Assembly (NCBI GenBank): GCA_018222835.1 | Contig: JAAEZN010000012.1 | Location: 1-52,926, forward strand | Length of the DNA: 52,926 nt | Direction of reading: 5' to 3' | Source of the DNA: Algicola sp. | GTDB lineage: Bacteria; Bacteroidota; Bacteroidia; Flavobacteriales; Flavobacteriaceae | Shown: in pieces, positions 1-52,926 of the stretch | Layout: each line of letters begins with the position of its first letter | How positions within the stretch are numbered: position 1 is the stretch's first letter | Notes under the pieces: generated by a model | Seen by the model: the letters and a program-made list of their open reading frames with translations, nothing else | The model's database searches: none | Told to the model about the DNA's origin: nothing | Translations under genes and position numbers: made by a program

Positions 1-344
1 GCATTGTCCTTGGTATAGCTAACACCAACATTGATGATGAACAGGCCATCCAAGGTCACATTGTCCGAAGTTACCCTGAAAATTTCCCCTTTTTTTTCGC
101 CATCCACAACAGGATAATCAATTCCTTTGATGACCAAAGGTTTGTCAACCAAAATTTCAAACTCCTTATAGGTGCCCTTTTCAATCAAAAGGGTATCGTA
201 AGCATTGGCAATTTGAATGGTTTTTTTGATGGAGCTATGCTCACACGTTGGGCAGACCGTCCAACTTTTGGCCCAGACCATTGGTCCAAAAATAAGTAGA
301 ACCAACCCGAATAAATAGTTGTGAAGTGGATTTTTGAATGTCAT
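1..344 (-). CDS. nosD: NosD-like periplasmic protein, 3' end outside the window
   Basis: Reading leftward from an ATG at 342-344 gives an open frame to the window edge (about 114 residues seen). It begins with a Sec-type signal peptide (residues about 1-25, ending near VWA-K). The mature part starts with a CPTC motif followed by HSSIKKTIQIANAYDTLLIE and 'G-T-Y-K-E', then 'PLVIKG', the typical opening rungs of a right-handed beta-helix. NosD proteins help mature the copper centre of nitrous oxide reductase, working with the NosFY ABC transporter, and are usually encoded beside nosZ/nosL as here. It follows the cupin gene after a 57-base gap on the same strand. Only the first quarter or so of the expected protein is visible, so the assignment rests on the beta-helix start plus context. 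Confidence 0.8.
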   Translation of the reverse strand, partial: MTFKNPLHNYLFGLVLLIFGPMVWAKSWTVCPTCEHSSIKKTIQIANAYDTLLIEKGTYKEFEILVDKPLVIKGIDYPVVDGEKKGEIFRVTSDNVTLDGLFIINVGVSYTKDN

Positions 345-401
345 AATACCTTCTAAATAAATGTATTTGGGCCTTCTCCATCTAGAGTTGCTGCCCGGGT
401 C

Positions 402-701
402 TTACCTAATGATCAAAAACTTGGCATCTTCGTTGGCAACCAACCAATGTTCTGCTTCTTTGGAAAAACTAAAGTGTTGTTGTGCAGTTAAGTTAACAGT
501 TTGATTTTGTATGTGAAAACTGATGTCGCCTTCCAACATGATCAAGTGAGCATCCTTGGGTGAGGTATGCTTTGGAAACACAGCATTTTTTGCCAAGCTG
601 ATGCTCAAGATTTCCAAGGATGTATTTTTGACCAGTTGTTCTATTTGAAGGTCATCAAAAGGTTGCTGGGCAATGGTATTGTCAATATCGATCATATACA
701 T
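402..701 (-). CDS. Small single-domain cupin-like protein of the nos cluster
   Basis: The product is 99 residues with no signal peptide or membrane segment, so it is predicted cytoplasmic. From about residue 30 it shows a small cupin-like beta-barrel pattern: 'KNAVFPKHTSPKDAHLIMLEG' then 'SFHIQNQTVNL' and 'FSFSKEAEHWLVA', with histidines near the usual cupin metal positions. Function is unknown; a small cupin in a nos cluster could be a redox- or metal-linked sensor, but nothing in the sequence proves it. It lies 16 bases after nosL on the same strand and 57 bases before nosD, so it is probably cotranscribed. An alternative start two codons in (ATG at 693-695) is possible. Confident that it is a gene, moderately confident of the fold. 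Confidence 0.7.
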   Translation of the reverse strand: MYMIDIDNTIAQQPFDDLQIEQLVKNTSLEILSISLAKNAVFPKHTSPKDAHLIMLEGDISFHIQNQTVNLTAQQHFSFSKEAEHWLVANEDAKFLIIR

Positions 702-717
702 AGATCTGGATTTTTGG

Positions 718-1152
718 TTAGTCTTGGTATTGTTTTTTCAATGCGGCCCAGGTAAGCAGCTCCCCTCCATTGGCATCTAAGGTGTTCTTGGCTGCCTGTT
801 CCTCGGAAAATGCACTTAAAAATGCACCCATTGGGCTCGGAATATTTTCGCTGATCAAGTATGTGGCCTTAGTGGCATCCGTTAGTTCTCCCGGTTGATC
901 AAAATCATTGGCCAAGAACAGGGCGACTTCACTTTCGTCGAACTCCTTTAATTGGTTCATCATACATTCCACAGCATCAAAATTGTACACTTTTCCTTTT
1001 TTGGTCACTATTTGCGCGGCATGTTGTTTATCCACAATGGTCATACTACAATAATGACAGCCCACATGACCATAGTCTATAGGTTTTGGGCCAATGGAGC
1101 AACCTACAATACCGCCAAGAAGTACCAAAAGGATGAGAATAGAAGGTTTCAT
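718..1152 (-). CDS. nosL: NosL, copper-binding lipoprotein for nitrous oxide reductase assembly
   Basis: NosL is a periplasmic lipoprotein that binds Cu(I) and supplies the CuZ centre of NosZ. I choose the ATG at 1150-1152 (144 residues). It gives a clean lipoprotein signal, a hydrophobic stretch ending in the lipobox GIVGC with the lipidated Cys at residue 18. An upstream in-frame ATG at 1189-1191 would add 13 charged residues before the signal and overlap the preceding gene by 29 bases. The mature part has the family signature G-H-x-G-C-x2-C-S-M (Cys about residues 30 and 33 plus Met), the expected metal site, and later the 'FDAVECM' motif typical of NosL. It follows the 203-residue membrane protein gene with about 10 bases between stop and start, so the two are coupled. 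Confidence 0.93.
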   Translation of the reverse strand: MKPSILILLVLLGGIVGCSIGPKPIDYGHVGCHYCSMTIVDKQHAAQIVTKKGKVYNFDAVECMMNQLKEFDESEVALFLANDFDQPGELTDATKATYLISENIPSPMGAFLSAFSEEQAAKNTLDANGGELLTWAALKKQYQD

Positions 1153-1162
1153 ATTAGGGTTT

Positions 1163-1774
1163 TTATTGATTTTTAGTTTTTTTCCATCCAAAATAACCAG
1201 CGGCCAAGGTAAGCATCATACCTAGGAACATGAGCCAGGCACCAGTGGATGGCATGGATGTCACATCAAAATTGAGCATCTTCACATGTCCCAATAATGG
1301 TGGTTTATAGGTCATTGGGGTTCCATCGGGGTTGGTCAATTTCATAATGGCATTAGGGTCTAAGTTGGTGCCATAGTCTATCATCCATTCATTAAAATCA
1401 TACATGCCCAATATCCCGAGAATGGACATCAATATAAACCAGCCAAAGAACCATTTGTAGCTTACTTTATTGAGATAGCCAAGAATACCGATCAGAACCC
1501 CAAGAGCCACCATGATTCCTATGATCATAGGGAATGTGCCAAACTCCCACATATCCTCAGGTTTGGGCAGTGTTTGCATGCCTATGTAGTGGTTGAGGCC
1601 ATCTATGTTCTGGATATCGAATTCGTTGACACCCCGTAGTCCACTAATATGGATGTTCAGTCCTAGTGGGTCTGGATATTGAGGGGCTCCCAACATAATG
1701 CTCCATAAGGGGAAGATGTATAATCCCAATAAGAACAATGGGCCAAGAATCATTAAAATACTAGCCTTTTTCAT
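1163..1774 (-). CDS. Uncharacterised membrane protein of Bacteroidota nos clusters
   Basis: The protein has 203 residues and about four membrane segments: roughly residues 5-25, 83-105, 109-127 and 178-197. The long loop between the first two holds 'YPDPLGLNIHISGLRGV' and the later loop between segments three and four contains 'DPNAIMKLTNPDGTPMTYKPPLLGHVKMLNFDV'. I recognise no catalytic or metal motif of a named family. Its place, between nosZ and nosL on the same strand, suggests a role in NosZ assembly, copper supply or membrane anchoring. In many clade II nos clusters a membrane protein occupies a comparable slot, and this may be the local equivalent. A rho-independent terminator separates it from nosZ, so the accessory genes may be expressed at a lower level than nosZ or from their own promoter. 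Confidence 0.75.
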   Translation of the reverse strand: MKKASILMILGPLFLLGLYIFPLWSIMLGAPQYPDPLGLNIHISGLRGVNEFDIQNIDGLNHYIGMQTLPKPEDMWEFGTFPMIIGIMVALGVLIGILGYLNKVSYKWFFGWFILMSILGILGMYDFNEWMIDYGTNLDPNAIMKLTNPDGTPMTYKPPLLGHVKMLNFDVTSMPSTGAWLMFLGMMLTLAAGYFGWKKTKNQ

Positions 1775-1835
1775 TTTTTTAAAATTTATAGATTACAAAC
1801 TGAGTGTGGTTTTTGAAGGTGGTTGATGTTCAATT

Positions 1836-1874
1836 TGTAAAAAAAGCGGGCAGGTCATGGACACAGCCCGCTTT
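1836..1874 (-). terminator. Intrinsic terminator after nosZ
   Basis: On the minus strand a perfect 9-bp stem (AAAGCGGGC at 1874-1866 pairing with GCCCGCTTT at 1851-1843) closes a 14-base loop and is followed by a run of T (complement of the A run at 1839-1845). It starts 24 bases past the nosZ stop and would end or attenuate the cytochrome-FAS1-nosZ transcript before the accessory genes. Confidence 0.85.
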
Positions 1875-1897
1875 GTTCATTGGTGAATCAATCCGAA

Positions 1898-3850
1898 TTA
1901 TTCACCAAGAGACCATTTCAATTCTATATTGGAATTGGCAGGGGAAACCCTAACATATCCTTGCATTTCTTGGTGCAAAGCAGAACAGAAATCGGTACAA
2001 TAGAACGGCCATACCCCAACTTGTTTGGGTTCCCAGACCGATGTTTTGGTCTGTCCGGGCATGATCAGAAGCTCGGAGGTGTTCTGTCCCAAGATGGCAA
2101 AACCGTGAGGTACGTCAAAATCTTGCTCATGGTTAGTGATGTGGAAATACACTTTGTCCCCCACTTTGACCCCTTCGATATTGTCTGGAGTAAAGTGGCT
2201 TCGGATGGTGGACATATATATATGTACCTCGTTGCCTTCGCGTACCACTTTGGAGCCAGTAGGCGATGTTACGGCATATGGGTGTTTGTTCTCATCCAGT
2301 CGATAGATTTTCTTTGATTTTGGCGCTAACAGTTCAGCTGGGCATCCTGCGGCATAGTGAGGCTCACCGTGCGTTGGGAAATCATAGATCAGCTCCATTT
2401 TCTCTCCAGAGATATCGTAGATTTGCGCGGAGTGCTCCATTTCGGGTCCAGTGGGCAAATAACGGTCTTTGGTAATTTTGTTCATGGCCACTACATATTT
2501 GCCGAAGGGCTTTCTGGAGTTACCTCCTGGAATCATTAAGTGTCCAACAGAGTAGTAGGTGGGTTTTCTATCGATGACCTCCCAAGTACCCAATTTCCAT
2601 TTTACCACTTCAGAAGAGATAAAGAAAGTGGTGTAGGCGTTTCCTTTACCGTCAAACTCGGTATGAAGGGGGCCAAGGCCTCCACTTTTTACCTGTCCAG
2701 CCAATATATCTTCAAACTTGAGAATAGGAATGCCATAGGCTTCACCGTCGAATTTCTCACCTTCGATCGCTGCGATCATCTTGTCAAAAGAGTGTATGGT
2801 CAAGTCTGCGGACAGTTTACCGTTTCCAATAATGTATTGTCCAGTTGGATCTACGTCACAACCGTGCGGTGATTTTGGAGTTGGCAAGAAGAATACAGCA
2901 CCGGGAACCTTTAAGGGGTCAACGGTCAACACCTCTTTTTTCATTGTAGTTGTTGCCATATGGGTACTTTCATCATAAACATTATGGGCGTAATTGGCAG
3001 GCATTTTGGTGCCTCCTCCATTGTTTACGTATTCTTCGATTTTCTTCCAGTTGACAGCGGCAATAAAATCCTTGTCGTTTTGGGATGAATTCACCTCTTG
3101 AAGTGTGTGAGCTTCTTCTGTGTTATAGGTGGTAAAGAAGAACCATCCGTGTGATTTTCCACGACCTGGGTGCGAAAGGTCATAGTTAAACCCGGGCATC
3201 AACAATTGAAACTTGAGATCCATATGACCGTTTTCTGGATCTACGCTTATAAAGGATAGAGATCCCTTGAAATTACTTTTGTACTCGTTGATCGGCATAT
3301 CCCTTTGCGGAATTGGAACTGAGAAACGTGTTCCTGCCACCACATATTCGGTATTCTCGGTAATAAAAGAAGAACTGTGGTTTCCTGCACTATTGGGCAC
3401 TTCAATAATTTCCTCTGTTTCAAAAGTGCTCAGACTGATACGGGCAATACGTGGGGTGTTGTTACCATTGATGAATATCCAACGTCCATCCAACTCTCCA
3501 TTGGTCTGCGAAATATCAGGGTGGTGGGCATCATCCCAAGGCACAAATCCATGTGATGTTGTAAGCATGGGCTTGGTTTCTTCAGAATATCCGTATCCAG
3601 AGGTTGGGAATTGGGAGAATACAGGAATCTCCTTGAACATCCTGCCCGATGGTAAACCGTAAACGGTTAGGTTACCGCTGTATCCACCGGAAAGAAAAGC
3701 GTAAAATTCATCTTGCTCTCCCGGAGCGACATATACTTTTTCGGCAGCGCTCGACGAAAGGGCTCCATTGGAACTTTGATTCTGCTGACCACAGGAAACC
3801 AGCATAAGAGCCGCTCCAATTGTGATAGTTAAATAATTATGTATTTTCAT
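1898..3850 (-). CDS. nosZ: Nitrous oxide reductase, clade II (Sec/lipoprotein) type
   Basis: NosZ reduces N2O to N2, the last step of denitrification. The protein has 650 residues. The N-terminal beta-propeller carries the CuZ ligand region, including a D-A-H-H-P-D motif in the first fifth and an E-P-H-Y motif in the last third. The C-terminal cupredoxin domain carries the CuA site: 'VPHGF' then C618-x3-C622-x3-H626-x2-M629. The N-terminus is not a Tat signal (no twin arginine) but a Sec lipoprotein signal with a lipobox (LVSC, Cys at about 20), as in clade II enzymes found in many non-denitrifying N2O reducers. It lies 34 bases downstream of the FAS1 gene in the same operon, and an intrinsic terminator follows. 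All expected copper ligands that I looked for are present, so it should be active. Confidence 0.97.
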   Translation of the reverse strand: MKIHNYLTITIGAALMLVSCGQQNQSSNGALSSSAAEKVYVAPGEQDEFYAFLSGGYSGNLTVYGLPSGRMFKEIPVFSQFPTSGYGYSEETKPMLTTSHGFVPWDDAHHPDISQTNGELDGRWIFINGNNTPRIARISLSTFETEEIIEVPNSAGNHSSSFITENTEYVVAGTRFSVPIPQRDMPINEYKSNFKGSLSFISVDPENGHMDLKFQLLMPGFNYDLSHPGRGKSHGWFFFTTYNTEEAHTLQEVNSSQNDKDFIAAVNWKKIEEYVNNGGGTKMPANYAHNVYDESTHMATTTMKKEVLTVDPLKVPGAVFFLPTPKSPHGCDVDPTGQYIIGNGKLSADLTIHSFDKMIAAIEGEKFDGEAYGIPILKFEDILAGQVKSGGLGPLHTEFDGKGNAYTTFFISSEVVKWKLGTWEVIDRKPTYYSVGHLMIPGGNSRKPFGKYVVAMNKITKDRYLPTGPEMEHSAQIYDISGEKMELIYDFPTHGEPHYAAGCPAELLAPKSKKIYRLDENKHPYAVTSPTGSKVVREGNEVHIYMSTIRSHFTPDNIEGVKVGDKVYFHITNHEQDFDVPHGFAILGQNTSELLIMPGQTKTSVWEPKQVGVWPFYCTDFCSALHQEMQGYVRVSPANSNIELKWSLGE

Positions 3851-3884
3851 TGTGTTAGGGTTTATTTTATAGGTTTTAGTTGAA

Positions 3885-4466
3885 TTATTGGCTAGGGGGG
3901 AGGATTACCTTGTCCACCACATGGACAATTCCATTTCCTGCCGGTACGCTACCAATTATTTTGGCGCCACCGATGAAAACATCATCCCCTTTTACCTCTA
4001 CAGGTACATTTTGATTGTTGGCTTGTCCCAGTTTTTTGAACTTTTTCAAGAAATCCTTGGAGTAGTTGCCCGGGGTTACGTGGTATTTTAGAATATTGGC
4101 CAGTGCATCCTTGCTCTCTGGTTTCAACAAATCTTCCACTGTGCCTTCGGGCAATGCATCAAAAGCGGCGTTGGTTGGGGCAAATACCATTAAAGGGCCG
4201 GCATTTACCAGGGCATTCTCAAGCTCTGCTGCCTGTACCGCTGCGACCAATGTGCTATGGTCTTTCGAACCTATTGCAATTTGCAATACATTGGGTGTTG
4301 ATCCATCGTCTTCAATAAAGGCTTGTCCTTTATTGCTTTCTACAGCGATCGTGGATTCTTCCGGGTCGGAAGCTGTCGCCGTATTTTGAGACTTTTCCTT
4401 ACATCCCATGCTTAAAGCCAGTAGTAAGGAGAATCCCAGGGTGGTGAGTTTAATGGTTGATCTCAT
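3885..4466 (-). CDS. Fasciclin (FAS1) domain lipoprotein
   Basis: The product is 193 residues with a lipoprotein signal (hydrophobic core, lipobox LSMGC, Cys about residue 22), an acidic/Ser-Thr spacer to about residue 55, and one FAS1 domain (about 60-192). FAS1 landmarks are visible: 'TLVAAVQAAELENALVNAGPLMVFAPTNAAFDALPEGT' in pieces, 'ILKYHVTPG', and the closing 'GNGIVHVVDKVILPP'. FAS1 domains mediate adhesion or protein-protein contact; a function in N2O reduction is not established. It sits only 6 bases after the cytochrome c gene and directly before nosZ, so it is probably cotranscribed. I infer a role as a scaffold holding the cytochrome and NosZ on the membrane, since all three look like lipoproteins. 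Confidence 0.9.
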   Translation of the reverse strand: MRSTIKLTTLGFSLLLALSMGCKEKSQNTATASDPEESTIAVESNKGQAFIEDDGSTPNVLQIAIGSKDHSTLVAAVQAAELENALVNAGPLMVFAPTNAAFDALPEGTVEDLLKPESKDALANILKYHVTPGNYSKDFLKKFKKLGQANNQNVPVEVKGDDVFIGGAKIIGSVPAGNGIVHVVDKVILPPSQ

Positions 4467-4472
4467 ATAGCT

Positions 4473-4985
4473 TTAATTTAAAGTTCTAAAGTATTCGAGG
4501 ATAGCCCGTGCTTGCTCTTCGGTCAAGCCTTGATTGGACATTGGAGAACCGTTGAACTCTTGTAAAAGTTCTCTGGCCAATGGGTCTTGTTGAACCATTT
4601 CCTGAGGGTTCAAGATCATGTTCATGATCCATTCCGGAGTTCTTCTTTCCAGTATTCCATTAGGTGCGGGGCCAATGAATTTTTTGCCAACCCTATGGCA
4701 TGCCAAGCACATCTGGTCATAGACTTCCTTTCCTTTTGCAGCCATGGCTTGATCAATTTCCGCCGGTAGATCTACCGAGGTAACCGGTCCAACCCCTTTG
4801 GTGCTCATATCTACTCGTTCAGAAGCCTTTACTTTGTTGGTTGTGCTCGTTTCTACAGGCTTCTCCGTGGTAGCCTTTTTTCTTTGCACACTAAATCCTT
4901 CTTCTTTTTGTTCTTTTTCCTTACCACCGCAGCTAACTACAGCTAAGGCGAAGAGTAGGGCCATTCCTTTCAGTAAATTATTCAT
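4473..4985 (-). CDS. Monohaem class I cytochrome c lipoprotein, likely NosZ electron donor
   Basis: This 170-residue protein has a lipoprotein signal (lipobox VVSC, Cys at residue 19), a flexible Lys/Glu/Thr-rich tether to about residue 70, and one class I cytochrome c domain. The haem motif is CLACH at residues 93-97, and the probable axial methionine is M149 in 'NGSPMSNQGL', followed by the usual C-terminal helix 'EEQARAILEYFRTL'. It is the first gene of the nos operon and lies just upstream of FAS1 and nosZ, so a role passing electrons to the NosZ CuA centre is the natural inference. The long tether would let the haem domain swing between quinol-oxidising partners and NosZ. The residues right after the lipidated Cys (GGKEKEQKEE) are strongly charged. 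Confidence 0.92.
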   Translation of the reverse strand: MNNLLKGMALLFALAVVSCGGKEKEQKEEGFSVQRKKATTEKPVETSTTNKVKASERVDMSTKGVGPVTSVDLPAEIDQAMAAKGKEVYDQMCLACHRVGKKFIGPAPNGILERRTPEWIMNMILNPQEMVQQDPLARELLQEFNGSPMSNQGLTEEQARAILEYFRTLN

Positions 4986-5010
4986 GTAATGATTTTTTTA
5001 AAATTTGCCT

Positions 5011-5054
5011 CAAATGTAAATATGCATTTCTATGAAAAACATGATTTAAATCAT
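5011..5054 (-). promoter_or_regulatory. nos operon promoter with FNR/CRP-like operator
   Basis: On the minus strand a TACATTTG (5018-5011) matches the Bacteroidota -7 element TAnnTTTG, 26 bases before the cytochrome c start. Just upstream is a perfect 14-bp palindrome, ATGATTTAAATCAT (5041-5054), which keeps the TGAT-N4-ATCA core of FNR/CRP-family sites. If transcription starts about 5 bases after the -7 box, the palindrome centre (5047.5) falls near -41.5, the classic class II activator position. A second perfect palindrome, GATATTAATATC, lies at 5061-5072. There is no clear -33 TTTG, consistent with activator dependence. Confidence 0.65.
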
Positions 5055-5072
5055 AAAAAGGATATTAATATC

Positions 5073-5824
5073 TTTTAATCTCCTAATTAAAGCGCACTCT
5101 ATTCCTGATTTTCGAACCTAATTTGAAGAAGAGTGCTAAATGTCAGAAAATGAGGTTTTAGCAATTTTATTGATAGTGTGGTTGATGAGTTTGCTCGTAT
5201 GTTTATGGTCGTCCACCTATAGCAAACCATCTTGCCAATATGACTATTTGTAAATGATGGAGATGAGCAATGAGAGAACTCATTTAGGTAAAATATTGGC
5301 TGTAACGTTGATCAAAAGAATAAACCATCACAATACGAGCCACTTCTCTCCAAAAGGGAGGATACATTTTAAAAGGTGAATTGTTTTGGGTTTAGGAGGA
5401 GCTTCATTCAGTTGAGGTATGTGAAAATTGTTTTTAAATGGGTTGCCTGCTCATGTAAATCATTCAAGGTATTCTTCCTTAATATATGGGTGTGCAACGG
5501 TTCTTTTTGAAGGGAAACCGGTTCGGGCACCAAGTGTTTCCACATTTTAGCGTGTGGTCAGCCACCATATTGTTAAAGGTGGTGTTCACGGCACCAACAG
5601 CTATACGGGCAATCAAGAAAGAAGATCCACAAGGCCTGTTTATGAAGGAGCTCCGATATTTTCCTCGCTACTGAACGATGTGGTGTTTCCACCCTAAAAT
5701 GGGCGGAAGAGAAACTTAAAGTGCCCGTAATGCGGCTATTTTAACAGAAATTCAGAGCTTTTCGAAGAACAGATGGTCGGTTCCTTTGAGCAAAAGGTGA
5801 AACGATCAAACTAGGTGTCCCCCT
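5073..5824. other. Gene-poor interval, possibly containing decayed coding sequence
   Basis: About 750 bases lie between the nos promoter and the end of the lectin-like gene. No convincing intact gene is present. In one plus-strand frame, 5551-5814, protein-like sequence continues through two in-frame stops (5695-5697 and 5728-5730): fragments read 'GGVHGTNSYTGNQERR', 'PVYEGAPIFSSLLNDVVF', 'LKCP*CGYFNRNSELFEEQM'. This looks more like an eroded gene than random sequence, but I cannot name the family. A weak hairpin (AAACTAG 5808-5814 with CTAGTTT 5825-5831) overlaps the stop of the neighbouring gene and has only a short T run. Confidence 0.35.
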
Positions 5825-8800
5825 CTAGTTTTTGTTTACTCTGTACGTTACACCTCTGTTGGTGATTACTCTTCCTGTTTTCATCGTCAGGAGGGCTTCA
5901 TCAGAAATAAGCGGGGTACAGCTTCCACTGCTGTTCGAAACAAGTACACGGTAAATAAATCCGTTGTAGTTCGCATCCGGAGTGTTTAAAATAAGGTTGG
6001 CAGTTTGCGTTCCTGTGTATTCGGAACCATCGACTATGGTGCTAAAGTTGCTGCCTCCATCCGTGCTCACTTCCCACTGATAGGTGTCCACGTTTGTTGC
6101 TGCCACGGTAAAACCTCCACTATTGCCCACTACCACGGTTTGATCTGTTGGTTGTGTGGATACGGTGAACGGAGTTACCGTTATGGTTTGTTGCACATCA
6201 ATACTGTTTCCGGCATCATCGGTGACTCTATAGGTACGGGTAATGGTTTCGGGATTGTTGCCTCCATCACTAACATCACTTATAAAAGTCACTGTCGGAT
6301 TTGAGGTGCAATTGTCGGCCTCATCAGAAATAACGGTAATATCCGCTGCTGGAATATCATCGCTACAGTAAACGGAGATAGGAGATGGTGCACTCGCGGT
6401 TGGGGCAATTGTATCTACCGTAATAGAAGTGGTAGCCGCAATATTTGGATAAGAAGGGTCTCCTGCCATACCGCCATATTCCACCAAATACCCTTTAGGT
6501 TGATAACTTCCGCTTGATGCCCCTGTATTGGAAAGGTCGTTCCAAGAACCATCCAGTCCAACTCCCGGAGCAGTGATATGGGCATAATCCTCGTCTCCAG
6601 ATTGATTGGGTTCCCCGGTATTCCAAAATTCATACCCAAAAGCTGTTCCTCCAGAGGTCCCTCTCCAAAAAAGAGTTCCAGCTTCTGGACCGGTAACCCA
6701 ATACCAATCACCTTCGGTGGTGGCATCGCTGGCACCTATCCAACCGGCCCCGGGTGCTTGAGCTCCCAATAAATCGGATTCGTCCTGTACCGTAATGGTG
6801 GCCAAATAGCCTTGTAGGCCATAAAATGTCCGTAAGGCAGCGGCGTCCCTAGCTGCTGTCCACGTAATGCCCAAAGAGGGGACGTACTCGTAGTAATGGC
6901 CTGTGGACTCCAAATAGTTGGCTTCGTTCAATACAATGGAAAAAGTACGGGTGTCCCCAGAAGTTACCGTAGCCGTGGTCTGAAATTCAACGGCCGATAT
7001 CGCCGCTTCAAATTCGGCCAAGGTAGCAGGTCCGTTCAACAATAGTCTTCCTTCGGAAGTATCCCAACTTGCAGTGATGTTGGGATGTGTGCCGGTAAGG
7101 TTCAAGATATCGCCCGAAACATCGTAATTGGAGGTTATTTGAATATAAACAGCATCGACTGTATTGCTATCAGGGTCTGTAATGCTAATGGATTCCACTA
7201 CCGGGATAGTGCTTCCGGGGCAATATAACTGGTCTCCTGTTGCGGTTATGCTCGGTGGATCGTCTGCGTCCAAAGTGTCATCCCTAAAATCTAGATCGCC
7301 GCCGGATCCCAGGTCTCCATCGGAATCGGGTAATATCAAGGAGCCTCCAATGGCATTCGTAGGGTCGTCAATATCACCTCCCGGGTCGCTATAGTCAGTT
7401 GATGTGTCGATTGAGTTGTCCAGGCCATCATTGTCGTTATCCGAGCCTGATAAGGTGAGGGAAGCCTCGGTCGTGTCATTGATGCCATCATTATCGCTAT
7501 CGGTATCCAAAAAATCGGGAGTACCATCACCGTCCGTATCAATTGCGGATATACCAGTGCTTTCATACGCATCATCAAGACCATTGTTGTTGGCATCATT
7601 GCCCGACGGAGCTATATAACCTGACGATGTTTGGGCTTCAACATTATCTGGAATGCCATCGCCATCGCTATCCAGATCTTGGTAGTTGGGAATACCATCT
7701 CCATCGGTATCAACTGTGGTACAATCTACAGTGCCTGGATAACTTGCGCCATGGACTCTAGCGCCAGCGTTCCATGCTTCGATTCGGATGTATTGCAAAC
7801 TACTTCCAGAGACCGTAAATGTTACTTCCCGTATAGACCCAGGGGTTATGCCGTTTACATCAGTTATCCAGCTATTAGCGGTTCCTGATGAATTGGTACG
7901 TTGTATTTGAATTCCGGTACTGGATACTGCAGGATCTGCTCCAACAAAAATACTGACATCAGTTCCAATTGGAATTGCCACTGGAAATTGGAGCAATAAT
8001 CTGGAGCTAGAACCTGGATATGTTGTGGGGTTGGCCGCATAGGCTGTCCCGGGACTACCTTCTGCATTGGTAGGATTGCTGAAATGCCTGAGGTTTGTTG
8101 CGGTCTGCACAAAATTTCCAGTGATTCCACCACATTCATCAACATCCAGGATGCCATCATTGTCATCATCAATATCGGTAGCATCGTCAATACCATCACC
8201 ATCTAGGTCGGCACTGCCCACGCTGCAAGTAGAGTAAAGTTTGGAAAAAGGAATATTCTGTTTAGAAATAGAGGGGCCTTGGTAGGCAACCGATAAGTTT
8301 TCCCCTCCGCTATTTTCAAAGAAGAGTACCTGGATATCGTGCAAACCTGCTGTTAGTGTAATGTTTCCCGATCGCTCTTGAGAGCCGTGCGTACCATCGT
8401 TATCGACTACTTCGGTTCCATCTATATATAATTTGGAGCCATCGTCCGATGTGGTGTAAAAAGTATAAGAGCCTGGAGTGTCTATTTGGATATAGCCTGT
8501 ATATCGAATACTAAAATTATTGGCATCACCCGGGTCTTCTTGATTTTGTAGGCTATCCACATTAAAACTGCTATAAGTGCCAGATCCTATATATCCTGTT
8601 GTTGGGATATTATCAACAGTACTGCCGGAGGGTGAACTATCATAGAATTCAAAATCAACTTCGCCATTGCAGAGCCCGGACCTTGCTTGAACGATTACAT
8701 TGTCGATAAAATATTGTTGGTCGCTATCATCGTTTTCCATTCTAACCCTGATTTGTAGGGTGGTATTGCCTGTTGTGGACAAGTTGACCGTGTAGGAAGG

Positions 8801-9244
8801 GGCCAAAGGATCTGATTCCGTTCCCGAAACGTTTACAAATTGTTGCCAAGATCCTCCGTCTATGCGATATTCCCCAATAAAATAATTGTCATCCTCCATC
8901 TCATCTTCGTCATCCACATAAGTGTCCATGCTAAAGCTTACAAAATCGTAACCACTTATATTGATGGCGTTTACCAGCCATATTCCTTGATTGTCCAAGT
9001 TTCTTCCTCGAAGCGCAGAGTTTCTTGTGGATAATCTATCTCCAAGGTTTGTGTTCCAATCTGTGCCTAAAGGGCCTGTAGCCGTTCCCGATCGCGTATT
9101 GTTGGAGTAGCTATTAAAGTTTTCACTCCAAATAGTGGTTTGTGAAAACGAAAAGAAGGTTCCTAATAGGAAAAACGCCAATAATAGCATCCATCCAATT
9201 GGGAAATGGTTCAATTTCTTTTTGGAGACTGAGGTTGTGCCCAT
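5825..9244 (-). CDS. Large secreted PA14 / thrombospondin-3 / C-type lectin-like multidomain protein
   Basis: The 1139-residue protein starts with a signal peptide (residues about 1-35). An N-terminal beta-sandwich follows (about 36-190), then a PA14 domain (about 195-338, with '[14 protein letters not shown]'). Short calcium-binding DxDGDGxxD repeats of the thrombospondin type 3 kind lie at about 344-370 and 511-655, separated by another beta domain. A cadherin-like domain follows (about 656-775), then a C-type lectin-like domain (about 780-928, with 'GWIGASD', '[11 protein letters not shown]', '[16 protein letters not shown]', 'GSWND'), an HYR-like domain (about 941-1025) and an Ig-like domain. 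It ends in a basic tail, [17 protein letters not shown], rather than a textbook T9SS sorting domain. The architecture suggests a calcium-stabilised cell-surface or released glycan-binding adhesin. It is monocistronic with its own promoter. Substrate unknown. Confidence 0.85.
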
Positions 9245-9263
9245 GTAGATATTAGATATGGAG

Positions 9264-9293
9264 CAAAATTATCTGGTTATGGTTAGGCGCAAA
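9264..9293 (-). promoter_or_regulatory. Promoter of the lectin-like gene
   Basis: On the minus strand TTTG (9293-9290), an 18-base spacer and TAATTTTG (9271-9264) give a full match to the Bacteroidota -33/-7 promoter pattern. The -7 box ends 20 bases before the start codon, implying a very short leader. The rest of the 340-base divergent interval up to rimP holds only the rimP promoter and leader hairpin. Confidence 0.6.
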
Positions 9294-9484
9294 ATATTTG
9301 TTGTGAAAGGTGATAAAAGGAATGTCAATCCCATAAATATGTAAACAATGTTGAATTTTGAAGTCACCTTCCCAAAAAACGAAAGAGTTGTACAAAATTG
9401 AAACTGTACACTCGTTAAATGAATTAAGAAATGGTAATTCGTTGAAAAATAGATGGACAACTTCTTTTTTTGTTTGCGGCGAGG

Positions 9485-9516
9485 TTGCACAAGCGATATA
9501 ATTTGTTGTATATTTG
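9485..9516 (+). promoter_or_regulatory. Promoter of the rimP-nusA-infB operon
   Basis: TTG (9485-9487), a 21-base spacer and TATATTTG (9509-9516) match the Bacteroidota promoter pattern. Transcription from here would include a leader of about 65 bases containing the hairpin at 9546-9566. Confidence 0.55.
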
Positions 9517-9545
9517 CAAAACTGAACGGATATAAAAGTATTCAT

Positions 9546-9570
9546 GAGGGGACCTTGAGTCCCCTCTTTT
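9546..9570 (+). promoter_or_regulatory. Terminator-like leader hairpin before rimP (possible attenuator)
   Basis: A perfect 8-bp stem, GAGGGGAC (9546-9553) with GTCCCCTC (9559-9566), closes a 5-base loop and is followed directly by TTTT. It lies between the rimP promoter and the rimP start (9585), so it is in the leader RNA rather than at the end of an upstream gene. The operon encodes NusA, a termination/antitermination factor, so attenuation controlled by NusA is a reasonable inference. Confidence 0.6.
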
Positions 9571-9584
9571 ATTACTCATTTCTT

Positions 9585-10046
9585 ATGTTGAAGGATAAAG
9601 TAGAATCGTTGTTGAACCAAGCATTGGAGGAACATCAGTCTCTGTTCTTGGTTGATTTTACCGTAGGGGGAGATAATGGGATCAAGGTTGTTTTGGATGG
9701 TGATAATGGAGTTAGCCTGCAGGATTGTATGAATGTGAGCAGGGCCATAGAGCACAACCTAGACCGGGAAGAAGAGGATTTTTCTTTGGAAGTAACTTCC
9801 GCAGGGGCCACTTCACCATTACGATTGCCGCGTCAGTACAATAAAAATATAGGAAGAAAATTACAGGTTAGGACCAGCTCCGAAGAATTGGAGGGAACAC
9901 TGGTGGAAGCCTCGACAGATAGTATTACCTTGGAATGGAAGGCAAGAGAGCCAAAACCAGTTGGTAAAGGAAAAGTTACGGTGAAGAAAAAGCAGGAAAT
10001 TGCCTTTTCTGACATAAAAGAAGCAAAAGTTAAATTAAAATTTTAA
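9585..10046 (+). CDS. rimP: Ribosome maturation factor RimP
   Basis: RimP assists late assembly of the 30S ribosomal subunit. I start it at the ATG at 9585 (153 residues, MLKDKVESLLNQAL...), which is the normal family length. A longer frame opening at 9453 would run back through the promoter and the leader hairpin and is rejected. The N-terminal alpha/beta domain (about 1-75) contains 'VDFTVGGDNGIKVVLDGDNGV', 'DCMNVSRAIE' and 'FSLEVTSAGATSPLRLPRQYNKNIGR', the region typical of RimP (usually S-P-G-x-x-x-P-L; here S-A-G-A-T-S-P-L). The C-terminal small beta barrel follows (about 85-153). It is the first gene of the conserved rimP-nusA-infB operon, with nusA 12 bases downstream. Confidence 0.95.
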   Translation: MLKDKVESLLNQALEEHQSLFLVDFTVGGDNGIKVVLDGDNGVSLQDCMNVSRAIEHNLDREEEDFSLEVTSAGATSPLRLPRQYNKNIGRKLQVRTSSEELEGTLVEASTDSITLEWKAREPKPVGKGKVTVKKKQEIAFSDIKEAKVKLKF

Positions 10047-10058
10047 TTGTAGTAGAAT

Positions 10059-11291
10059 ATGGAAAACCTAGCGCTCATCGAATCCTTTTCGGAATTTAAG
10101 GACGATAAGTTTATTGACAGGGTGACCCTTATGGCGATTTTGGAAGAAGTATTCCGAAGTGCGCTCAAGAAAAAATTTGGTTCTGACGACAATTTTGATA
10201 TAATTATCAACCCCGACAAAGGGGATTTGGAAATTTGGAGAAACCGAATCGTAGTCGAAGATGGTGAAGTAGAAGAACCGAATGAAGAAATTTCCTTGTC
10301 CGAGGCTAGAAAAATAGAACCGGATTTTGAGGTTGGGGAAGATGTTTCCGAAGAAGTTAAACTTATTGATCTAGGGAGGCGCGCAATCTTGGCATTGCGT
10401 CAAAACCTTATTTCCAAGATCCATGAGCACGACAATACTACCATCTACAAGCAGTTTAAAGATTTGGAGGGTGAGATTTACACGGCAGAGGTACATCATA
10501 TTAGACACCGTGCCGTAATTTTGTTGGACGACGAAGGCAACGAGATCATTCTTCCAAAGGAAAAACAAATCCCATCCGACTTTTTCCGTAAAGGGGACAA
10601 TGTTCGAGGGATTATTGAAAGTGTTGAGCTAAAAGGGAACAAACCTGCAATTATCATGTCCAGAACTTCCCCGAAATTCTTGGAGCAATTGTTCTTCCAA
10701 GAAATTCCAGAAGTTTTCGATGGTTTGATTTCCATCAAAAAAGCAGTTCGAATTCCAGGTGAAAAAGCAAAGGTCGCAGTTGACTCTTACGATGATAGAA
10801 TTGATCCCGTTGGCGCCTGTGTGGGTATGAAAGGATCTAGAATCCATGGAATTGTTCGTGAATTGGGCAATGAGAACATAGATGTGATCAACTGGACCAA
10901 TAATCCTCAATTAATGGTTACCCGAGCACTTAGTCCTGCTAGGGTGTCTTCCGTTAAGTTGAACGAGGAGAAGAAAACAGCCCAAGTTTATCTAAAGCCA
11001 GAGGAAGTGTCCAAGGCTATTGGTAGGGGTGGTCATAACATTCGATTGGCAGGCCAATTGACTGGTTACGAAATAGATGTGTTCCGTGAAGGCGTAGAGG
11101 AAGATGTAGAGCTTACAGAATTCTCAGATGAAATAGAAGGCTGGGTGATAGAGGAGTTCAAGAAAATAGGATTGGACACTGCACGTAGCGTTTTGGAACA
11201 AGATGTAAAAGATTTGGCGAAGCGAACAGATCTTGAAGAAGAAACAATCCAAGAGGTAGTTCGTATCCTCAAGGAAGAATTTGAAGATTAG
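10059..11291 (+). CDS. nusA: Transcription termination/antitermination factor NusA
   Basis: NusA binds RNA polymerase and nascent RNA and modulates pausing, termination and antitermination. The 410-residue product has the N-terminal RNAP-binding domain (about 1-130), an S1 domain (about 135-200, with 'EVHHIRHRAVILLDDEGNEI'), and two KH domains (about 230-350) containing 'VGACVGMKGSRIHGIVRELGNE' in parts and 'EEVSKAIGRGGHNIRLA'. It ends with an acidic helical tail. There are no C-terminal acidic repeat domains like those of Escherichia coli NusA, which is normal for this phylum. It sits 12 bases after rimP and 42 before infB. The operon leader hairpin could make NusA a regulator of its own synthesis, as known in other bacteria. 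Confidence 0.97.
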   Translation: MENLALIESFSEFKDDKFIDRVTLMAILEEVFRSALKKKFGSDDNFDIIINPDKGDLEIWRNRIVVEDGEVEEPNEEISLSEARKIEPDFEVGEDVSEEVKLIDLGRRAILALRQNLISKIHEHDNTTIYKQFKDLEGEIYTAEVHHIRHRAVILLDDEGNEIILPKEKQIPSDFFRKGDNVRGIIESVELKGNKPAIIMSRTSPKFLEQLFFQEIPEVFDGLISIKKAVRIPGEKAKVAVDSYDDRIDPVGACVGMKGSRIHGIVRELGNENIDVINWTNNPQLMVTRALSPARVSSVKLNEEKKTAQVYLKPEEVSKAIGRGGHNIRLAGQLTGYEIDVFREGVEEDVELTEFSDEIEGWVIEEFKKIGLDTARSVLEQDVKDLAKRTDLEEETIQEVVRILKEEFED

Positions 11292-11333
11292 GCTTATATT
11301 AGCAGCGAAAATTTAGGGCAAGTAAAATAGTTT

Positions 11334-14087
11334 ATGGCAGAAAATCCAACAATACGACTTAATAAAGTTCTTAGAGAATTGAACATTTCACTGGATAGAG
11401 CGGTCGACTATCTCAACTCGGAAGGGCATGAGGTAGAAGCACGTCCTACCACTAAGATTTCCAATGAGGTGTATCAAGTTCTGTTGGATGAATTCCAAAC
11501 GGATAAGAGCAAAAAGGTTGCTTCCAAGGAAGTTGGTGAGGAAAAGAGAAAAGAGAAGGAAGCTATCCGAATGCGAATGGAGAAGGAGCAGGAGGAGCGC
11601 AGGTTGGCCAAAGAAAAGAAAGAAGCCGAGCAGCAGGTCGTAAAGGCCAAAGCTGAATTATCCGGCCCCAAGACCGTGGGTAAAATAGATTTGGACAAAA
11701 AACCTGAACAGCCTAAAAAGGAAGAACCCAAACAGGAAGAGACTCCAAAGGCCGAACCCGAAAAGGTTCAAGAGGAAGCTCCGGAAAAAACTCCGGAAAA
11801 AGAGACTCCAAAGGTCGAGGTTCCAGCTCCTGTAAAGGAAAAACCGGAAGAAAAAGTAGTGGAAAAGGTCGAGGTCGAGGTGAAGAAGGAAGAAGAAAAG
11901 CAGCCTTCGGAAGAAGTTGGCACCGGAACCATAAAGACCAATTACCAAAAACTTTCCGGTCCTAAAATTACTGGAGATAAAATAGATCTATCGCAGTTTA
12001 AAAAGCCTGCAAAAAAGAAGAAAGAAGAGGCCCAAAAACCAAAAGCGGGAGCTTCGGATGGTGCAGAGCGTAAAAAGCGAAGAAGACGAATAGTTAAAAA
12101 TGGCCCACAAACCGGTGGTGGCCGAAATAACAGAGGGGGCGCGGGCAGAAAAGGACAACGTTCCAATGCGCCCAAGGTAGAGCCTACCGAAGAAGAAGTG
12201 CAAAAGCAAGTACGGGAAACCTTGGAAAAACTTCAAGGTAAATCCAGTAAGGGCAGAGGTGCAAAATATAGAAGGGAGAAAAGAGATCAGCACCGTCAAC
12301 AAACTGAAAAAGATCTTGAACAACAGGAATTGGAAAGCAAGATTCTTAAGGTGACCGAGTTTGTTACGGTCAATGAACTTGCTACAATGATGAGTGTTTC
12401 CTCTACCCAGATTATTTCGGCTTGTATGTCCTTGGGTATCATGGTAACCATGAATCAGCGATTGGATGCTGAAACCCTTTCCATTGTTGCGGACGAATTT
12501 GGTTTTGAAGTTGAGTTTGTAACAGCGGAAATCGAGGAAACCATTGATGAGGTAGAGGATGCTCCCGAAGATTTAAAGCCAAGAGCGCCGATAGTTACCG
12601 TAATGGGGCACGTTGACCACGGTAAAACATCGCTTTTGGATTATATCCGTGAGGAAAATGTAATCGCCGGGGAAAGTGGTGGAATCACACAGCATATTGG
12701 TGCTTATGGTGTATCACTGGAAGACGGTCAAAGAATAGCTTTCTTGGATACTCCGGGTCACGAAGCGTTTACCGCGATGAGGGCACGTGGAGCACAGGTA
12801 ACCGATATTGCCATTATCGTTATTGCAGCGGATGATGATATCATGCCACAAACGAAAGAAGCCATCAGTCATGCCCAAGCAGCCGGTGTGCCAATAGTGT
12901 TTGCGATCAACAAAGTGGATAAGCCTACGGCAAACCCGGACAAGATCAAAGAAGGATTGGCACAAATGAATCTATTGGTCGAAGATTGGGGAGGTAAAGT
13001 GCAATCGCACGATATTTCCGCAAAAACCGGTCAAGGAGTAAAGGAACTTTTGGAAAAAGTGCTATTGGAGGCAGAGTTGTTGGAGTTGAAAGCAAATCCA
13101 GAACGTTTGGCCACAGGAACCGTGGTAGAAGCATTTTTGGACAAGGGACGGGGCTATGTGGCGACCATTTTGGTCCAGACCGGTACTTTGAACATAGGTG
13201 ATTATGTACTTGCAGGAACCTGCAGTGGTAAGGTTAAGGCCATGCAGGATGAAAGAGGCCATAATATTGTAAGCGCAGGACCTTCCACGCCAATATCAAT
13301 TTTGGGATTGGATGGAGCACCGCAGGCAGGTGATAAGTTCCATGTGTTGGAAGATGAACGGGAAGCCAAGCAAATTGCGGCAAAACGTTCCCAATTACAG
13401 CGCGAACAATCTGTGAGGACACAACGTCATATCACTTTGGATGAAATTGGACGTAGAATTGCGTTGGGCGATTTCCAAGAGTTGAACATTATCCTTAAAG
13501 GTGATGTGGACGGTTCTGTGGAAGCATTGACCGACTCGTTCCAAAAATTATCGACAGATGAGATTCAAGTGAATATCATACATAAAGGTGTTGGTGCAAT
13601 AACAGAATCCGATGTATTGTTGGCAAGTGCTTCCGATGCAATTATAATTGGATTTAATGTTAGGCCAATGGGTAATGCAAGAACCATTGCTGATAAAGAG
13701 GAAATTGATATCAGAACTTACTCCATCATTTATGATGCCATCAATGATCTCAAAGATGCGATGGAAGGTATGTTGTCGCCAGTGATGAAAGAAGAGATTA
13801 CAGGTAATGCCGAGATTAGGGAAACTTTCAAAATTTCGAAAGTAGGAACTATAGCCGGTTGTATGGTTACCAGTGGTAAGATCTTTAGGAACTCCAATAT
13901 TAGGTTGATTAGGGACGGTGTGGTGATCTACACTGGAGAATTGGCCTCGTTGAAGCGATTTAAAGATGATGTAAAAGAAGTATCCAAAGGATACGATTGC
14001 GGACTTCAGGTCAGAAATTATAATGATATTAGGGAAGGGGATATAGTTGAGGCCTTCCAAGAAGTAGCAGTGAAGAAAAAGCTGTAA
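11334..14087 (+). CDS. infB: Translation initiation factor IF-2
   Basis: IF-2 is the GTPase that places initiator tRNA on the 30S subunit and promotes subunit joining. The 917-residue protein has an IF2 N-terminal motif (about 1-55) and a long low-complexity linker rich in Lys, Glu and Pro (about 60-320), with a strongly basic Arg/Gly patch near residues 245-285. A second IF2_N motif follows (about 335-385), then the G domain from about residue 420. GTPase motifs are clear: [30 protein letters not shown] and SAK. Domains II, III and IV complete the C-terminus. The linker is the usual variable part of IF-2 and is unusually charged here. A strong terminator follows 23 bases after the stop. Confidence 0.98.
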
Positions 14088-14110
14088 GCAAGTAAATAAT
14101 AGATATAAAA

Positions 14111-14138
14111 AATCCCGCTCTAAGGCGGGATTTTTTTA
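14111..14138. terminator. Bidirectional terminator between infB and the SPOR gene
   Basis: AATCCCGC (14111-14118) pairs perfectly with GCGGGATT (14125-14132) around a 6-base loop. There is a T run on the right (14131-14137) and an A run on the left (14107-14112), so it can end transcription of infB on the plus strand and of the convergent SPOR gene on the minus strand. It overlaps the stop-codon region of the latter. Confidence 0.9.
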
Positions 14139-14513
14139 TGATTTGGAAGTGATTTCCTCAGGTTTGAGGAGCATGGCCTCTGGATATTTTTTTCGTACTT
14201 CGAGGTACTTTCGTTCAGCTTCCAATTTGGTTTTGAATTTTCCTAACCTAACACGGTAAGTAGGGGATTCAAACTCTATTTTGGAATACCAATTGGGGAA
14301 ATCGACCTCCACCTGATTTAATAGATTTTGAGCCTTTTCGTAATTGCCAAAACCTACCTGAATCTGATAAAACCCGCTATTCGCGTTTACCTTGGTGTAA
14401 AGTTCTACCAATTGATTGATTTTTGAATCTTGTTGAATGGTCACTTGGGCTTCTTGTGCGGAAACCTGGGCGGCCAAGCCAATAAAAATTGCTGTAAATA
14501 GCGTGGTTTTCAT
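14136..14513 (-). CDS. Exported SPOR-domain protein
   Basis: The 125-residue product has a Sec signal peptide (about 1-19, cleavage near VSA-QE), a short spacer, and one SPOR domain (about 45-120). SPOR landmarks are 'FYQIQVGFGNYEKAQNLLNQV', then 'YRVRLGKFKTKLEAERKYLEVRKKYPEA' in parts, with the two repeated beta-alpha-beta halves. SPOR domains bind septal peptidoglycan lacking stem peptides, so the protein is likely periplasmic and linked to cell-wall turnover or division. It is single-gene, convergent with infB, and has its own promoter. The role is inferred from the domain alone. Confidence 0.88.
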   Translation of the reverse strand: MKTTLFTAIFIGLAAQVSAQEAQVTIQQDSKINQLVELYTKVNANSGFYQIQVGFGNYEKAQNLLNQVEVDFPNWYSKIEFESPTYRVRLGKFKTKLEAERKYLEVRKKYPEAMLLKPEEITSKS

Positions 14514-14546
14514 GTTGTTTCTGTATTGTATTTTTAACGCTTAATG

Positions 14547-14574
14547 CAAAAGTAAATTATTATAGATTAAACAA
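14547..14574 (-). promoter_or_regulatory. Promoter of the SPOR-domain gene
   Basis: On the minus strand TTG (14574-14572), a 17-base spacer and TACTTTTG (14554-14547) match the Bacteroidota promoter pattern. The -7 box lies 33 bases before the start codon. Confidence 0.6.
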
Positions 14575-14653
14575 GTTGGCACAAAGTTATTTAGAATCTT
14601 TATAAATTATCAGTTATAAATACCTTAACATTTCAAAAAATGCCTGTATGTCT

Positions 14654-14661
14654 TACTTTTG
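14654..14661 (+). promoter_or_regulatory. Candidate -7 element for the act-cox operon
   Basis: TACTTTTG matches TAnnTTTG about 88 bases before the chosen actA start. No good -33 TTTG is visible at the right distance, so this promoter may be weak or need an activator. No other TAnnTTTG was noticed in the 235-base divergent interval on this strand. Confidence 0.4.
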
Positions 14662-14748
14662 TGACCACTCTTGGTAGGGGGAAAAGCTATTGTTCTCAAA
14701 CTCAATAGAAAGAATCGTGCCAAGGATTTCGATAGAAATTTCACGAAT

Positions 14749-16116
14749 ATGAAAAAGGTTTTATACCGCCATCTATTTTCAAAAGTTTTAGGTTTAACTT
14801 TCCTATTGTTCTCCACATCTTTTTATGCTCAGGAAGAAGCTGAAGCGGCTGCCGATGTTACGGCGGAAGAAACAGTGGGTGCTACTGGAGGGGATCCGGT
14901 AAAGGGAAAACAACTTTTCAATCAGAATTGTGCTGCCTGTCACGCCATGGAGCGTAAAATGACAGGGCCTGCGTTGGCCAATGTGGAAGCAAGATTGGTC
15001 GAGGATGAGGGGTTGGACAAAGAGTGGATTTATGAGTGGATCAAGAATAGCCCTGCTATGATTTCTGCTGGTGACGCTTATGCTGTTAAGATTTATCAGG
15101 AGTACAATCAAGCGGCAATGACTCCGTTCCCGACTTTGTCGAATCAGGATATTGACGATATTTTAGCATATACTGCTGCGCCACCACCTGCGCCTGCTGC
15201 TGCGACGGCTGCTGCAAGTTCTGGAGGAGAAGCTGGAGGGTCCACTTCCGGAATATCCAATGAAATAATTCTGGGTGCATTGGTATTGGTGTTCGGTCTG
15301 TTGGTCATGATGTTGATCTTGGTGAACAAGACCTTGCGTAGGATTGCCGAGGCCAATGGAGTGGTGATTGAGCAGGAAAAGGAAAAACGTTTGCCAATCT
15401 GGAAAGCTTTCGTTCAAAATCAGTTCTTGGTTCTGGTGAGTGTGGTGTTCTTGCTTTTGGCAAGTGCATATTTCGCATACGGATGGATGATGCAGGTAGG
15501 TATTGATCAAGGGTATGCTCCGGTTCAGCCAATACACTATTCACATAAAATCCACGCTGGAGACAATAAGATAGAGTGTAAATATTGCCACTCTTCTGCA
15601 AGAACTTCCAAGCATTCAGGGATTCCTTCCCTCAATGTTTGTATGAACTGTCATAAGTCGATTTACGAATACACTGGAAACCCTGAAGGTCCTTCGGCTG
15701 AAGATTTGGCCAATGGATATACCAATGAGTTCTATACTGGAGAGATCAAGAAGTTGTATAAAGCTGTTGGATGGGACGAGGAAAACCAAAGTTATACTGG
15801 TGAGACCCAGCCAGTGGAGTGGGTGAGAATTCACAACTTGCCTGATTTTGCATACTTCAATCACTCGCAACACGTATCCGTAGCTGGAATAGAGTGTCAG
15901 ACCTGTCACGGTCCAGTAGAGGAGATGGAGGTAATGTATCAGCATGCGCCTTTGACCATGGGATGGTGTATCAACTGTCACAGAGAGACCAATGTGAAGG
16001 TTGAAGGTAATGAGTACTACGAGGCAATCCATGAGGAATTGTCCAAAAAGTATGGTGTTGAAGAATTGACCGCGGCAATGATGGGCGGTTTGGAATGTGG
16101 TAAGTGTCACTATTAA
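14749..16116 (+). CDS. actA: Alternative complex III subunit A, hexahaem cytochrome c
   Basis: ActA is the multihaem electron-exit subunit of alternative complex III, which oxidises menaquinol and feeds the terminal oxidase. I start at the ATG at 14749 (455 residues) because it gives a signal peptide (MKKVLYRHLF... to about residue 27, FYA-QEE); an earlier ATG at 14671 only adds a charged stretch. A class I monohaem domain comes first (CAACH 61-65, likely Met ligand 124). A Pro/Ala-rich linker and two membrane segments (about 172-193 and 223-245) follow, then a pentahaem domain with CKYCH 277-281, CMNCH 298-302, CQTCH 383-387, CINCH 407-411 and CGKCH 450-454. The extra N-terminal haem domain makes six haems in one chain. 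First gene of actABCDEF-coxBA. Confidence 0.93.
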   Translation: MKKVLYRHLFSKVLGLTFLLFSTSFYAQEEAEAAADVTAEETVGATGGDPVKGKQLFNQNCAACHAMERKMTGPALANVEARLVEDEGLDKEWIYEWIKNSPAMISAGDAYAVKIYQEYNQAAMTPFPTLSNQDIDDILAYTAAPPPAPAAATAAASSGGEAGGSTSGISNEIILGALVLVFGLLVMMLILVNKTLRRIAEANGVVIEQEKEKRLPIWKAFVQNQFLVLVSVVFLLLASAYFAYGWMMQVGIDQGYAPVQPIHYSHKIHAGDNKIECKYCHSSARTSKHSGIPSLNVCMNCHKSIYEYTGNPEGPSAEDLANGYTNEFYTGEIKKLYKAVGWDEENQSYTGETQPVEWVRIHNLPDFAYFNHSQHVSVAGIECQTCHGPVEEMEVMYQHAPLTMGWCINCHRETNVKVEGNEYYEAIHEELSKKYGVEELTAAMMGGLECGKCHY

Positions 16117-16148
16117 GAATTAAAAGAAGATAATCTCAGATATATCGT

Positions 16149-19100
16149 ATGGCATCAAACAAAAAATATTGGAAAAGTGAAGCGGAGTTGAATCCGAACG
16201 ATTCCATTGTTGAGGCGCTAAGAAACAACGAGTTTACAGAGGAGATTCCTGTTGATGAGTTTTTGGGCGACAAGGAGAATTTGTCCGCCTCCAATACATC
16301 AAGAAGGGATTTCTTGAAATATGTCGGATTCAGTACTGCGGCAGCTACCGTTGCAGCGTGCGAAGGTCCTGTTCATAAATCCATTCCGTATGTGGTTCAA
16401 CCGGACAATATAGTTCCTGGTGTGGCCAATTATTACGCTACTACTATAGCGGATGGTTTTGATTTTGCCAGTATTTTGGTAAAGACCAGGGAGGGAAGGC
16501 CGATCAAAATTGAAAACAACACGGATGCCAAGGTGAACGGTGGCGCCAATGCAAGGGTACAGGCTTCTGTTTTATCCTTGTATGATAGTAAGAGGGTTCA
16601 AGGTCCTATGACCAATGGTGAGCCTATGGAGTGGAAGGTGTTGGATGCAACGGTGATGGCCAAGTTGAACTCTTTGAAAGGTGCAAGCAAGCAAATTGTG
16701 CTTCTTACGCAGACTTATGCGAGTCCTTCTACTGCAAAATTAATTTCTGAATTTAAGGCGGCTTACGGTGAAAACGTGAACCATGTAGTTTACGATGCAA
16801 TTTCCGAAGATGCTGCCCTTAATGCATATAATAAGGCCTACGGTGAGCGTGCCTTGGCCGATTACGATTTTGAAAAAGCAGAGTTGATTGTTTCCTTCGG
16901 TGCCGATTTCTTGGGAGATTGGCAAGGTGGGGGCTACGATTCCAGTTATGCTAAAGGACGTGTTCCGAAGAACGGAAAAATGTCTAGGCACATTCAGATG
17001 GAGTCCAATATGTCTTTGGCCGGTGCAAATGCCGATAAAAGATATCCAATGACGCCTACCCAGCAGAAAATTGCCCTTGCCAAATTGTATGGTAAGTTAA
17101 ATGGAAGCAGTGTTGGTGGTGGTACATCAGATGTTGATGCGGCTGTGGATCAAGTTGCTGCCGAGATCAAAAAAGCAGGTAGCAAAGCAGTTGTTGTTAG
17201 TGGTTTGAATGACGAGAACGCACAATCAGTTGTGTTGGCGATCAATAAATTGTTAGCTAGTGAGGCATTTGACCCCGCTAACCCAAAATATGTCCGTCAA
17301 GGAGATGCTGCGAAAGTAAACAAGTTGGTTGCTGATATGAATGCTGGTCGTGTGGGTATGTTGATCACAGATGGAGTGAATCCTGCTTACTCGTTGCCAA
17401 ACGCAGAAGAGTTTATCGCTGGTTTGGATCAAGTTGACCTTTCCGTGGCTTTCGCCTTTAATAATGATGAGACAGCTCAATCATCCGATTATGTTGCTGC
17501 AGCTTCACATTATTTAGAGTCTTGGGGAGATGCGGAGTTCAAAAAAGGACAATATAGCTTAATGCAGCCCGCCATTCGTGAGTTGTTTGATACGAGACAG
17601 TTTCAGACAGCGCTTTTGAAATGGATGGGCGTTGAGAAAACATATTACGAATACATTAAGGAAACTTGGAATACCGATATCCTTCAAGGTGGTTCTTGGA
17701 ACAAGGCTTTGCAGGATGGTGTTTTTGAAGTTTCTGTAATAAATACAGATACTGAGGAAGCTGCTTCTGTGTCCGAAACTGAGGAGGAACAAGTAGAGAT
17801 TGTTCCAATAGCCTCTGCAGTGCGCTCTTTGGCTAATTCTACTAGCTCTGGAACGGAGTTGGTGCTTTACTCCAAAGTGGGTATGGGTGATGGTCGTCAG
17901 GCCAACAACCCTTGGTTGCAAGAGTTTCCTGATCCGATCTCGAGGGTGTCTTGGGATAACTATGTTACAGTTTCCAAAGCGGATGCCGAAACATGGGATT
18001 TGGAAAACACGATCGTTGCAGATGGTGGTCTAAATGGTAGTTATGTGAACCTGACCGTAGATGGAAAAGTGTTGGAAGGTGTTCCGGTAATTGTGCAGCC
18101 GGGTCAGGCGGTAGGTACCGTTGGGCTTTCTTTTGGATACGGTAAAAAAGCTGGAATGCAGCTGGAGATGGCCACTGGGGTCAATGCATATACTTTGTAT
18201 GGCAATTTTTCCGATGTGCAATCGGTTACTGTAGAAAAATCCGCTGGTGTTCATGAGTTTGCGTGTGTGCAATCTCAAAAAACATTGATGGGTAGGGGAG
18301 ATATCATCAAGGAAACTACTTTGGAGATCTTCAATACAAAGGATCATGCAGAATGGAACCCAATGCCGCACGTATCGTTGAATCATCAGGGAATTCCTGT
18401 TACTTCGCCAGACGCGGATCTTTGGGAAGAATTTGATAGAAGCATAGGGCATCATTTTAACTTATCCATCGATTTGAATGCATGTACCGGTTGTGGTGCT
18501 TGTGTTATCGCTTGTCATGCAGAGAACAATGTTCCTGTGGTTGGTAAAATGGAAATACGTCGTTCTAGAGATATGCACTGGTTGCGTATTGATAGGTATT
18601 ACTCTTCCGAAGAGACCTTTGAGCAGGATAATGAGAAGAAAGATGGAATGGATGGTCTTTGGGGAGACAATGGTTCTCTTGGAGGATTTAGGGAAATGGA
18701 AGATCCATCTGCCAATCCACAAGTAGCTTTCCAGCCGGTAATGTGCCAGCACTGTAATCACGCTCCTTGTGAAACTGTATGTCCGGTAGCGGCAACATCA
18801 CACAGTAGGCAAGGGCAAAACCATATGGCATATAACCGTTGTGTAGGTACGAGATATTGTGCCAACAACTGTCCGTATAAAGTTCGTAGATTCAACTGGT
18901 TCTTGTACAATAACAACGACGAGTTCGATTTCAATATGAACAATGATTTGGGTAAAATGGTACTTAACCCAGATGTTAACGTTCGTTCCAGAGGTGTGAT
19001 GGAGAAATGTTCAATGTGTATCCAAATGACTCAAAAAACCATTTTGGATGCCAAGAGAGATGGACGAGTTGTTAAAGATGGTGAGTTCCAGACTGCCTGT

Positions 19101-19268
19101 TCTGCTGCATGTAGCAATGGAGCAATGGTGTTTGGGGATATAAATGACCATGATGGCAAAGTGGCCAAGTTGAAAGAGGATGATAGGATGTACCATTTGT
19201 TGGAGCATGTAGGAACAAAACCAAACGTGTTCTACCATGTTAAGGTTAGAAACACCAACGAGGCTTAA
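16149..19268 (+). CDS. actB: Alternative complex III subunit B, molybdopterin-oxidoreductase-like iron-sulfur protein
   Basis: ActB is the large periplasmic iron-sulfur subunit of alternative complex III. The 1039-residue protein has a Tat motif at residues 52-57 (R-R-D-F-L-K) followed by a hydrophobic stretch ending in AAC-E at about 71, which could be lipidated. Residues about 75-750 resemble a molybdopterin oxidoreductase fold but show no obvious cofactor-binding cysteine cluster, as expected for ActB. The C-terminal ferredoxin-like part carries four cysteine clusters: CTGCGACVIAC (from about 778), CQHCNHAPCETVC (about 865), CVGTRYCANNC (about 898), and CSMC plus CSAAC (from about 954). 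It lies 32 bases after actA and 33 before actC. Confidence 0.95.
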   Translation: MASNKKYWKSEAELNPNDSIVEALRNNEFTEEIPVDEFLGDKENLSASNTSRRDFLKYVGFSTAAATVAACEGPVHKSIPYVVQPDNIVPGVANYYATTIADGFDFASILVKTREGRPIKIENNTDAKVNGGANARVQASVLSLYDSKRVQGPMTNGEPMEWKVLDATVMAKLNSLKGASKQIVLLTQTYASPSTAKLISEFKAAYGENVNHVVYDAISEDAALNAYNKAYGERALADYDFEKAELIVSFGADFLGDWQGGGYDSSYAKGRVPKNGKMSRHIQMESNMSLAGANADKRYPMTPTQQKIALAKLYGKLNGSSVGGGTSDVDAAVDQVAAEIKKAGSKAVVVSGLNDENAQSVVLAINKLLASEAFDPANPKYVRQGDAAKVNKLVADMNAGRVGMLITDGVNPAYSLPNAEEFIAGLDQVDLSVAFAFNNDETAQSSDYVAAASHYLESWGDAEFKKGQYSLMQPAIRELFDTRQFQTALLKWMGVEKTYYEYIKETWNTDILQGGSWNKALQDGVFEVSVINTDTEEAASVSETEEEQVEIVPIASAVRSLANSTSSGTELVLYSKVGMGDGRQANNPWLQEFPDPISRVSWDNYVTVSKADAETWDLENTIVADGGLNGSYVNLTVDGKVLEGVPVIVQPGQAVGTVGLSFGYGKKAGMQLEMATGVNAYTLYGNFSDVQSVTVEKSAGVHEFACVQSQKTLMGRGDIIKETTLEIFNTKDHAEWNPMPHVSLNHQGIPVTSPDADLWEEFDRSIGHHFNLSIDLNACTGCGACVIACHAENNVPVVGKMEIRRSRDMHWLRIDRYYSSEETFEQDNEKKDGMDGLWGDNGSLGGFREMEDPSANPQVAFQPVMCQHCNHAPCETVCPVAATSHSRQGQNHMAYNRCVGTRYCANNCPYKVRRFNWFLYNNNDEFDFNMNNDLGKMVLNPDVNVRSRGVMEKCSMCIQMTQKTILDAKRDGRVVKDGEFQTACSAACSNGAMVFGDINDHDGKVAKLKEDDRMYHLLEHVGTKPNVFYHVKVRNTNEA

Positions 19269-19301
19269 TCAATAAAAAAAGAAGTAACTAGAAGATAAAT
19301 T

Positions 19302-21053
19302 ATGGCGTCGCATTACGAAGCACCTATTCGAAAGCCCTTAGTGATCGGAGACAAAGGATACCACGATGTAACAGTGGACATTGCCCGTCCGGTTGAGGGA
19401 AAGGCCAACAAACAATGGTGGATTGTTTTTTCCATCGCATTAGTGGCATTCCTTTGGGGTCTAGGATGTATCATTTATACCATTTCTACAGGTATTGGGG
19501 TTTGGGGACTCAACCGAACCGTTAACTGGGCCTGGGATATCACCAACTTTGTATGGTGGGTAGGTATTGGTCACGCAGGTACACTGATTTCAGCAGTACT
19601 TTTGCTTTTCCGTCAAAAATGGAGAATGGCTATTAACCGTTCTGCGGAAGCTATGACCATTTTCTCGGTTGTCCAAGCAGGATTGTTTCCAATTATTCAC
19701 ATGGGTCGTCCTTGGTTGGCGTATTGGGTACTCCCGATTCCACACCAGTTTGGTTCCCTTTGGGTAAACTTTAACTCGCCATTGCTTTGGGACGTATTTG
19801 CGATATCGACCTATCTTTCTGTGTCGTTGGTATTCTGGTGGACAGGTCTTTTGCCAGATTTTGCGATGATTCGTGATAGAGCGGTAAAACCATTCCAGAA
19901 GAAAATATATAGCTTGTTGAGCTTTGGTTGGACAGGTCGTGCTAAAGATTGGCAACGTTTTGAGGAAGTTTCCTTGGTATTGGCCGGTTTGGCAACACCT
20001 TTGGTACTTTCTGTACACACCATTGTATCCTTTGACTTTGCCACATCGGTAATTCCAGGATGGCACACTACCATTTTCCCTCCTTACTTTGTTGCGGGAG
20101 CGATTTTCTCTGGATTTGCCATGGTGAACACGCTTTTGATCATTATGCGTAAAGTGTGTAACCTTGAAGCTTACATCACAGTACAGCATATCGAATTGAT
20201 GAACATAGTAATTATGATTACTGGTTCCATTGTAGGATGTGCATATATTACGGAGTTGTTCATTGCATGGTATTCCGGAGTGGAGTACGAGCAGTATGCT
20301 TTCTTGAACAGGGCCACAGGGCCTTATGCATGGGCGTACTGGGCCATGATGACCTGTAACGTATTCTCGCCTCAGTTCATGTGGTTTAAAAAGTTACGTA
20401 CCAGTATTATGTTCTCGTTCTTTATCTCTATAGTGGTGAACATAGGAATGTGGTTCGAGCGTTTTGTAATTATCGTAACATCGTTGCACAGGGATTACTT
20501 GCCATCTTCATGGACAATGTTCTCGCCAACGTTCGTGGATATAGGAATTTTCATCGGAACCATCGGATTCTTCTTCGTATTGTTCCTGTTGTACTCAAGA
20601 ACATTCCCGGTAATTGCACAAGCAGAGGTAAAATCAATCTTGAAATCATCAGGAGAGAAGTATAAAAAATTAAGGGATGCAGGTCAGCCAATGTACCAAA
20701 TGCCGCAAGGTGTAAACAGAGTGGTGAGCTATGACGAACCTATCACGGATGATGTATTGATGGGTGAGGTTAAGCCTGCCGAAGGCGATAAGGTAGGTGT
20801 GGCCGAATTGTTGAGTTCCATTGGCACTTTTGATGCCACTACGGAAACTCCGGACGATTTAAAACAAATTAAGGGAGTGGGGCCAGAAATGGAACGCACC
20901 TTGAACGATATAGGTATTTATACCTATGCACAGGTCGCTAGAATGACTGAAAAGGAGTATAATTTGTTGGACTCTATTACCGGAAGGTTCCCAGGTCGTG
21001 CGCAGCGTGACGATTGGGCGGGTCAAGCTAAGTTGTTAAACGATAAAAAATAA
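19302..21053 (+). CDS. actC: Alternative complex III subunit C (NrfD-like quinol-binding), with C-terminal helix-hairpin-helix tail
   Basis: ActC is the NrfD-type integral membrane subunit that binds menaquinol. The 583-residue protein shows about ten membrane segments between roughly residues 40 and 445, with loops typical of the family such as 'HMGRPWLAYWVLPIP' and 'ILVNIGMWFERFVII'-like sequence near residue 385. After about residue 450 the chain turns soluble. Residues about 518-583 form a predicted helix-hairpin-helix domain ('LKQIKGVGPEMERTLNDIGI', then 'YTYAQVARMTEKEYNLL'), a fold usually linked to DNA or protein contact and unexpected at the end of a respiratory membrane subunit. The stop is 2 bases before the actD start, so translation is likely coupled. 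Confidence 0.94.
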   Translation: MASHYEAPIRKPLVIGDKGYHDVTVDIARPVEGKANKQWWIVFSIALVAFLWGLGCIIYTISTGIGVWGLNRTVNWAWDITNFVWWVGIGHAGTLISAVLLLFRQKWRMAINRSAEAMTIFSVVQAGLFPIIHMGRPWLAYWVLPIPHQFGSLWVNFNSPLLWDVFAISTYLSVSLVFWWTGLLPDFAMIRDRAVKPFQKKIYSLLSFGWTGRAKDWQRFEEVSLVLAGLATPLVLSVHTIVSFDFATSVIPGWHTTIFPPYFVAGAIFSGFAMVNTLLIIMRKVCNLEAYITVQHIELMNIVIMITGSIVGCAYITELFIAWYSGVEYEQYAFLNRATGPYAWAYWAMMTCNVFSPQFMWFKKLRTSIMFSFFISIVVNIGMWFERFVIIVTSLHRDYLPSSWTMFSPTFVDIGIFIGTIGFFFVLFLLYSRTFPVIAQAEVKSILKSSGEKYKKLRDAGQPMYQMPQGVNRVVSYDEPITDDVLMGEVKPAEGDKVGVAELLSSIGTFDATTETPDDLKQIKGVGPEMERTLNDIGIYTYAQVARMTEKEYNLLDSITGRFPGRAQRDDWAGQAKLLNDKK

Positions 21054-21055
21054 TT

Positions 21056-21583
21056 ATGGCATCAAAAGTTATACAAGCACTTTACACCGATGACGATGTG
21101 TTGATGCATGCCGTAAAAAAGGTTAGGGCAGAACACCATCATATAGAAGAGGTGTACACGCCGTTCCCTGTTCACGGTCTTGACAAAGCAATGGGATTGG
21201 CCGATACTCGAATCGCTATAACTTCTTTCCTATACGGATGTTTGGGATTGACTGTTGCTGTGGTTATGATGAATTATATTATGATCGAGGACTGGCCACA
21301 GGATATTGGTGGTAAACCAAGTTTTAGCTATTTGGAGAACATGCCGGCCTTTGTACCTATTATGTTCGAGCTTACCGTTTTCTTTGCAGCTCACTTAATG
21401 GTAATCACTTTTTATCTAAGAAGTAAAATGTGGCCGTTCAAAAAAGCGGAAAACCCAGATAAAAGAACTACCGATGATCATTTTTTAATGGAGTTGGGTG
21501 TTCACGATAACGAAAATGAACTTGCCGAACTGTTGTGGGAAACAGGAGCGGTAGAAGTAAAAGTTACAGAAAAGGAGTCTTAA
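21056..21583 (+). CDS. actD: Alternative complex III subunit D (DUF3341)
   Basis: ActD is a small membrane subunit of alternative complex III of the DUF3341 family. The 175-residue protein has a soluble N-terminal part containing 'IEEVYTPFPVHGLDKAMG', the hallmark of the family, and two membrane helices (about 57-80 and 100-122). A polar C-terminal tail follows, including 'TTDDHFLMELGVHDNE'. It begins 2 bases after the actC stop and ends 4 bases before actE, so expression is tightly coupled. The length and motif agree with the family. Confidence 0.95.
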   Translation: MASKVIQALYTDDDVLMHAVKKVRAEHHHIEEVYTPFPVHGLDKAMGLADTRIAITSFLYGCLGLTVAVVMMNYIMIEDWPQDIGGKPSFSYLENMPAFVPIMFELTVFFAAHLMVITFYLRSKMWPFKKAENPDKRTTDDHFLMELGVHDNENELAELLWETGAVEVKVTEKES

Positions 21584-21587
21584 TAAT

Positions 21588-22157
21588 ATGAAGCAATTAG
21601 GTAAAATAAGTCTTGCTTTGGCTTTGGTACTGTTTGCAGCCTCTTGTGCAGATAAGAACAGTCCAAACTACCAATTCATGCCAAACATGTACGAAACCGT
21701 AGGGTACGAAACTTATCAAGGAGTTGATAATGGATTGTTTCCTGATGGAACAGAGGCCATGTTGCCCGTAGAAGGGACCATTAATAGAGGTTATATGCCC
21801 TACGAAATTGAAAACACTCCAGAAGGTAAGGAAATTGCAAGGCTGAACCCAAGCCCGTTGGATTCGCTAAATAGCGAAAAGAATTTAGCAAGGGGTAAGG
21901 AGCTGTACGATATTTATTGTGCTATTTGCCACGGAGCTAAAGGAGATGGGCAAGGAAACCTTGTAAAAAGAGAAAAAATATTGGGTGTTCCCAGCTATGC
22001 TGATGCAGCTAGAAACATTACTGTCGGAACCACGTACCATGCCGTTTACTATGGGTTGAACTCTATGGGGTCTTACGCCTCTCAGTTTGCCAGCGAAGAA
22101 GAAATGTGGCAAGTGTCCGAATACGTGATGAAGTTAAAGGAAGACCTAACAAAATAA
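21588..22157 (+). CDS. actE: Alternative complex III subunit E, monohaem cytochrome c lipoprotein
   Basis: ActE is the membrane-anchored monohaem cytochrome of alternative complex III. The 189-residue product has a lipoprotein signal (lipobox AASC, Cys at about residue 20), a long N-terminal arm containing 'PNYQFMPNMYETVGYETYQ' and 'VEGTINRGYMPYEI', which is typical of the subunit, and a class I cytochrome domain with CAICH at 111-115. A likely axial methionine lies in 'GLNSMGSYASQ', followed by a C-terminal helix. It lies between actD and actF with short spacing (4 and 17 bases). Confidence 0.95.
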   Translation: MKQLGKISLALALVLFAASCADKNSPNYQFMPNMYETVGYETYQGVDNGLFPDGTEAMLPVEGTINRGYMPYEIENTPEGKEIARLNPSPLDSLNSEKNLARGKELYDIYCAICHGAKGDGQGNLVKREKILGVPSYADAARNITVGTTYHAVYYGLNSMGSYASQFASEEEMWQVSEYVMKLKEDLTK

Positions 22158-22174
22158 TAGGATAAGAAGAAACT

Positions 22175-23509
22175 ATGTATACCTTTTCAAACAAACTTAG
22201 ACTTGGATCTTTCATAGCCATGGGGCTTGGATTTATTTTCCTAGTAATTGGTTTTGTATCTGCCCCATCAACGGTGGAGGAAGCCAAGGCCATGGTAGCA
22301 GTGCATGACGATGGTCATGGGGGAGGGCATGCAGAAGCAGCCGATGCCCATGGCGTAGCAGAAGGTCACGGTGCCGAAGCTGCACATGGAGATGAACATG
22401 ATGCTTCTCACGATGAGCATTTGTTGCATCAGTTGCAGAACCGTCCTTGGTCCGCACTTTACGTAGCTGCATTCTTTTTCTTTATGATCGCTTTGGGCGT
22501 ATTGGCCTTTTATGCAATCCAACGCGCAGCACAGGCAGGATGGTCCCCATTGCTGTTTAGGGTAATGGAAGGAATTACGGCGTATCTGGTGCCCGGAGGT
22601 ATTATTGTATTTGTAATTTTGTTACTATCCGTGTTGCACATGAACCACATGTTTGTTTGGATGGATGCCGATACAGTGGCTAGCGATAAATTATTACAAG
22701 GTAAGGCCGGATATTTGAATCCAACCTTCTTTTTGATCAGAGCAGCCATTTTCTTGGGTGGATGGATTTTCTATCGTCAGTATTCCAGAAAATTATCTTT
22801 GGCCCAAGATGAGTCCGATGATAACAGCAATTTTGTTAAAAATTTCAGATGGTCTGCGGCTTTCTTGGTATTCTATCTAATTTCTGAGTCCATGATGTCT
22901 TGGGATTGGATCATGAGTTTGGATCCACACTGGTTCAGTACCCTATTTGGATGGTATTTGTTTGCCAGTATGTTCGTGTCCGGTATCACTGTAATTGCCA
23001 TGGTAACTGTTTACCTAAAGTCAAAAGGGTATTTGGAGCAGGTGAACGATAGCCATATACACGATTTGGCCAAATTTATGTTCGGTATCAGTATTTTCTG
23101 GACATATCTATGGTTCTCTCAATTTATGCTTATTTGGTACGCAAATATACCTGAGGAGGTAACTTATTATATTGCTCGTTTTCAAGATTACAAATTACCG
23201 TTCTTCGGAATGTTGGTGCTAAACTTTGTTTTCCCTTTATTGGTTCTTATGAACAGTGATTACAAGAGGGTGAACTGGTTTGTTATCATGACAGGTATTG
23301 TGGTGCTTTTTGGCCATTATTTGGATATCTTTAATATGGTAATGCCTGCAACGGTTGGGGATCAGTGGTATATCGGTTTCCCAGAAATAGGAGGTATTTT
23401 GTTCTTTGGCGGTTTGTTTGTGTACTGGGTGTTTACAGCTTTGACCAAAGCACCATTGCAACCCAAGCGAAACCCATTTATTGAGGAGAGTACACATTTT
23501 CATTATTAA
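22175..23509 (+). CDS. actF: Alternative complex III subunit F, with histidine-rich loop
   Basis: ActF is the second NrfD-like membrane subunit of alternative complex III. The 444-residue protein has a first membrane helix (about 13-32), then a loop of about 50 residues extremely rich in His, Ala, Asp and Glu (about 44-92), and then about nine more helices. Characteristic segments include 'MSWDWIMSLDPHWFSTLFGWY' in parts and 'FWTYLWFSQFMLIWYANIPEE' in parts. The His-rich loop is probably on the periplasmic side and could bind metal ions; core function does not need it in other families. It precedes coxB by 28 bases. Confidence 0.93.
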   Translation: MYTFSNKLRLGSFIAMGLGFIFLVIGFVSAPSTVEEAKAMVAVHDDGHGGGHAEAADAHGVAEGHGAEAAHGDEHDASHDEHLLHQLQNRPWSALYVAAFFFFMIALGVLAFYAIQRAAQAGWSPLLFRVMEGITAYLVPGGIIVFVILLLSVLHMNHMFVWMDADTVASDKLLQGKAGYLNPTFFLIRAAIFLGGWIFYRQYSRKLSLAQDESDDNSNFVKNFRWSAAFLVFYLISESMMSWDWIMSLDPHWFSTLFGWYLFASMFVSGITVIAMVTVYLKSKGYLEQVNDSHIHDLAKFMFGISIFWTYLWFSQFMLIWYANIPEEVTYYIARFQDYKLPFFGMLVLNFVFPLLVLMNSDYKRVNWFVIMTGIVVLFGHYLDIFNMVMPATVGDQWYIGFPEIGGILFFGGLFVYWVFTALTKAPLQPKRNPFIEESTHFHY

Positions 23510-23537
23510 TACGATTTAAGTCTTAGATAGATAAACG

Positions 23538-24668
23538 ATGACTGCATTATTAACATTAACTGTTTTAGTATTAGTTGCGATTGCTATTTGGCAGATGACC
23601 AAGATTTTTGAATTATCGCAAACTAAAACAGAGAACGCTGAGATAGCCAACGATTCCGATAACAAAAACAATGGATACCTATTGTTTGCGTTCTTGATCT
23701 TTATCTACGGAATCACCATTTTCAGTTTTGCCAAGTATTCCAAAATGTTGTTGCCCGAGGCCGCATCCGAGCATGGTGGCGAGTACGATCAATTGATGTG
23801 GGTTTCCATGGCAATTATCTTCTTTGTACAGACCATTACCCAAGCTTTGTTGCACTACTTTGGTTACAAGTACAGAGGACAAAAAGGAAGAAAAGCACTC
23901 TTTTTTGCAGATAACGATAGATTGGAGTTTATCTGGACCATTATCCCGGTAATCGTATTGGCAGGTTTGATCCTTTGGGGTCTATACACTTGGACCAATA
24001 TTATGGATATCAACGAGGATGACGATCCATTGATCGTTGAGCTATATGCACAGCAGTTTAACTGGACTGCCCGATATGCTGGAGAGGATAACGTGCTTGG
24101 TGATGCAAACGTTCGCTTGATTGATATAGGTAAAGCGAATATTTTAGGATTGGATGAATCCGACCCTAACGCCGAGGATGATATTATTGTAAAAGAACTA
24201 CACTTGCCAGTAGGACGTAAAGTGAACATAAAAATGAGGTCCCAAGATGTATTGCACTCTGCTTACATGCCCCATTTTAGAGCTCAGATGAACTGCGTGC
24301 CAGGAATGGTGACCCAATTCTCTTTTACTCCCACTGTTACAACAGAAGAAATGCGCTTGAATCCGGATATTGCGGATAAAGTAAAACGAACCAATGCCCT
24401 AAGGGCTGAATGGGCTGCAGAAGGCAGACCAAATTCTGACCCATGGGAATTTGATTATGTTTTATTGTGCAACAAAATATGTGGAAAATCACACTATAAC
24501 ATGCAGATGAAGATTATAGTGGAAACCGAGGAAGAGTACAATAAATGGCTTGCCGAGCAAAAAACGTTCAAAGAAACCGTAATGGTGGATGAGAGCGAAG
24601 AGCAAATGATCGGCATCGAGGATGGTGAAGAAGTAGCGTTGGAAGAAACAACTTCTTCGGTAGAGTAA
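23538..24668 (+). CDS. coxB: Cytochrome c oxidase subunit II (CuA)
   Basis: Subunit II accepts electrons at its binuclear CuA centre and passes them to CoxA. The 376-residue protein carries the CuA site near residues 235-320: 'VLHSAYMPHF' with the first His, then C-N-K-I-C-G-K-S-H-Y-N-M with the two Cys, His and Met ligands. Four membrane segments are predicted (about 3-20, 47-67, 88-112 and 134-156) rather than the usual two, so there is an N-terminal membrane extension. The C-terminus is a long acidic tail. It is encoded directly after actF and 37 bases before coxA, which supports an ACIII-oxidase supercomplex. It has no cytochrome c domain of its own. Confidence 0.96.
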   Translation: MTALLTLTVLVLVAIAIWQMTKIFELSQTKTENAEIANDSDNKNNGYLLFAFLIFIYGITIFSFAKYSKMLLPEAASEHGGEYDQLMWVSMAIIFFVQTITQALLHYFGYKYRGQKGRKALFFADNDRLEFIWTIIPVIVLAGLILWGLYTWTNIMDINEDDDPLIVELYAQQFNWTARYAGEDNVLGDANVRLIDIGKANILGLDESDPNAEDDIIVKELHLPVGRKVNIKMRSQDVLHSAYMPHFRAQMNCVPGMVTQFSFTPTVTTEEMRLNPDIADKVKRTNALRAEWAAEGRPNSDPWEFDYVLLCNKICGKSHYNMQMKIIVETEEEYNKWLAEQKTFKETVMVDESEEQMIGIEDGEEVALEETTSSVE

Positions 24669-24705
24669 CAAGCAACAAAAAATAACAAAAAAAATTAATT
24701 GGAAT

Positions 24706-26529
24706 ATGTCTGAAGTAGCCCATGTAAGTCACGATGATCACCACGATGATCATGGACATCACCATAAGGAAACTTTCATCACAAAATACATTTTCAGTCA
24801 GGACCATAAGATGATATCCAAGCAATATCTGATTACAGGTCTAATTATGGGATTCATAGGTATAGCCATGTCATTGTTGTTTAGAATGCAATTGGCTTGG
24901 CCGGGCGAATCTTTTGGAATATTTGAAGCTGTTTTGGGGAAATGGGCCCCAGATGGTGTAATGGATGCCGATATCTATTTGGCATTGGTTACCATACACG
25001 GTACCCTAATGGTATTCTTTGTATTAACGCAGGGTTTGAGCGGTACATTTAGTAACCTCCTTATTCCATTGCAGATTGGTGCAAGGGATATGGCTTCTGG
25101 ATTTATGAACATGCTTTCTTACTGGATGTTCTTTGTGTCGTCTGTAATTATGATTATTTCTTTGTTCGTGGAAGCAGGGCCAGCTGCAGCAGGTTGGACT
25201 ATTTATCCTCCCTTGAGTGCATTGCCAATGGCGCAGCCAGGTTCAGGAATGGGGATGACACTTTGGTTGGTATCCATGGCCATTTTCATCGCATCTTCAT
25301 TGTTGGGGTCATTGAACTATATCGTAACGGTAATCAACCTCAGAACAAAAGGAATGTCCATGACCCGTTTACCTTTAACGGTTTGGGCTTTCTTTGTAAC
25401 AGCTATTATTGGTGTGGTATCTTTCCCGGTATTGCTTTCTGCAGCCTTGTTGCTGATTATGGATAGGAGTTTTGGTACATCATTCTTCTTGTCCGACATC
25501 TTTATCCAAGGTGAAGTATTGCATTACCAAGGAGGGTCTCCGGTATTGTACGAGCATTTGTTCTGGTTCTTGGGTCACCCAGAGGTGTACATCGTATTGT
25601 TGCCTGCATTGGGTATTACCTCCGAAGTAATGTCAACAAACGCAAGAAAACCTATTTTTGGATATAGGGCGATGGTTGCCTCCATTTTGGCAATTGCATT
25701 CCTATCTACCATAGTATGGGGTCACCACATGTTCGTGTCTGGTATGAACCCGTTCTTGGGATCTGTATTTACATTTACAACCCTATTGATTGCGATACCA
25801 TCGGCGGTCAAGGCCTTTAACTATATTACCACATTATGGAAAGGTAATTTGCAGTTGAACCCTGCAATGTTGTTCTCCATCGGATTGGTGTCAACCTTTA
25901 TTACGGGTGGTCTAACCGGTATTATTTTGGGTGATAGTACATTGGATATCAACGTTCACGATACATACTTTGTAGTAGCTCACTTCCACTTGGTAATGGG
26001 TATCTCTGCATTGTATGGAATGTTCGCAGGAATCTATCACTGGTTCCCAAAAATGTTCCAAGGCCGTATGATGAATAAGAACTTGGGTTACGTTCACTTC
26101 TGGATTACTGCAGTTTGTGCTTATGGAGTATTCTTCCCAATGCACTTTGTTGGAATGGCAGGAGTACCAAGACGTTATTACGAGAATACAGCATTCCCAA
26201 TGTTCGATGAGTTGACAAACGTACAAGTATTGATGACCGTATTTGCGCTTATTGCAGGTCTGGCCCAATTGATTTTCGTTTACAACTTCATCTACAGTAT
26301 TTTCTACGGTAAAAGAGGACCTGTTAACCCATGGAAGTCCAACACTTTGGAATGGACTACGCCACGTGAGCATATCCACGGAAACTGGCCGGGAGAAATT
26401 CCTCACGTGTACCGCTGGGCTTACGATTACAGTAAGACATACGAAAATGGTGAGTATATTATAGCAGGACAGGATTTTGTTCCGCAAAACGTTCCGTTAC
26501 AGGAGAACGAAGAAGAACTCAACCACTAA
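24706..26529 (+). CDS. coxA: Cytochrome c oxidase subunit I
   Basis: CoxA is the catalytic haem-copper subunit that reduces oxygen to water and pumps protons. The 607-residue protein has the A-type signature 'WFLGHPEVYIVLLPALG' (CuB His and the Tyr cross-link), 'WGHHMFVSGMNP' (CuB His pair) and 'HDTYFVVAHFHLVMG' (haem ligands). About twelve helices are visible. The N-terminus (residues 1-24) is a His/Asp-rich leader with clusters such as DDHHDDHGHHHK, unusual for the family and possibly metal-binding. It is the last gene of the act-cox operon, with a strong terminator 27 bases after the stop. Confidence 0.97.
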   Translation: MSEVAHVSHDDHHDDHGHHHKETFITKYIFSQDHKMISKQYLITGLIMGFIGIAMSLLFRMQLAWPGESFGIFEAVLGKWAPDGVMDADIYLALVTIHGTLMVFFVLTQGLSGTFSNLLIPLQIGARDMASGFMNMLSYWMFFVSSVIMIISLFVEAGPAAAGWTIYPPLSALPMAQPGSGMGMTLWLVSMAIFIASSLLGSLNYIVTVINLRTKGMSMTRLPLTVWAFFVTAIIGVVSFPVLLSAALLLIMDRSFGTSFFLSDIFIQGEVLHYQGGSPVLYEHLFWFLGHPEVYIVLLPALGITSEVMSTNARKPIFGYRAMVASILAIAFLSTIVWGHHMFVSGMNPFLGSVFTFTTLLIAIPSAVKAFNYITTLWKGNLQLNPAMLFSIGLVSTFITGGLTGIILGDSTLDINVHDTYFVVAHFHLVMGISALYGMFAGIYHWFPKMFQGRMMNKNLGYVHFWITAVCAYGVFFPMHFVGMAGVPRRYYENTAFPMFDELTNVQVLMTVFALIAGLAQLIFVYNFIYSIFYGKRGPVNPWKSNTLEWTTPREHIHGNWPGEIPHVYRWAYDYSKTYENGEYIIAGQDFVPQNVPLQENEEELNH

Positions 26530-26556
26530 TAATAGAATATATTAATGTACAAATTG

Positions 26557-26585
26557 AGCCCATCCGATAAGGATGGGCTTTTTTA
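26557..26585 (+). terminator. Terminator of the act-cox operon
   Basis: AGCCCATCC (26557-26565) pairs perfectly with GGATGGGCT (26571-26579) around a GATAA loop and is followed by TTTTTT. It ends the operon after coxA. Confidence 0.9.
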
Positions 26586-26654
26586 TTGGAATAGATTTTA
26601 AGACGAATTGTATATCTTTAAAAAGTAGTTTCCCGTATCGAAAAGTACACCATC

Positions 26655-27476
26655 ATGAAAAAGATTATAATCCTATTATTGATTGTATCCCCGATAATAT
26701 CCATTGCGCAACGAAAACCAAAAATAAAGGGAAGTAGAATCGTATCCGAAGTCAGTGAGGAATTGCCCCCATTTAATGCAATTGTGCTGAACGATGACCT
26801 TGATATACATTTGAACAAAGCTTTGGGCCCCGGATATCATTTAGTGGCCGATGATAATTTGATCGATATACTCAAGTTTGAAGTACAGGACGGCACTTTG
26901 GTAATTAGCTCTTACTACGATATAACTGCTAAAAAGCAATTGGAAATCACTGTAAACTATGCTAATCTACAGGCAATAACGGTAAAGAACGGCAGTATTG
27001 TTTCCAACGAGGTCATAGACACGGAACAGTTGTTTGTAGATGGATTTAACGATGCCAAGTTGGACATTAGAGCCAATGCAGCGGTTATGGACATCAATTT
27101 GGAAGATACCAGTAGTGGAACATTCAATGTAGAGGTGGATTCTTTAAATGTGAACCTAGGAAACCGTTCGGATGCTTATGTTTATGCCCAGATTGATACT
27201 GGAGCACTGGATTTGGAAGGTAATTCATCTTTAACCATGGAAGGCACATCAGATAGATTACAGGCTAATTTTCTTGATTACACCAAATATAAAGGAGAAA
27301 CTATGGAAGTGGGTTCCTATCAACTAAAAATTGCCGGTAACTCCAATGCACGAGTATATGCATTTCGGGATATTAAGATAAATGCAGCCCAAGACTCAAG
27401 AATTTATCTGTACGGAACACCCAAAATCACAATAGATGAGTTTTTGGATACAGTACAGCTCATTAAGAAGGAATAG
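26655..27476 (+). CDS. Exported GIN-domain (DUF2807) protein
   Basis: The 273-residue product has a Sec signal peptide (about 1-18, cleavage near SIA-QRK) and then one DUF2807/GIN beta-solenoid spanning most of the protein. Typical features are 'FNAIVLNDDLDIHLNKA', 'YHLVADDNLIDILKFEV' and repeated short beta rungs with Asn/Asp turns such as 'ITVKNGSIVSNE', 'LDLEGNSSLTMEGTSD', 'LKIAGNSNARVYAF'. These proteins are common in Bacteroidota and are predicted cell-envelope proteins, sometimes called putative adhesins; no activity is established. It lies between two terminators, so it is probably monocistronic. A near-match to the -7 box (TATCTTTA) lies just upstream at about 26612-26619. Confidence 0.85.
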   Translation: MKKIIILLLIVSPIISIAQRKPKIKGSRIVSEVSEELPPFNAIVLNDDLDIHLNKALGPGYHLVADDNLIDILKFEVQDGTLVISSYYDITAKKQLEITVNYANLQAITVKNGSIVSNEVIDTEQLFVDGFNDAKLDIRANAAVMDINLEDTSSGTFNVEVDSLNVNLGNRSDAYVYAQIDTGALDLEGNSSLTMEGTSDRLQANFLDYTKYKGETMEVGSYQLKIAGNSNARVYAFRDIKINAAQDSRIYLYGTPKITIDEFLDTVQLIKKE

Positions 27477-27497
27477 CTTTAAATGCACTTTTAATTG

Positions 27498-27530
27498 AAG
27501 CCCTATCAAGTTTCCTATAGCAGGGCTTTT
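27498..27530 (+). terminator. Terminator after the GIN-domain gene
   Basis: AAGCCCT (27498-27504) pairs with AGGGCTT (27522-27528), extended by a partly paired CTAT/ATAG inner stem, and is followed by TTTT. It lies 22 bases after the stop codon. Confidence 0.7.
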
Positions 27531-27534
27531 CAAT

Positions 27535-27542
27535 TATATTTG
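27535..27542 (+). promoter_or_regulatory. ruvB -7 promoter element, implying a near-leaderless mRNA
   Basis: TATATTTG matches TAnnTTTG and ends only 7 bases before the ruvB ATG (27550). If used, the mRNA would start within a few bases of the start codon. Confidence 0.5.
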
Positions 27543-27549
27543 TTGAACC

Positions 27550-28572
27550 ATGAACGAAAATTTAGATCCGACCGCCGAAAACCTTTCACCAGAAGAGTTC
27601 GATATAGAAAGAGCTCTCCGCCCCATTAGTTTTGATGACTTTACCGGGCAGGCACAAGTGCTCGAAAACCTAAAGGTTTTTGTGCAAGCGGCCAATTTAA
27701 GAGGAGAGGCTTTAGATCATACCCTTTTTCATGGCCCTCCGGGATTGGGAAAAACTACTTTGGCCCATATTTTGGCCAACGAACTTGGCGTAAATATAAA
27801 GGTTACCTCTGGCCCTGTATTGGATAAACCAGGAGATTTGGCCGGTCTTTTGACCAACTTGGATGAGCGAGATGTGCTTTTTATAGATGAGATTCACAGG
27901 TTGAGCCCTATCGTAGAAGAATATTTGTATTCGGCCATGGAGGATTATAAAATCGATATTATGATCGAGTCCGGACCCAATGCCCGTACTGTTCAAATAA
28001 ATCTTAGTCCTTTTACATTGATAGGGGCAACAACACGGTCTGGGTTGTTGACCGCACCAATGCGTGCCCGATTCGGAATACAAAGCCGGCTGGAATATTA
28101 CAACACGGAGCTATTGTCCACAATAGTTGAGCGTAGTGCCGAGATATTAAAAGTGCCCATTACCAACGAGGCCGCCATCGAGATTGCAGGACGAAGCAGG
28201 GGAACCCCCAGAATATGCAATGCTCTGTTACGAAGAGTGCGCGATTTAGCCCAGATCCAAGGGAATGGGAATATCGACATTGAAATTTCACAATTTGGAC
28301 TCAAGGCACTTAATGTCGATGCACATGGCTTGGATGAAATGGACAATAAAATATTGAGCACCATCATCGATAAGTTTAAAGGAGGCCCGGTGGGAATAAC
28401 AACTTTGGCAACCGCAGTATCCGAAAGTGCAGAAACCTTGGAAGAAGTGTATGAACCATTTTTAATACAGCAAGGATTTATTATGCGCACACCTAGGGGG
28501 CGAGAGGTGACGGAGCTGGCTTATAAACACTTAGGTAGAGTAAAAAATGGAACACAAGGAGGTTTGTTTTAA
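27550..28572 (+). CDS. ruvB: Holliday junction branch migration ATPase RuvB
   Basis: RuvB is the hexameric AAA+ motor that drives branch migration of Holliday junctions together with RuvA. The 340-residue protein has the family's N-terminal '[13 protein letters not shown]' motif, Walker [10 protein letters not shown] (about residues 62-70), Walker B '[10 protein letters not shown]', sensor '[20 protein letters not shown]' and arginine-finger region, and the C-terminal winged helix ending in '[12 protein letters not shown]'. Length and motifs are standard. ruvA is encoded about 7 kb downstream (35829) rather than adjacent, as is usual in Flavobacteriia. The start codon is almost on top of its promoter. 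Confidence 0.98.
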
Positions 28573-28784
28573 GACAGATGAATGTATTAATTTTTTTATC
28601 CATCCCTGTATTAGGAATCTTTTCGTATCTTATATACAGCTTTGATATACAGTGCATTATTGCATTACAAGAATCAGGGAAACTCCCTACTTTTCCCTCG
28701 TGCCAGTTGAACAATCAAAAGCTAATACTCCCAAACTTCACCATATTTAGATTTAGGTCAGGATTCAGAATTTCAATATAGTCG

Positions 28785-29861
28785 ATGGGAAATTACCCTA
28801 AATATTCACAAGTGTCCAACTCTGGTGAGGTTCCGGAGCTTTCTCGACAAATACGTCGGTTGATGGTAAAGATCAGTATAGGGGTAAGCCTTATCTTGAT
28901 TTTGGCCACTACGTTGTTAATGTTTCGATTTGGTATCGGAAGTGTTAATAATCAACTTACCCTAGTTCCCGATGATGTGTACCATATGGATTACAATGTG
29001 CACAACTTATCGACTTCCATAAAAAATGAAGAAATTAAGCTGGGCTTTGAGATTTTTAGAAATACTCCCTTGCATGTTGGGCCCATGCAAAAAGATTCTA
29101 CCAAAATATACGCAGGGAATAACCTTGCCTGTGCCAGTTGTCATATTGATGGAGGAACCAAGCCCTTTGCAGCGCCATTGATCGGTGTAGTAAAACGTTT
29201 TCCACAATTTAGAGGTCGCGAAAATAAAATGGGGACCATTGAAGAAAGAATCAATGGGTGTATGGAGCGAAGCATGAATGGTAGGATGATGCCGGAAGCA
29301 TCTCACGAAATGAAAGCTCTGATCGCCTATTTGGATTGGTTGGGCCGCGCAACCCCTCCGAGCGGAAAGATTGAGGGGCAGGGCTTCCTAAAGATTCAAA
29401 TTCCCGAGAGGGCAGTGGACCTTAAACATGGCGAGTCCGTTTACAAAGAACATTGTGTTATTTGTCATGGTCAGGATGGGCAAGGTCAACTATTGGCAGA
29501 GAACGACCAATATTTGTACCCTCCATTGTGGGGCAGCGATTCTTATAACAATGGTGCGGGCATGACCCGCGTAATCACTGCTGCCCAATTTATAAAAGGT
29601 AATATGCCTTTTGGCACTACATACGACAAACCTGTCCTCACAGATGAGCAAGCCTATGATGTGGCAGGATACATCAATCAGAAAGTAAGACCGACCAAGC
29701 CCAATAGAGAGGCAGACTTTCCAGATCTGGTCAAAAAGCCCGTATCTACTCCCTATGGCCCTTATGTGGACCCTTTCTCTCCCGAGCAGCACCAGTTAGG
29801 CCCGTTCCAGCCTATCATGGATTACTACCTTAAGGAACATCAACTTCGTAAAACCAAGTAA
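28785..29861 (+). CDS. Membrane-anchored TsdA-type dihaem cytochrome c (thiosulfate dehydrogenase/tetrathionate reductase family)
   Basis: TsdA enzymes interconvert thiosulfate and tetrathionate in the periplasm. The 358-residue protein has an N-terminal membrane anchor (about 27-48) instead of a cleaved signal. The family pattern follows: haem 1 CASCH (116-120), 'RFPQFRGRE', then 'EERINGCMERSMNG' with C159 at the position of the unusual cysteine haem ligand of TsdA, and 'EMKALIAYLDWL'. Haem 2 is CVICH (224-228), followed by 'PPLWGSDSYNNGAGM' and 'FIKGNMPFG' with M274 as likely distal ligand. As I recall, the Asn-Met pair (273-274) resembles Campylobacter jejuni TsdA, whereas Allochromatium TsdA has Lys-Met. 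It heads a three-gene block with two exported DsrE-like proteins. Substrate is inferred, not proven. Confidence 0.85.
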   Translation: MGNYPKYSQVSNSGEVPELSRQIRRLMVKISIGVSLILILATTLLMFRFGIGSVNNQLTLVPDDVYHMDYNVHNLSTSIKNEEIKLGFEIFRNTPLHVGPMQKDSTKIYAGNNLACASCHIDGGTKPFAAPLIGVVKRFPQFRGRENKMGTIEERINGCMERSMNGRMMPEASHEMKALIAYLDWLGRATPPSGKIEGQGFLKIQIPERAVDLKHGESVYKEHCVICHGQDGQGQLLAENDQYLYPPLWGSDSYNNGAGMTRVITAAQFIKGNMPFGTTYDKPVLTDEQAYDVAGYINQKVRPTKPNREADFPDLVKKPVSTPYGPYVDPFSPEQHQLGPFQPIMDYYLKEHQLRKTK

Positions 29862-29873
29862 ACACTACAAGCA

Positions 29874-30557
29874 ATGAAAACAACAAAAACAACATCAAGA
29901 CGAAATTTTATGGGAGCTATGATGTTGGGTGCCTCTGCATCCACATTAATGGCTTTTACCAATCCCGTATTAGCGGGTATGGCCGATTACACCGAGTCGG
30001 AGATGAACGATGCCGAGGCTTGGATAAAAACAATAAAAGGAAAACACAGGGTGGTTTACGATGGGTCTTATCCGCATCACGGATTTCCAATAATCTGGAA
30101 TTGGGCCTACTATTTGTCCAATAACGAAATGGGCTCTATGGATAATGAGATAACCGCGATGACAGTTCTGAGGCATGATGCCATTCCGTTTGCCTTTCAC
30201 TCAGATCTGTGGAAAAAGTATCCATTGGGCAATATGTTCCACGTTAAAAAAGCAGATGGAACCGTGTATGACCGCAATCCGTACTATGAGCCACAGGAAG
30301 GGGATTTTCCTATGCCGGTGATTCAGGGCATTAAGGATATGATTGGTCGTGGAGCCATGTTCTGTGTCTGTAATTTGGCCATGCAAGTTTATAGTGGCGC
30401 CGCAGCACAGCAATTAGGGAAAGATGCAACAGAAGTCTATGAGGAGTGGAAAGCCTCGGTATTGCCGGATATTCAGATTGTCCCTTCGGGTGTTTGGGCC
30501 TTGGGCAGAGCTCAGGAAGAAGGTTGTGGTTACATTTTTGCAGGAAACACAATTTGA
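29874..30557 (+). CDS. Tat-exported DsrE-like protein
   Basis: The 227-residue product carries a twin-arginine signal (S-R-R-N-F-M-G at about 8-14, hydrophobic stretch to about 28, cleavage near VLA-G). The mature part ends in a DsrE/F-like fold: 'GAMFCVCNLAMQVYSG' with C164 and C166, and 'IVPSGVWALGRAQEEGCGYIFAG' with C218, matching the family pattern of a buried cysteine followed by V-P-S-G and Q-x2-G-x-x-Y-I. DsrE-type proteins carry sulfane sulfur on a cysteine, usually in the cytoplasm; export by Tat, which moves folded and often cofactor-loaded proteins, is unusual. An inserted region (about 55-140) rich in His, Trp and Tyr is not part of the minimal fold. It lies 12 bases after the TsdA-type gene. 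Confidence 0.78.
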   Translation: MKTTKTTSRRNFMGAMMLGASASTLMAFTNPVLAGMADYTESEMNDAEAWIKTIKGKHRVVYDGSYPHHGFPIIWNWAYYLSNNEMGSMDNEITAMTVLRHDAIPFAFHSDLWKKYPLGNMFHVKKADGTVYDRNPYYEPQEGDFPMPVIQGIKDMIGRGAMFCVCNLAMQVYSGAAAQQLGKDATEVYEEWKASVLPDIQIVPSGVWALGRAQEEGCGYIFAGNTI

Positions 30558-30562
30558 TCAAG

Positions 30563-30973
30563 ATGAAAAATCTAGTTCTAATCTTAACACTGATGATGTC
30601 GGGCTTAGTGCTCGGACAAACAGAGCCCATCAAATTGGTATTTGATGTAACCAGCGACGATCCGGATGTACATCGTATGGCCGCAAAACATTTGCAGTTG
30701 ATGGCCGAAGCCTACCCGCAATCAGAATTTGAAATGGTAATTTACAGCGGGGCTTATAAAATGGTAGATAAAAAAGCATCCGTGGCAGGCGAAATGTTGT
30801 CGGCAGTAGTAAATAAAGATAATGTGGATGTCGTAATCTGTGAGCAAACCATGAAAAGACATAAAATGACCATAGGAGATCTTATTCCGGGCGTAGGTTC
30901 GGTGCCCGATGGTATTTATGAGATCGTGATGAAGCAAAAAGATGGCTGGGGCTATATTAAGGAAGCAAAATAG
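30563..30973 (+). CDS. Sec-exported DsrE-family protein
   Basis: I start at the ATG at 30563 (136 residues). It gives a clear signal peptide (about 1-18, cleavage near VLG-QTE) and lies 5 bases after the preceding stop. An upstream frame opening at 30446 lies inside the previous gene. The mature chain is a minimal DsrE fold: 'KLVFDVTSDDPDVHRMA', 'EFEMVIYSGAY', 'VDVVICEQTMKRHKM' with the single family cysteine C93, and 'LIPGVGSVPDGIYEIVMKQ' plus 'GWGYIKEA'. The order of elements matches the better-known cytoplasmic DsrE proteins, but this one is exported. It likely works with the Tat-exported DsrE-like protein and the dihaem cytochrome encoded just upstream. Confidence 0.85.
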   Translation: MKNLVLILTLMMSGLVLGQTEPIKLVFDVTSDDPDVHRMAAKHLQLMAEAYPQSEFEMVIYSGAYKMVDKKASVAGEMLSAVVNKDNVDVVICEQTMKRHKMTIGDLIPGVGSVPDGIYEIVMKQKDGWGYIKEAK

Positions 30974-31016
30974 GATTGATTTTCGGGATAAAAGTTTAAT
31001 CGATTAACTTTATGGC

Positions 31017-31937
31017 ATGAATGCCACCAAAAGGACACATTTGATCAAAACCGAGGCAAAGCGCCTCGGTTTTTTGTCTTGTGGAATTTCCAAAGCGGAA
31101 TTCTTGGAAGACGAGGCCCCAAGATTGGAAAAATGGCTAAATCAGAACATGCATGGAGAAATGCAGTATATGGAAAACCATTTTGATAAACGTTTGGATC
31201 CGACAAAATTGGTGGAAGGTTCCAGGTCTGTAATTTCTTTATTACTGAATTATTTTCCCCAAGAACAACAAAATCCAGACTCCTATAAAATCTCCAAGTA
31301 CGCCTACGGCATGGATTATCACTTTGTAATAAAGGATAAGCTGAAGAATTTGCTCCATTTTATTCAAGAGGAAATAGGTGAAGTACATGGGCGCGCCTTT
31401 GTGGACTCCGCACCGGTATTGGATAAGGCCTGGGCGGCTAAAAGCGGACTCGGATGGATAGGCAAGCACAGTAATTTGCTTACCCAACAAGTGGGCTCTT
31501 TTTATTTTATTGCCGAACTGATAGTGGATTTGGAATTGGAGTACGATACACCGGTAACCGACCATTGCGGTACCTGTACAGCATGTATGGATGCCTGCCC
31601 CACCGAAGCTATTATTAAACCCTATGTAGTGGATGGCAGTAAGTGCATTTCTTACCTTACCATAGAGCTTAAAAATGAGATCCCGAACGAGTTTCAAGAT
31701 AAAATGGACGAATGGATGTTCGGTTGCGATGTGTGCCAAGATGTATGCCCTTGGAACCGTTTTTCAAAATCACATAACGAACCCTTGTTCAATCCAAATC
31801 CAGAATTGCTTTCGTTCACCAAAAAGGACTGGGAGGAAATTACAGAGGATGTTTTTAAAAAAGTTTTTAAAAAATCGGCAGTAAAAAGAACCAAACTCTC
31901 TGGTCTGGAGCGGAATATTCGCTTTTTAAAGAAATAA
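31017..31937 (+). CDS. queG: Epoxyqueuosine reductase QueG
   Basis: QueG reduces epoxyqueuosine to queuosine in tRNA, using cobalamin and two [4Fe-4S] clusters in the cytoplasm. The 306-residue product shows the DUF1730 N-terminal domain ('[25 protein letters not shown]' in parts, '[27 protein letters not shown]' in parts), '[23 protein letters not shown]' in parts, and the ferredoxin-type motifs [16 protein letters not shown] and [14 protein letters not shown]. It ends soon after the clusters and lacks the HEAT-repeat C-terminus of longer homologues, which is normal for many members. The gene stands after the sulfur block with a 43-base gap. Confidence 0.96.
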
Positions 31938-32062
31938 GCCCGATGCTGAAGGATTCAAAATATGATTGCCAGTCTCAAGAAGAAAAAACACTATATTGAG
32001 TTGTATTTTGAAGGATTCCTATGTTTCCGTCAATTTTTTTGATGACCAGCTAAACCTTTAGT

Positions 32063-33403
32063 ATGATTAAGATTAAAAAACCCAAATTAAGTTTTTGGCA
32101 GATTTTTAATATGAACGTTGGATTTCTTGGAATCCAATACAGTTTCGGACTCCAACAAAGCGCGATCAACCCAATTTTTCTTTTTTTGGGGGCCAAAGAA
32201 GAAATACTCCCGATTTTAAATATTGCCGGTCCGGTAACAGGTTTGGTCGTCCAGCCGATTATTGGAGCCATATCCGATAAAACATGGTCACCAAGATGGG
32301 GTAGGCGAAAACCCTTCTTTTTAATTGGGGCCATTATGGGAAGTCTATGTCTGTTTGCATTTCCATTGAGTCCGGCCCTGTGGTTCGCAGTAGGATTATT
32401 ATGGATTTTGGATGTGGGCAACAATATGGCCATGGAGCCATACCGTGCTTTTGTGGGCGATAAATTACCGGAATCTCAATTTAGTATTGGCTATCAAATG
32501 CAGAGCTTGTTCGTTGGGGCTGGTATATTATTGGCCAATGCTTCTATTTTTTTATTTCAAGATTGGTTCGGTGGAGGACAAGAAGTTGAAGGAACCGTAC
32601 CCAAATGGCTCTACTATTCATTTTTTATAGGGTCGTTTCTTTCCATTGTAACTATTTTATGGTCAGTGCTAAAAACACCTGAAATTCCTCCAACCGACGA
32701 AGAGCTAAGAGAAATCAATAAACATAAGGCGCTACCTTTTGTGGAACGGTTCAAAGTGCCTTTTGTTGAAATTACACATGCTGTTAAGGATATGCCCAAG
32801 TTTATGTGGAAACTCTCCGGGGTATATTTATTTCAGTGGTATGCACTTTTTGTGTATTGGCAGTTTATTACCCCATTGTTCAGGGTTTCTCTAGGCTACG
32901 ACACATCGGAAGCAGCTGCGCAGGCTGCAAAAATGAGTACCACGTATAATGTGGTTACGGCAGTGGTGGCCTTGATATTGGTACCGCTTACCATGCGGTT
33001 TGGGGGTAAAAAAATATATGCTTTAAGTTTATTCGGTACTGCGATCGCGTTGTTTTCCATTCCTTTTATCAAAGATCCGGTTTATGTGTTGTTCCCTATG
33101 GTATTGTTCGGTATCGGATGGGCGGCAATGATGGGAATACCTTATAGCATGGTCTCTAAAATTGTGCCCCAAGAACGAAGAGGGGTGTATATGGGCATTT
33201 TAAATATGATGATCGTAATTCCAATGGGCATACAAACGCTCTCTTTCGGGCCCATTTTCAAGAATCTTTTGGGGGGCAATTCGGTTAATGCGATGCTGTT
33301 TGCAGCCGCTTTTTTTGTGATAGCCGCCGTCTTGGCCATGCGACTCAATATATCCAAGGGTAAGGACGAATACCCGTTGGATTCAAAAGAGATTCAAGCG
33401 TAA
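32063..33403 (+). CDS. MFS transporter of the SLC45/GPH sugar-transporter type
   Basis: The 446-residue protein has about twelve membrane helices. The loop between helices 2 and 3 reads 'GAISDKTWSPRWGRRKPFF', the SLC45/GPH version of the MFS signature, and 'NMAMEPYRAFVGDKLPESQ' follows helix 4, also typical. Family members move sucrose, maltose or related sugars with protons. No SusC/SusD, glycoside hydrolase or regulator is nearby, so the substrate cannot be read from context. The loop between helices 6 and 7 is charged and cytoplasmic. The gene appears to be a single unit, with 125 bases before it and 108 after it. Confidence 0.85.
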   Translation: MIKIKKPKLSFWQIFNMNVGFLGIQYSFGLQQSAINPIFLFLGAKEEILPILNIAGPVTGLVVQPIIGAISDKTWSPRWGRRKPFFLIGAIMGSLCLFAFPLSPALWFAVGLLWILDVGNNMAMEPYRAFVGDKLPESQFSIGYQMQSLFVGAGILLANASIFLFQDWFGGGQEVEGTVPKWLYYSFFIGSFLSIVTILWSVLKTPEIPPTDEELREINKHKALPFVERFKVPFVEITHAVKDMPKFMWKLSGVYLFQWYALFVYWQFITPLFRVSLGYDTSEAAAQAAKMSTTYNVVTAVVALILVPLTMRFGGKKIYALSLFGTAIALFSIPFIKDPVYVLFPMVLFGIGWAAMMGIPYSMVSKIVPQERRGVYMGILNMMIVIPMGIQTLSFGPIFKNLLGGNSVNAMLFAAAFFVIAAVLAMRLNISKGKDEYPLDSKEIQA

Positions 33404-33511
33404 CAAGGTCATCAAGAATACATTCGGTTTTGAGTTTACACAAAATAGATGTTGCAGTTATTCTGATAAAACCAGGGAATACGCTACCTTTACTGATTCA
33501 TTTTTGACTAT

Positions 33512-35809
33512 ATGAGCAAGGAAAAACAACGCCGTGAAGCATTATTGTACCACGCAAAACCACAACCGGGAAAAATCAAAATTGTACCAACAAAGCCATA
33601 TTCGACCCAACGGGATTTGGCATTGGCATACTCGCCAGGGGTAGCAGAACCCTGCCTGGAAATCGAAAAAAATAAGGACGATGTTTATAAATATACCGCA
33701 AAGGGGAACATTGTTGCTGTAATTTCCAACGGAACCGCAGTTTTGGGATTGGGCAATATTGGACCAGAGGCATCAAAACCGGTAATGGAAGGTAAAAGCT
33801 TGCTCTTTAAAATATTTGCCGACATTGATGGGATAGATATTGAACTTGATACTACGGATGTAGAACGATTTATAGAAACGGTGAAGACCATTGCTCCTAC
33901 ATTTGGAGGAATCAATTTGGAGGATATAAAAGCTCCAGAGGCATTCGAGATTGAACAGCGATTAAAAGATGAGCTGGATATTCCCGTAATGCACGATGAT
34001 CAGCATGGTACCGCTATTATTTCCGCAGCAGCCCTGTTGAATGCATTGGAAATTGCCGACAAGAAAATCGAAGAAGTAAAGATTGTCGTAAGTGGTGCCG
34101 GTGCAGCAGCAGTTTCATGTACTCGATTGTACAAGGCATTTGGTGCAAGGGCAGAGAATATTGTTATGCTGGATAGTAAAGGTGTAATCCGAAGTGACAG
34201 GGATAACCTAACTAAGGAAAAGGAAGAATTTGCCACAGACAGAAAAATAGACACCTTGGAAGAAGCTATGGTCGGTTCCGATGTTTTTATAGGACTTTCC
34301 ATTGCGGATATAGTCTCTCCTAAAATGTTGAAATCCATGGCCGAGAATCCGATTGTTTTTGCCATGGCCAACCCGAATCCGGAAATCGAGTATAACCTGG
34401 CCGTTAAAACCCGTAAGGATATTATTATGGCAACAGGTCGTTCCGATCACCCTAACCAAGTGAACAATGTGTTGGGGTTCCCTTTTATTTTTAGGGGAGC
34501 ATTGGATGTAAGATCTACCAAGATCAACGAAGAAATGAAAATGGCCGCAGTTCGCGCATTGGCCGATTTGACCCGTGAGCCGGTGCCGGAACAGGTAAAT
34601 ATAGCCTATGATGCAACTCGATTGACTTTTGGGCGTAATTACATCATTCCAAAACCATTTGATCCACGTTTAATCACTAAAATCCCTCCAGCCGTAGCAA
34701 AAGCAGCCATGGATAGTGGTGTGGCGCGTATGCCAATTCAAGATTGGGATCGTTATGAAGAAGAACTTTACCAGAGATCCGGAAACGACAACAAGGTGGT
34801 GAGGCTATTGCATAATAGGGCAAAGGTAAACCCAAAACGTATTGTTTTTGCCGAGGCAGAGTTATTGGATGTAATGAAGGCCGCCCAAATTGTACATGAT
34901 GAGGGTATTGCTACACCAATATTATTGGGCGACAAGCAAACCATAAAAAATTTAAAAGAAGAGCTCGATTTTGATGCAGAGGTGCCAATAATAGATCCTC
35001 GTTCCGATGAATTCAGTCAAATGAGGTCCAAATATGCCTTGAAGCTTTGGGAGCAAAGAAAACGGAAAGGCGAGACAAAATATAGTGCCCGGGTCAATAT
35101 GGGCAAGCGAAATTATTTTGGATCTATGATGATCAAAGAGGGCGATGCAGACGGTATGATCTCCGGCTATTCAAGAGCTTACCCTAAAGTATTGCGCCCC
35201 GTGTTCGAAGTTTTGGGCAGGGCCAAAAACGTAAAGAATGCGAGTACCGTAAATATAATGATTACTGAGCGTGGACCACTCTTTTTGGCGGACACGTCCA
35301 TTAATGTGGACCCTAATGCGGAAGAATTGGCCGAGATTGCGCAAATGACGGCCAATGTTGCCAAAACATTCGGTTTTAAACCCGTTATGGCACTATTGTC
35401 CTATGCGAACTTTGGGTCATCCAGCCATCCCAATGCACAAAAAGTAAGAGAAGCTGTTCGAATTCTTCATGAACGCGACCCGGACTTGGTCGTGGATGGA
35501 GAAATTCAGACCGATTTTGCTTTGGATGCCGAATTGAGCAACAACAATTTCCCGTTTTCCAAAATATCTGGAAAAAAGGTTAATACTTTGATCTTCCCTA
35601 ATCTGGAATCGGCCAATATCACATATAAACTGTTAAAAGGATTGCACAAAGCGGATTCCATAGGGCCAATTATGGTCGGTTTGACCAGGGCCGCACATAT
35701 TTTGCAATTGGGTGCAAGTGTGGATGAAATGGTGAATATGGCGGCCGTTGCCGTAATCGATGCCCAAGAGCGAGAAAAAAGAAGAAAAGCAAAAATGCAA
35801 GCCGAATAA
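33512..35809 (+). CDS. maeB: NADP-dependent malic enzyme with C-terminal phosphotransacetylase-like domain
   Basis: MaeB decarboxylates malate to pyruvate and makes NADPH. The 765-residue protein combines a malic enzyme (about 1-420) with a phosphate acetyl/butyryltransferase-like domain (about 430-765), the standard long MaeB layout. Malic enzyme features include 'YSPGVAEPCLEI', 'VISNGTAVLGLGNIGPEASKPV' in parts, 'MHDDQHGTAI' and 'VVSGAGAAAVSC' for nucleotide binding. The transferase-like half contains 'RIVFAEAE', 'GMISGYSRAYPKVLRP' and 'ALLSYANFGSSSHP'. In known MaeB proteins the second domain is regulatory, sensing acetyl-CoA. ruvA follows after 19 bases and sprA after that, so the three may be cotranscribed. 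Confidence 0.96.
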   Translation: MSKEKQRREALLYHAKPQPGKIKIVPTKPYSTQRDLALAYSPGVAEPCLEIEKNKDDVYKYTAKGNIVAVISNGTAVLGLGNIGPEASKPVMEGKSLLFKIFADIDGIDIELDTTDVERFIETVKTIAPTFGGINLEDIKAPEAFEIEQRLKDELDIPVMHDDQHGTAIISAAALLNALEIADKKIEEVKIVVSGAGAAAVSCTRLYKAFGARAENIVMLDSKGVIRSDRDNLTKEKEEFATDRKIDTLEEAMVGSDVFIGLSIADIVSPKMLKSMAENPIVFAMANPNPEIEYNLAVKTRKDIIMATGRSDHPNQVNNVLGFPFIFRGALDVRSTKINEEMKMAAVRALADLTREPVPEQVNIAYDATRLTFGRNYIIPKPFDPRLITKIPPAVAKAAMDSGVARMPIQDWDRYEEELYQRSGNDNKVVRLLHNRAKVNPKRIVFAEAELLDVMKAAQIVHDEGIATPILLGDKQTIKNLKEELDFDAEVPIIDPRSDEFSQMRSKYALKLWEQRKRKGETKYSARVNMGKRNYFGSMMIKEGDADGMISGYSRAYPKVLRPVFEVLGRAKNVKNASTVNIMITERGPLFLADTSINVDPNAEELAEIAQMTANVAKTFGFKPVMALLSYANFGSSSHPNAQKVREAVRILHERDPDLVVDGEIQTDFALDAELSNNNFPFSKISGKKVNTLIFPNLESANITYKLLKGLHKADSIGPIMVGLTRAAHILQLGASVDEMVNMAAVAVIDAQEREKRRKAKMQAE

Positions 35810-35828
35810 CCAATAATCCAAAAAATCA

Positions 35829-36410
35829 ATGATTACCCATTTAAGAGGCAAACTGGTTGAGAAAAACCCAACATACGCCATTGTAGAATGTGGTGGTGTT
35901 GGCTACTTTTTAAACATTTCACTGCATACATTTTCCTTGCTTTCGGACGAAGAGAACATTTTTATCTACACCGACTTATTGGTCAAAGAAGATTCCCATA
36001 CACTTTATGGTTTTGCCGAAAGAGCAGAGCGGGATGTTTTCCGTTTACTGATATCCGTTTCCGGAGTTGGTGCCAGTACCGCGCGTACCATGCTATCTTC
36101 ATTATCCCCATCCGATGTAAGGGATGCCATTGCCAATGGAGATGTTCCTATAATCCAGTCTGTAAAAGGGATTGGGGCTAAGACTGCCCAACGTGTAATC
36201 TTGGATTTAAAGGACAAAATTTTAAAAGTCTATGACATAGGCGAAGTTTCACAACAATCAAACAATACAAATAAAGAAGAAGCGTTATCTGCATTAGAGG
36301 TTCTTGGTTTTACCAGAAAGCAATCTGAAAAGGTAGTGGACAAGGTACTTTCCCAAGACACTTCATTAAGCGTAGAGAACATTATAAAACAGGCGCTGAA
36401 AAATTTGTAA
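35829..36410 (+). CDS. ruvA: Holliday junction DNA helicase subunit RuvA
   Basis: RuvA binds Holliday junctions as a tetramer and loads RuvB. The 193-residue product has the N-terminal OB fold ('MITHLRGKLVEKNPTYAIVE', 'GYFLNISLHT'), two helix-hairpin-helix motifs ('LLISVSGVGASTARTMLS' and 'IQSVKGIGAKTAQRVILDL'), a linker rich in Asn/Gln, and the C-terminal RuvB-binding three-helix domain ('EALSALEVLGFTRKQSEKVVDKV' in parts). Length is normal. It sits between maeB and sprA with 19- and 5-base gaps. Confidence 0.97.
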   Translation: MITHLRGKLVEKNPTYAIVECGGVGYFLNISLHTFSLLSDEENIFIYTDLLVKEDSHTLYGFAERAERDVFRLLISVSGVGASTARTMLSSLSPSDVRDAIANGDVPIIQSVKGIGAKTAQRVILDLKDKILKVYDIGEVSQQSNNTNKEEALSALEVLGFTRKQSEKVVDKVLSQDTSLSVENIIKQALKNL

Positions 36411-36415
36411 CTAGT

Positions 36416-39400
36416 TTGAAAAGAGGGGCAAAACCAATACTTAAACAGGCACGTTTTAGGTACATTTTCTTTGTTGTTTGTTTTCTGTCCATTTCTGTAA
36501 CAATGGCACAGGATACCAATGAGCAGGCTCAGGATTCGGTAAAGACCGGGGTTGCTCTTGGTCGCCTCATTATGGAAAATCCGGATAGCATAGTTGCCAA
36601 GTACAGCTACGACCCCAAAACAAACACCTACGTTTACACCGAGAGCATTGGTGATTTTAATGTCAATTACCCATTGATATTGACTCCGGAACAGTATTAC
36701 GAGCTTATCGAAAAGGAACGGATGAAATCCTACTTTAAGCAAAAAGCAGATGCTTATGCAGGAAAGAAGGAAGGTAGTGAAGAGGCTCGAAAAAATCTTT
36801 TGCCCAATTTTTATGTCAACAGCAACTTTTTTGAATCCGTTTTTGGAGGTAATACCATAGAAGTGATTCCGCAAGGATCGGTTGCTATGGATCTTGGGAT
36901 TTTATGGCAAAAGAACGATAATCCGGCATTATCGCCCAGAAATAGAACCAATCTTTCTTTTGATTTTGACCAGCGCATCAGTTTAAGTTTGTTGGGAAAA
37001 GTGGGTGAACGTCTTCAAGTTACTGCAAATTATGATACCGAGGCTACTTTTGATTTTCAGAACTTGGTAAAACTGGATTACACCCCGACCGAGGACGATA
37101 TACTTCGTAAAATAGAAATCGGTAATGTGAATATGCCGCTCAATAGCTCCTTGATTACGGGGGCACAGAGCTTGTTCGGTGTAAAAACACAATTGCAGTT
37201 TGGTAAAACTACAATAACCGCAGTATTCTCGGAACAACGGTCGCAAAGCAATACCGTGGTAGCGCAAGGAGGAGGAACCTTAAACGAGTTTGCCTTGACT
37301 GCTTTGGATTACGATGAGGACCGTCACTTTTTTTTAGCACACTATTTTAGGAATAATTACGATAGAGCCTTGGAGTTTTATCCTTTTATACAAAGTAGGG
37401 TGCAAATTACGCGTTTGGAGGTGTGGGTTACCAACAGGAATCAGCAAACGCAGAACGTCAGGAATGTTGTGGCCATTCAGGATTTGGGAGAGGCTATTTC
37501 CGATAATACCCGAATTGGCGTAAACAATGGTGACCCGGCAGGTTTTTTCAATTCCTCTGCAATAGCTTCAGGTTTGCCGCAAAATGCTGCGAACGCATAC
37601 GACCCCAATCAAATAGGGAGTGGGGCCCTTACACAATCCATTAGGGATATTGCTACTGTGGAATCCGGATTCAATATACCTGGTTATACGGTAAACCAAG
37701 GGTTCGATTACGCCATTTTGGAAAATGCACGTAAGTTGGAACCTGGTCGTGACTACGAGTTTGATTCCCAATTAGGTTATATTTCCTTGAGCCAGAGCTT
37801 GAGCAATGATGAGGTTTTGGGTGTGGCTTTCCAGTACACCTACGACGGACAAGTGTTTCAAGTGGGCGAGTTTGCCAATGGTGGTGTGGATGCGACCACA
37901 ATTCCACCCAACTCCAATCTAATCGAGAACAATTCCTTGGTGTTGAAATTGCTTAAGAGCAATATCACCAATGTACAAGATCCTATTTGGGATTTGATGA
38001 TGAAAAACATCTATTCCACAGGAGCATATCAATTGAATCAGGAAGACTTTAAATTGAATATCCTCTATTCCGATCCTACACCGAGAAACTATATTACCCC
38101 CGTAGATCCCAATGCCGGATGGCCAACAGGTTTACAAGATCAAGTATTGTTGAATGTTTTCAACCTAGACCGATTGAATATCTATAATGATGTACAGCCG
38201 GGAGGGGACGGATTCTTTGATTATGTTGAGGGCATTACGGTAGATTCGCAATCGGGGCGAATTATTTTTACCAAGGTAGAGCCGTTTGGAGAGTATCTCT
38301 TTGAGCTTCTGGGCGGTGGGGTCTATGATGTGGACAATGACCAAGGATACAACCCCAATCAGCAACGATATGTTTTCCGAAACATGTATGCAAAGACCAA
38401 AGCAGCTTCGTTACAAGATGCCGAGAAAAATAGATTTCAGATTAAGGGACGATACACTTCGCAATCCGGAAATGGTATTCCGATCGGGGCGTTCAACGTG
38501 CCTCAAGGTTCCGTAACAGTAACTGCTGGTGGTCGTCAACTGCAGGAAGGAATTGATTATACGGTAAATTATCAAGCGGGTACGGTTCAGCTTTTGGACC
38601 CAAGTTTGGAAGCATCCAACACGCCGATAAATATTTCGGTGGAAAATAATGCTGTATTTGGTCAACAAACTCGAAGATTTGCCGGGGTAAACGTAGAACA
38701 TAAATTCAACGATAAGTTTGTTTTGGGCGGTACTTTGCTCAACCTGAACGAACGACCGCTCACTCAAAAATCCAACTACGGAATAGAGCCGGTAAACAAT
38801 ACTATTTTTGGTCTAAATGGAAACTTTAGCACAGAAATGCCGTTCCTAACGCGTTTGGCGAACAAGTTACCGAATATAGATACCGATGTGCCCTCTAACC
38901 TTTCATTGCGTGGTGAAGTAGCTTTTTTAAGGCCCAATTCACCCAAAAATGCAGATTTTAGAGGGGAAACAACCACCTATTTGGATGATTTTGAAGGAGC
39001 TCAGGCGTTGATAGACATCCGTTCATCCTTGGGGTGGACCTTGGCAAGTCCGCCAGTAGAATTTTTAAATGATCGAACAGGTATCGATGTGGGGTACGAG
39101 CGAGCAAAGATGGCATGGTACACCATCGACCCTATTTTTTATACCAACCAAAGACCTTCTGGGATGTCGGACAACGATATTTCCTTGAACACTACGCGTA
39201 GGGTTTTTATAGATGAAGTATTTACCGAGACCGATATAGCACAAGGGCAGACCCAAGTGCAAAGCACTTTGGATATTGTGTATTATCCAAACCAGAAAGG
39301 CCCCTATAACGCCAATCCAAGCTTTGAGGCCGAAACTCCAGAAGCAAAGTGGGCAGGTATAATGCGGCCTTTGAGCAGTACCAACTTTGAGCAATCCAAT

Positions 39401-42400
39401 GTAGAGTTTGTCCAGTTTTGGGTATTGGACCCTTATATTGATGGCGAAACCGCAGGGAACAATGCGGGCGAATTGGTTCTGAACTTGGGGAACATATCCG
39501 AAGACATTTTAAAGGACGGCCGCAAACAATATGAAAATGGACTGCCGGCAAGCACTAATAATGAGGTTCCTAGGGAAACTATTTGGGGACAGGTGCCATC
39601 TACACAATCCTTGGTGTATGCCTTTGATGCCGACGAAGCCAATAGAACGGCCCAAGATTTAGGTCTGGATGGGTACGGGGATGCCGAAGAAGCTGCCATT
39701 TATAACGGACCGGCAGAAGACCCTGCATTGGATAACTATCAATATTACTTGAACCGAGATGGTGGTATTTTAGAACGTTATTTGGATTTTAACAATACTC
39801 AGGGGAACTCCCCGGTGGCAGTAACCGATACCAATAGAGGTTCCACAACTTTGCCAGATGTAGAAGATATTGACAGGGATTTGACCATGAACACGGTAAA
39901 CAGTTATTATGAATACCGAATTCAAATTAAACCCAACACCACTATAGATGATCAATATGTAACCGATATTCGCGAAGGACAGACCCCAACATTGCCCAAT
40001 GGTACACAGTTGAACCGTAGATGGATTCAGTATAAAATTCCGTTGAGCGATTTTACCGATGCAGTTGGAGGAATCTCGGATTTTAGATCCATCAGTTTTA
40101 TGCGAATGTACCTTACCGGTTTCTCGGATGATGTAGTGTTGCGATTTGCCACACTGGATTTGGTCCGTGGTGATTGGAGAACCTACACAAATTCTTTGCA
40201 GCCCAACGTGGACAACAATCCTTCTGACGATGCAACGGTTACCGATGTAAATACCGTAAACATTGAAGAGAATTACGGAAGGCAACCTATACCTTATGTG
40301 CTGCCTCCAGGAGTTGTTAGGGAGCAATTGAACAACAACAACACCATTATCCGCCAAAATGAGCAATCACTATCTTTTGTGGTGGAAAATTTGGAGTCCG
40401 AGGATTCCAGAGGAGTATTCAAAAATGTAAATATCGATGTGCGTCAGTACGAGCGTTTAAAAATGTTCATGCACGCCGAAAAAATATTCAATACCGATTA
40501 TTCCGATAACGATACGCCTTTAGTAGGTTTCTTGAGAATTGGAACGGATTTCTCACAAAACTTCTATCAGCTGGAATTACCACTTCAATTTACCCCGTTT
40601 GGTTCTACATCATCAGAAGAGATTTGGCCAGATGTCAATGAATTGGATGTTGCATTGAGCGATTTGAGCAAGGTGAAATCCAAAGGAATATCCGATCAAA
40701 CCTTGGACGAGGTCAATTATTATGAAATTGTTGATGGTGAAGCTGTGTTGGTAGATGAATTTGCGCCACGAACCTTGGGCAGGGTCCGAATCGGGATTCG
40801 GGGAAACCCATCCTTGGGAAGTATTCGTGGAATGATGGTAGGTATCAAAAATATCGATGATATTCCTGCACGAGGTGAAGTTTGGTTCAACGAACTTCGT
40901 TTGGCAGGATTGGAAAACAATGGGGGTTGGGCCGCTACGGCAGCTTTGGATGCGAATATGGCCGATTTTGCGAATGTGACCGCAACCGGAAGCAAAAGTA
41001 CATCAGGGTTCGGATCTATAGATCAAACCCCTACAGAACGCGCTTTGGAAGATGCAATTTCCTACGATGTGGTGACCAATGTAAATGTGGGACAATTGTT
41101 TCCAAAGAAATGGAATCTACAACTACCGTTCAATTATGGTATTTCTGAAACCTTAATCACTCCAGAGTTTGACCCTGTTTACGATGATTTGCGATTGGAC
41201 GATAGGATTGCCGCTGCTGCAACCCCAGAAGAAGCGGAAACCATAAAACAACAAGCAGAGGATTATACCAAGCGAACAAGCATCAATTTAATAGGTGTTC
41301 GTAAAAACAGGGGCGAAGAAGCAGAAGAAAATTTCTTCGATGTAGAGAATTTTACTTTCAACTATTCCTATAACGAAACAAACCATAGGGATTTTGAAGT
41401 GGCCGAGCTTAGAGATCAAAATCTATCAACGGGATTTGTGTACAATCATAATTTTAAACCAGCTCCTGTGGCGCCCTTTGCCAAAAAAGATTCCATGCTA
41501 ACCGGAAAATATTGGCAGTGGCTAAAAGATTTGAACTTTAATGCCTTGCCAACAAGCGTGTCGTTAAATGCCAATTATAACCGTTCTTTTAATCAGCAAA
41601 GGTATCGGGATGTATTGGAGCCGGGAGTCGATGCATTGGAATTGCCATTGCTGCAGCAACGGAACTATCTGTTTAATTGGCAATACGCTCTCAATTATAG
41701 TCTGTCTAAATCCTTGCGCGTTAATTTAACGGCATCCAACAATAATATTGTCCGTAATTATTTTAACGTGGACGATAATCCGGATTCCGGAATCAACGAA
41801 ACATTGGATTTATGGGATGGCTTTTTTGATATTGGAGAACCCAATCGCCATGCGCAGCAAATGCAGTTGAACTATGAGCTGCCATTTAGTAAGATTCCCT
41901 TCCTCAATTTTATAAACGCACAGTACACCTATACCAGTAATTTTGATTGGCAACGTGGTGGGGATGCGTTACGCGAGGTGGCCAACGAAGATATTAATAT
42001 GGTACAGAATGCCAGCACCCATACTTTGACCGCGAACATGAGCATGCAGCGTTTTTATGACTTTTTGGGTCTTAAAAAACGAGATGGCAAAGTGACTGCG
42101 AACCAAACCCCAGTGAGAAGGGACAAGGCGGGAAATCCGGCCAATCAGACCAACGATAATGGCCCACGAAAAACGAGTAAAGGGTTCAATACTTTGGTGG
42201 ATGTTCTTACCATGGTAAAAAGAGTGAATGTAAACTACAGCGAGAATAGGGGTACGGTGCTTCCGGGTTATACACAATCCATTGGGTTTATAGGTACGAC
42301 CCGACCAACATTGGGCTTTGTTTTTGGTAGCCAGGCAGATGTACGTTTTGAGGCCGCGAGAAATGGCTGGTTAACGGATTACCCCGAGTACAGTACACAG

Positions 42401-43519
42401 TTTATGCAGAACACGAACAAGCAACTGAACATAACAGCTACTGCTCAGCCTACCCAAGATCTGACCATTGATTTGAGTGCCGACAGAAATTATATGAGTT
42501 CCACTCAGGAAAGTTATAGTCCAGAAGAGTGGAGCAATGGCTTGGACGGATTGATCAATGAAATGGGGAATTTTAGTATTTCCACGGTAATGATCGGTAC
42601 CATTTTTAGTAAAAGTGATGAATTTGATTCAGAAACCTTTGAGCAGTTCAAACAAAATAGATTGACCATAGCCAATAGATTGGTGGCCGATAGAGGAGGA
42701 AATCCTGGCGAAGTGGATGACGAAGGTTTCCCGGAGCGCTATGGCAAGACCCAACAGGAAGTATTGCTTCCGGCATTTTTTGCTGCATATACGGGGCAGG
42801 ATGTAGATCGTGTAAACCTGGATGCCTTTAGGGATATTCCAATTCCAAACTGGAACATAAAGTACACGGGGTTAATGAAAAATCGATGGTTTAAAAAGAA
42901 ATTTAAACGATTCTCTTTAAGTCATGGGTACCGAGCGGCGTATAGTGTAAATTCTTTCCAGACCAATTTGGAGCGTCAGAATACCATAACAGACCCAGAA
43001 AATGGCGACTTTTTGCCAAAGACCCTGATCAATAATGTGGTGCTTACCGATGAGTTCAGCCCATTGATGCGTGTAGATTTTGAAATGCAGAATTCCTTTA
43101 GTGTCTTGGCAGAAGTAAGGACCAGCAGAACCTTGTCTTTGAGCTTTGATAATAATCTTTTAACGGAAATCAATGGCAACGAATATACCCTTGGTTTGGG
43201 ATATCGTTTTAAGGATGTAAAATTCGTCACCAACATCGGAGGTGAAAAAACACGGTTAAAAGGAGATTTGAACCTTAAAGCAGACCTGTCTCTGCGAGAT
43301 AATATTACCATTATCCGTAATTTGGATATCAACAATAATCAGATTACGTCCGGACAAAAGTTAATGTCCATAAAGTTTACAGCGGACTATGCCCTTAGTA
43401 AAAGTTTGAATGCTTTGTTCTTCTACGATCATTCATTTTCCGAGTTTGCGGTATCCACAGCATTTCCTCAAACAACTATTAATGCAGGATTTACATTGAG
43501 GTATAACTTTGGCAACTAA
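36416..43519 (+). CDS. sprA: SprA, type IX secretion outer-membrane translocon / gliding motility protein
   Basis: SprA is the very large beta-barrel that forms the outer-membrane channel of the type IX secretion system and is needed for gliding in Flavobacterium. The protein is 2367 residues, the expected size. I accept a TTG start at 36416, 5 bases after the ruvA stop. It gives a basic N-region and a signal peptide (to about residue 31, cleavage near TMA-QDT), whereas the first downstream ATG would remove the signal. Family features include an early 'LLPNFYVNSNFFESVFGG' segment, repeated paired SprA N-terminal domains, many aromatic-ended beta strands, and a C-terminal strand 'TINAGFTLRYNFGN' typical of an outer-membrane barrel. 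Other T9SS genes are not in this window. Confidence 0.96.
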   Translation: MKRGAKPILKQARFRYIFFVVCFLSISVTMAQDTNEQAQDSVKTGVALGRLIMENPDSIVAKYSYDPKTNTYVYTESIGDFNVNYPLILTPEQYYELIEKERMKSYFKQKADAYAGKKEGSEEARKNLLPNFYVNSNFFESVFGGNTIEVIPQGSVAMDLGILWQKNDNPALSPRNRTNLSFDFDQRISLSLLGKVGERLQVTANYDTEATFDFQNLVKLDYTPTEDDILRKIEIGNVNMPLNSSLITGAQSLFGVKTQLQFGKTTITAVFSEQRSQSNTVVAQGGGTLNEFALTALDYDEDRHFFLAHYFRNNYDRALEFYPFIQSRVQITRLEVWVTNRNQQTQNVRNVVAIQDLGEAISDNTRIGVNNGDPAGFFNSSAIASGLPQNAANAYDPNQIGSGALTQSIRDIATVESGFNIPGYTVNQGFDYAILENARKLEPGRDYEFDSQLGYISLSQSLSNDEVLGVAFQYTYDGQVFQVGEFANGGVDATTIPPNSNLIENNSLVLKLLKSNITNVQDPIWDLMMKNIYSTGAYQLNQEDFKLNILYSDPTPRNYITPVDPNAGWPTGLQDQVLLNVFNLDRLNIYNDVQPGGDGFFDYVEGITVDSQSGRIIFTKVEPFGEYLFELLGGGVYDVDNDQGYNPNQQRYVFRNMYAKTKAASLQDAEKNRFQIKGRYTSQSGNGIPIGAFNVPQGSVTVTAGGRQLQEGIDYTVNYQAGTVQLLDPSLEASNTPINISVENNAVFGQQTRRFAGVNVEHKFNDKFVLGGTLLNLNERPLTQKSNYGIEPVNNTIFGLNGNFSTEMPFLTRLANKLPNIDTDVPSNLSLRGEVAFLRPNSPKNADFRGETTTYLDDFEGAQALIDIRSSLGWTLASPPVEFLNDRTGIDVGYERAKMAWYTIDPIFYTNQRPSGMSDNDISLNTTRRVFIDEVFTETDIAQGQTQVQSTLDIVYYPNQKGPYNANPSFEAETPEAKWAGIMRPLSSTNFEQSNVEFVQFWVLDPYIDGETAGNNAGELVLNLGNISEDILKDGRKQYENGLPASTNNEVPRETIWGQVPSTQSLVYAFDADEANRTAQDLGLDGYGDAEEAAIYNGPAEDPALDNYQYYLNRDGGILERYLDFNNTQGNSPVAVTDTNRGSTTLPDVEDIDRDLTMNTVNSYYEYRIQIKPNTTIDDQYVTDIREGQTPTLPNGTQLNRRWIQYKIPLSDFTDAVGGISDFRSISFMRMYLTGFSDDVVLRFATLDLVRGDWRTYTNSLQPNVDNNPSDDATVTDVNTVNIEENYGRQPIPYVLPPGVVREQLNNNNTIIRQNEQSLSFVVENLESEDSRGVFKNVNIDVRQYERLKMFMHAEKIFNTDYSDNDTPLVGFLRIGTDFSQNFYQLELPLQFTPFGSTSSEEIWPDVNELDVALSDLSKVKSKGISDQTLDEVNYYEIVDGEAVLVDEFAPRTLGRVRIGIRGNPSLGSIRGMMVGIKNIDDIPARGEVWFNELRLAGLENNGGWAATAALDANMADFANVTATGSKSTSGFGSIDQTPTERALEDAISYDVVTNVNVGQLFPKKWNLQLPFNYGISETLITPEFDPVYDDLRLDDRIAAAATPEEAETIKQQAEDYTKRTSINLIGVRKNRGEEAEENFFDVENFTFNYSYNETNHRDFEVAELRDQNLSTGFVYNHNFKPAPVAPFAKKDSMLTGKYWQWLKDLNFNALPTSVSLNANYNRSFNQQRYRDVLEPGVDALELPLLQQRNYLFNWQYALNYSLSKSLRVNLTASNNNIVRNYFNVDDNPDSGINETLDLWDGFFDIGEPNRHAQQMQLNYELPFSKIPFLNFINAQYTYTSNFDWQRGGDALREVANEDINMVQNASTHTLTANMSMQRFYDFLGLKKRDGKVTANQTPVRRDKAGNPANQTNDNGPRKTSKGFNTLVDVLTMVKRVNVNYSENRGTVLPGYTQSIGFIGTTRPTLGFVFGSQADVRFEAARNGWLTDYPEYSTQFMQNTNKQLNITATAQPTQDLTIDLSADRNYMSSTQESYSPEEWSNGLDGLINEMGNFSISTVMIGTIFSKSDEFDSETFEQFKQNRLTIANRLVADRGGNPGEVDDEGFPERYGKTQQEVLLPAFFAAYTGQDVDRVNLDAFRDIPIPNWNIKYTGLMKNRWFKKKFKRFSLSHGYRAAYSVNSFQTNLERQNTITDPENGDFLPKTLINNVVLTDEFSPLMRVDFEMQNSFSVLAEVRTSRTLSLSFDNNLLTEINGNEYTLGLGYRFKDVKFVTNIGGEKTRLKGDLNLKADLSLRDNITIIRNLDINNNQITSGQKLMSIKFTADYALSKSLNALFFYDHSFSEFAVSTAFPQTTINAGFTLRYNFGN

Positions 43520-43551
43520 TTCATTTTAATTACATTTTGTCTTAAAGTTTG

Positions 43552-43583
43552 TTTGAAAAGCTTTCAGCAATCCGTTACATTTG
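43552..43583 (+). promoter_or_regulatory. Promoter of gcvH
   Basis: TTTG (43552-43555), a 20-base spacer and TACATTTG (43576-43583) give a full match to the Bacteroidota promoter pattern. It ends 27 bases before the gcvH start and overlaps the extended start at 43581, which argues against that longer start. Confidence 0.65.
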
Positions 43584-43610
43584 TCCATCTACAAATTCAA
43601 ACTTAAAGTA

Positions 43611-43991
43611 ATGAACATACCGTCAGAATTAAAGTACACAAAGGATCATGAGTGGGTCAAGATAGATGGAGATATCGCCACCGTGGGTATTACGGATTTC
43701 GCCCAGAGTGAATTGGGGGATATTGTTTACGTTGAAGTGGAAACCTTGGACGAAACTTTGGATAAAGAAGAGGTTTTTGGAACTGTTGAGGCCGTAAAGA
43801 CCGTTAGCGACCTATTCTTGCCACTTAGCGGAGAGATTGTTGAGTTCAATGAAGCCTTGGAAGATGAGCCAGAGAAGGTAAACACCGATCCTTATGGCGA
43901 TGGTTGGATGATCAAAATTAAAATGAGCGAAGCCTCCGAAGTGGATGGGCTTATGAGCGCAGATGATTACAAGGCCCTGATCGGTGCTTAA
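43611..43991 (+). CDS. gcvH: Glycine cleavage system H protein
   Basis: GcvH carries the lipoyl arm that shuttles the aminomethyl group between the glycine cleavage enzymes. I start at the ATG at 43611 (126 residues, [15 protein letters not shown]...), the standard family N-terminus; a start ten codons earlier would lie on the -7 promoter element. The lipoylated lysine is K63 in '[12 protein letters not shown]', and the hammerhead fold is completed by '[15 protein letters not shown]' and '[12 protein letters not shown]'. The stop overlaps the start of the next gene by 8 bases. Confidence 0.97.
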
Positions 43992-44391
43992 AAAAAACAT
44001 ATATACCTTATTATTTATAAGCTGGGCAATATTTATTACAATGCTCAGCTTATTTTCTTTCTCGAATATGGAGTTGGATGCCGGGCATCTTAATATCCCA
44101 TACGCCGATAAGATCACTCATTTTATATTTTATATGGTCTTTGGTTTTGTAGGCTGTTTAAGTTTGCGGGAGAGAACCTTTGGAAGTCTGGGTATTCGCA
44201 AAACAGTACAAGTTGTTCTTGTTGTGGCTATAGCCTATGGTATTATAATTGAATTCTTGCAATATACGGTTACAACTGATCGCATGGCCGAATTTGGCGA
44301 TGTTTTGGCAAATACGTTGGGCGCATTTGCAGGAATAGGACTTATTCGGTGGGTTTTTTCTAAGAAAAACCCGTTAAAATGGAAATTTTAA
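43984..44391 (+). CDS. VanZ-like membrane protein
   Basis: The 135-residue protein begins at a GTG that overlaps the end of gcvH by 8 bases, so translation is likely coupled. Four membrane segments are visible (about 5-24, 40-60, 70-92 and 105-125). Family features are '[20 protein letters not shown]' in parts, 'GIIIEFLQ' and '[19 protein letters not shown]', the conserved VanZ core. VanZ in enterococci gives low-level teicoplanin resistance, but most members have no known function, and none should be assumed here. gcvH-vanZ adjacency is common in Flavobacteriia as far as I recall. Confidence 0.85.
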
Positions 44392-44454
44392 TTGTTTATT
44401 TAACCAATTAATAATTAAATTAGCAAACACTAAATTAAGAAAAGGAGAAAAAGG

Positions 44455-45159
44455 ATGGAACCAAAAAAGAACCCGAAAGCGGACGTAGGTAGAAACAGCG
44501 CACTATACTTTGTTATAGGATTGGCGGCTGTTTTGGCTTTGGTCTACGGAGCCATGGAGTGGAAAAAATATGACAAGGTCAATGATTACGACATCTCTAT
44601 GAATGTTGAGGATCAGTTGGACGAGGAAGTGCCAATGACCGAGCAAATTAAAACTCCACCGCCACCACCGCCACCAGCCGCCCCCGAGGTAATCGAGGTT
44701 GTAGAGGATGAAGAAGAAGTGGAAGAGACCGTGATCGAATCTACCGAAACCAGTCAAGAGGAAGAGGTAGTGGAGATTGAGGAGGTTGAAGTAGAAGAAG
44801 TAGAAGAAGATATTTCAGTTCCTTTTGCAGTCATCGAAGATGTACCCGTATTTCCAGGTTGTGAAGGAGCCAGCGATAAAAAAGCATGTTTCCAAGAAAT
44901 GATGCAGAAGCATATCCGTAAAAACTTCCGTTATCCTGAAATCGCTCAAGAAATGGGTGTTCAAGGTAGGGTGAGTGTTATTTTCGTTATCCAAAAGGAT
45001 GGAAGCATCGGCAACATAAGAATGCGTGGGCCAGACAAGAATTTGGAGGCAGAAGCATTGCGTATCATCCAAAGACTTCCTAAAATGACTCCTGGAAAAC
45101 AAAGGGGAAGACCGGTAAAGGTACCTTTTAGTATTCCGATTACATTTAAGCTTCAGTAA
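44455..45159 (+). CDS. tonB: Energy transducer TonB
   Basis: TonB couples the inner-membrane proton-driven ExbBD motor to outer-membrane TonB-dependent receptors. The 234-residue product has one N-terminal membrane anchor (about 16-33). A short poly-proline run (about 64-71) and an acidic Glu/Val-rich linker (about 72-122) follow, then the C-terminal TonB domain (about 150-234, 'FRYPEIAQEMGVQGRVSVIFVIQKDGSI' in parts, 'LEAEALRIIQRLPKMTPGKQRGRPVKVPFSIPI' in parts). An acidic linker in place of the usual Pro-Lys one is common in Bacteroidota. An AAGGAG-like sequence lies 10-15 bases before the ATG, one of the clearer Shine-Dalgarno-like sites in the window. No exbBD is present nearby. Confidence 0.93.
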   Translation: MEPKKNPKADVGRNSALYFVIGLAAVLALVYGAMEWKKYDKVNDYDISMNVEDQLDEEVPMTEQIKTPPPPPPPAAPEVIEVVEDEEEVEETVIESTETSQEEEVVEIEEVEVEEVEEDISVPFAVIEDVPVFPGCEGASDKKACFQEMMQKHIRKNFRYPEIAQEMGVQGRVSVIFVIQKDGSIGNIRMRGPDKNLEAEALRIIQRLPKMTPGKQRGRPVKVPFSIPITFKLQ

Positions 45160-45194
45160 AAGCACATATAATTTCTGTCGAGGCAGGAATGGAA

Positions 45195-45227
45195 AAGCCC
45201 GAACGATTCTTCGTTCGGGCTTTTTTT
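45195..45227 (+). terminator. Terminator after tonB
   Basis: AAGCCCGAACGA (45195-45206) pairs perfectly with TCGTTCGGGCTT (45211-45222) around a TTCT loop, followed by a T run. This is the strongest intrinsic terminator in the window. Confidence 0.93.
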
Positions 45228-45266
45228 ATACAATTAACCCAAAGAATCATAAAACTTTAGCTTTGG

Positions 45267-45297
45267 TTGCAAAAGATACGTACTGGCGTTATCTTTG
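45267..45297 (+). promoter_or_regulatory. Promoter of the ctaB-cox operon
   Basis: TTG (45267-45269), a 20-base spacer and TATCTTTG (45290-45297) match the Bacteroidota promoter pattern. It ends 14 bases before the haem O synthase start. Confidence 0.6.
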
Positions 45298-45311
45298 CCA
45301 GCCAATAATAG

Positions 45312-46220
45312 ATGTGGATGAAATCTGCCGTAGGTTCCGTAAAAAATAACTCCCTTTCCTTACTATTTTCAGATTTTAAGGAGATTACCAAGGCCAAATT
45401 GGCCATTAGCGTGGTTTTCTCTTCCATTGCCGGATACTTTTTGGGAGCCTACCAAATCAATTTGGTTTCCGTTTTATTGCTGATGTTCGGCGGTTATTGT
45501 ATGGTAGGTGCATCGAATGCGTACAATCAAATCATTGAAAAAGATTTGGACGCTTTGATGAAACGGACCAAGAACAGACCTATTCCGTCTGGAAGAATGT
45601 CGGTGCGAACGGCGTTGATCATTGCCATTGTATTAACGGTTCTTGGTGTATTGTCCTTATTTGCCCTAAGTCCAAAAACGGCTATGTTCGGGGCAATTTC
45701 TATTTTTTTGTACACTAGTGTTTATACTCCCTTAAAAACCAAGTCGCCACTTTCGGTATTTGTAGGTGCTTTTCCCGGAGCCATTCCCTTTATGTTGGGA
45801 TGGGTCGCTGCCACGGACGAGTTTGGAATTGAGCCTGGGACATTGTTCATGATTCAGTTTTTTTGGCAATTTCCCCACTTTTGGGCGTTGGGCTGGATGT
45901 TGGACGAAGATTACAAGCAAGCAGGATTTAAAATGCTGCCCACCGGAAACAAGGATAAAGGCACAGCATTGCAGATAATTCTTTACACCATTTGGATGAT
46001 TGTGATATCGATTATACCGGTTTTTGGTTTTACAGGAAGATTGCAATTGTCAATTCCGGCCGCTGCGATTGTGTTGTTGTCCGGATTGGTCATGTTGTTT
46101 TTTGCATTCAAATTATATGAGAACAGGGATAACCCATCGGCCCGAAAGCTGATGCTGGCCAGTGTAACCTACATATCATTGATTCAAATTATATACGTAA
46201 TAGATAAGTTTATAAGCTAA
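45312..46220 (+). CDS. ctaB: Protoheme IX farnesyltransferase (haem O synthase)
   Basis: The enzyme farnesylates haem B to haem O, the first step to haem A for the oxidase. The 302-residue UbiA-family protein has about nine membrane helices. The prenyl-diphosphate motif 'NAYNQIIEKDLDALMKRTKNRP' (N-x3-D-x3-D type) is near residues 75-95, and a second conserved loop 'YTPLKTKSPLSVFVGAFPGAIP' in parts follows helix 5. A haem A synthase (CtaA) gene is not seen in the window. It is the first gene of the second oxidase block; the next gene starts 1 base after its stop. An alternative start two codons in is possible. Confidence 0.95.
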   Translation: MWMKSAVGSVKNNSLSLLFSDFKEITKAKLAISVVFSSIAGYFLGAYQINLVSVLLLMFGGYCMVGASNAYNQIIEKDLDALMKRTKNRPIPSGRMSVRTALIIAIVLTVLGVLSLFALSPKTAMFGAISIFLYTSVYTPLKTKSPLSVFVGAFPGAIPFMLGWVAATDEFGIEPGTLFMIQFFWQFPHFWALGWMLDEDYKQAGFKMLPTGNKDKGTALQIILYTIWMIVISIIPVFGFTGRLQLSIPAAAIVLLSGLVMLFFAFKLYENRDNPSARKLMLASVTYISLIQIIYVIDKFIS

Positions 46221-46221
46221 G

Positions 46222-46803
46222 ATGGATTTAACCCAAGGAACAGCAAAGGAGAAGAACAGAAGGGCAAAAAAGATGATGCTCTGGTTTGGTATAGTGAGTT
46301 TGATCATGGGCTTTGCCGGTTGGACCAGTGCCTACATTGTAAGTAGTAAACGAGAGGATTGGGTAAGCGACATGGAATTGCCCAGTGCCTTTTTTATAAG
46401 TACAGCTATTATTGTTCTAAGTAGTATTACTTATTTAATGGCCAAAAGGGCAGTGGCCAAGGACAATCAAAAAGGAGCTACCATGTTTCTATTGATCACC
46501 TTGGGCTTGGGGATAACTTTCATCTCTTTGCAGTTTTATGGTTTTTCCCAAATGTTGGAGAGCGGATATTATTTTACCGGTCCCACTAGCAATATAAAAT
46601 TGTCCTATGTATTTTTGCTGGCAGCGGTGCATATTGCACACGTGGTAGCAGGATTGATAACCCTTTTGGTGGTATTGGTTCAGCAGCTAAGAAATAAATA
46701 TGCCCCGGACAATATGTTGGGAATGGAATTAGGTGCCTCATTTTGGCATTTTTTGGATTTTATCTGGGTATATCTTATTCTATTCATGTATTTCGTAAAA
46801 TAA
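46222..46803 (+). CDS. Cytochrome c oxidase subunit III-like protein (first copy)
   Basis: The 193-residue protein has five membrane helices and belongs to the haem-copper oxidase subunit III family. Segments include 'MMLWFGIVSLIMGFAGWTSAYIV' in parts, 'LGLGITFISLQFYGFSQM', 'LLAAVHIAHVVAGLITLLVV' in parts and the C-terminal 'SFWHFLDFIWVYLILFMYFV' in parts, all typical of subunit III. It is shorter than the second copy downstream and lacks its large insertion. The gene follows ctaB by 1 base, so translation is coupled. Two different subunit III proteins in one locus suggest that both enter the same oxidase, or that one replaces the other under different conditions. Confidence 0.92.
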   Translation: MDLTQGTAKEKNRRAKKMMLWFGIVSLIMGFAGWTSAYIVSSKREDWVSDMELPSAFFISTAIIVLSSITYLMAKRAVAKDNQKGATMFLLITLGLGITFISLQFYGFSQMLESGYYFTGPTSNIKLSYVFLLAAVHIAHVVAGLITLLVVLVQQLRNKYAPDNMLGMELGASFWHFLDFIWVYLILFMYFVK

Positions 46804-46859
46804 ATTTTGATTGAAGCAGTTTTCATTCAAGTTTATCTTTTCCAATACATCAAAAAATG

Positions 46860-46867
46860 TAAATTTG
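46860..46867 (+). promoter_or_regulatory. Candidate -7 element before the second subunit III gene
   Basis: TAAATTTG matches TAnnTTTG 28 bases before the start codon, inside the only sizeable gap (92 bases) of this block. No clear -33 element is seen. It could be an internal promoter. Confidence 0.35.
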
Positions 46868-46895
46868 TGAAAGTTTTAATAAAACGACCTTTTAT

Positions 46896-47870
46896 ATGGA
46901 TGCAACGGTAAGTACCGGTACAGAAGACAGCGTTTGGGGAGGTGGAAACAAACCACTCGGCGCTAGCTATGGAAAAATGATGATGTGGTTCTTTATCATG
47001 TCGGATGCCTTGACCTTTTCCGGGTTTTTGGTGGCCTACGGATTTTCAAGATTTAAGTTCATAGAACTATGGCCCATTGCCGATGAGGTATTTACCCACG
47101 TACCCTTTTTCCATGGGAACTACCCTATGTATTACGTAGCCTTTATGACCTTTATTTTGATTATGTCATCCGTTACCATGGTATTGGCGGTGGATGCAGG
47201 TCATAAAATGAAGCAGAAAAGTGTTATTCTGTACATGTTCCTTACTATTATCGGTGGAGCAATTTTCGTTGGATCACAGGCATGGGAATGGGCAACCTTT
47301 ATAAAAGGGGATTACGGAGCTTTGGAAACCAACTCCGGAAGAATTCTTCAGTTTGTAAACGCAGAGACTGGTGAAAGGGCTGCGTTGGCCGATTTTGCCA
47401 AGACCCTACCAGAAGAGAGAGTAAAGCACCAACCAAGTGAAGGTATCTGGTTCGAAGGCGAAGGCTACAAAACCTCCTATTCTTTAAACGAGGTTGTAGA
47501 AGGATTTAAGGCTACGCCGAACATCTTGATCCGTACCGAACAATTGAACGAAGAAGGCGAAAAAACACTTTTGGATAGAAAACAATCCTTGGCAAAAATA
47601 TTGGAGGCCAACCAAGTGGTGGAAGGAGCGAATCTGGTACACAACGAATATGGTCACAGATTGTTTGCAGACTTCTTTTTCTTTATCACTGGATTTCACG
47701 GTTTCCACGTATTCTCTGGTGTAGTCATTAACATTATCATTTTCTTTAATGTGATTTTGGGTACATACCAACGTAGAGGACATTACGAAATGGTAGAAAA
47801 AGTCGGACTCTACTGGCACTTTGTAGATTTGGTATGGGTATTCGTATTTACATTCTTTTATTTGGTATAA
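46896..47870 (+). CDS. coxC: Cytochrome c oxidase subunit III (second copy, with large insertion)
   Basis: The 324-residue protein is an oxidase subunit III with five helices: about 26-50, 78-98, 109-130, 258-285 and 300-322. Conserved pieces are 'GKMMMWFFIMSDALTFSGFL' in parts, 'QAWEWATFI', 'FFFITGFHGFHVFSG' and the closing 'YWHFVDLVWVFVFTFFYL' in parts. Between helices 3 and 4 is a soluble insertion of about 115 residues (139-255), absent from the shorter paralogue upstream, rich in Glu and Lys and likely exposed at one membrane face. It may contact ActA/CoxB or another supercomplex part. The subunit IV gene follows 14 bases later. Confidence 0.94.
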   Translation: MDATVSTGTEDSVWGGGNKPLGASYGKMMMWFFIMSDALTFSGFLVAYGFSRFKFIELWPIADEVFTHVPFFHGNYPMYYVAFMTFILIMSSVTMVLAVDAGHKMKQKSVILYMFLTIIGGAIFVGSQAWEWATFIKGDYGALETNSGRILQFVNAETGERAALADFAKTLPEERVKHQPSEGIWFEGEGYKTSYSLNEVVEGFKATPNILIRTEQLNEEGEKTLLDRKQSLAKILEANQVVEGANLVHNEYGHRLFADFFFFITGFHGFHVFSGVVINIIIFFNVILGTYQRRGHYEMVEKVGLYWHFVDLVWVFVFTFFYLV

Positions 47871-47884
47871 AACATTCAGCATAA

Positions 47885-48268
47885 ATGGCACACGAACATA
47901 AACTTGCAATATTTAGAGGACTTTTAAAATTTAAGTCGAACACCCAAAAGATTTGGGGAGTGCTTATCTTCCTTACAATAGTTACAACTGTTGAGGTTGT
48001 ATTGGGTATAATTAAACCAAGATCCTTGACCCATAGCTTCTTTTTGGGTATGAAGTTGATCAACTGGGTATTCATTATCCTAACTCTGGTGAAGGCCTAT
48101 TATATTGCATGGGACTTTATGCACCTAAGGGACGAAAAGACTTCCTTAAGAAGAGTTATCGTATGGACTCCCGTATTCCTGATCTGTTATTTGATATTTA
48201 TCTTGTTGTTCGAAGCGGATTATATCTATAATGTTTTTAAGGATGGGTTCATAACTTGGAACTTTTAA
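47885..48268 (+). CDS. coxD: Cytochrome c oxidase subunit IV family protein
   Basis: The 127-residue protein has three membrane helices (about 25-43, 56-77 and 90-110) and matches the small prokaryotic oxidase subunit IV type: 'IWGVLIFLTIVTTVEVVLGI', then 'INWVFIILTLVKAYYIAWDFMHLRDE' in parts, with the conserved Y-Y-x2-x-x-F-M-H-L region, then a last helix. It follows subunit III by 14 bases and is the last gene before a strong terminator. Confidence 0.92.
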   Translation: MAHEHKLAIFRGLLKFKSNTQKIWGVLIFLTIVTTVEVVLGIIKPRSLTHSFFLGMKLINWVFIILTLVKAYYIAWDFMHLRDEKTSLRRVIVWTPVFLICYLIFILLFEADYIYNVFKDGFITWNF

Positions 48269-48290
48269 TAAAGCGTATTTAACAAATTAA

Positions 48291-48325
48291 AAAGACGGTT
48301 TTCCAACCGTCTTTTTTTATTTTTG
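48291..48325 (+). terminator. Terminator after coxD, with an overlapping promoter box
   Basis: AAAGACGGTT (48291-48300) pairs perfectly with AACCGTCTTT (48305-48314) around a TTCC loop, followed by a T run. The T run continues into TATTTTTG (48318-48325), a TAnnTTTG match 15 bases before the next start codon, so the end of one operon and the start of the next may share this sequence. The promoter reading is weaker than the terminator. Confidence 0.85.
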
Positions 48326-48340
48326 TACGGATGTAACACT

Positions 48341-48973
48341 ATGAAGAAGAAAATTGTTTTAGCCGTTCTTTTTGTTCTCCCTGTGGTGGTCTATTTATTT
48401 TTTGCATCAGGGGTAAATAACTTTGGGCGTTTGCCGATACTAAGTGAAAATGTATCCGACGTCGCGGTATTCGACCCCTCCGTTACGTTCAAAGATAAAA
48501 TAACCATCTTGGGTTTTTTGGGCGATAATGTCAGCGCAAAACAAGGGAACGCATTTAACCTCAACCAAAAAATCTACAAAAGGTTCGGGGAATTCAACGA
48601 TTTTCAGATGGTAATGGTGGTTCCAGAAGGAAACAAAGAGCAAGTTGAAGCCTTAAAAAGCGAACTGGGTAAACTTTCCGATATCGACAAATGGCATTTT
48701 GCCTTTGGAAACGAAGATGAGATAAAATCACTTTTTAAAACCCTACAGAGCAACATCACTTTGGATGATCATTTATTTACCCCAAATGTTTTTATAATAG
48801 ATAAAGACCTAACACTTAGGGGTAGGACCGATGATGAGGATGAAGGCGTCAAATATGGTTTTGATACGTCATCTGTAGCAGAATTGAACAACAAAATGGT
48901 GGACGATGTCAAGATTATCTTGGCAGAGTACCGTTTGGCCTTAAAAAAGAACAATGCCAACAGGAGCAAATAA
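48341..48973 (+). CDS. Membrane-anchored SCO/thioredoxin-fold-like protein lacking the copper-binding residues
   Basis: I start at the ATG at 48341 (210 residues), which gives an N-terminal membrane anchor (about 3-22). The rest looks like a thioredoxin-like fold related to SCO: 'DKITILGFLGDNV' sits where SCO has its strand leading into the Cys motif, 'FQMVMVVPEGNKEQVEAL' is the next strand, and 'TPNVFIIDKDLTLRGRTD' matches the SCO 'FALVDKNGYIRSR' strand. The CxxxC pair and the copper-ligand His of SCO are absent, and there is no cysteine at all. It overlaps the real SCO gene by 20 bases, implying coupled translation. It may be a non-catalytic partner of SCO or a holder of the oxidase CuA domain. 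The relationship to SCO is my inference from pattern and position. Confidence 0.65.
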   Translation: MKKKIVLAVLFVLPVVVYLFFASGVNNFGRLPILSENVSDVAVFDPSVTFKDKITILGFLGDNVSAKQGNAFNLNQKIYKRFGEFNDFQMVMVVPEGNKEQVEALKSELGKLSDIDKWHFAFGNEDEIKSLFKTLQSNITLDDHLFTPNVFIIDKDLTLRGRTDDEDEGVKYGFDTSSVAELNNKMVDDVKIILAEYRLALKKNNANRSK

Positions 48974-49697
48974 TAAAAAGAAGCATACCTACATTTGGGT
49001 GTCCGCAATTATTCTGATTTTTGGAATATTCGCTGTTTACGAAATTACAAAGCGTGTAAAAGGAGGTACTATTGTAGAGAATGATCGTATGAGCTCCAGT
49101 GTCAAAAATGCGGAAGTTGGTTTTATTGTAAACCAGGGTGAAAAGCGAAAAGTACCGTCATTTTCTTTTTACAATCAAGACAGTGTATTGGTGACCAATA
49201 AAGACTTTTTGGGAAAAGTTTATGTAGTTGACTTCTTTTTTACGACATGCCCGACCATTTGCCCGATAATGACCAAAAATTTGGTGTCGATCCAAAATAC
49301 ATTTACAGAGAGCGAAGATTTTGGAGTTGCATCATTTACTATCAACCCAAGATATGATACCCCTTCCGTGCTAACGGCATATGCCGACAAATATGGGATT
49401 ACCGATAAGGATTGGCATTTAATGACTGGGAATCAGGAAAAAATCTATCAATTGGCACAAGAAGGCTTTTACATTTTTGCCAACGAAGATCAGGAGGCAC
49501 CAGGCGGTTTTGAGCATTCCGGTATGTTCGCCTTGGTAGATAAAAATGGGTATATTCGTTCCCGGTCGGACGAATATGGTAATCCGTTGATCTACTATCG
49601 CGGAACCATTACCGAAGAGCAAGGAGAAAATTCAGATGGGGAGACCCAACAGATTACCATATTAAAAGAGGACATTAAAACACTATTGGAGGAATGA
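48954..49697 (+). CDS. SCO family copper chaperone
   Basis: SCO/SenC proteins deliver copper to, or reduce, the CuA site of oxidase subunit II. The 247-residue product has an N-terminal membrane anchor (about 11-31) and a thioredoxin-like domain. The ligands are present: C99 and C103 in 'FFTTCPTICPIM', and H188 in 'GGFEHSGMFALVDKNG'. Conserved 'INPRYDTPSVLTAYADKYG' in parts is typical. It overlaps the cysteine-less gene upstream by 20 bases and the DUF420 gene downstream by 4 bases. Given the neighbouring ctaB-cox genes, CoxB is the likely client; NosZ CuA is a possible second one. Confidence 0.95.
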   Translation: MPTGANNKKKHTYIWVSAIILIFGIFAVYEITKRVKGGTIVENDRMSSSVKNAEVGFIVNQGEKRKVPSFSFYNQDSVLVTNKDFLGKVYVVDFFFTTCPTICPIMTKNLVSIQNTFTESEDFGVASFTINPRYDTPSVLTAYADKYGITDKDWHLMTGNQEKIYQLAQEGFYIFANEDQEAPGGFEHSGMFALVDKNGYIRSRSDEYGNPLIYYRGTITEEQGENSDGETQQITILKEDIKTLLEE

Positions 49698-50230
49698 CCG
49701 AGGACTTTTCATTAAAGGAGAAACGGTACAACAGATTGATTACCGTTGTATCAATTGCAATCCCCTTGGTGGTTGCATTGTTGTTCGGATATAAGATACC
49801 CAACGCAAAACCACTATCTTTTTTGCCCCCGATTTACGCAAGTATAAATGGCCTAACGGCGGTTTTATTGATTGTAGCCATTATTGCCATCAAAAATGGA
49901 CGTCAATTGATTCATCGGAGGTTAATGATGGTCAACATCTCCCTTTCTGCATTGTTTTTAGTAATGTATGTGGCGTATCATATGACTTCCGAATCAACAG
50001 TTTATGGAGGAGAGGGCCCCATCAAATATGTGTATTATTTTATTTTGATGACCCACATTGTATTGTCCATATCGGTGATACCTTTGGTATTGATAACCTA
50101 CTCAAAGGTGTATTTGGACGATTTTGAAAGCCATAGGCAATGGGCAAAATACACTTTTCCTATTTGGCTTTATGTCGCAGTAACAGGTGTGTTGGTTTAC
50201 CTTATGATTTCTCCCTACTATCCTTATTAA
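49694..50230 (+). CDS. DUF420 membrane protein
   Basis: The 178-residue protein has about five membrane helices and is of the DUF420 type: 'LPPIYASINGLTAVLLIVAIIAIKNGRQLIHRRLMM' in parts, 'YVAYHMTSEST', 'ILMTHIVLSISVIPLVLITY' in parts, 'HRQWAKYTFPIWLYVAVTGVLVYLM' in parts. Conserved histidines in several helices (about residues 75, 96, 115 and 140) resemble a haem- or copper-binding arrangement. DUF420 genes usually neighbour SCO and oxidase genes and are thought to help oxidase assembly, but the activity is not known. It overlaps SCO by 4 bases (ATGA-type), indicating tight coupling. Confidence 0.9.
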   Translation: MTEDFSLKEKRYNRLITVVSIAIPLVVALLFGYKIPNAKPLSFLPPIYASINGLTAVLLIVAIIAIKNGRQLIHRRLMMVNISLSALFLVMYVAYHMTSESTVYGGEGPIKYVYYFILMTHIVLSISVIPLVLITYSKVYLDDFESHRQWAKYTFPIWLYVAVTGVLVYLMISPYYPY

Positions 50231-50237
50231 GATCTCC

Positions 50238-50450
50238 ATGAAAACAAAACTACTTGTCATACTACTCATTCTATTCGTTTTTCCAACTGTTTCGGAAGCT
50301 CAATGTGCTATGTGCCGAGCGGTGGTGGAAAGCGAGGCCGATGGCAAAACTGCGGAAGCGATCAATAATGGAATCGTTTACCTTATGGCCGTTCCTTATA
50401 TTTTGGTGGCAAGTCTATTTTACTTCATTTACAGAAAAATGAGGAACTAA
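50238..50450 (+). CDS. Seventy-residue membrane protein with CxxC motif
   Basis: The protein has a signal peptide (about 1-21, cleavage near SEA-Q), immediately followed by Q-C-A-M-C-R-A, then a short polar stretch and one membrane helix (about 46-64) with a basic C-terminus (YRKMRN). After processing, the two cysteines would be at the extreme N-terminus on the outer face of the cytoplasmic membrane. I do not recognise a named family. It starts 7 bases after DUF420 in the SCO-DUF420 block, so a role in copper delivery or thiol handling during oxidase assembly is likely but unproven. Confidence 0.8.
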   Translation: MKTKLLVILLILFVFPTVSEAQCAMCRAVVESEADGKTAEAINNGIVYLMAVPYILVASLFYFIYRKMRN

Positions 50451-50472
50451 ACCTTCGTAATCAAGGTTTTTT
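50449..50472 (+). terminator. Weak terminator after the 70-residue gene
   Basis: AAACCTT (50449-50455) pairs with AAGGTTT (50463-50469) around a 7-base loop, followed by a short T run. The stem begins within the stop codon. Weaker than the other terminators listed. Confidence 0.55.
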
Positions 50473-50553
50473 GCCTAAAACTGTAACAATTAGCGATTTC
50501 CATTGTCTTATTGATGTACTTCAGGGTAACCCATCAATCAAAATCGCTAACTT

Positions 50554-51798
50554 ATGTTCGACCTGGAAAGGTGGCAAGAGATATTTGACACCATACGAAA
50601 GAACAAACTTCGCACATTTTTAACCGGGCTCTCCGTAGCTTCCGGCATTTTTATTTTGGTAATTCTGCTAGGTTTTGGGCAGGGCATGAGAAATGGGATA
50701 GAGAACGAGTTCAAAGAAGATGCCTCTACCAGTGTATGGGTATGGCCCGGTGTAACCTCCAAGGAATACAAAGGCCTAAACCCCGGAAGGCGAATTCAAC
50801 TTGTTAATGAAAATTATACCAAAGCCAATGCCATGTTCAAGAATGATCTTGAATATAGTTCTTCTAGAGTCTTTGTTAGAGGGGTAAGTGTCAACTACGG
50901 TAAAGAGGCATTGATTTACGGAGTACAGGGGGTAGCCTCGGATTTTCAATTTATAGAAAACGCTAATATGCTGGAGGGGAGGTTCATTAATTATCAAGAT
51001 GAAATCTCCAATGGTAAGGTGGCCATCATCGGCAATAAAATAAAGAAAGACGTTTTTGGTGAGGTCAAGACCCCAATAGGCGAGTTTATCGATATTTCGG
51101 GCATTCCCTTTAAAGTAATAGGGGTGTACAAAGAAATGGAAGATCGTGAAGAGGAACGGATTTACATCCCTATTACAACAGCGCAAAGAACTTTTAATGG
51201 TGGCAATCGGGTAAACAACATGGCATTTGCCTTGCCTGCGGTGGAGAATTTTGACGAGGCCGTGGCCCAAGCGATTGATTTTAAAAACGGACTAAGGACA
51301 TACCTTCAACAAACCCATACCATAGCTCCGGACGATACGGGCGCTATTGAAGTGTGGAGTGCCATGGAAGAGGCCAAACGCTATTACGGGCTTACCAATA
51401 ATATCAAATTGTTTTTTTGGTTTGTAGGTGTCTGTACCATAATCGCAGGAGTAGTCGGTGTAAGCAATATAATGATGATTGTTGTTAAAGAACGTACCCG
51501 GGAAATTGGAATTAGGAAAGCATTAGGGGCAAAACCTTGGTCCATAATTGGCATGATCTTGCACGAAGCAATATTTGTAACGGCAATTTCAGGATTTGGC
51601 GGACTCATCTTTAGTATGGCACTATTGGAAATAGTTGGGCCCAATATTGAAGTAGATTATATCATGAATCCATCCGTAAACTTCAACGTGGCCTTTTCCA
51701 CAGTGATTGTATTGATCGTTGCCGGTACTTTGGCTGGGTTTATTCCGGCATATAGGGCAGCAAAAGTTAAAGTAATAGAATCTCTTAGAGATGAATAA
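50554..51798 (+). CDS. MacB/FtsX-type ABC transporter permease (first copy)
   Basis: The 414-residue protein is a type VII ABC permease: an N-terminal helix (about 22-44, after 'IRKNKLRTFLTGLSVASGIFI' in parts), a large periplasmic MacB-type domain (about 45-280), then three helices. Conserved pieces are 'VGVSNIMMIVVKERTREIGIRKALGAKPWSII' in parts and the closing 'IPAYRAAKVKVIESLRDE' in parts. Such permeases work with a cytoplasmic ATPase and often a membrane-fusion protein, exporting peptides, lipids or antibiotics by mechanotransmission. No ATPase gene is visible in the window, so it may lie just beyond the right edge. The second permease starts 14 bases after its stop. Confidence 0.93.
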   Translation: MFDLERWQEIFDTIRKNKLRTFLTGLSVASGIFILVILLGFGQGMRNGIENEFKEDASTSVWVWPGVTSKEYKGLNPGRRIQLVNENYTKANAMFKNDLEYSSSRVFVRGVSVNYGKEALIYGVQGVASDFQFIENANMLEGRFINYQDEISNGKVAIIGNKIKKDVFGEVKTPIGEFIDISGIPFKVIGVYKEMEDREEERIYIPITTAQRTFNGGNRVNNMAFALPAVENFDEAVAQAIDFKNGLRTYLQQTHTIAPDDTGAIEVWSAMEEAKRYYGLTNNIKLFFWFVGVCTIIAGVVGVSNIMMIVVKERTREIGIRKALGAKPWSIIGMILHEAIFVTAISGFGGLIFSMALLEIVGPNIEVDYIMNPSVNFNVAFSTVIVLIVAGTLAGFIPAYRAAKVKVIESLRDE

Positions 51799-51812
51799 TC
51801 CGTTCAACCGAT

Positions 51813-52926
51813 ATGTTCAATAAAGATAGATGGCGGGAAATTATCGAGGTGCTCACCACCAACGTGTGGCGAACCATCTTCACTGCTTTTGGTGTATGTT
51901 GGGGCATATTTATCCTTATAGTACTTTTAGCTGCGGGCAAGGGTCTGGAGAATGGTATAAAACAAGACTTTGGGAATATTGCAACAAATACCATGTTTAT
52001 GTGGACTCGGGCCACGACCAAAGGTTACGAAGGGCTCCCAAAAGGTCGAAGATTTGAATTTAAAATTGATGATGTACAGGCCATTCGGGACAATGTTCCC
52101 AACCTCAGGTTTATTTCTCCCAGAAACCAATTGGGCGGATTCGGAGGTAACAATAATGTGGTTCGCGGAATACGTACAGGAGCTTATAATGTTTATGGTG
52201 ATTACCCGGAAATCATCAATCAAGATCCAATGGCCGTAACCTCAGGGCGCTTTTTAAATTACAACGACATCAATGAAAAAAGAAAGGTGGCCATTATAGG
52301 ACAAGGCGTAAAAAACGACCTGTACGATAAAGATGAGGATGCGCTTGGAACCTATATCAAAATTCAAGGGGTCAATTTTATGGTGATAGGCACTTATAAA
52401 AAGAACAATAGTGGAGGGGGCGAAGAAGGTCAAAAAGAAATATTTGTGCCCTTTACTTCCTTTTCCCAAGCATTTAATCGTGGCGAGGATGTGGGTTGGA
52501 TGGCCATAACTGCCAACAACGGTAGTTCCATTTCCCAACTTAAGGACAAAATTGTAGATGAGATGAAGAAACGCCATAAAGTACACCCCGAAGATACCCG
52601 TGCTGTTGGCTATTTTGATCTGTACGAGCAATATAATCGTGTGGAAAGCCTCTTCGGGGCATTAAAGGCTGTTGCCTATATTGTAGGAATTATGGTATTG
52701 CTTTCCGGGATTATTGGCGTGAGCAACATTATGCTGATTGTAGTAAAGGAACGTACCAAGGAAATTGGGATACGCAGGGCCCTGGGCGAACAGCCATGGT
52801 CCATAAAAAAGCAAATTTTGATGGAATCCATATTTCTGACCCTTATTTCGGGCATGGTAGGTATCATTTTCGGCTCATTGGTCATTTTTGGAATCAATTC
52901 CCTTTTGGACAGTGTAGGCCCAGTGG
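51813..52926 (+). CDS. MacB/FtsX-type ABC transporter permease (second copy), 3' end outside the window
   Basis: The ATG at 51813 opens a frame that stays open to the window edge (about 371 residues seen). It parallels the first copy: 'WREIIEVLTTNVWRTIFTAF' in parts at the start, helix 1, a MacB-type periplasmic domain with 'GRFLNYNDINEKRKVAIIGQ' in parts, then 'GIIGVSNIMLIVVKERTKEIGIRRALGEQPWSI' in parts and two of the three last helices. The last helix and C-terminal tail are missing. Two diverged permeases side by side suggest a heterodimeric transporter. It lies 14 bases after the first copy. Confidence 0.92.
   Translation, partial: MFNKDRWREIIEVLTTNVWRTIFTAFGVCWGIFILIVLLAAGKGLENGIKQDFGNIATNTMFMWTRATTKGYEGLPKGRRFEFKIDDVQAIRDNVPNLRFISPRNQLGGFGGNNNVVRGIRTGAYNVYGDYPEIINQDPMAVTSGRFLNYNDINEKRKVAIIGQGVKNDLYDKDEDALGTYIKIQGVNFMVIGTYKKNNSGGGEEGQKEIFVPFTSFSQAFNRGEDVGWMAITANNGSSISQLKDKIVDEMKKRHKVHPEDTRAVGYFDLYEQYNRVESLFGALKAVAYIVGIMVLLSGIIGVSNIMLIVVKERTKEIGIRRALGEQPWSIKKQILMESIFLTLISGMVGIIFGSLVIFGINSLLDSVGPV

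Follow-up and report, generated by a model that had tools for sequence, protein, structure and literature searches.

A TsdA-type dihaem cytochrome linked to two exported DsrE-fold proteins in marine Bacteroidota

Between ruvB and queG in the window (the whole 52,926-nucleotide stretch of Algicola sp. DNA that was analysed), a gene for an anchored dihaem cytochrome is followed by genes for two small exported proteins, raising the question of what chemistry the three could carry out together outside the cytoplasm. An earlier sequence-only reading had proposed a relay of persulfide sulfur. Here, the protein families, the conservation of the block and the relationship of the first small protein to a known thiosulfate dehydrogenase are used to weigh that proposal against others.

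Layout and conservation of the block

The three open reading frames lie at the positions given by the sequence-only reading, with gaps of 12 bases (P0001–P0002) and 5 bases (P0002–P0003). No error was found in that description and its listed features stand, although the relationship of P0002 to the TSD thiosulfate dehydrogenases was overlooked. The features are as follows.

28785..29861, + strand: tsdA-like gene (P0001, 358 aa), dihaem cytochrome c anchored by its N-terminus, with PDB and Pfam matches
28863..28925, + strand: P0001 hydrophobic membrane-anchor segment, ~residues 27–47, predicted from sequence
29130..29144, + strand: P0001 haem 1 motif CASCH, residues 116–120; C116, C119 and H120 invariant
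29259..29261, + strand: P0001 C159, predicted Cys ligand to the haem of the active site; flanking residues R145, R155 and S163
29454..29468, + strand: P0001 haem 2 motif CVICH, residues 224–228; C224, C227 and H228 invariant
29601..29606, + strand: P0001 N273-M274, haem 2 axial site, invariant; Asn-Met as in Campylobacter TsdA
29874..30557, + strand: tat gene (P0002, 227 aa), DsrE-fold protein exported by Tat, distantly related to TSD
29874..29978, + strand: P0002 twin-arginine signal region (SRRNF), cleavage site approximate
30363..30371, + strand: P0002 C164-V-C166; C166 common to TSD, C164 absent from TSD
30525..30527, + strand: P0002 C218, invariant across the Bacteroidota proteins; TSD has Phe instead
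30563..30973, + strand: dsrE gene (P0003, 136 aa), DsrE protein of MTH1491/ST0148 type, exported by Sec
30839..30841, + strand: P0003 C93, sole cysteine, invariant, predicted sulfur-carrying residue

In the window, the neighbours of P0001 are ruvB and the tat gene, with no second cytochrome next to it. The block is conserved amongst marine Bacteroidota and its linkage is far above chance: tsdA, tat and dsrE occur side by side and in this order at 65 of the best 80 of 97 related loci (the 80 being from many genera, many with common ancestry), and the linkage predicted to extend beyond this genome was also seen in further families with other gene orders, including dsrE-tat-tsdA (G065), tat-tsdA (G178 and G447) and convergent tsdA and tat (G090). 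Amongst 395 genomes sampled from the phylum, tsdA was present in 8/8 genomes with the Tat gene, the present genome included. Excluding the latter, tsdA occurred in 7/7 genomes with the Tat gene versus 36/387 without it (Fisher p = 1.2e-7), and the fractions for dsrE with tsdA were 16/19 versus 27/375 (Fisher p = 1.8e-14), in tests that ignore kinship. The three phylum searches had differing E-value limits (1e-3, 1e-30 and 1e-10) and distances between matches were worked out by hand; dsrE was not found, at the limit used, in two of the eight Tat-gene genomes. Where the Tat gene does not adjoin tsdA, tsdA was located elsewhere in all nine such genomes searched. The Tat gene was absent from 36 of the 44 sampled tsdA genomes, and four genomes of the genus have tsdA at the same junction without tat and dsrE, from which it follows that TsdA does not need the Tat gene.

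P0002 was found in 13 of 59 near-relative genomes (the present one included), all from one genus. Within this genus (36 members searched, including the present genome), the ruvB–queG junction was empty in 7 of the 30 junctions examined, supporting the earlier suggestion that the block is an insertion, here at a variable junction; bootstrap values of the tree were not settled.

The surroundings of the block in relatives are consistent with the sulfur setting that had been proposed. Rhodanese or MBL-rhodanese (persulfide-dioxygenase-like) genes lie near some relatives' blocks, as well as at C80 of the present genome, with MBL-rhodanese in four relatives' loci tested, and one relative's locus (L156) encodes DsrC-like and DsrE2 proteins and a pyridine-nucleotide-disulfide oxidoreductase. 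In one relative (L068), a small cytochrome c is encoded by a gene of its own. A search of the present genome for SoxY gave no match, with a control that matched nowhere either.

The cytochrome and the two DsrE-fold proteins

Judged by its similarity to characterized enzymes, P0001 is a dihaem cytochrome of the TsdA type. It has the catalytic residues known from these enzymes and is predicted to interconvert thiosulfate and tetrathionate. A profile search, put forward earlier as the check that might reveal a lack of TsdA similarity, revealed none: P0001 matched TsdA in the PDB (4wqc; E = 8.4e-50, residues 109–304) and a 526-residue cytochrome c (5lo9; E = 2.1e-45, residues 82–339), with TsdA similarity covering both haem domains, and exceeded the cut-off of the Pfam SoxA/TsdA domain (PF21342; 42.6 bits, cut-off 27). 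All of the hallmarks first noted (CASCH, C159, CVICH and N273-M274) are present, and in an alignment of 50 sequences (P0001 among them) C116/C119/H120, C159, C224/C227/H228 and M274 do not vary, nor do R145, R155, S163 and R262. By offset on the 4wqc alignment, R145, R155, C159 and S163 match Arg109, Arg119, Cys123 and Ser127 of Allochromatium vinosum TsdA in position and R262 matches Arg224, all of which are active-site residues studied in that enzyme (PMC4423706, excerpted text). P0001 shares its dihaem c arrangement, Cys-ligated active haem and Arg/Arg/Ser set with the TsdA of A. vinosum and Campylobacter jejuni, and its Asn-Met at haem 2 with the latter, but differs from both in the predicted membrane anchor and the DsrE-fold genes alongside. 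By a simple hydropathy rule, a TM-like N-terminus occurs in 49/50 of the aligned TsdA sequences, with a lipobox-like motif also in 6/50. In the passages available from PMC5146829, the C. jejuni enzyme has Asn254-Met255 at haem 2 and is biased to tetrathionate, yet replacement of Asn254 by Lys did not turn it toward oxidation, so the haem 2 Asn does not fix the direction of the reaction. In the SoxAX-SoxYZ system, thiosulfate is conjugated by a cysteine-ligated haem and then passed to a protein carrier (PMC4423706, excerpted text). P0001 is unlike SoxA in scoring 47.1 bits against the SoxA equivalog cut-off of 110 (TIGR04484) and in keeping the TsdA-specific serine, S163, which suggests free thiosulfate, not a protein carrier, as the second substrate.

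P0003 belongs to Pfam DsrE (29.5 bits, cut-off 22.7) and matches 2pd2 in the PDB (E = 1.3e-8), and its predicted structure (pLDDT 93.1) aligns to both 1l1s and 2pd2 with Z = 19.0. As described from the sequence, it has an apparent Sec signal and a key cysteine: C93 is invariant in 52 aligned P0003-family sequences, and a hydrophobic N-terminus, likely cut before Q19 according to our own simple rules, is present in 52/52 (P0003 included). A search of the present genome for PF13686 (DsrE_2) had no match.

For P0002, Pfam and NCBIfam scans of the protein itself returned no informative match, and comparison with PDB sequences, singly and as a profile, returned no meaningful one. Its predicted structure (pLDDT 84.9) aligned to 2pd2 over 107 residues (Z = 13.3, rmsd 1.6), and the top ten structural matches had Z of 8.3–13.4, followed by a next match at 5.5. 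These ten chains have DsrE/DsrF, DsrEFH, TusBCD or YchN titles, are conserved proteins of unknown function (2pd2, 1l1s and 2fb6), or belong to a cage design annotated as DsrE-like. DsrE matches in Foldseek were at E ~1e-3, with none <0.001, and the fold call is based on the VIA alignments and on how the elements of the model are ordered, not on Foldseek; Pfam DsrE was reached by 1/57 P0002-family members, at E 0.25 only. Both exported proteins are thereby assigned the DsrE fold, P0002 by fold comparison of its model alone, and the absence of this fold that was considered beforehand did not occur. An invariant cysteine aligns with the DsrE cysteine. The fold is common to P0002, P0003 and the MTH1491/ST0148 branch of the DsrE/DsrF superfamily (1l1s and 2pd2, whose PDB titles give no function), from which the two proteins differ in their export signals and P0002 also in ~60 extra residues inside the fold. 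The structure 2qs7, named in the part of PMC4175335 available, is more distant (Z = 14.2 to P0003 and 8.9 to P0002). The Tat signal and three cysteines initially reported for P0002 hold across its family, with the RRxF motif and C164, C166 and C218 in 57/57 aligned sequences (P0002 included), and TatC is encoded in the present genome.

Relationship of P0002 to the TSD thiosulfate dehydrogenases

Over most of the mature protein, profile comparison relates P0002 distantly to the tetrathionate-forming thiosulfate dehydrogenases of the TSD family. The model NF052225, apparently the TSD family of Acidithiobacillus AFE_0042, was matched by 47/57 of the aligned P0002-family members at E ≤ 0.01 (best, 2e-7), though not by P0002 itself. 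These matches displaced the view that P0002 is simply a DsrE carrier. Alignment of the P0002 family to 11 TSD proteins with hhalign gave a probability of 95.4% (E = 2e-8; 163 columns, P0002 residues 52–221; one unrelated control, 0.1%) compared to 76% over 32 columns for the DsrE family of P0003, such that TSD is the closer of the two. A direct profile match between TSD and the P0003 family was weak (54.7%), a Pfam scan placed none of the 11 TSD members in DsrE, and a TSD profile had no meaningful match amongst PDB sequences. The best of ten proteins scored 26.2 bits against NF052225 (P0002 unlisted), compared to 374.6 and 332.7 bits for two plasmid proteins used as positive controls (L255 and L254); with about 26 bits at best against a cut-off of 300, P0002 is not a TSD equivalog and may have another role.

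The cysteines are distributed unevenly: C166, which aligns with the single invariant TSD cysteine, is present in 57/57 P0002-family sequences, 7/7 further Bacteroidota proteins and 11/11 TSD proteins, compared to 57/57, 6/7 and 0/11 for C164 and 57/57, 7/7 and 0/11 for C218. Twin arginines are present in 9/9 aligned TSD proteins that have their N-terminus, offering an ordinary explanation for the pair of export routes previously thought odd. P0002 resembles the TSD of Acidithiobacillus ferrooxidans (AFE_0042) in twin-arginine export, the 163 alignable columns and the invariant C166, but is shorter (227 versus ~260 aa), has the extra invariant C164 and C218, and is linked to TsdA and DsrE where that TSD is linked to DoxDA.

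From the 24 plasmid TSD records, 11 loci were fetched, of which 6/11 had TsdA ≤4 kb from TSD; L257, L258 and L259 were chosen since the record had a TsdA match, and amongst the loci not chosen in this way the fraction was 3/8. A DsrE protein was also encoded in one of the six TSD–TsdA loci. In Gluconobacter, DoxD adjoins TSD and TsdA is absent from the stretch fetched, and neither TsdA nor DoxD was seen in 4/11 loci, within flanks of 3–4 kb only. The hmmsearch E-values for these loci were computed locally on a small set. Neither P0002 nor a divergent relative used as a plasmid query had a match, and an Algoriphagus relative (L160) was the only one of three plasmid queries to reach TSD. As a distant relative, P0002 supplies candidates for the fold (DsrE), the catalytic cysteine and the redox partner of TSD; a review describes the structure and mechanism of the Acidithiobacillus TSD as still to be clarified (PMC6335251, available passages).

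Candidate functions

The preferred reading, with a probability of roughly 0.5, is that the block is a periplasmic thiosulfate/tetrathionate module in which the DsrE-fold proteins handle thiosulfonate bound to cysteine, not persulfide, and electrons pass via the cytochrome. The membrane-anchored TsdA would use a thiosulfonate on C159 to interconvert thiosulfate and tetrathionate, with electrons going to or coming from the c-type pool. P0002 would bind the same substrates on C166 as a Cys-S-thiosulfonate, with C164 as its probable resolving partner and the cytochrome as its electron outlet, and P0003 would be a second DsrE carrier whose C93 may hold or hand on a thiosulfonyl or sulfane group. 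The protein families, predicted folds, residues, export signals, linkage and co-occurrence are established by the comparisons above; we infer which substrates P0002 and P0003 use, that groups pass amongst the three proteins and in which direction the flow runs. A related chemistry is the DsrE3A/TusA thiosulfonate transfer of Metallosphaera cuprina, where, in the text available from PMC4175335, the cysteines of DsrE3A, a DsrE-family protein, take up thiosulfate from tetrathionate as Cys-S-thiosulfonate and show no reaction with polysulfide or glutathione persulfide; unlike in the present block, those genes flank an Hdr-like complex. The module reading is weakened by DsrE2B of the same cluster, which reacted with nothing tested (same text), by the occurrence of tsdA without tat and of Tat genomes without dsrE, and by the retention of S163. 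Further, the A. ferrooxidans TSD is reported to be unable to reduce ubiquinone or horse cytochrome c (PMC6335251, available passages), the latter arguing against straightforward electron transfer to just any cytochrome.

With this block, many marine Bacteroidota have a well-delimited candidate site for thiosulfate/tetrathionate chemistry. It places a distant TSD relative in genetic linkage with a cytochrome whose chemistry is known, and so could be used to test how TSD-type enzymes function. More tentatively, and with rather more doubt than confidence, TSD and the dihaem TsdA may be two halves of one machine, wherein a DsrE-fold cysteine protein would form and transfer a protein-bound thiosulfonate and TsdA would be its dedicated electron acceptor, the Bacteroidota block with its further DsrE carrier being the best-conserved form. 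If true, this would answer where TSD sends its electrons.

The persulfide relay of the sequence-only reading, with both DsrE-fold proteins carrying periplasmic sulfane sulfur and the cytochrome as redox partner, is weakened and now seems unlikely. Though it accords with the DsrE fold of both proteins, the invariant cysteine aligned to that of DsrE, and the rhodanese-type genes near relatives' blocks and at C80, P0002 is a TSD relative, closer to TSD than to the P0003 family, and the DsrE3A chemistry reported in the text available from PMC4175335 is that of thiosulfonate and not persulfide. Ranking below this, P0002 could improbably be an independent thiosulfate dehydrogenase parallel to TsdA with its own electron acceptor, the linkage reflecting only a common role in thiosulfate oxidation, as its homology to TSD (NF052225 matches and hhalign), the TSD loci without TsdA in the stretches fetched and the reported inertness of TSD toward ubiquinone and horse cytochrome c would allow; however, amongst the Bacteroidota searched the Tat gene was never found without tsdA, linked or unlinked, and two full thiosulfate dehydrogenases per operon would seem redundant. 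Distinctly improbable is a reductive direction, in which TsdA would reduce tetrathionate, either to respire or to detoxify it, and the DsrE proteins would capture or sense this compound and safeguard thiols in the periplasm: the invariant Asn-Met at haem 2 is that of the tetrathionate-biased C. jejuni enzyme, but the Asn254Lys result (PMC5146829, passages cited above) and the sulfide- or sulfur-oxidation-like neighbours in several relatives (four with MBL-rhodanese; the genes at L156) run counter to it. A chance neighbourhood or a single-genus peculiarity, to which the one genus holding P0002 amongst near relatives and the variable junction might point, retains almost no probability and is refuted by the 80 loci from many genera, 65 of them in full order, and by the recurrence of the same protein families in other gene orders and further families.

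The three-gene block and the ruvB-queG junction

The block comprises three forward-strand ORFs, spaced by 12 bases (P0001 to P0002) and 5 bases (P0002 to P0003), with ruvB 212 bases upstream and queG 43 bases downstream. The sequence-only reading had described a TsdA-type cytochrome followed by two exported DsrE-like proteins; its coordinates were reproduced and every residue that it named was found.

Features of the block and its junction
28785-29861, +, ORF, tsdA, product P0001 (TsdA-type cytochrome)
29874-30557, +, ORF, tat gene, product P0002 (Tat-signal protein)
30563-30973, +, ORF, dsrE, product P0003 (Sec-exported DsrE protein)
28573-31016, variable ruvB-queG junction in the window; the same junction in relatives at loci L076, L085, L090-L095, L099 and L101-L104

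An insertion at this position had also been suspected, in agreement with a comparison across the genus (30 genomes, counting the own one), in which the ruvB-queG junction is a variable site. It holds tsdA with or without its partners in 16 genomes, is empty in seven (16 bases between the matched parts), carries other DNA in six, and coincides with a contig end in one. Four of the six junctions with other DNA have mutually alike P450-type genes (one Pfam-tested), one a TetR with a cupin gene, and one a PIN-like pair (both by eye). In four genomes of the genus tsdA occupies the same junction alone, without tat and dsrE; on a tree, three of these form one clade (100/96) beside the cassette group and the fourth joins a cassette-bearing relative on a branch that is not fully supported (90/73).

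Families and folds of the three products

P0001 matched the solved TsdA 4wqc (E 8.4e-50) and 5lo9 (E 2.1e-45), and contains a Pfam SoxA/TsdA domain (42.6 bits; cut-off 27), while falling below the SoxA equivalog cut-off (47.1 vs 110 bits). Across an alignment of 50 sequences, P0001 among them, both haem motifs are invariant, as are C159, R145, R155, S163, R262 and N273-M274. By offset on the alignment to the solved TsdA, C159, R145, R155, S163 and R262 correspond to Cys123, Arg109, Arg119, Ser127 and Arg224 of Allochromatium vinosum TsdA, for which an excerpt of PMC4423706 describes chemical probing of Cys123 and alanine variants of the other four, with R109A, R119A and S127A termed activity-affected. 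The Asn-Met pair corresponds to Asn254-Met255 of Campylobacter jejuni TsdA (PMC5146829, excerpt). The N-terminus is TM-like by a simple hydropathy rule in 49/50 aligned TsdA sequences, with a lipobox-like motif in 6/50.

P0003 scored above the cut-off for Pfam DsrE (29.5 bits; cut-off 22.7) and matched PDB entries 2pd2 and 1l1s at the sequence level, both of which fit its model (pLDDT 93.1) at Z 19.0. Its sole cysteine, C93, is invariant across 52 aligned sequences, all of which start with a hydrophobic segment and have a likely Sec cleavage site before Q19.

For P0002, Pfam and NCBIfam scans of the protein itself returned nothing informative and PDB sequence searches returned no meaningful match. 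Its model (pLDDT 84.9; built from a 57-sequence alignment) is matched by ten PDB chains at Z 13.4 to 8.3, with subsequent rows at Z 5.5 or lower. By title these include DsrE/DsrF, DsrEFH, TusBCD or YchN proteins; the others are conserved proteins of unknown function (2pd2, 1l1s and 2fb6) and a cage design called DsrE-like in its PDB file. Because only 107 residues align to 2pd2 (rmsd 1.6, Z 13.3) across model residues 58-223, this range holds about 60 extra residues. Foldseek alone gave DsrE-type matches at E about 1e-3, and the P0002 and P0003 family profiles match only in their last 32 columns (76%).

P0002 and thiosulfate dehydrogenase

Sequence comparison places P0002 as a distant relative, not an equivalog, of the thiosulfate dehydrogenase family NF052225 (TSD). 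This family was matched by 47 of the 57 aligned P0002-family members (NCBIfam, E<=0.01; best 2e-7); the ranking as distant follows from the low scores (best 26 bits among ten members scored, cut-off 300) and from the absence of P0002 itself from the matches. A tblastn search with the Algoriphagus homologue (L160) recovered proteobacterial plasmid proteins (Novosphingobium, E 8e-5; three others, E 0.2), two of which are full NF052225 members (374.6 and 332.7 bits). Profile-profile comparison of the P0002 family with 11 plasmid TSD proteins aligned 163 columns (probability 95.4%, E 2e-8), compared to 0.1% in the single control, against a TsdA alignment; the TSD profile matched the DsrE profile of the P0003 family weakly (54.7%) across 61 columns, the cysteine among them.

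In a joint alignment of 57 P0002-family, 7 further Bacteroidota and 11 TSD proteins, C166 is cysteine throughout (57/57, 7/7, 11/11), C164 in 57/57, 6/7 and 0/11, and C218 in 57/57, 7/7 and 0/11 (Phe in TSD), while W113, Y116, G160, P204 and Y220 are identical across all three sets. The twin arginines are also common to P0002 and TSD, so the use of two export routes, previously considered odd, needs no special cause.

NF052225 is apparently the family of Acidithiobacillus ferrooxidans AFE_0042, since a Gluconobacter TSD locus (Tat protein, substrate-binding protein, DoxD) has the same gene order as the AFE_0042 locus; an excerpt of the genome paper lists AFE_0042 itself as a Tat-signal protein, with a periplasmic solute-binding protein and with doxDA as its neighbours (PMC2754497). 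As excerpted, a review (PMC6335251) describes the AFE_0042 product as a thiosulfate dehydrogenase (about 25 kDa) reducing neither ubiquinone nor horse cytochrome c, reports that an early purified enzyme produced tetrathionate without needing a cofactor, and regards TSD structure and mechanism as still to be clarified.

Eleven loci were fetched from 24 plasmid records with TSD, three of them picked as TsdA had already been seen in the record. TsdA lies within 4 kb of TSD at six of the 11, three of the six being those picked for TsdA; one other locus has DoxD instead, and four have neither within 3-4 kb. In Bosea, an FAD/NAD oxidoreductase, a long cytochrome that includes a TsdA part, TSD, a solute-binding protein and TlpA occur together, with a YeeE gene and Blh divergent beside them. 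In a Paraburkholderia fungorum cluster, TSD occurs with TsdA, a further cytochrome and a DsrE protein that scores 41.4 bits in Pfam and, as annotated, has no clear signal peptide.

Linkage in Bacteroidota and a proposed mechanism

Among 59 near-relative genomes (own included), 13 carry the Tat gene, all from the genus. A contig scan found 97 relatives of this gene; the best 80 of 97 belong by title mostly to Flavobacteriaceae, alongside Algoriphagus-type genomes and one MAG labelled Chlorobiota. Counting same-strand neighbours no more than 400 bases away, with some contigs ending near the block, 65 of these best 80 place the Tat gene between an upstream tsdA and a downstream dsrE, and the rest have dsrE only (7), tsdA only (4) or neither (4). 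Of the 11 loci without an adjacent tsdA, nine had their genomes searched, and all nine carry tsdA elsewhere at 40-48% identity.

Separate searches of 395 sampled Bacteroidota genomes (own included), run at differing E-value limits (1e-3, 1e-30 and 1e-10), found the Tat gene in 8, tsdA in 44 and dsrE in 20. With the own genome excluded, tsdA occurs in 7/7 Tat-positive vs 36/387 Tat-negative genomes (p 1.2e-7) and in 16/19 dsrE-positive vs 27/375 dsrE-negative genomes (p 1.8e-14), by Fisher tests that ignore kinship. The Tat gene and tsdA are no more than 1 kb apart in five of the seven other Tat-positive genomes: G174 keeps the window's order, G178 and G447 have tat-tsdA, G065 has dsrE-tat-tsdA, and in G090 the two are convergent. 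In G206 and G155 they are unlinked. At the limit used, dsrE is present in five of these seven (not G447 or G155); in 12 of the 16 other genomes with both dsrE and tsdA, the two are less than 2 kb apart. Linkage extends beyond the own genome, and its rearranged forms are hard to explain without shared function. Counting against shared function are the 36 of 44 tsdA genomes in the phylum sample that lack the Tat gene, and the four genomes of the genus with tsdA alone.

The families, predicted folds, residues, export signals and linkage are established by the analysis; the mechanism proposed from them is inferred. TsdA would make or use tetrathionate via C159, and C166 of P0002 would accept the thiosulfonyl group, possibly with C164 acting as a resolving thiol and with TsdA as the electron outlet; P0003 may be a second carrier. 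As excerpted, PMC4175335 reports that DsrE3A accepts thiosulfate from tetrathionate on cysteine and passes it on, and that DsrE2B, from the same cluster, gave no reaction. In the titles and abstract beginnings among the matches listed, which included few subscription papers, neither this block nor a DsrE fold for TSD was described.

Several variants of the block were observed. The Tat gene falls into two frames at L073 (3964-4649, G001), through either a sequencing error or decay to a pseudogene; tsdA and dsrE are both open there. A second block type, tsdA-tat then a TauE-like permease without dsrE (L061 2567-5208; L062 2449-5077), is present at another site in two members of the genus, and a tandem pair of dsrE genes follows tsdA-tat at L162 (4208-5160) and L171 (6697-7601). 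In G054, from another family of the order, tsdA adjoins dsrE near a YeeE-type transport gene (L060 3639-7986), with rhodanese-like ORFs close by (by eye) and no Tat gene found. In three genomes examined where tsdA is not adjacent to the Tat gene (L244 1173-2516, L245 1325-2671, L246 1436-2782), a gene for a protein of ~448 aa follows tsdA; of two scanned, one is weakly OprD porin-like (below cut-off) and one had no match.

A gene of a TauE/SafE-type cluster, assigned from one cluster representative (138.4 bits), lies downstream of the Tat gene at 22 of the best 80 of 97 loci. Four blocks have a confirmed MBL-rhodanese protein nearby, and YeeE-type, SulP, DsrC-like and DsrE2 genes occur near one or two. 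The own genome encodes TatC and, on another contig, an MBL-rhodanese gene, two rhodanese-like ORFs and SulP. Upstream regulators are common, either SCO4226-AraC proteins or hybrid two-component ones. The former, as at L145 (709-1812), L128 (1239-2363) and comparable places, combine an SCO4226-like with an AraC-type DNA-binding domain (two tested), and at some loci they occur in tandem copies.
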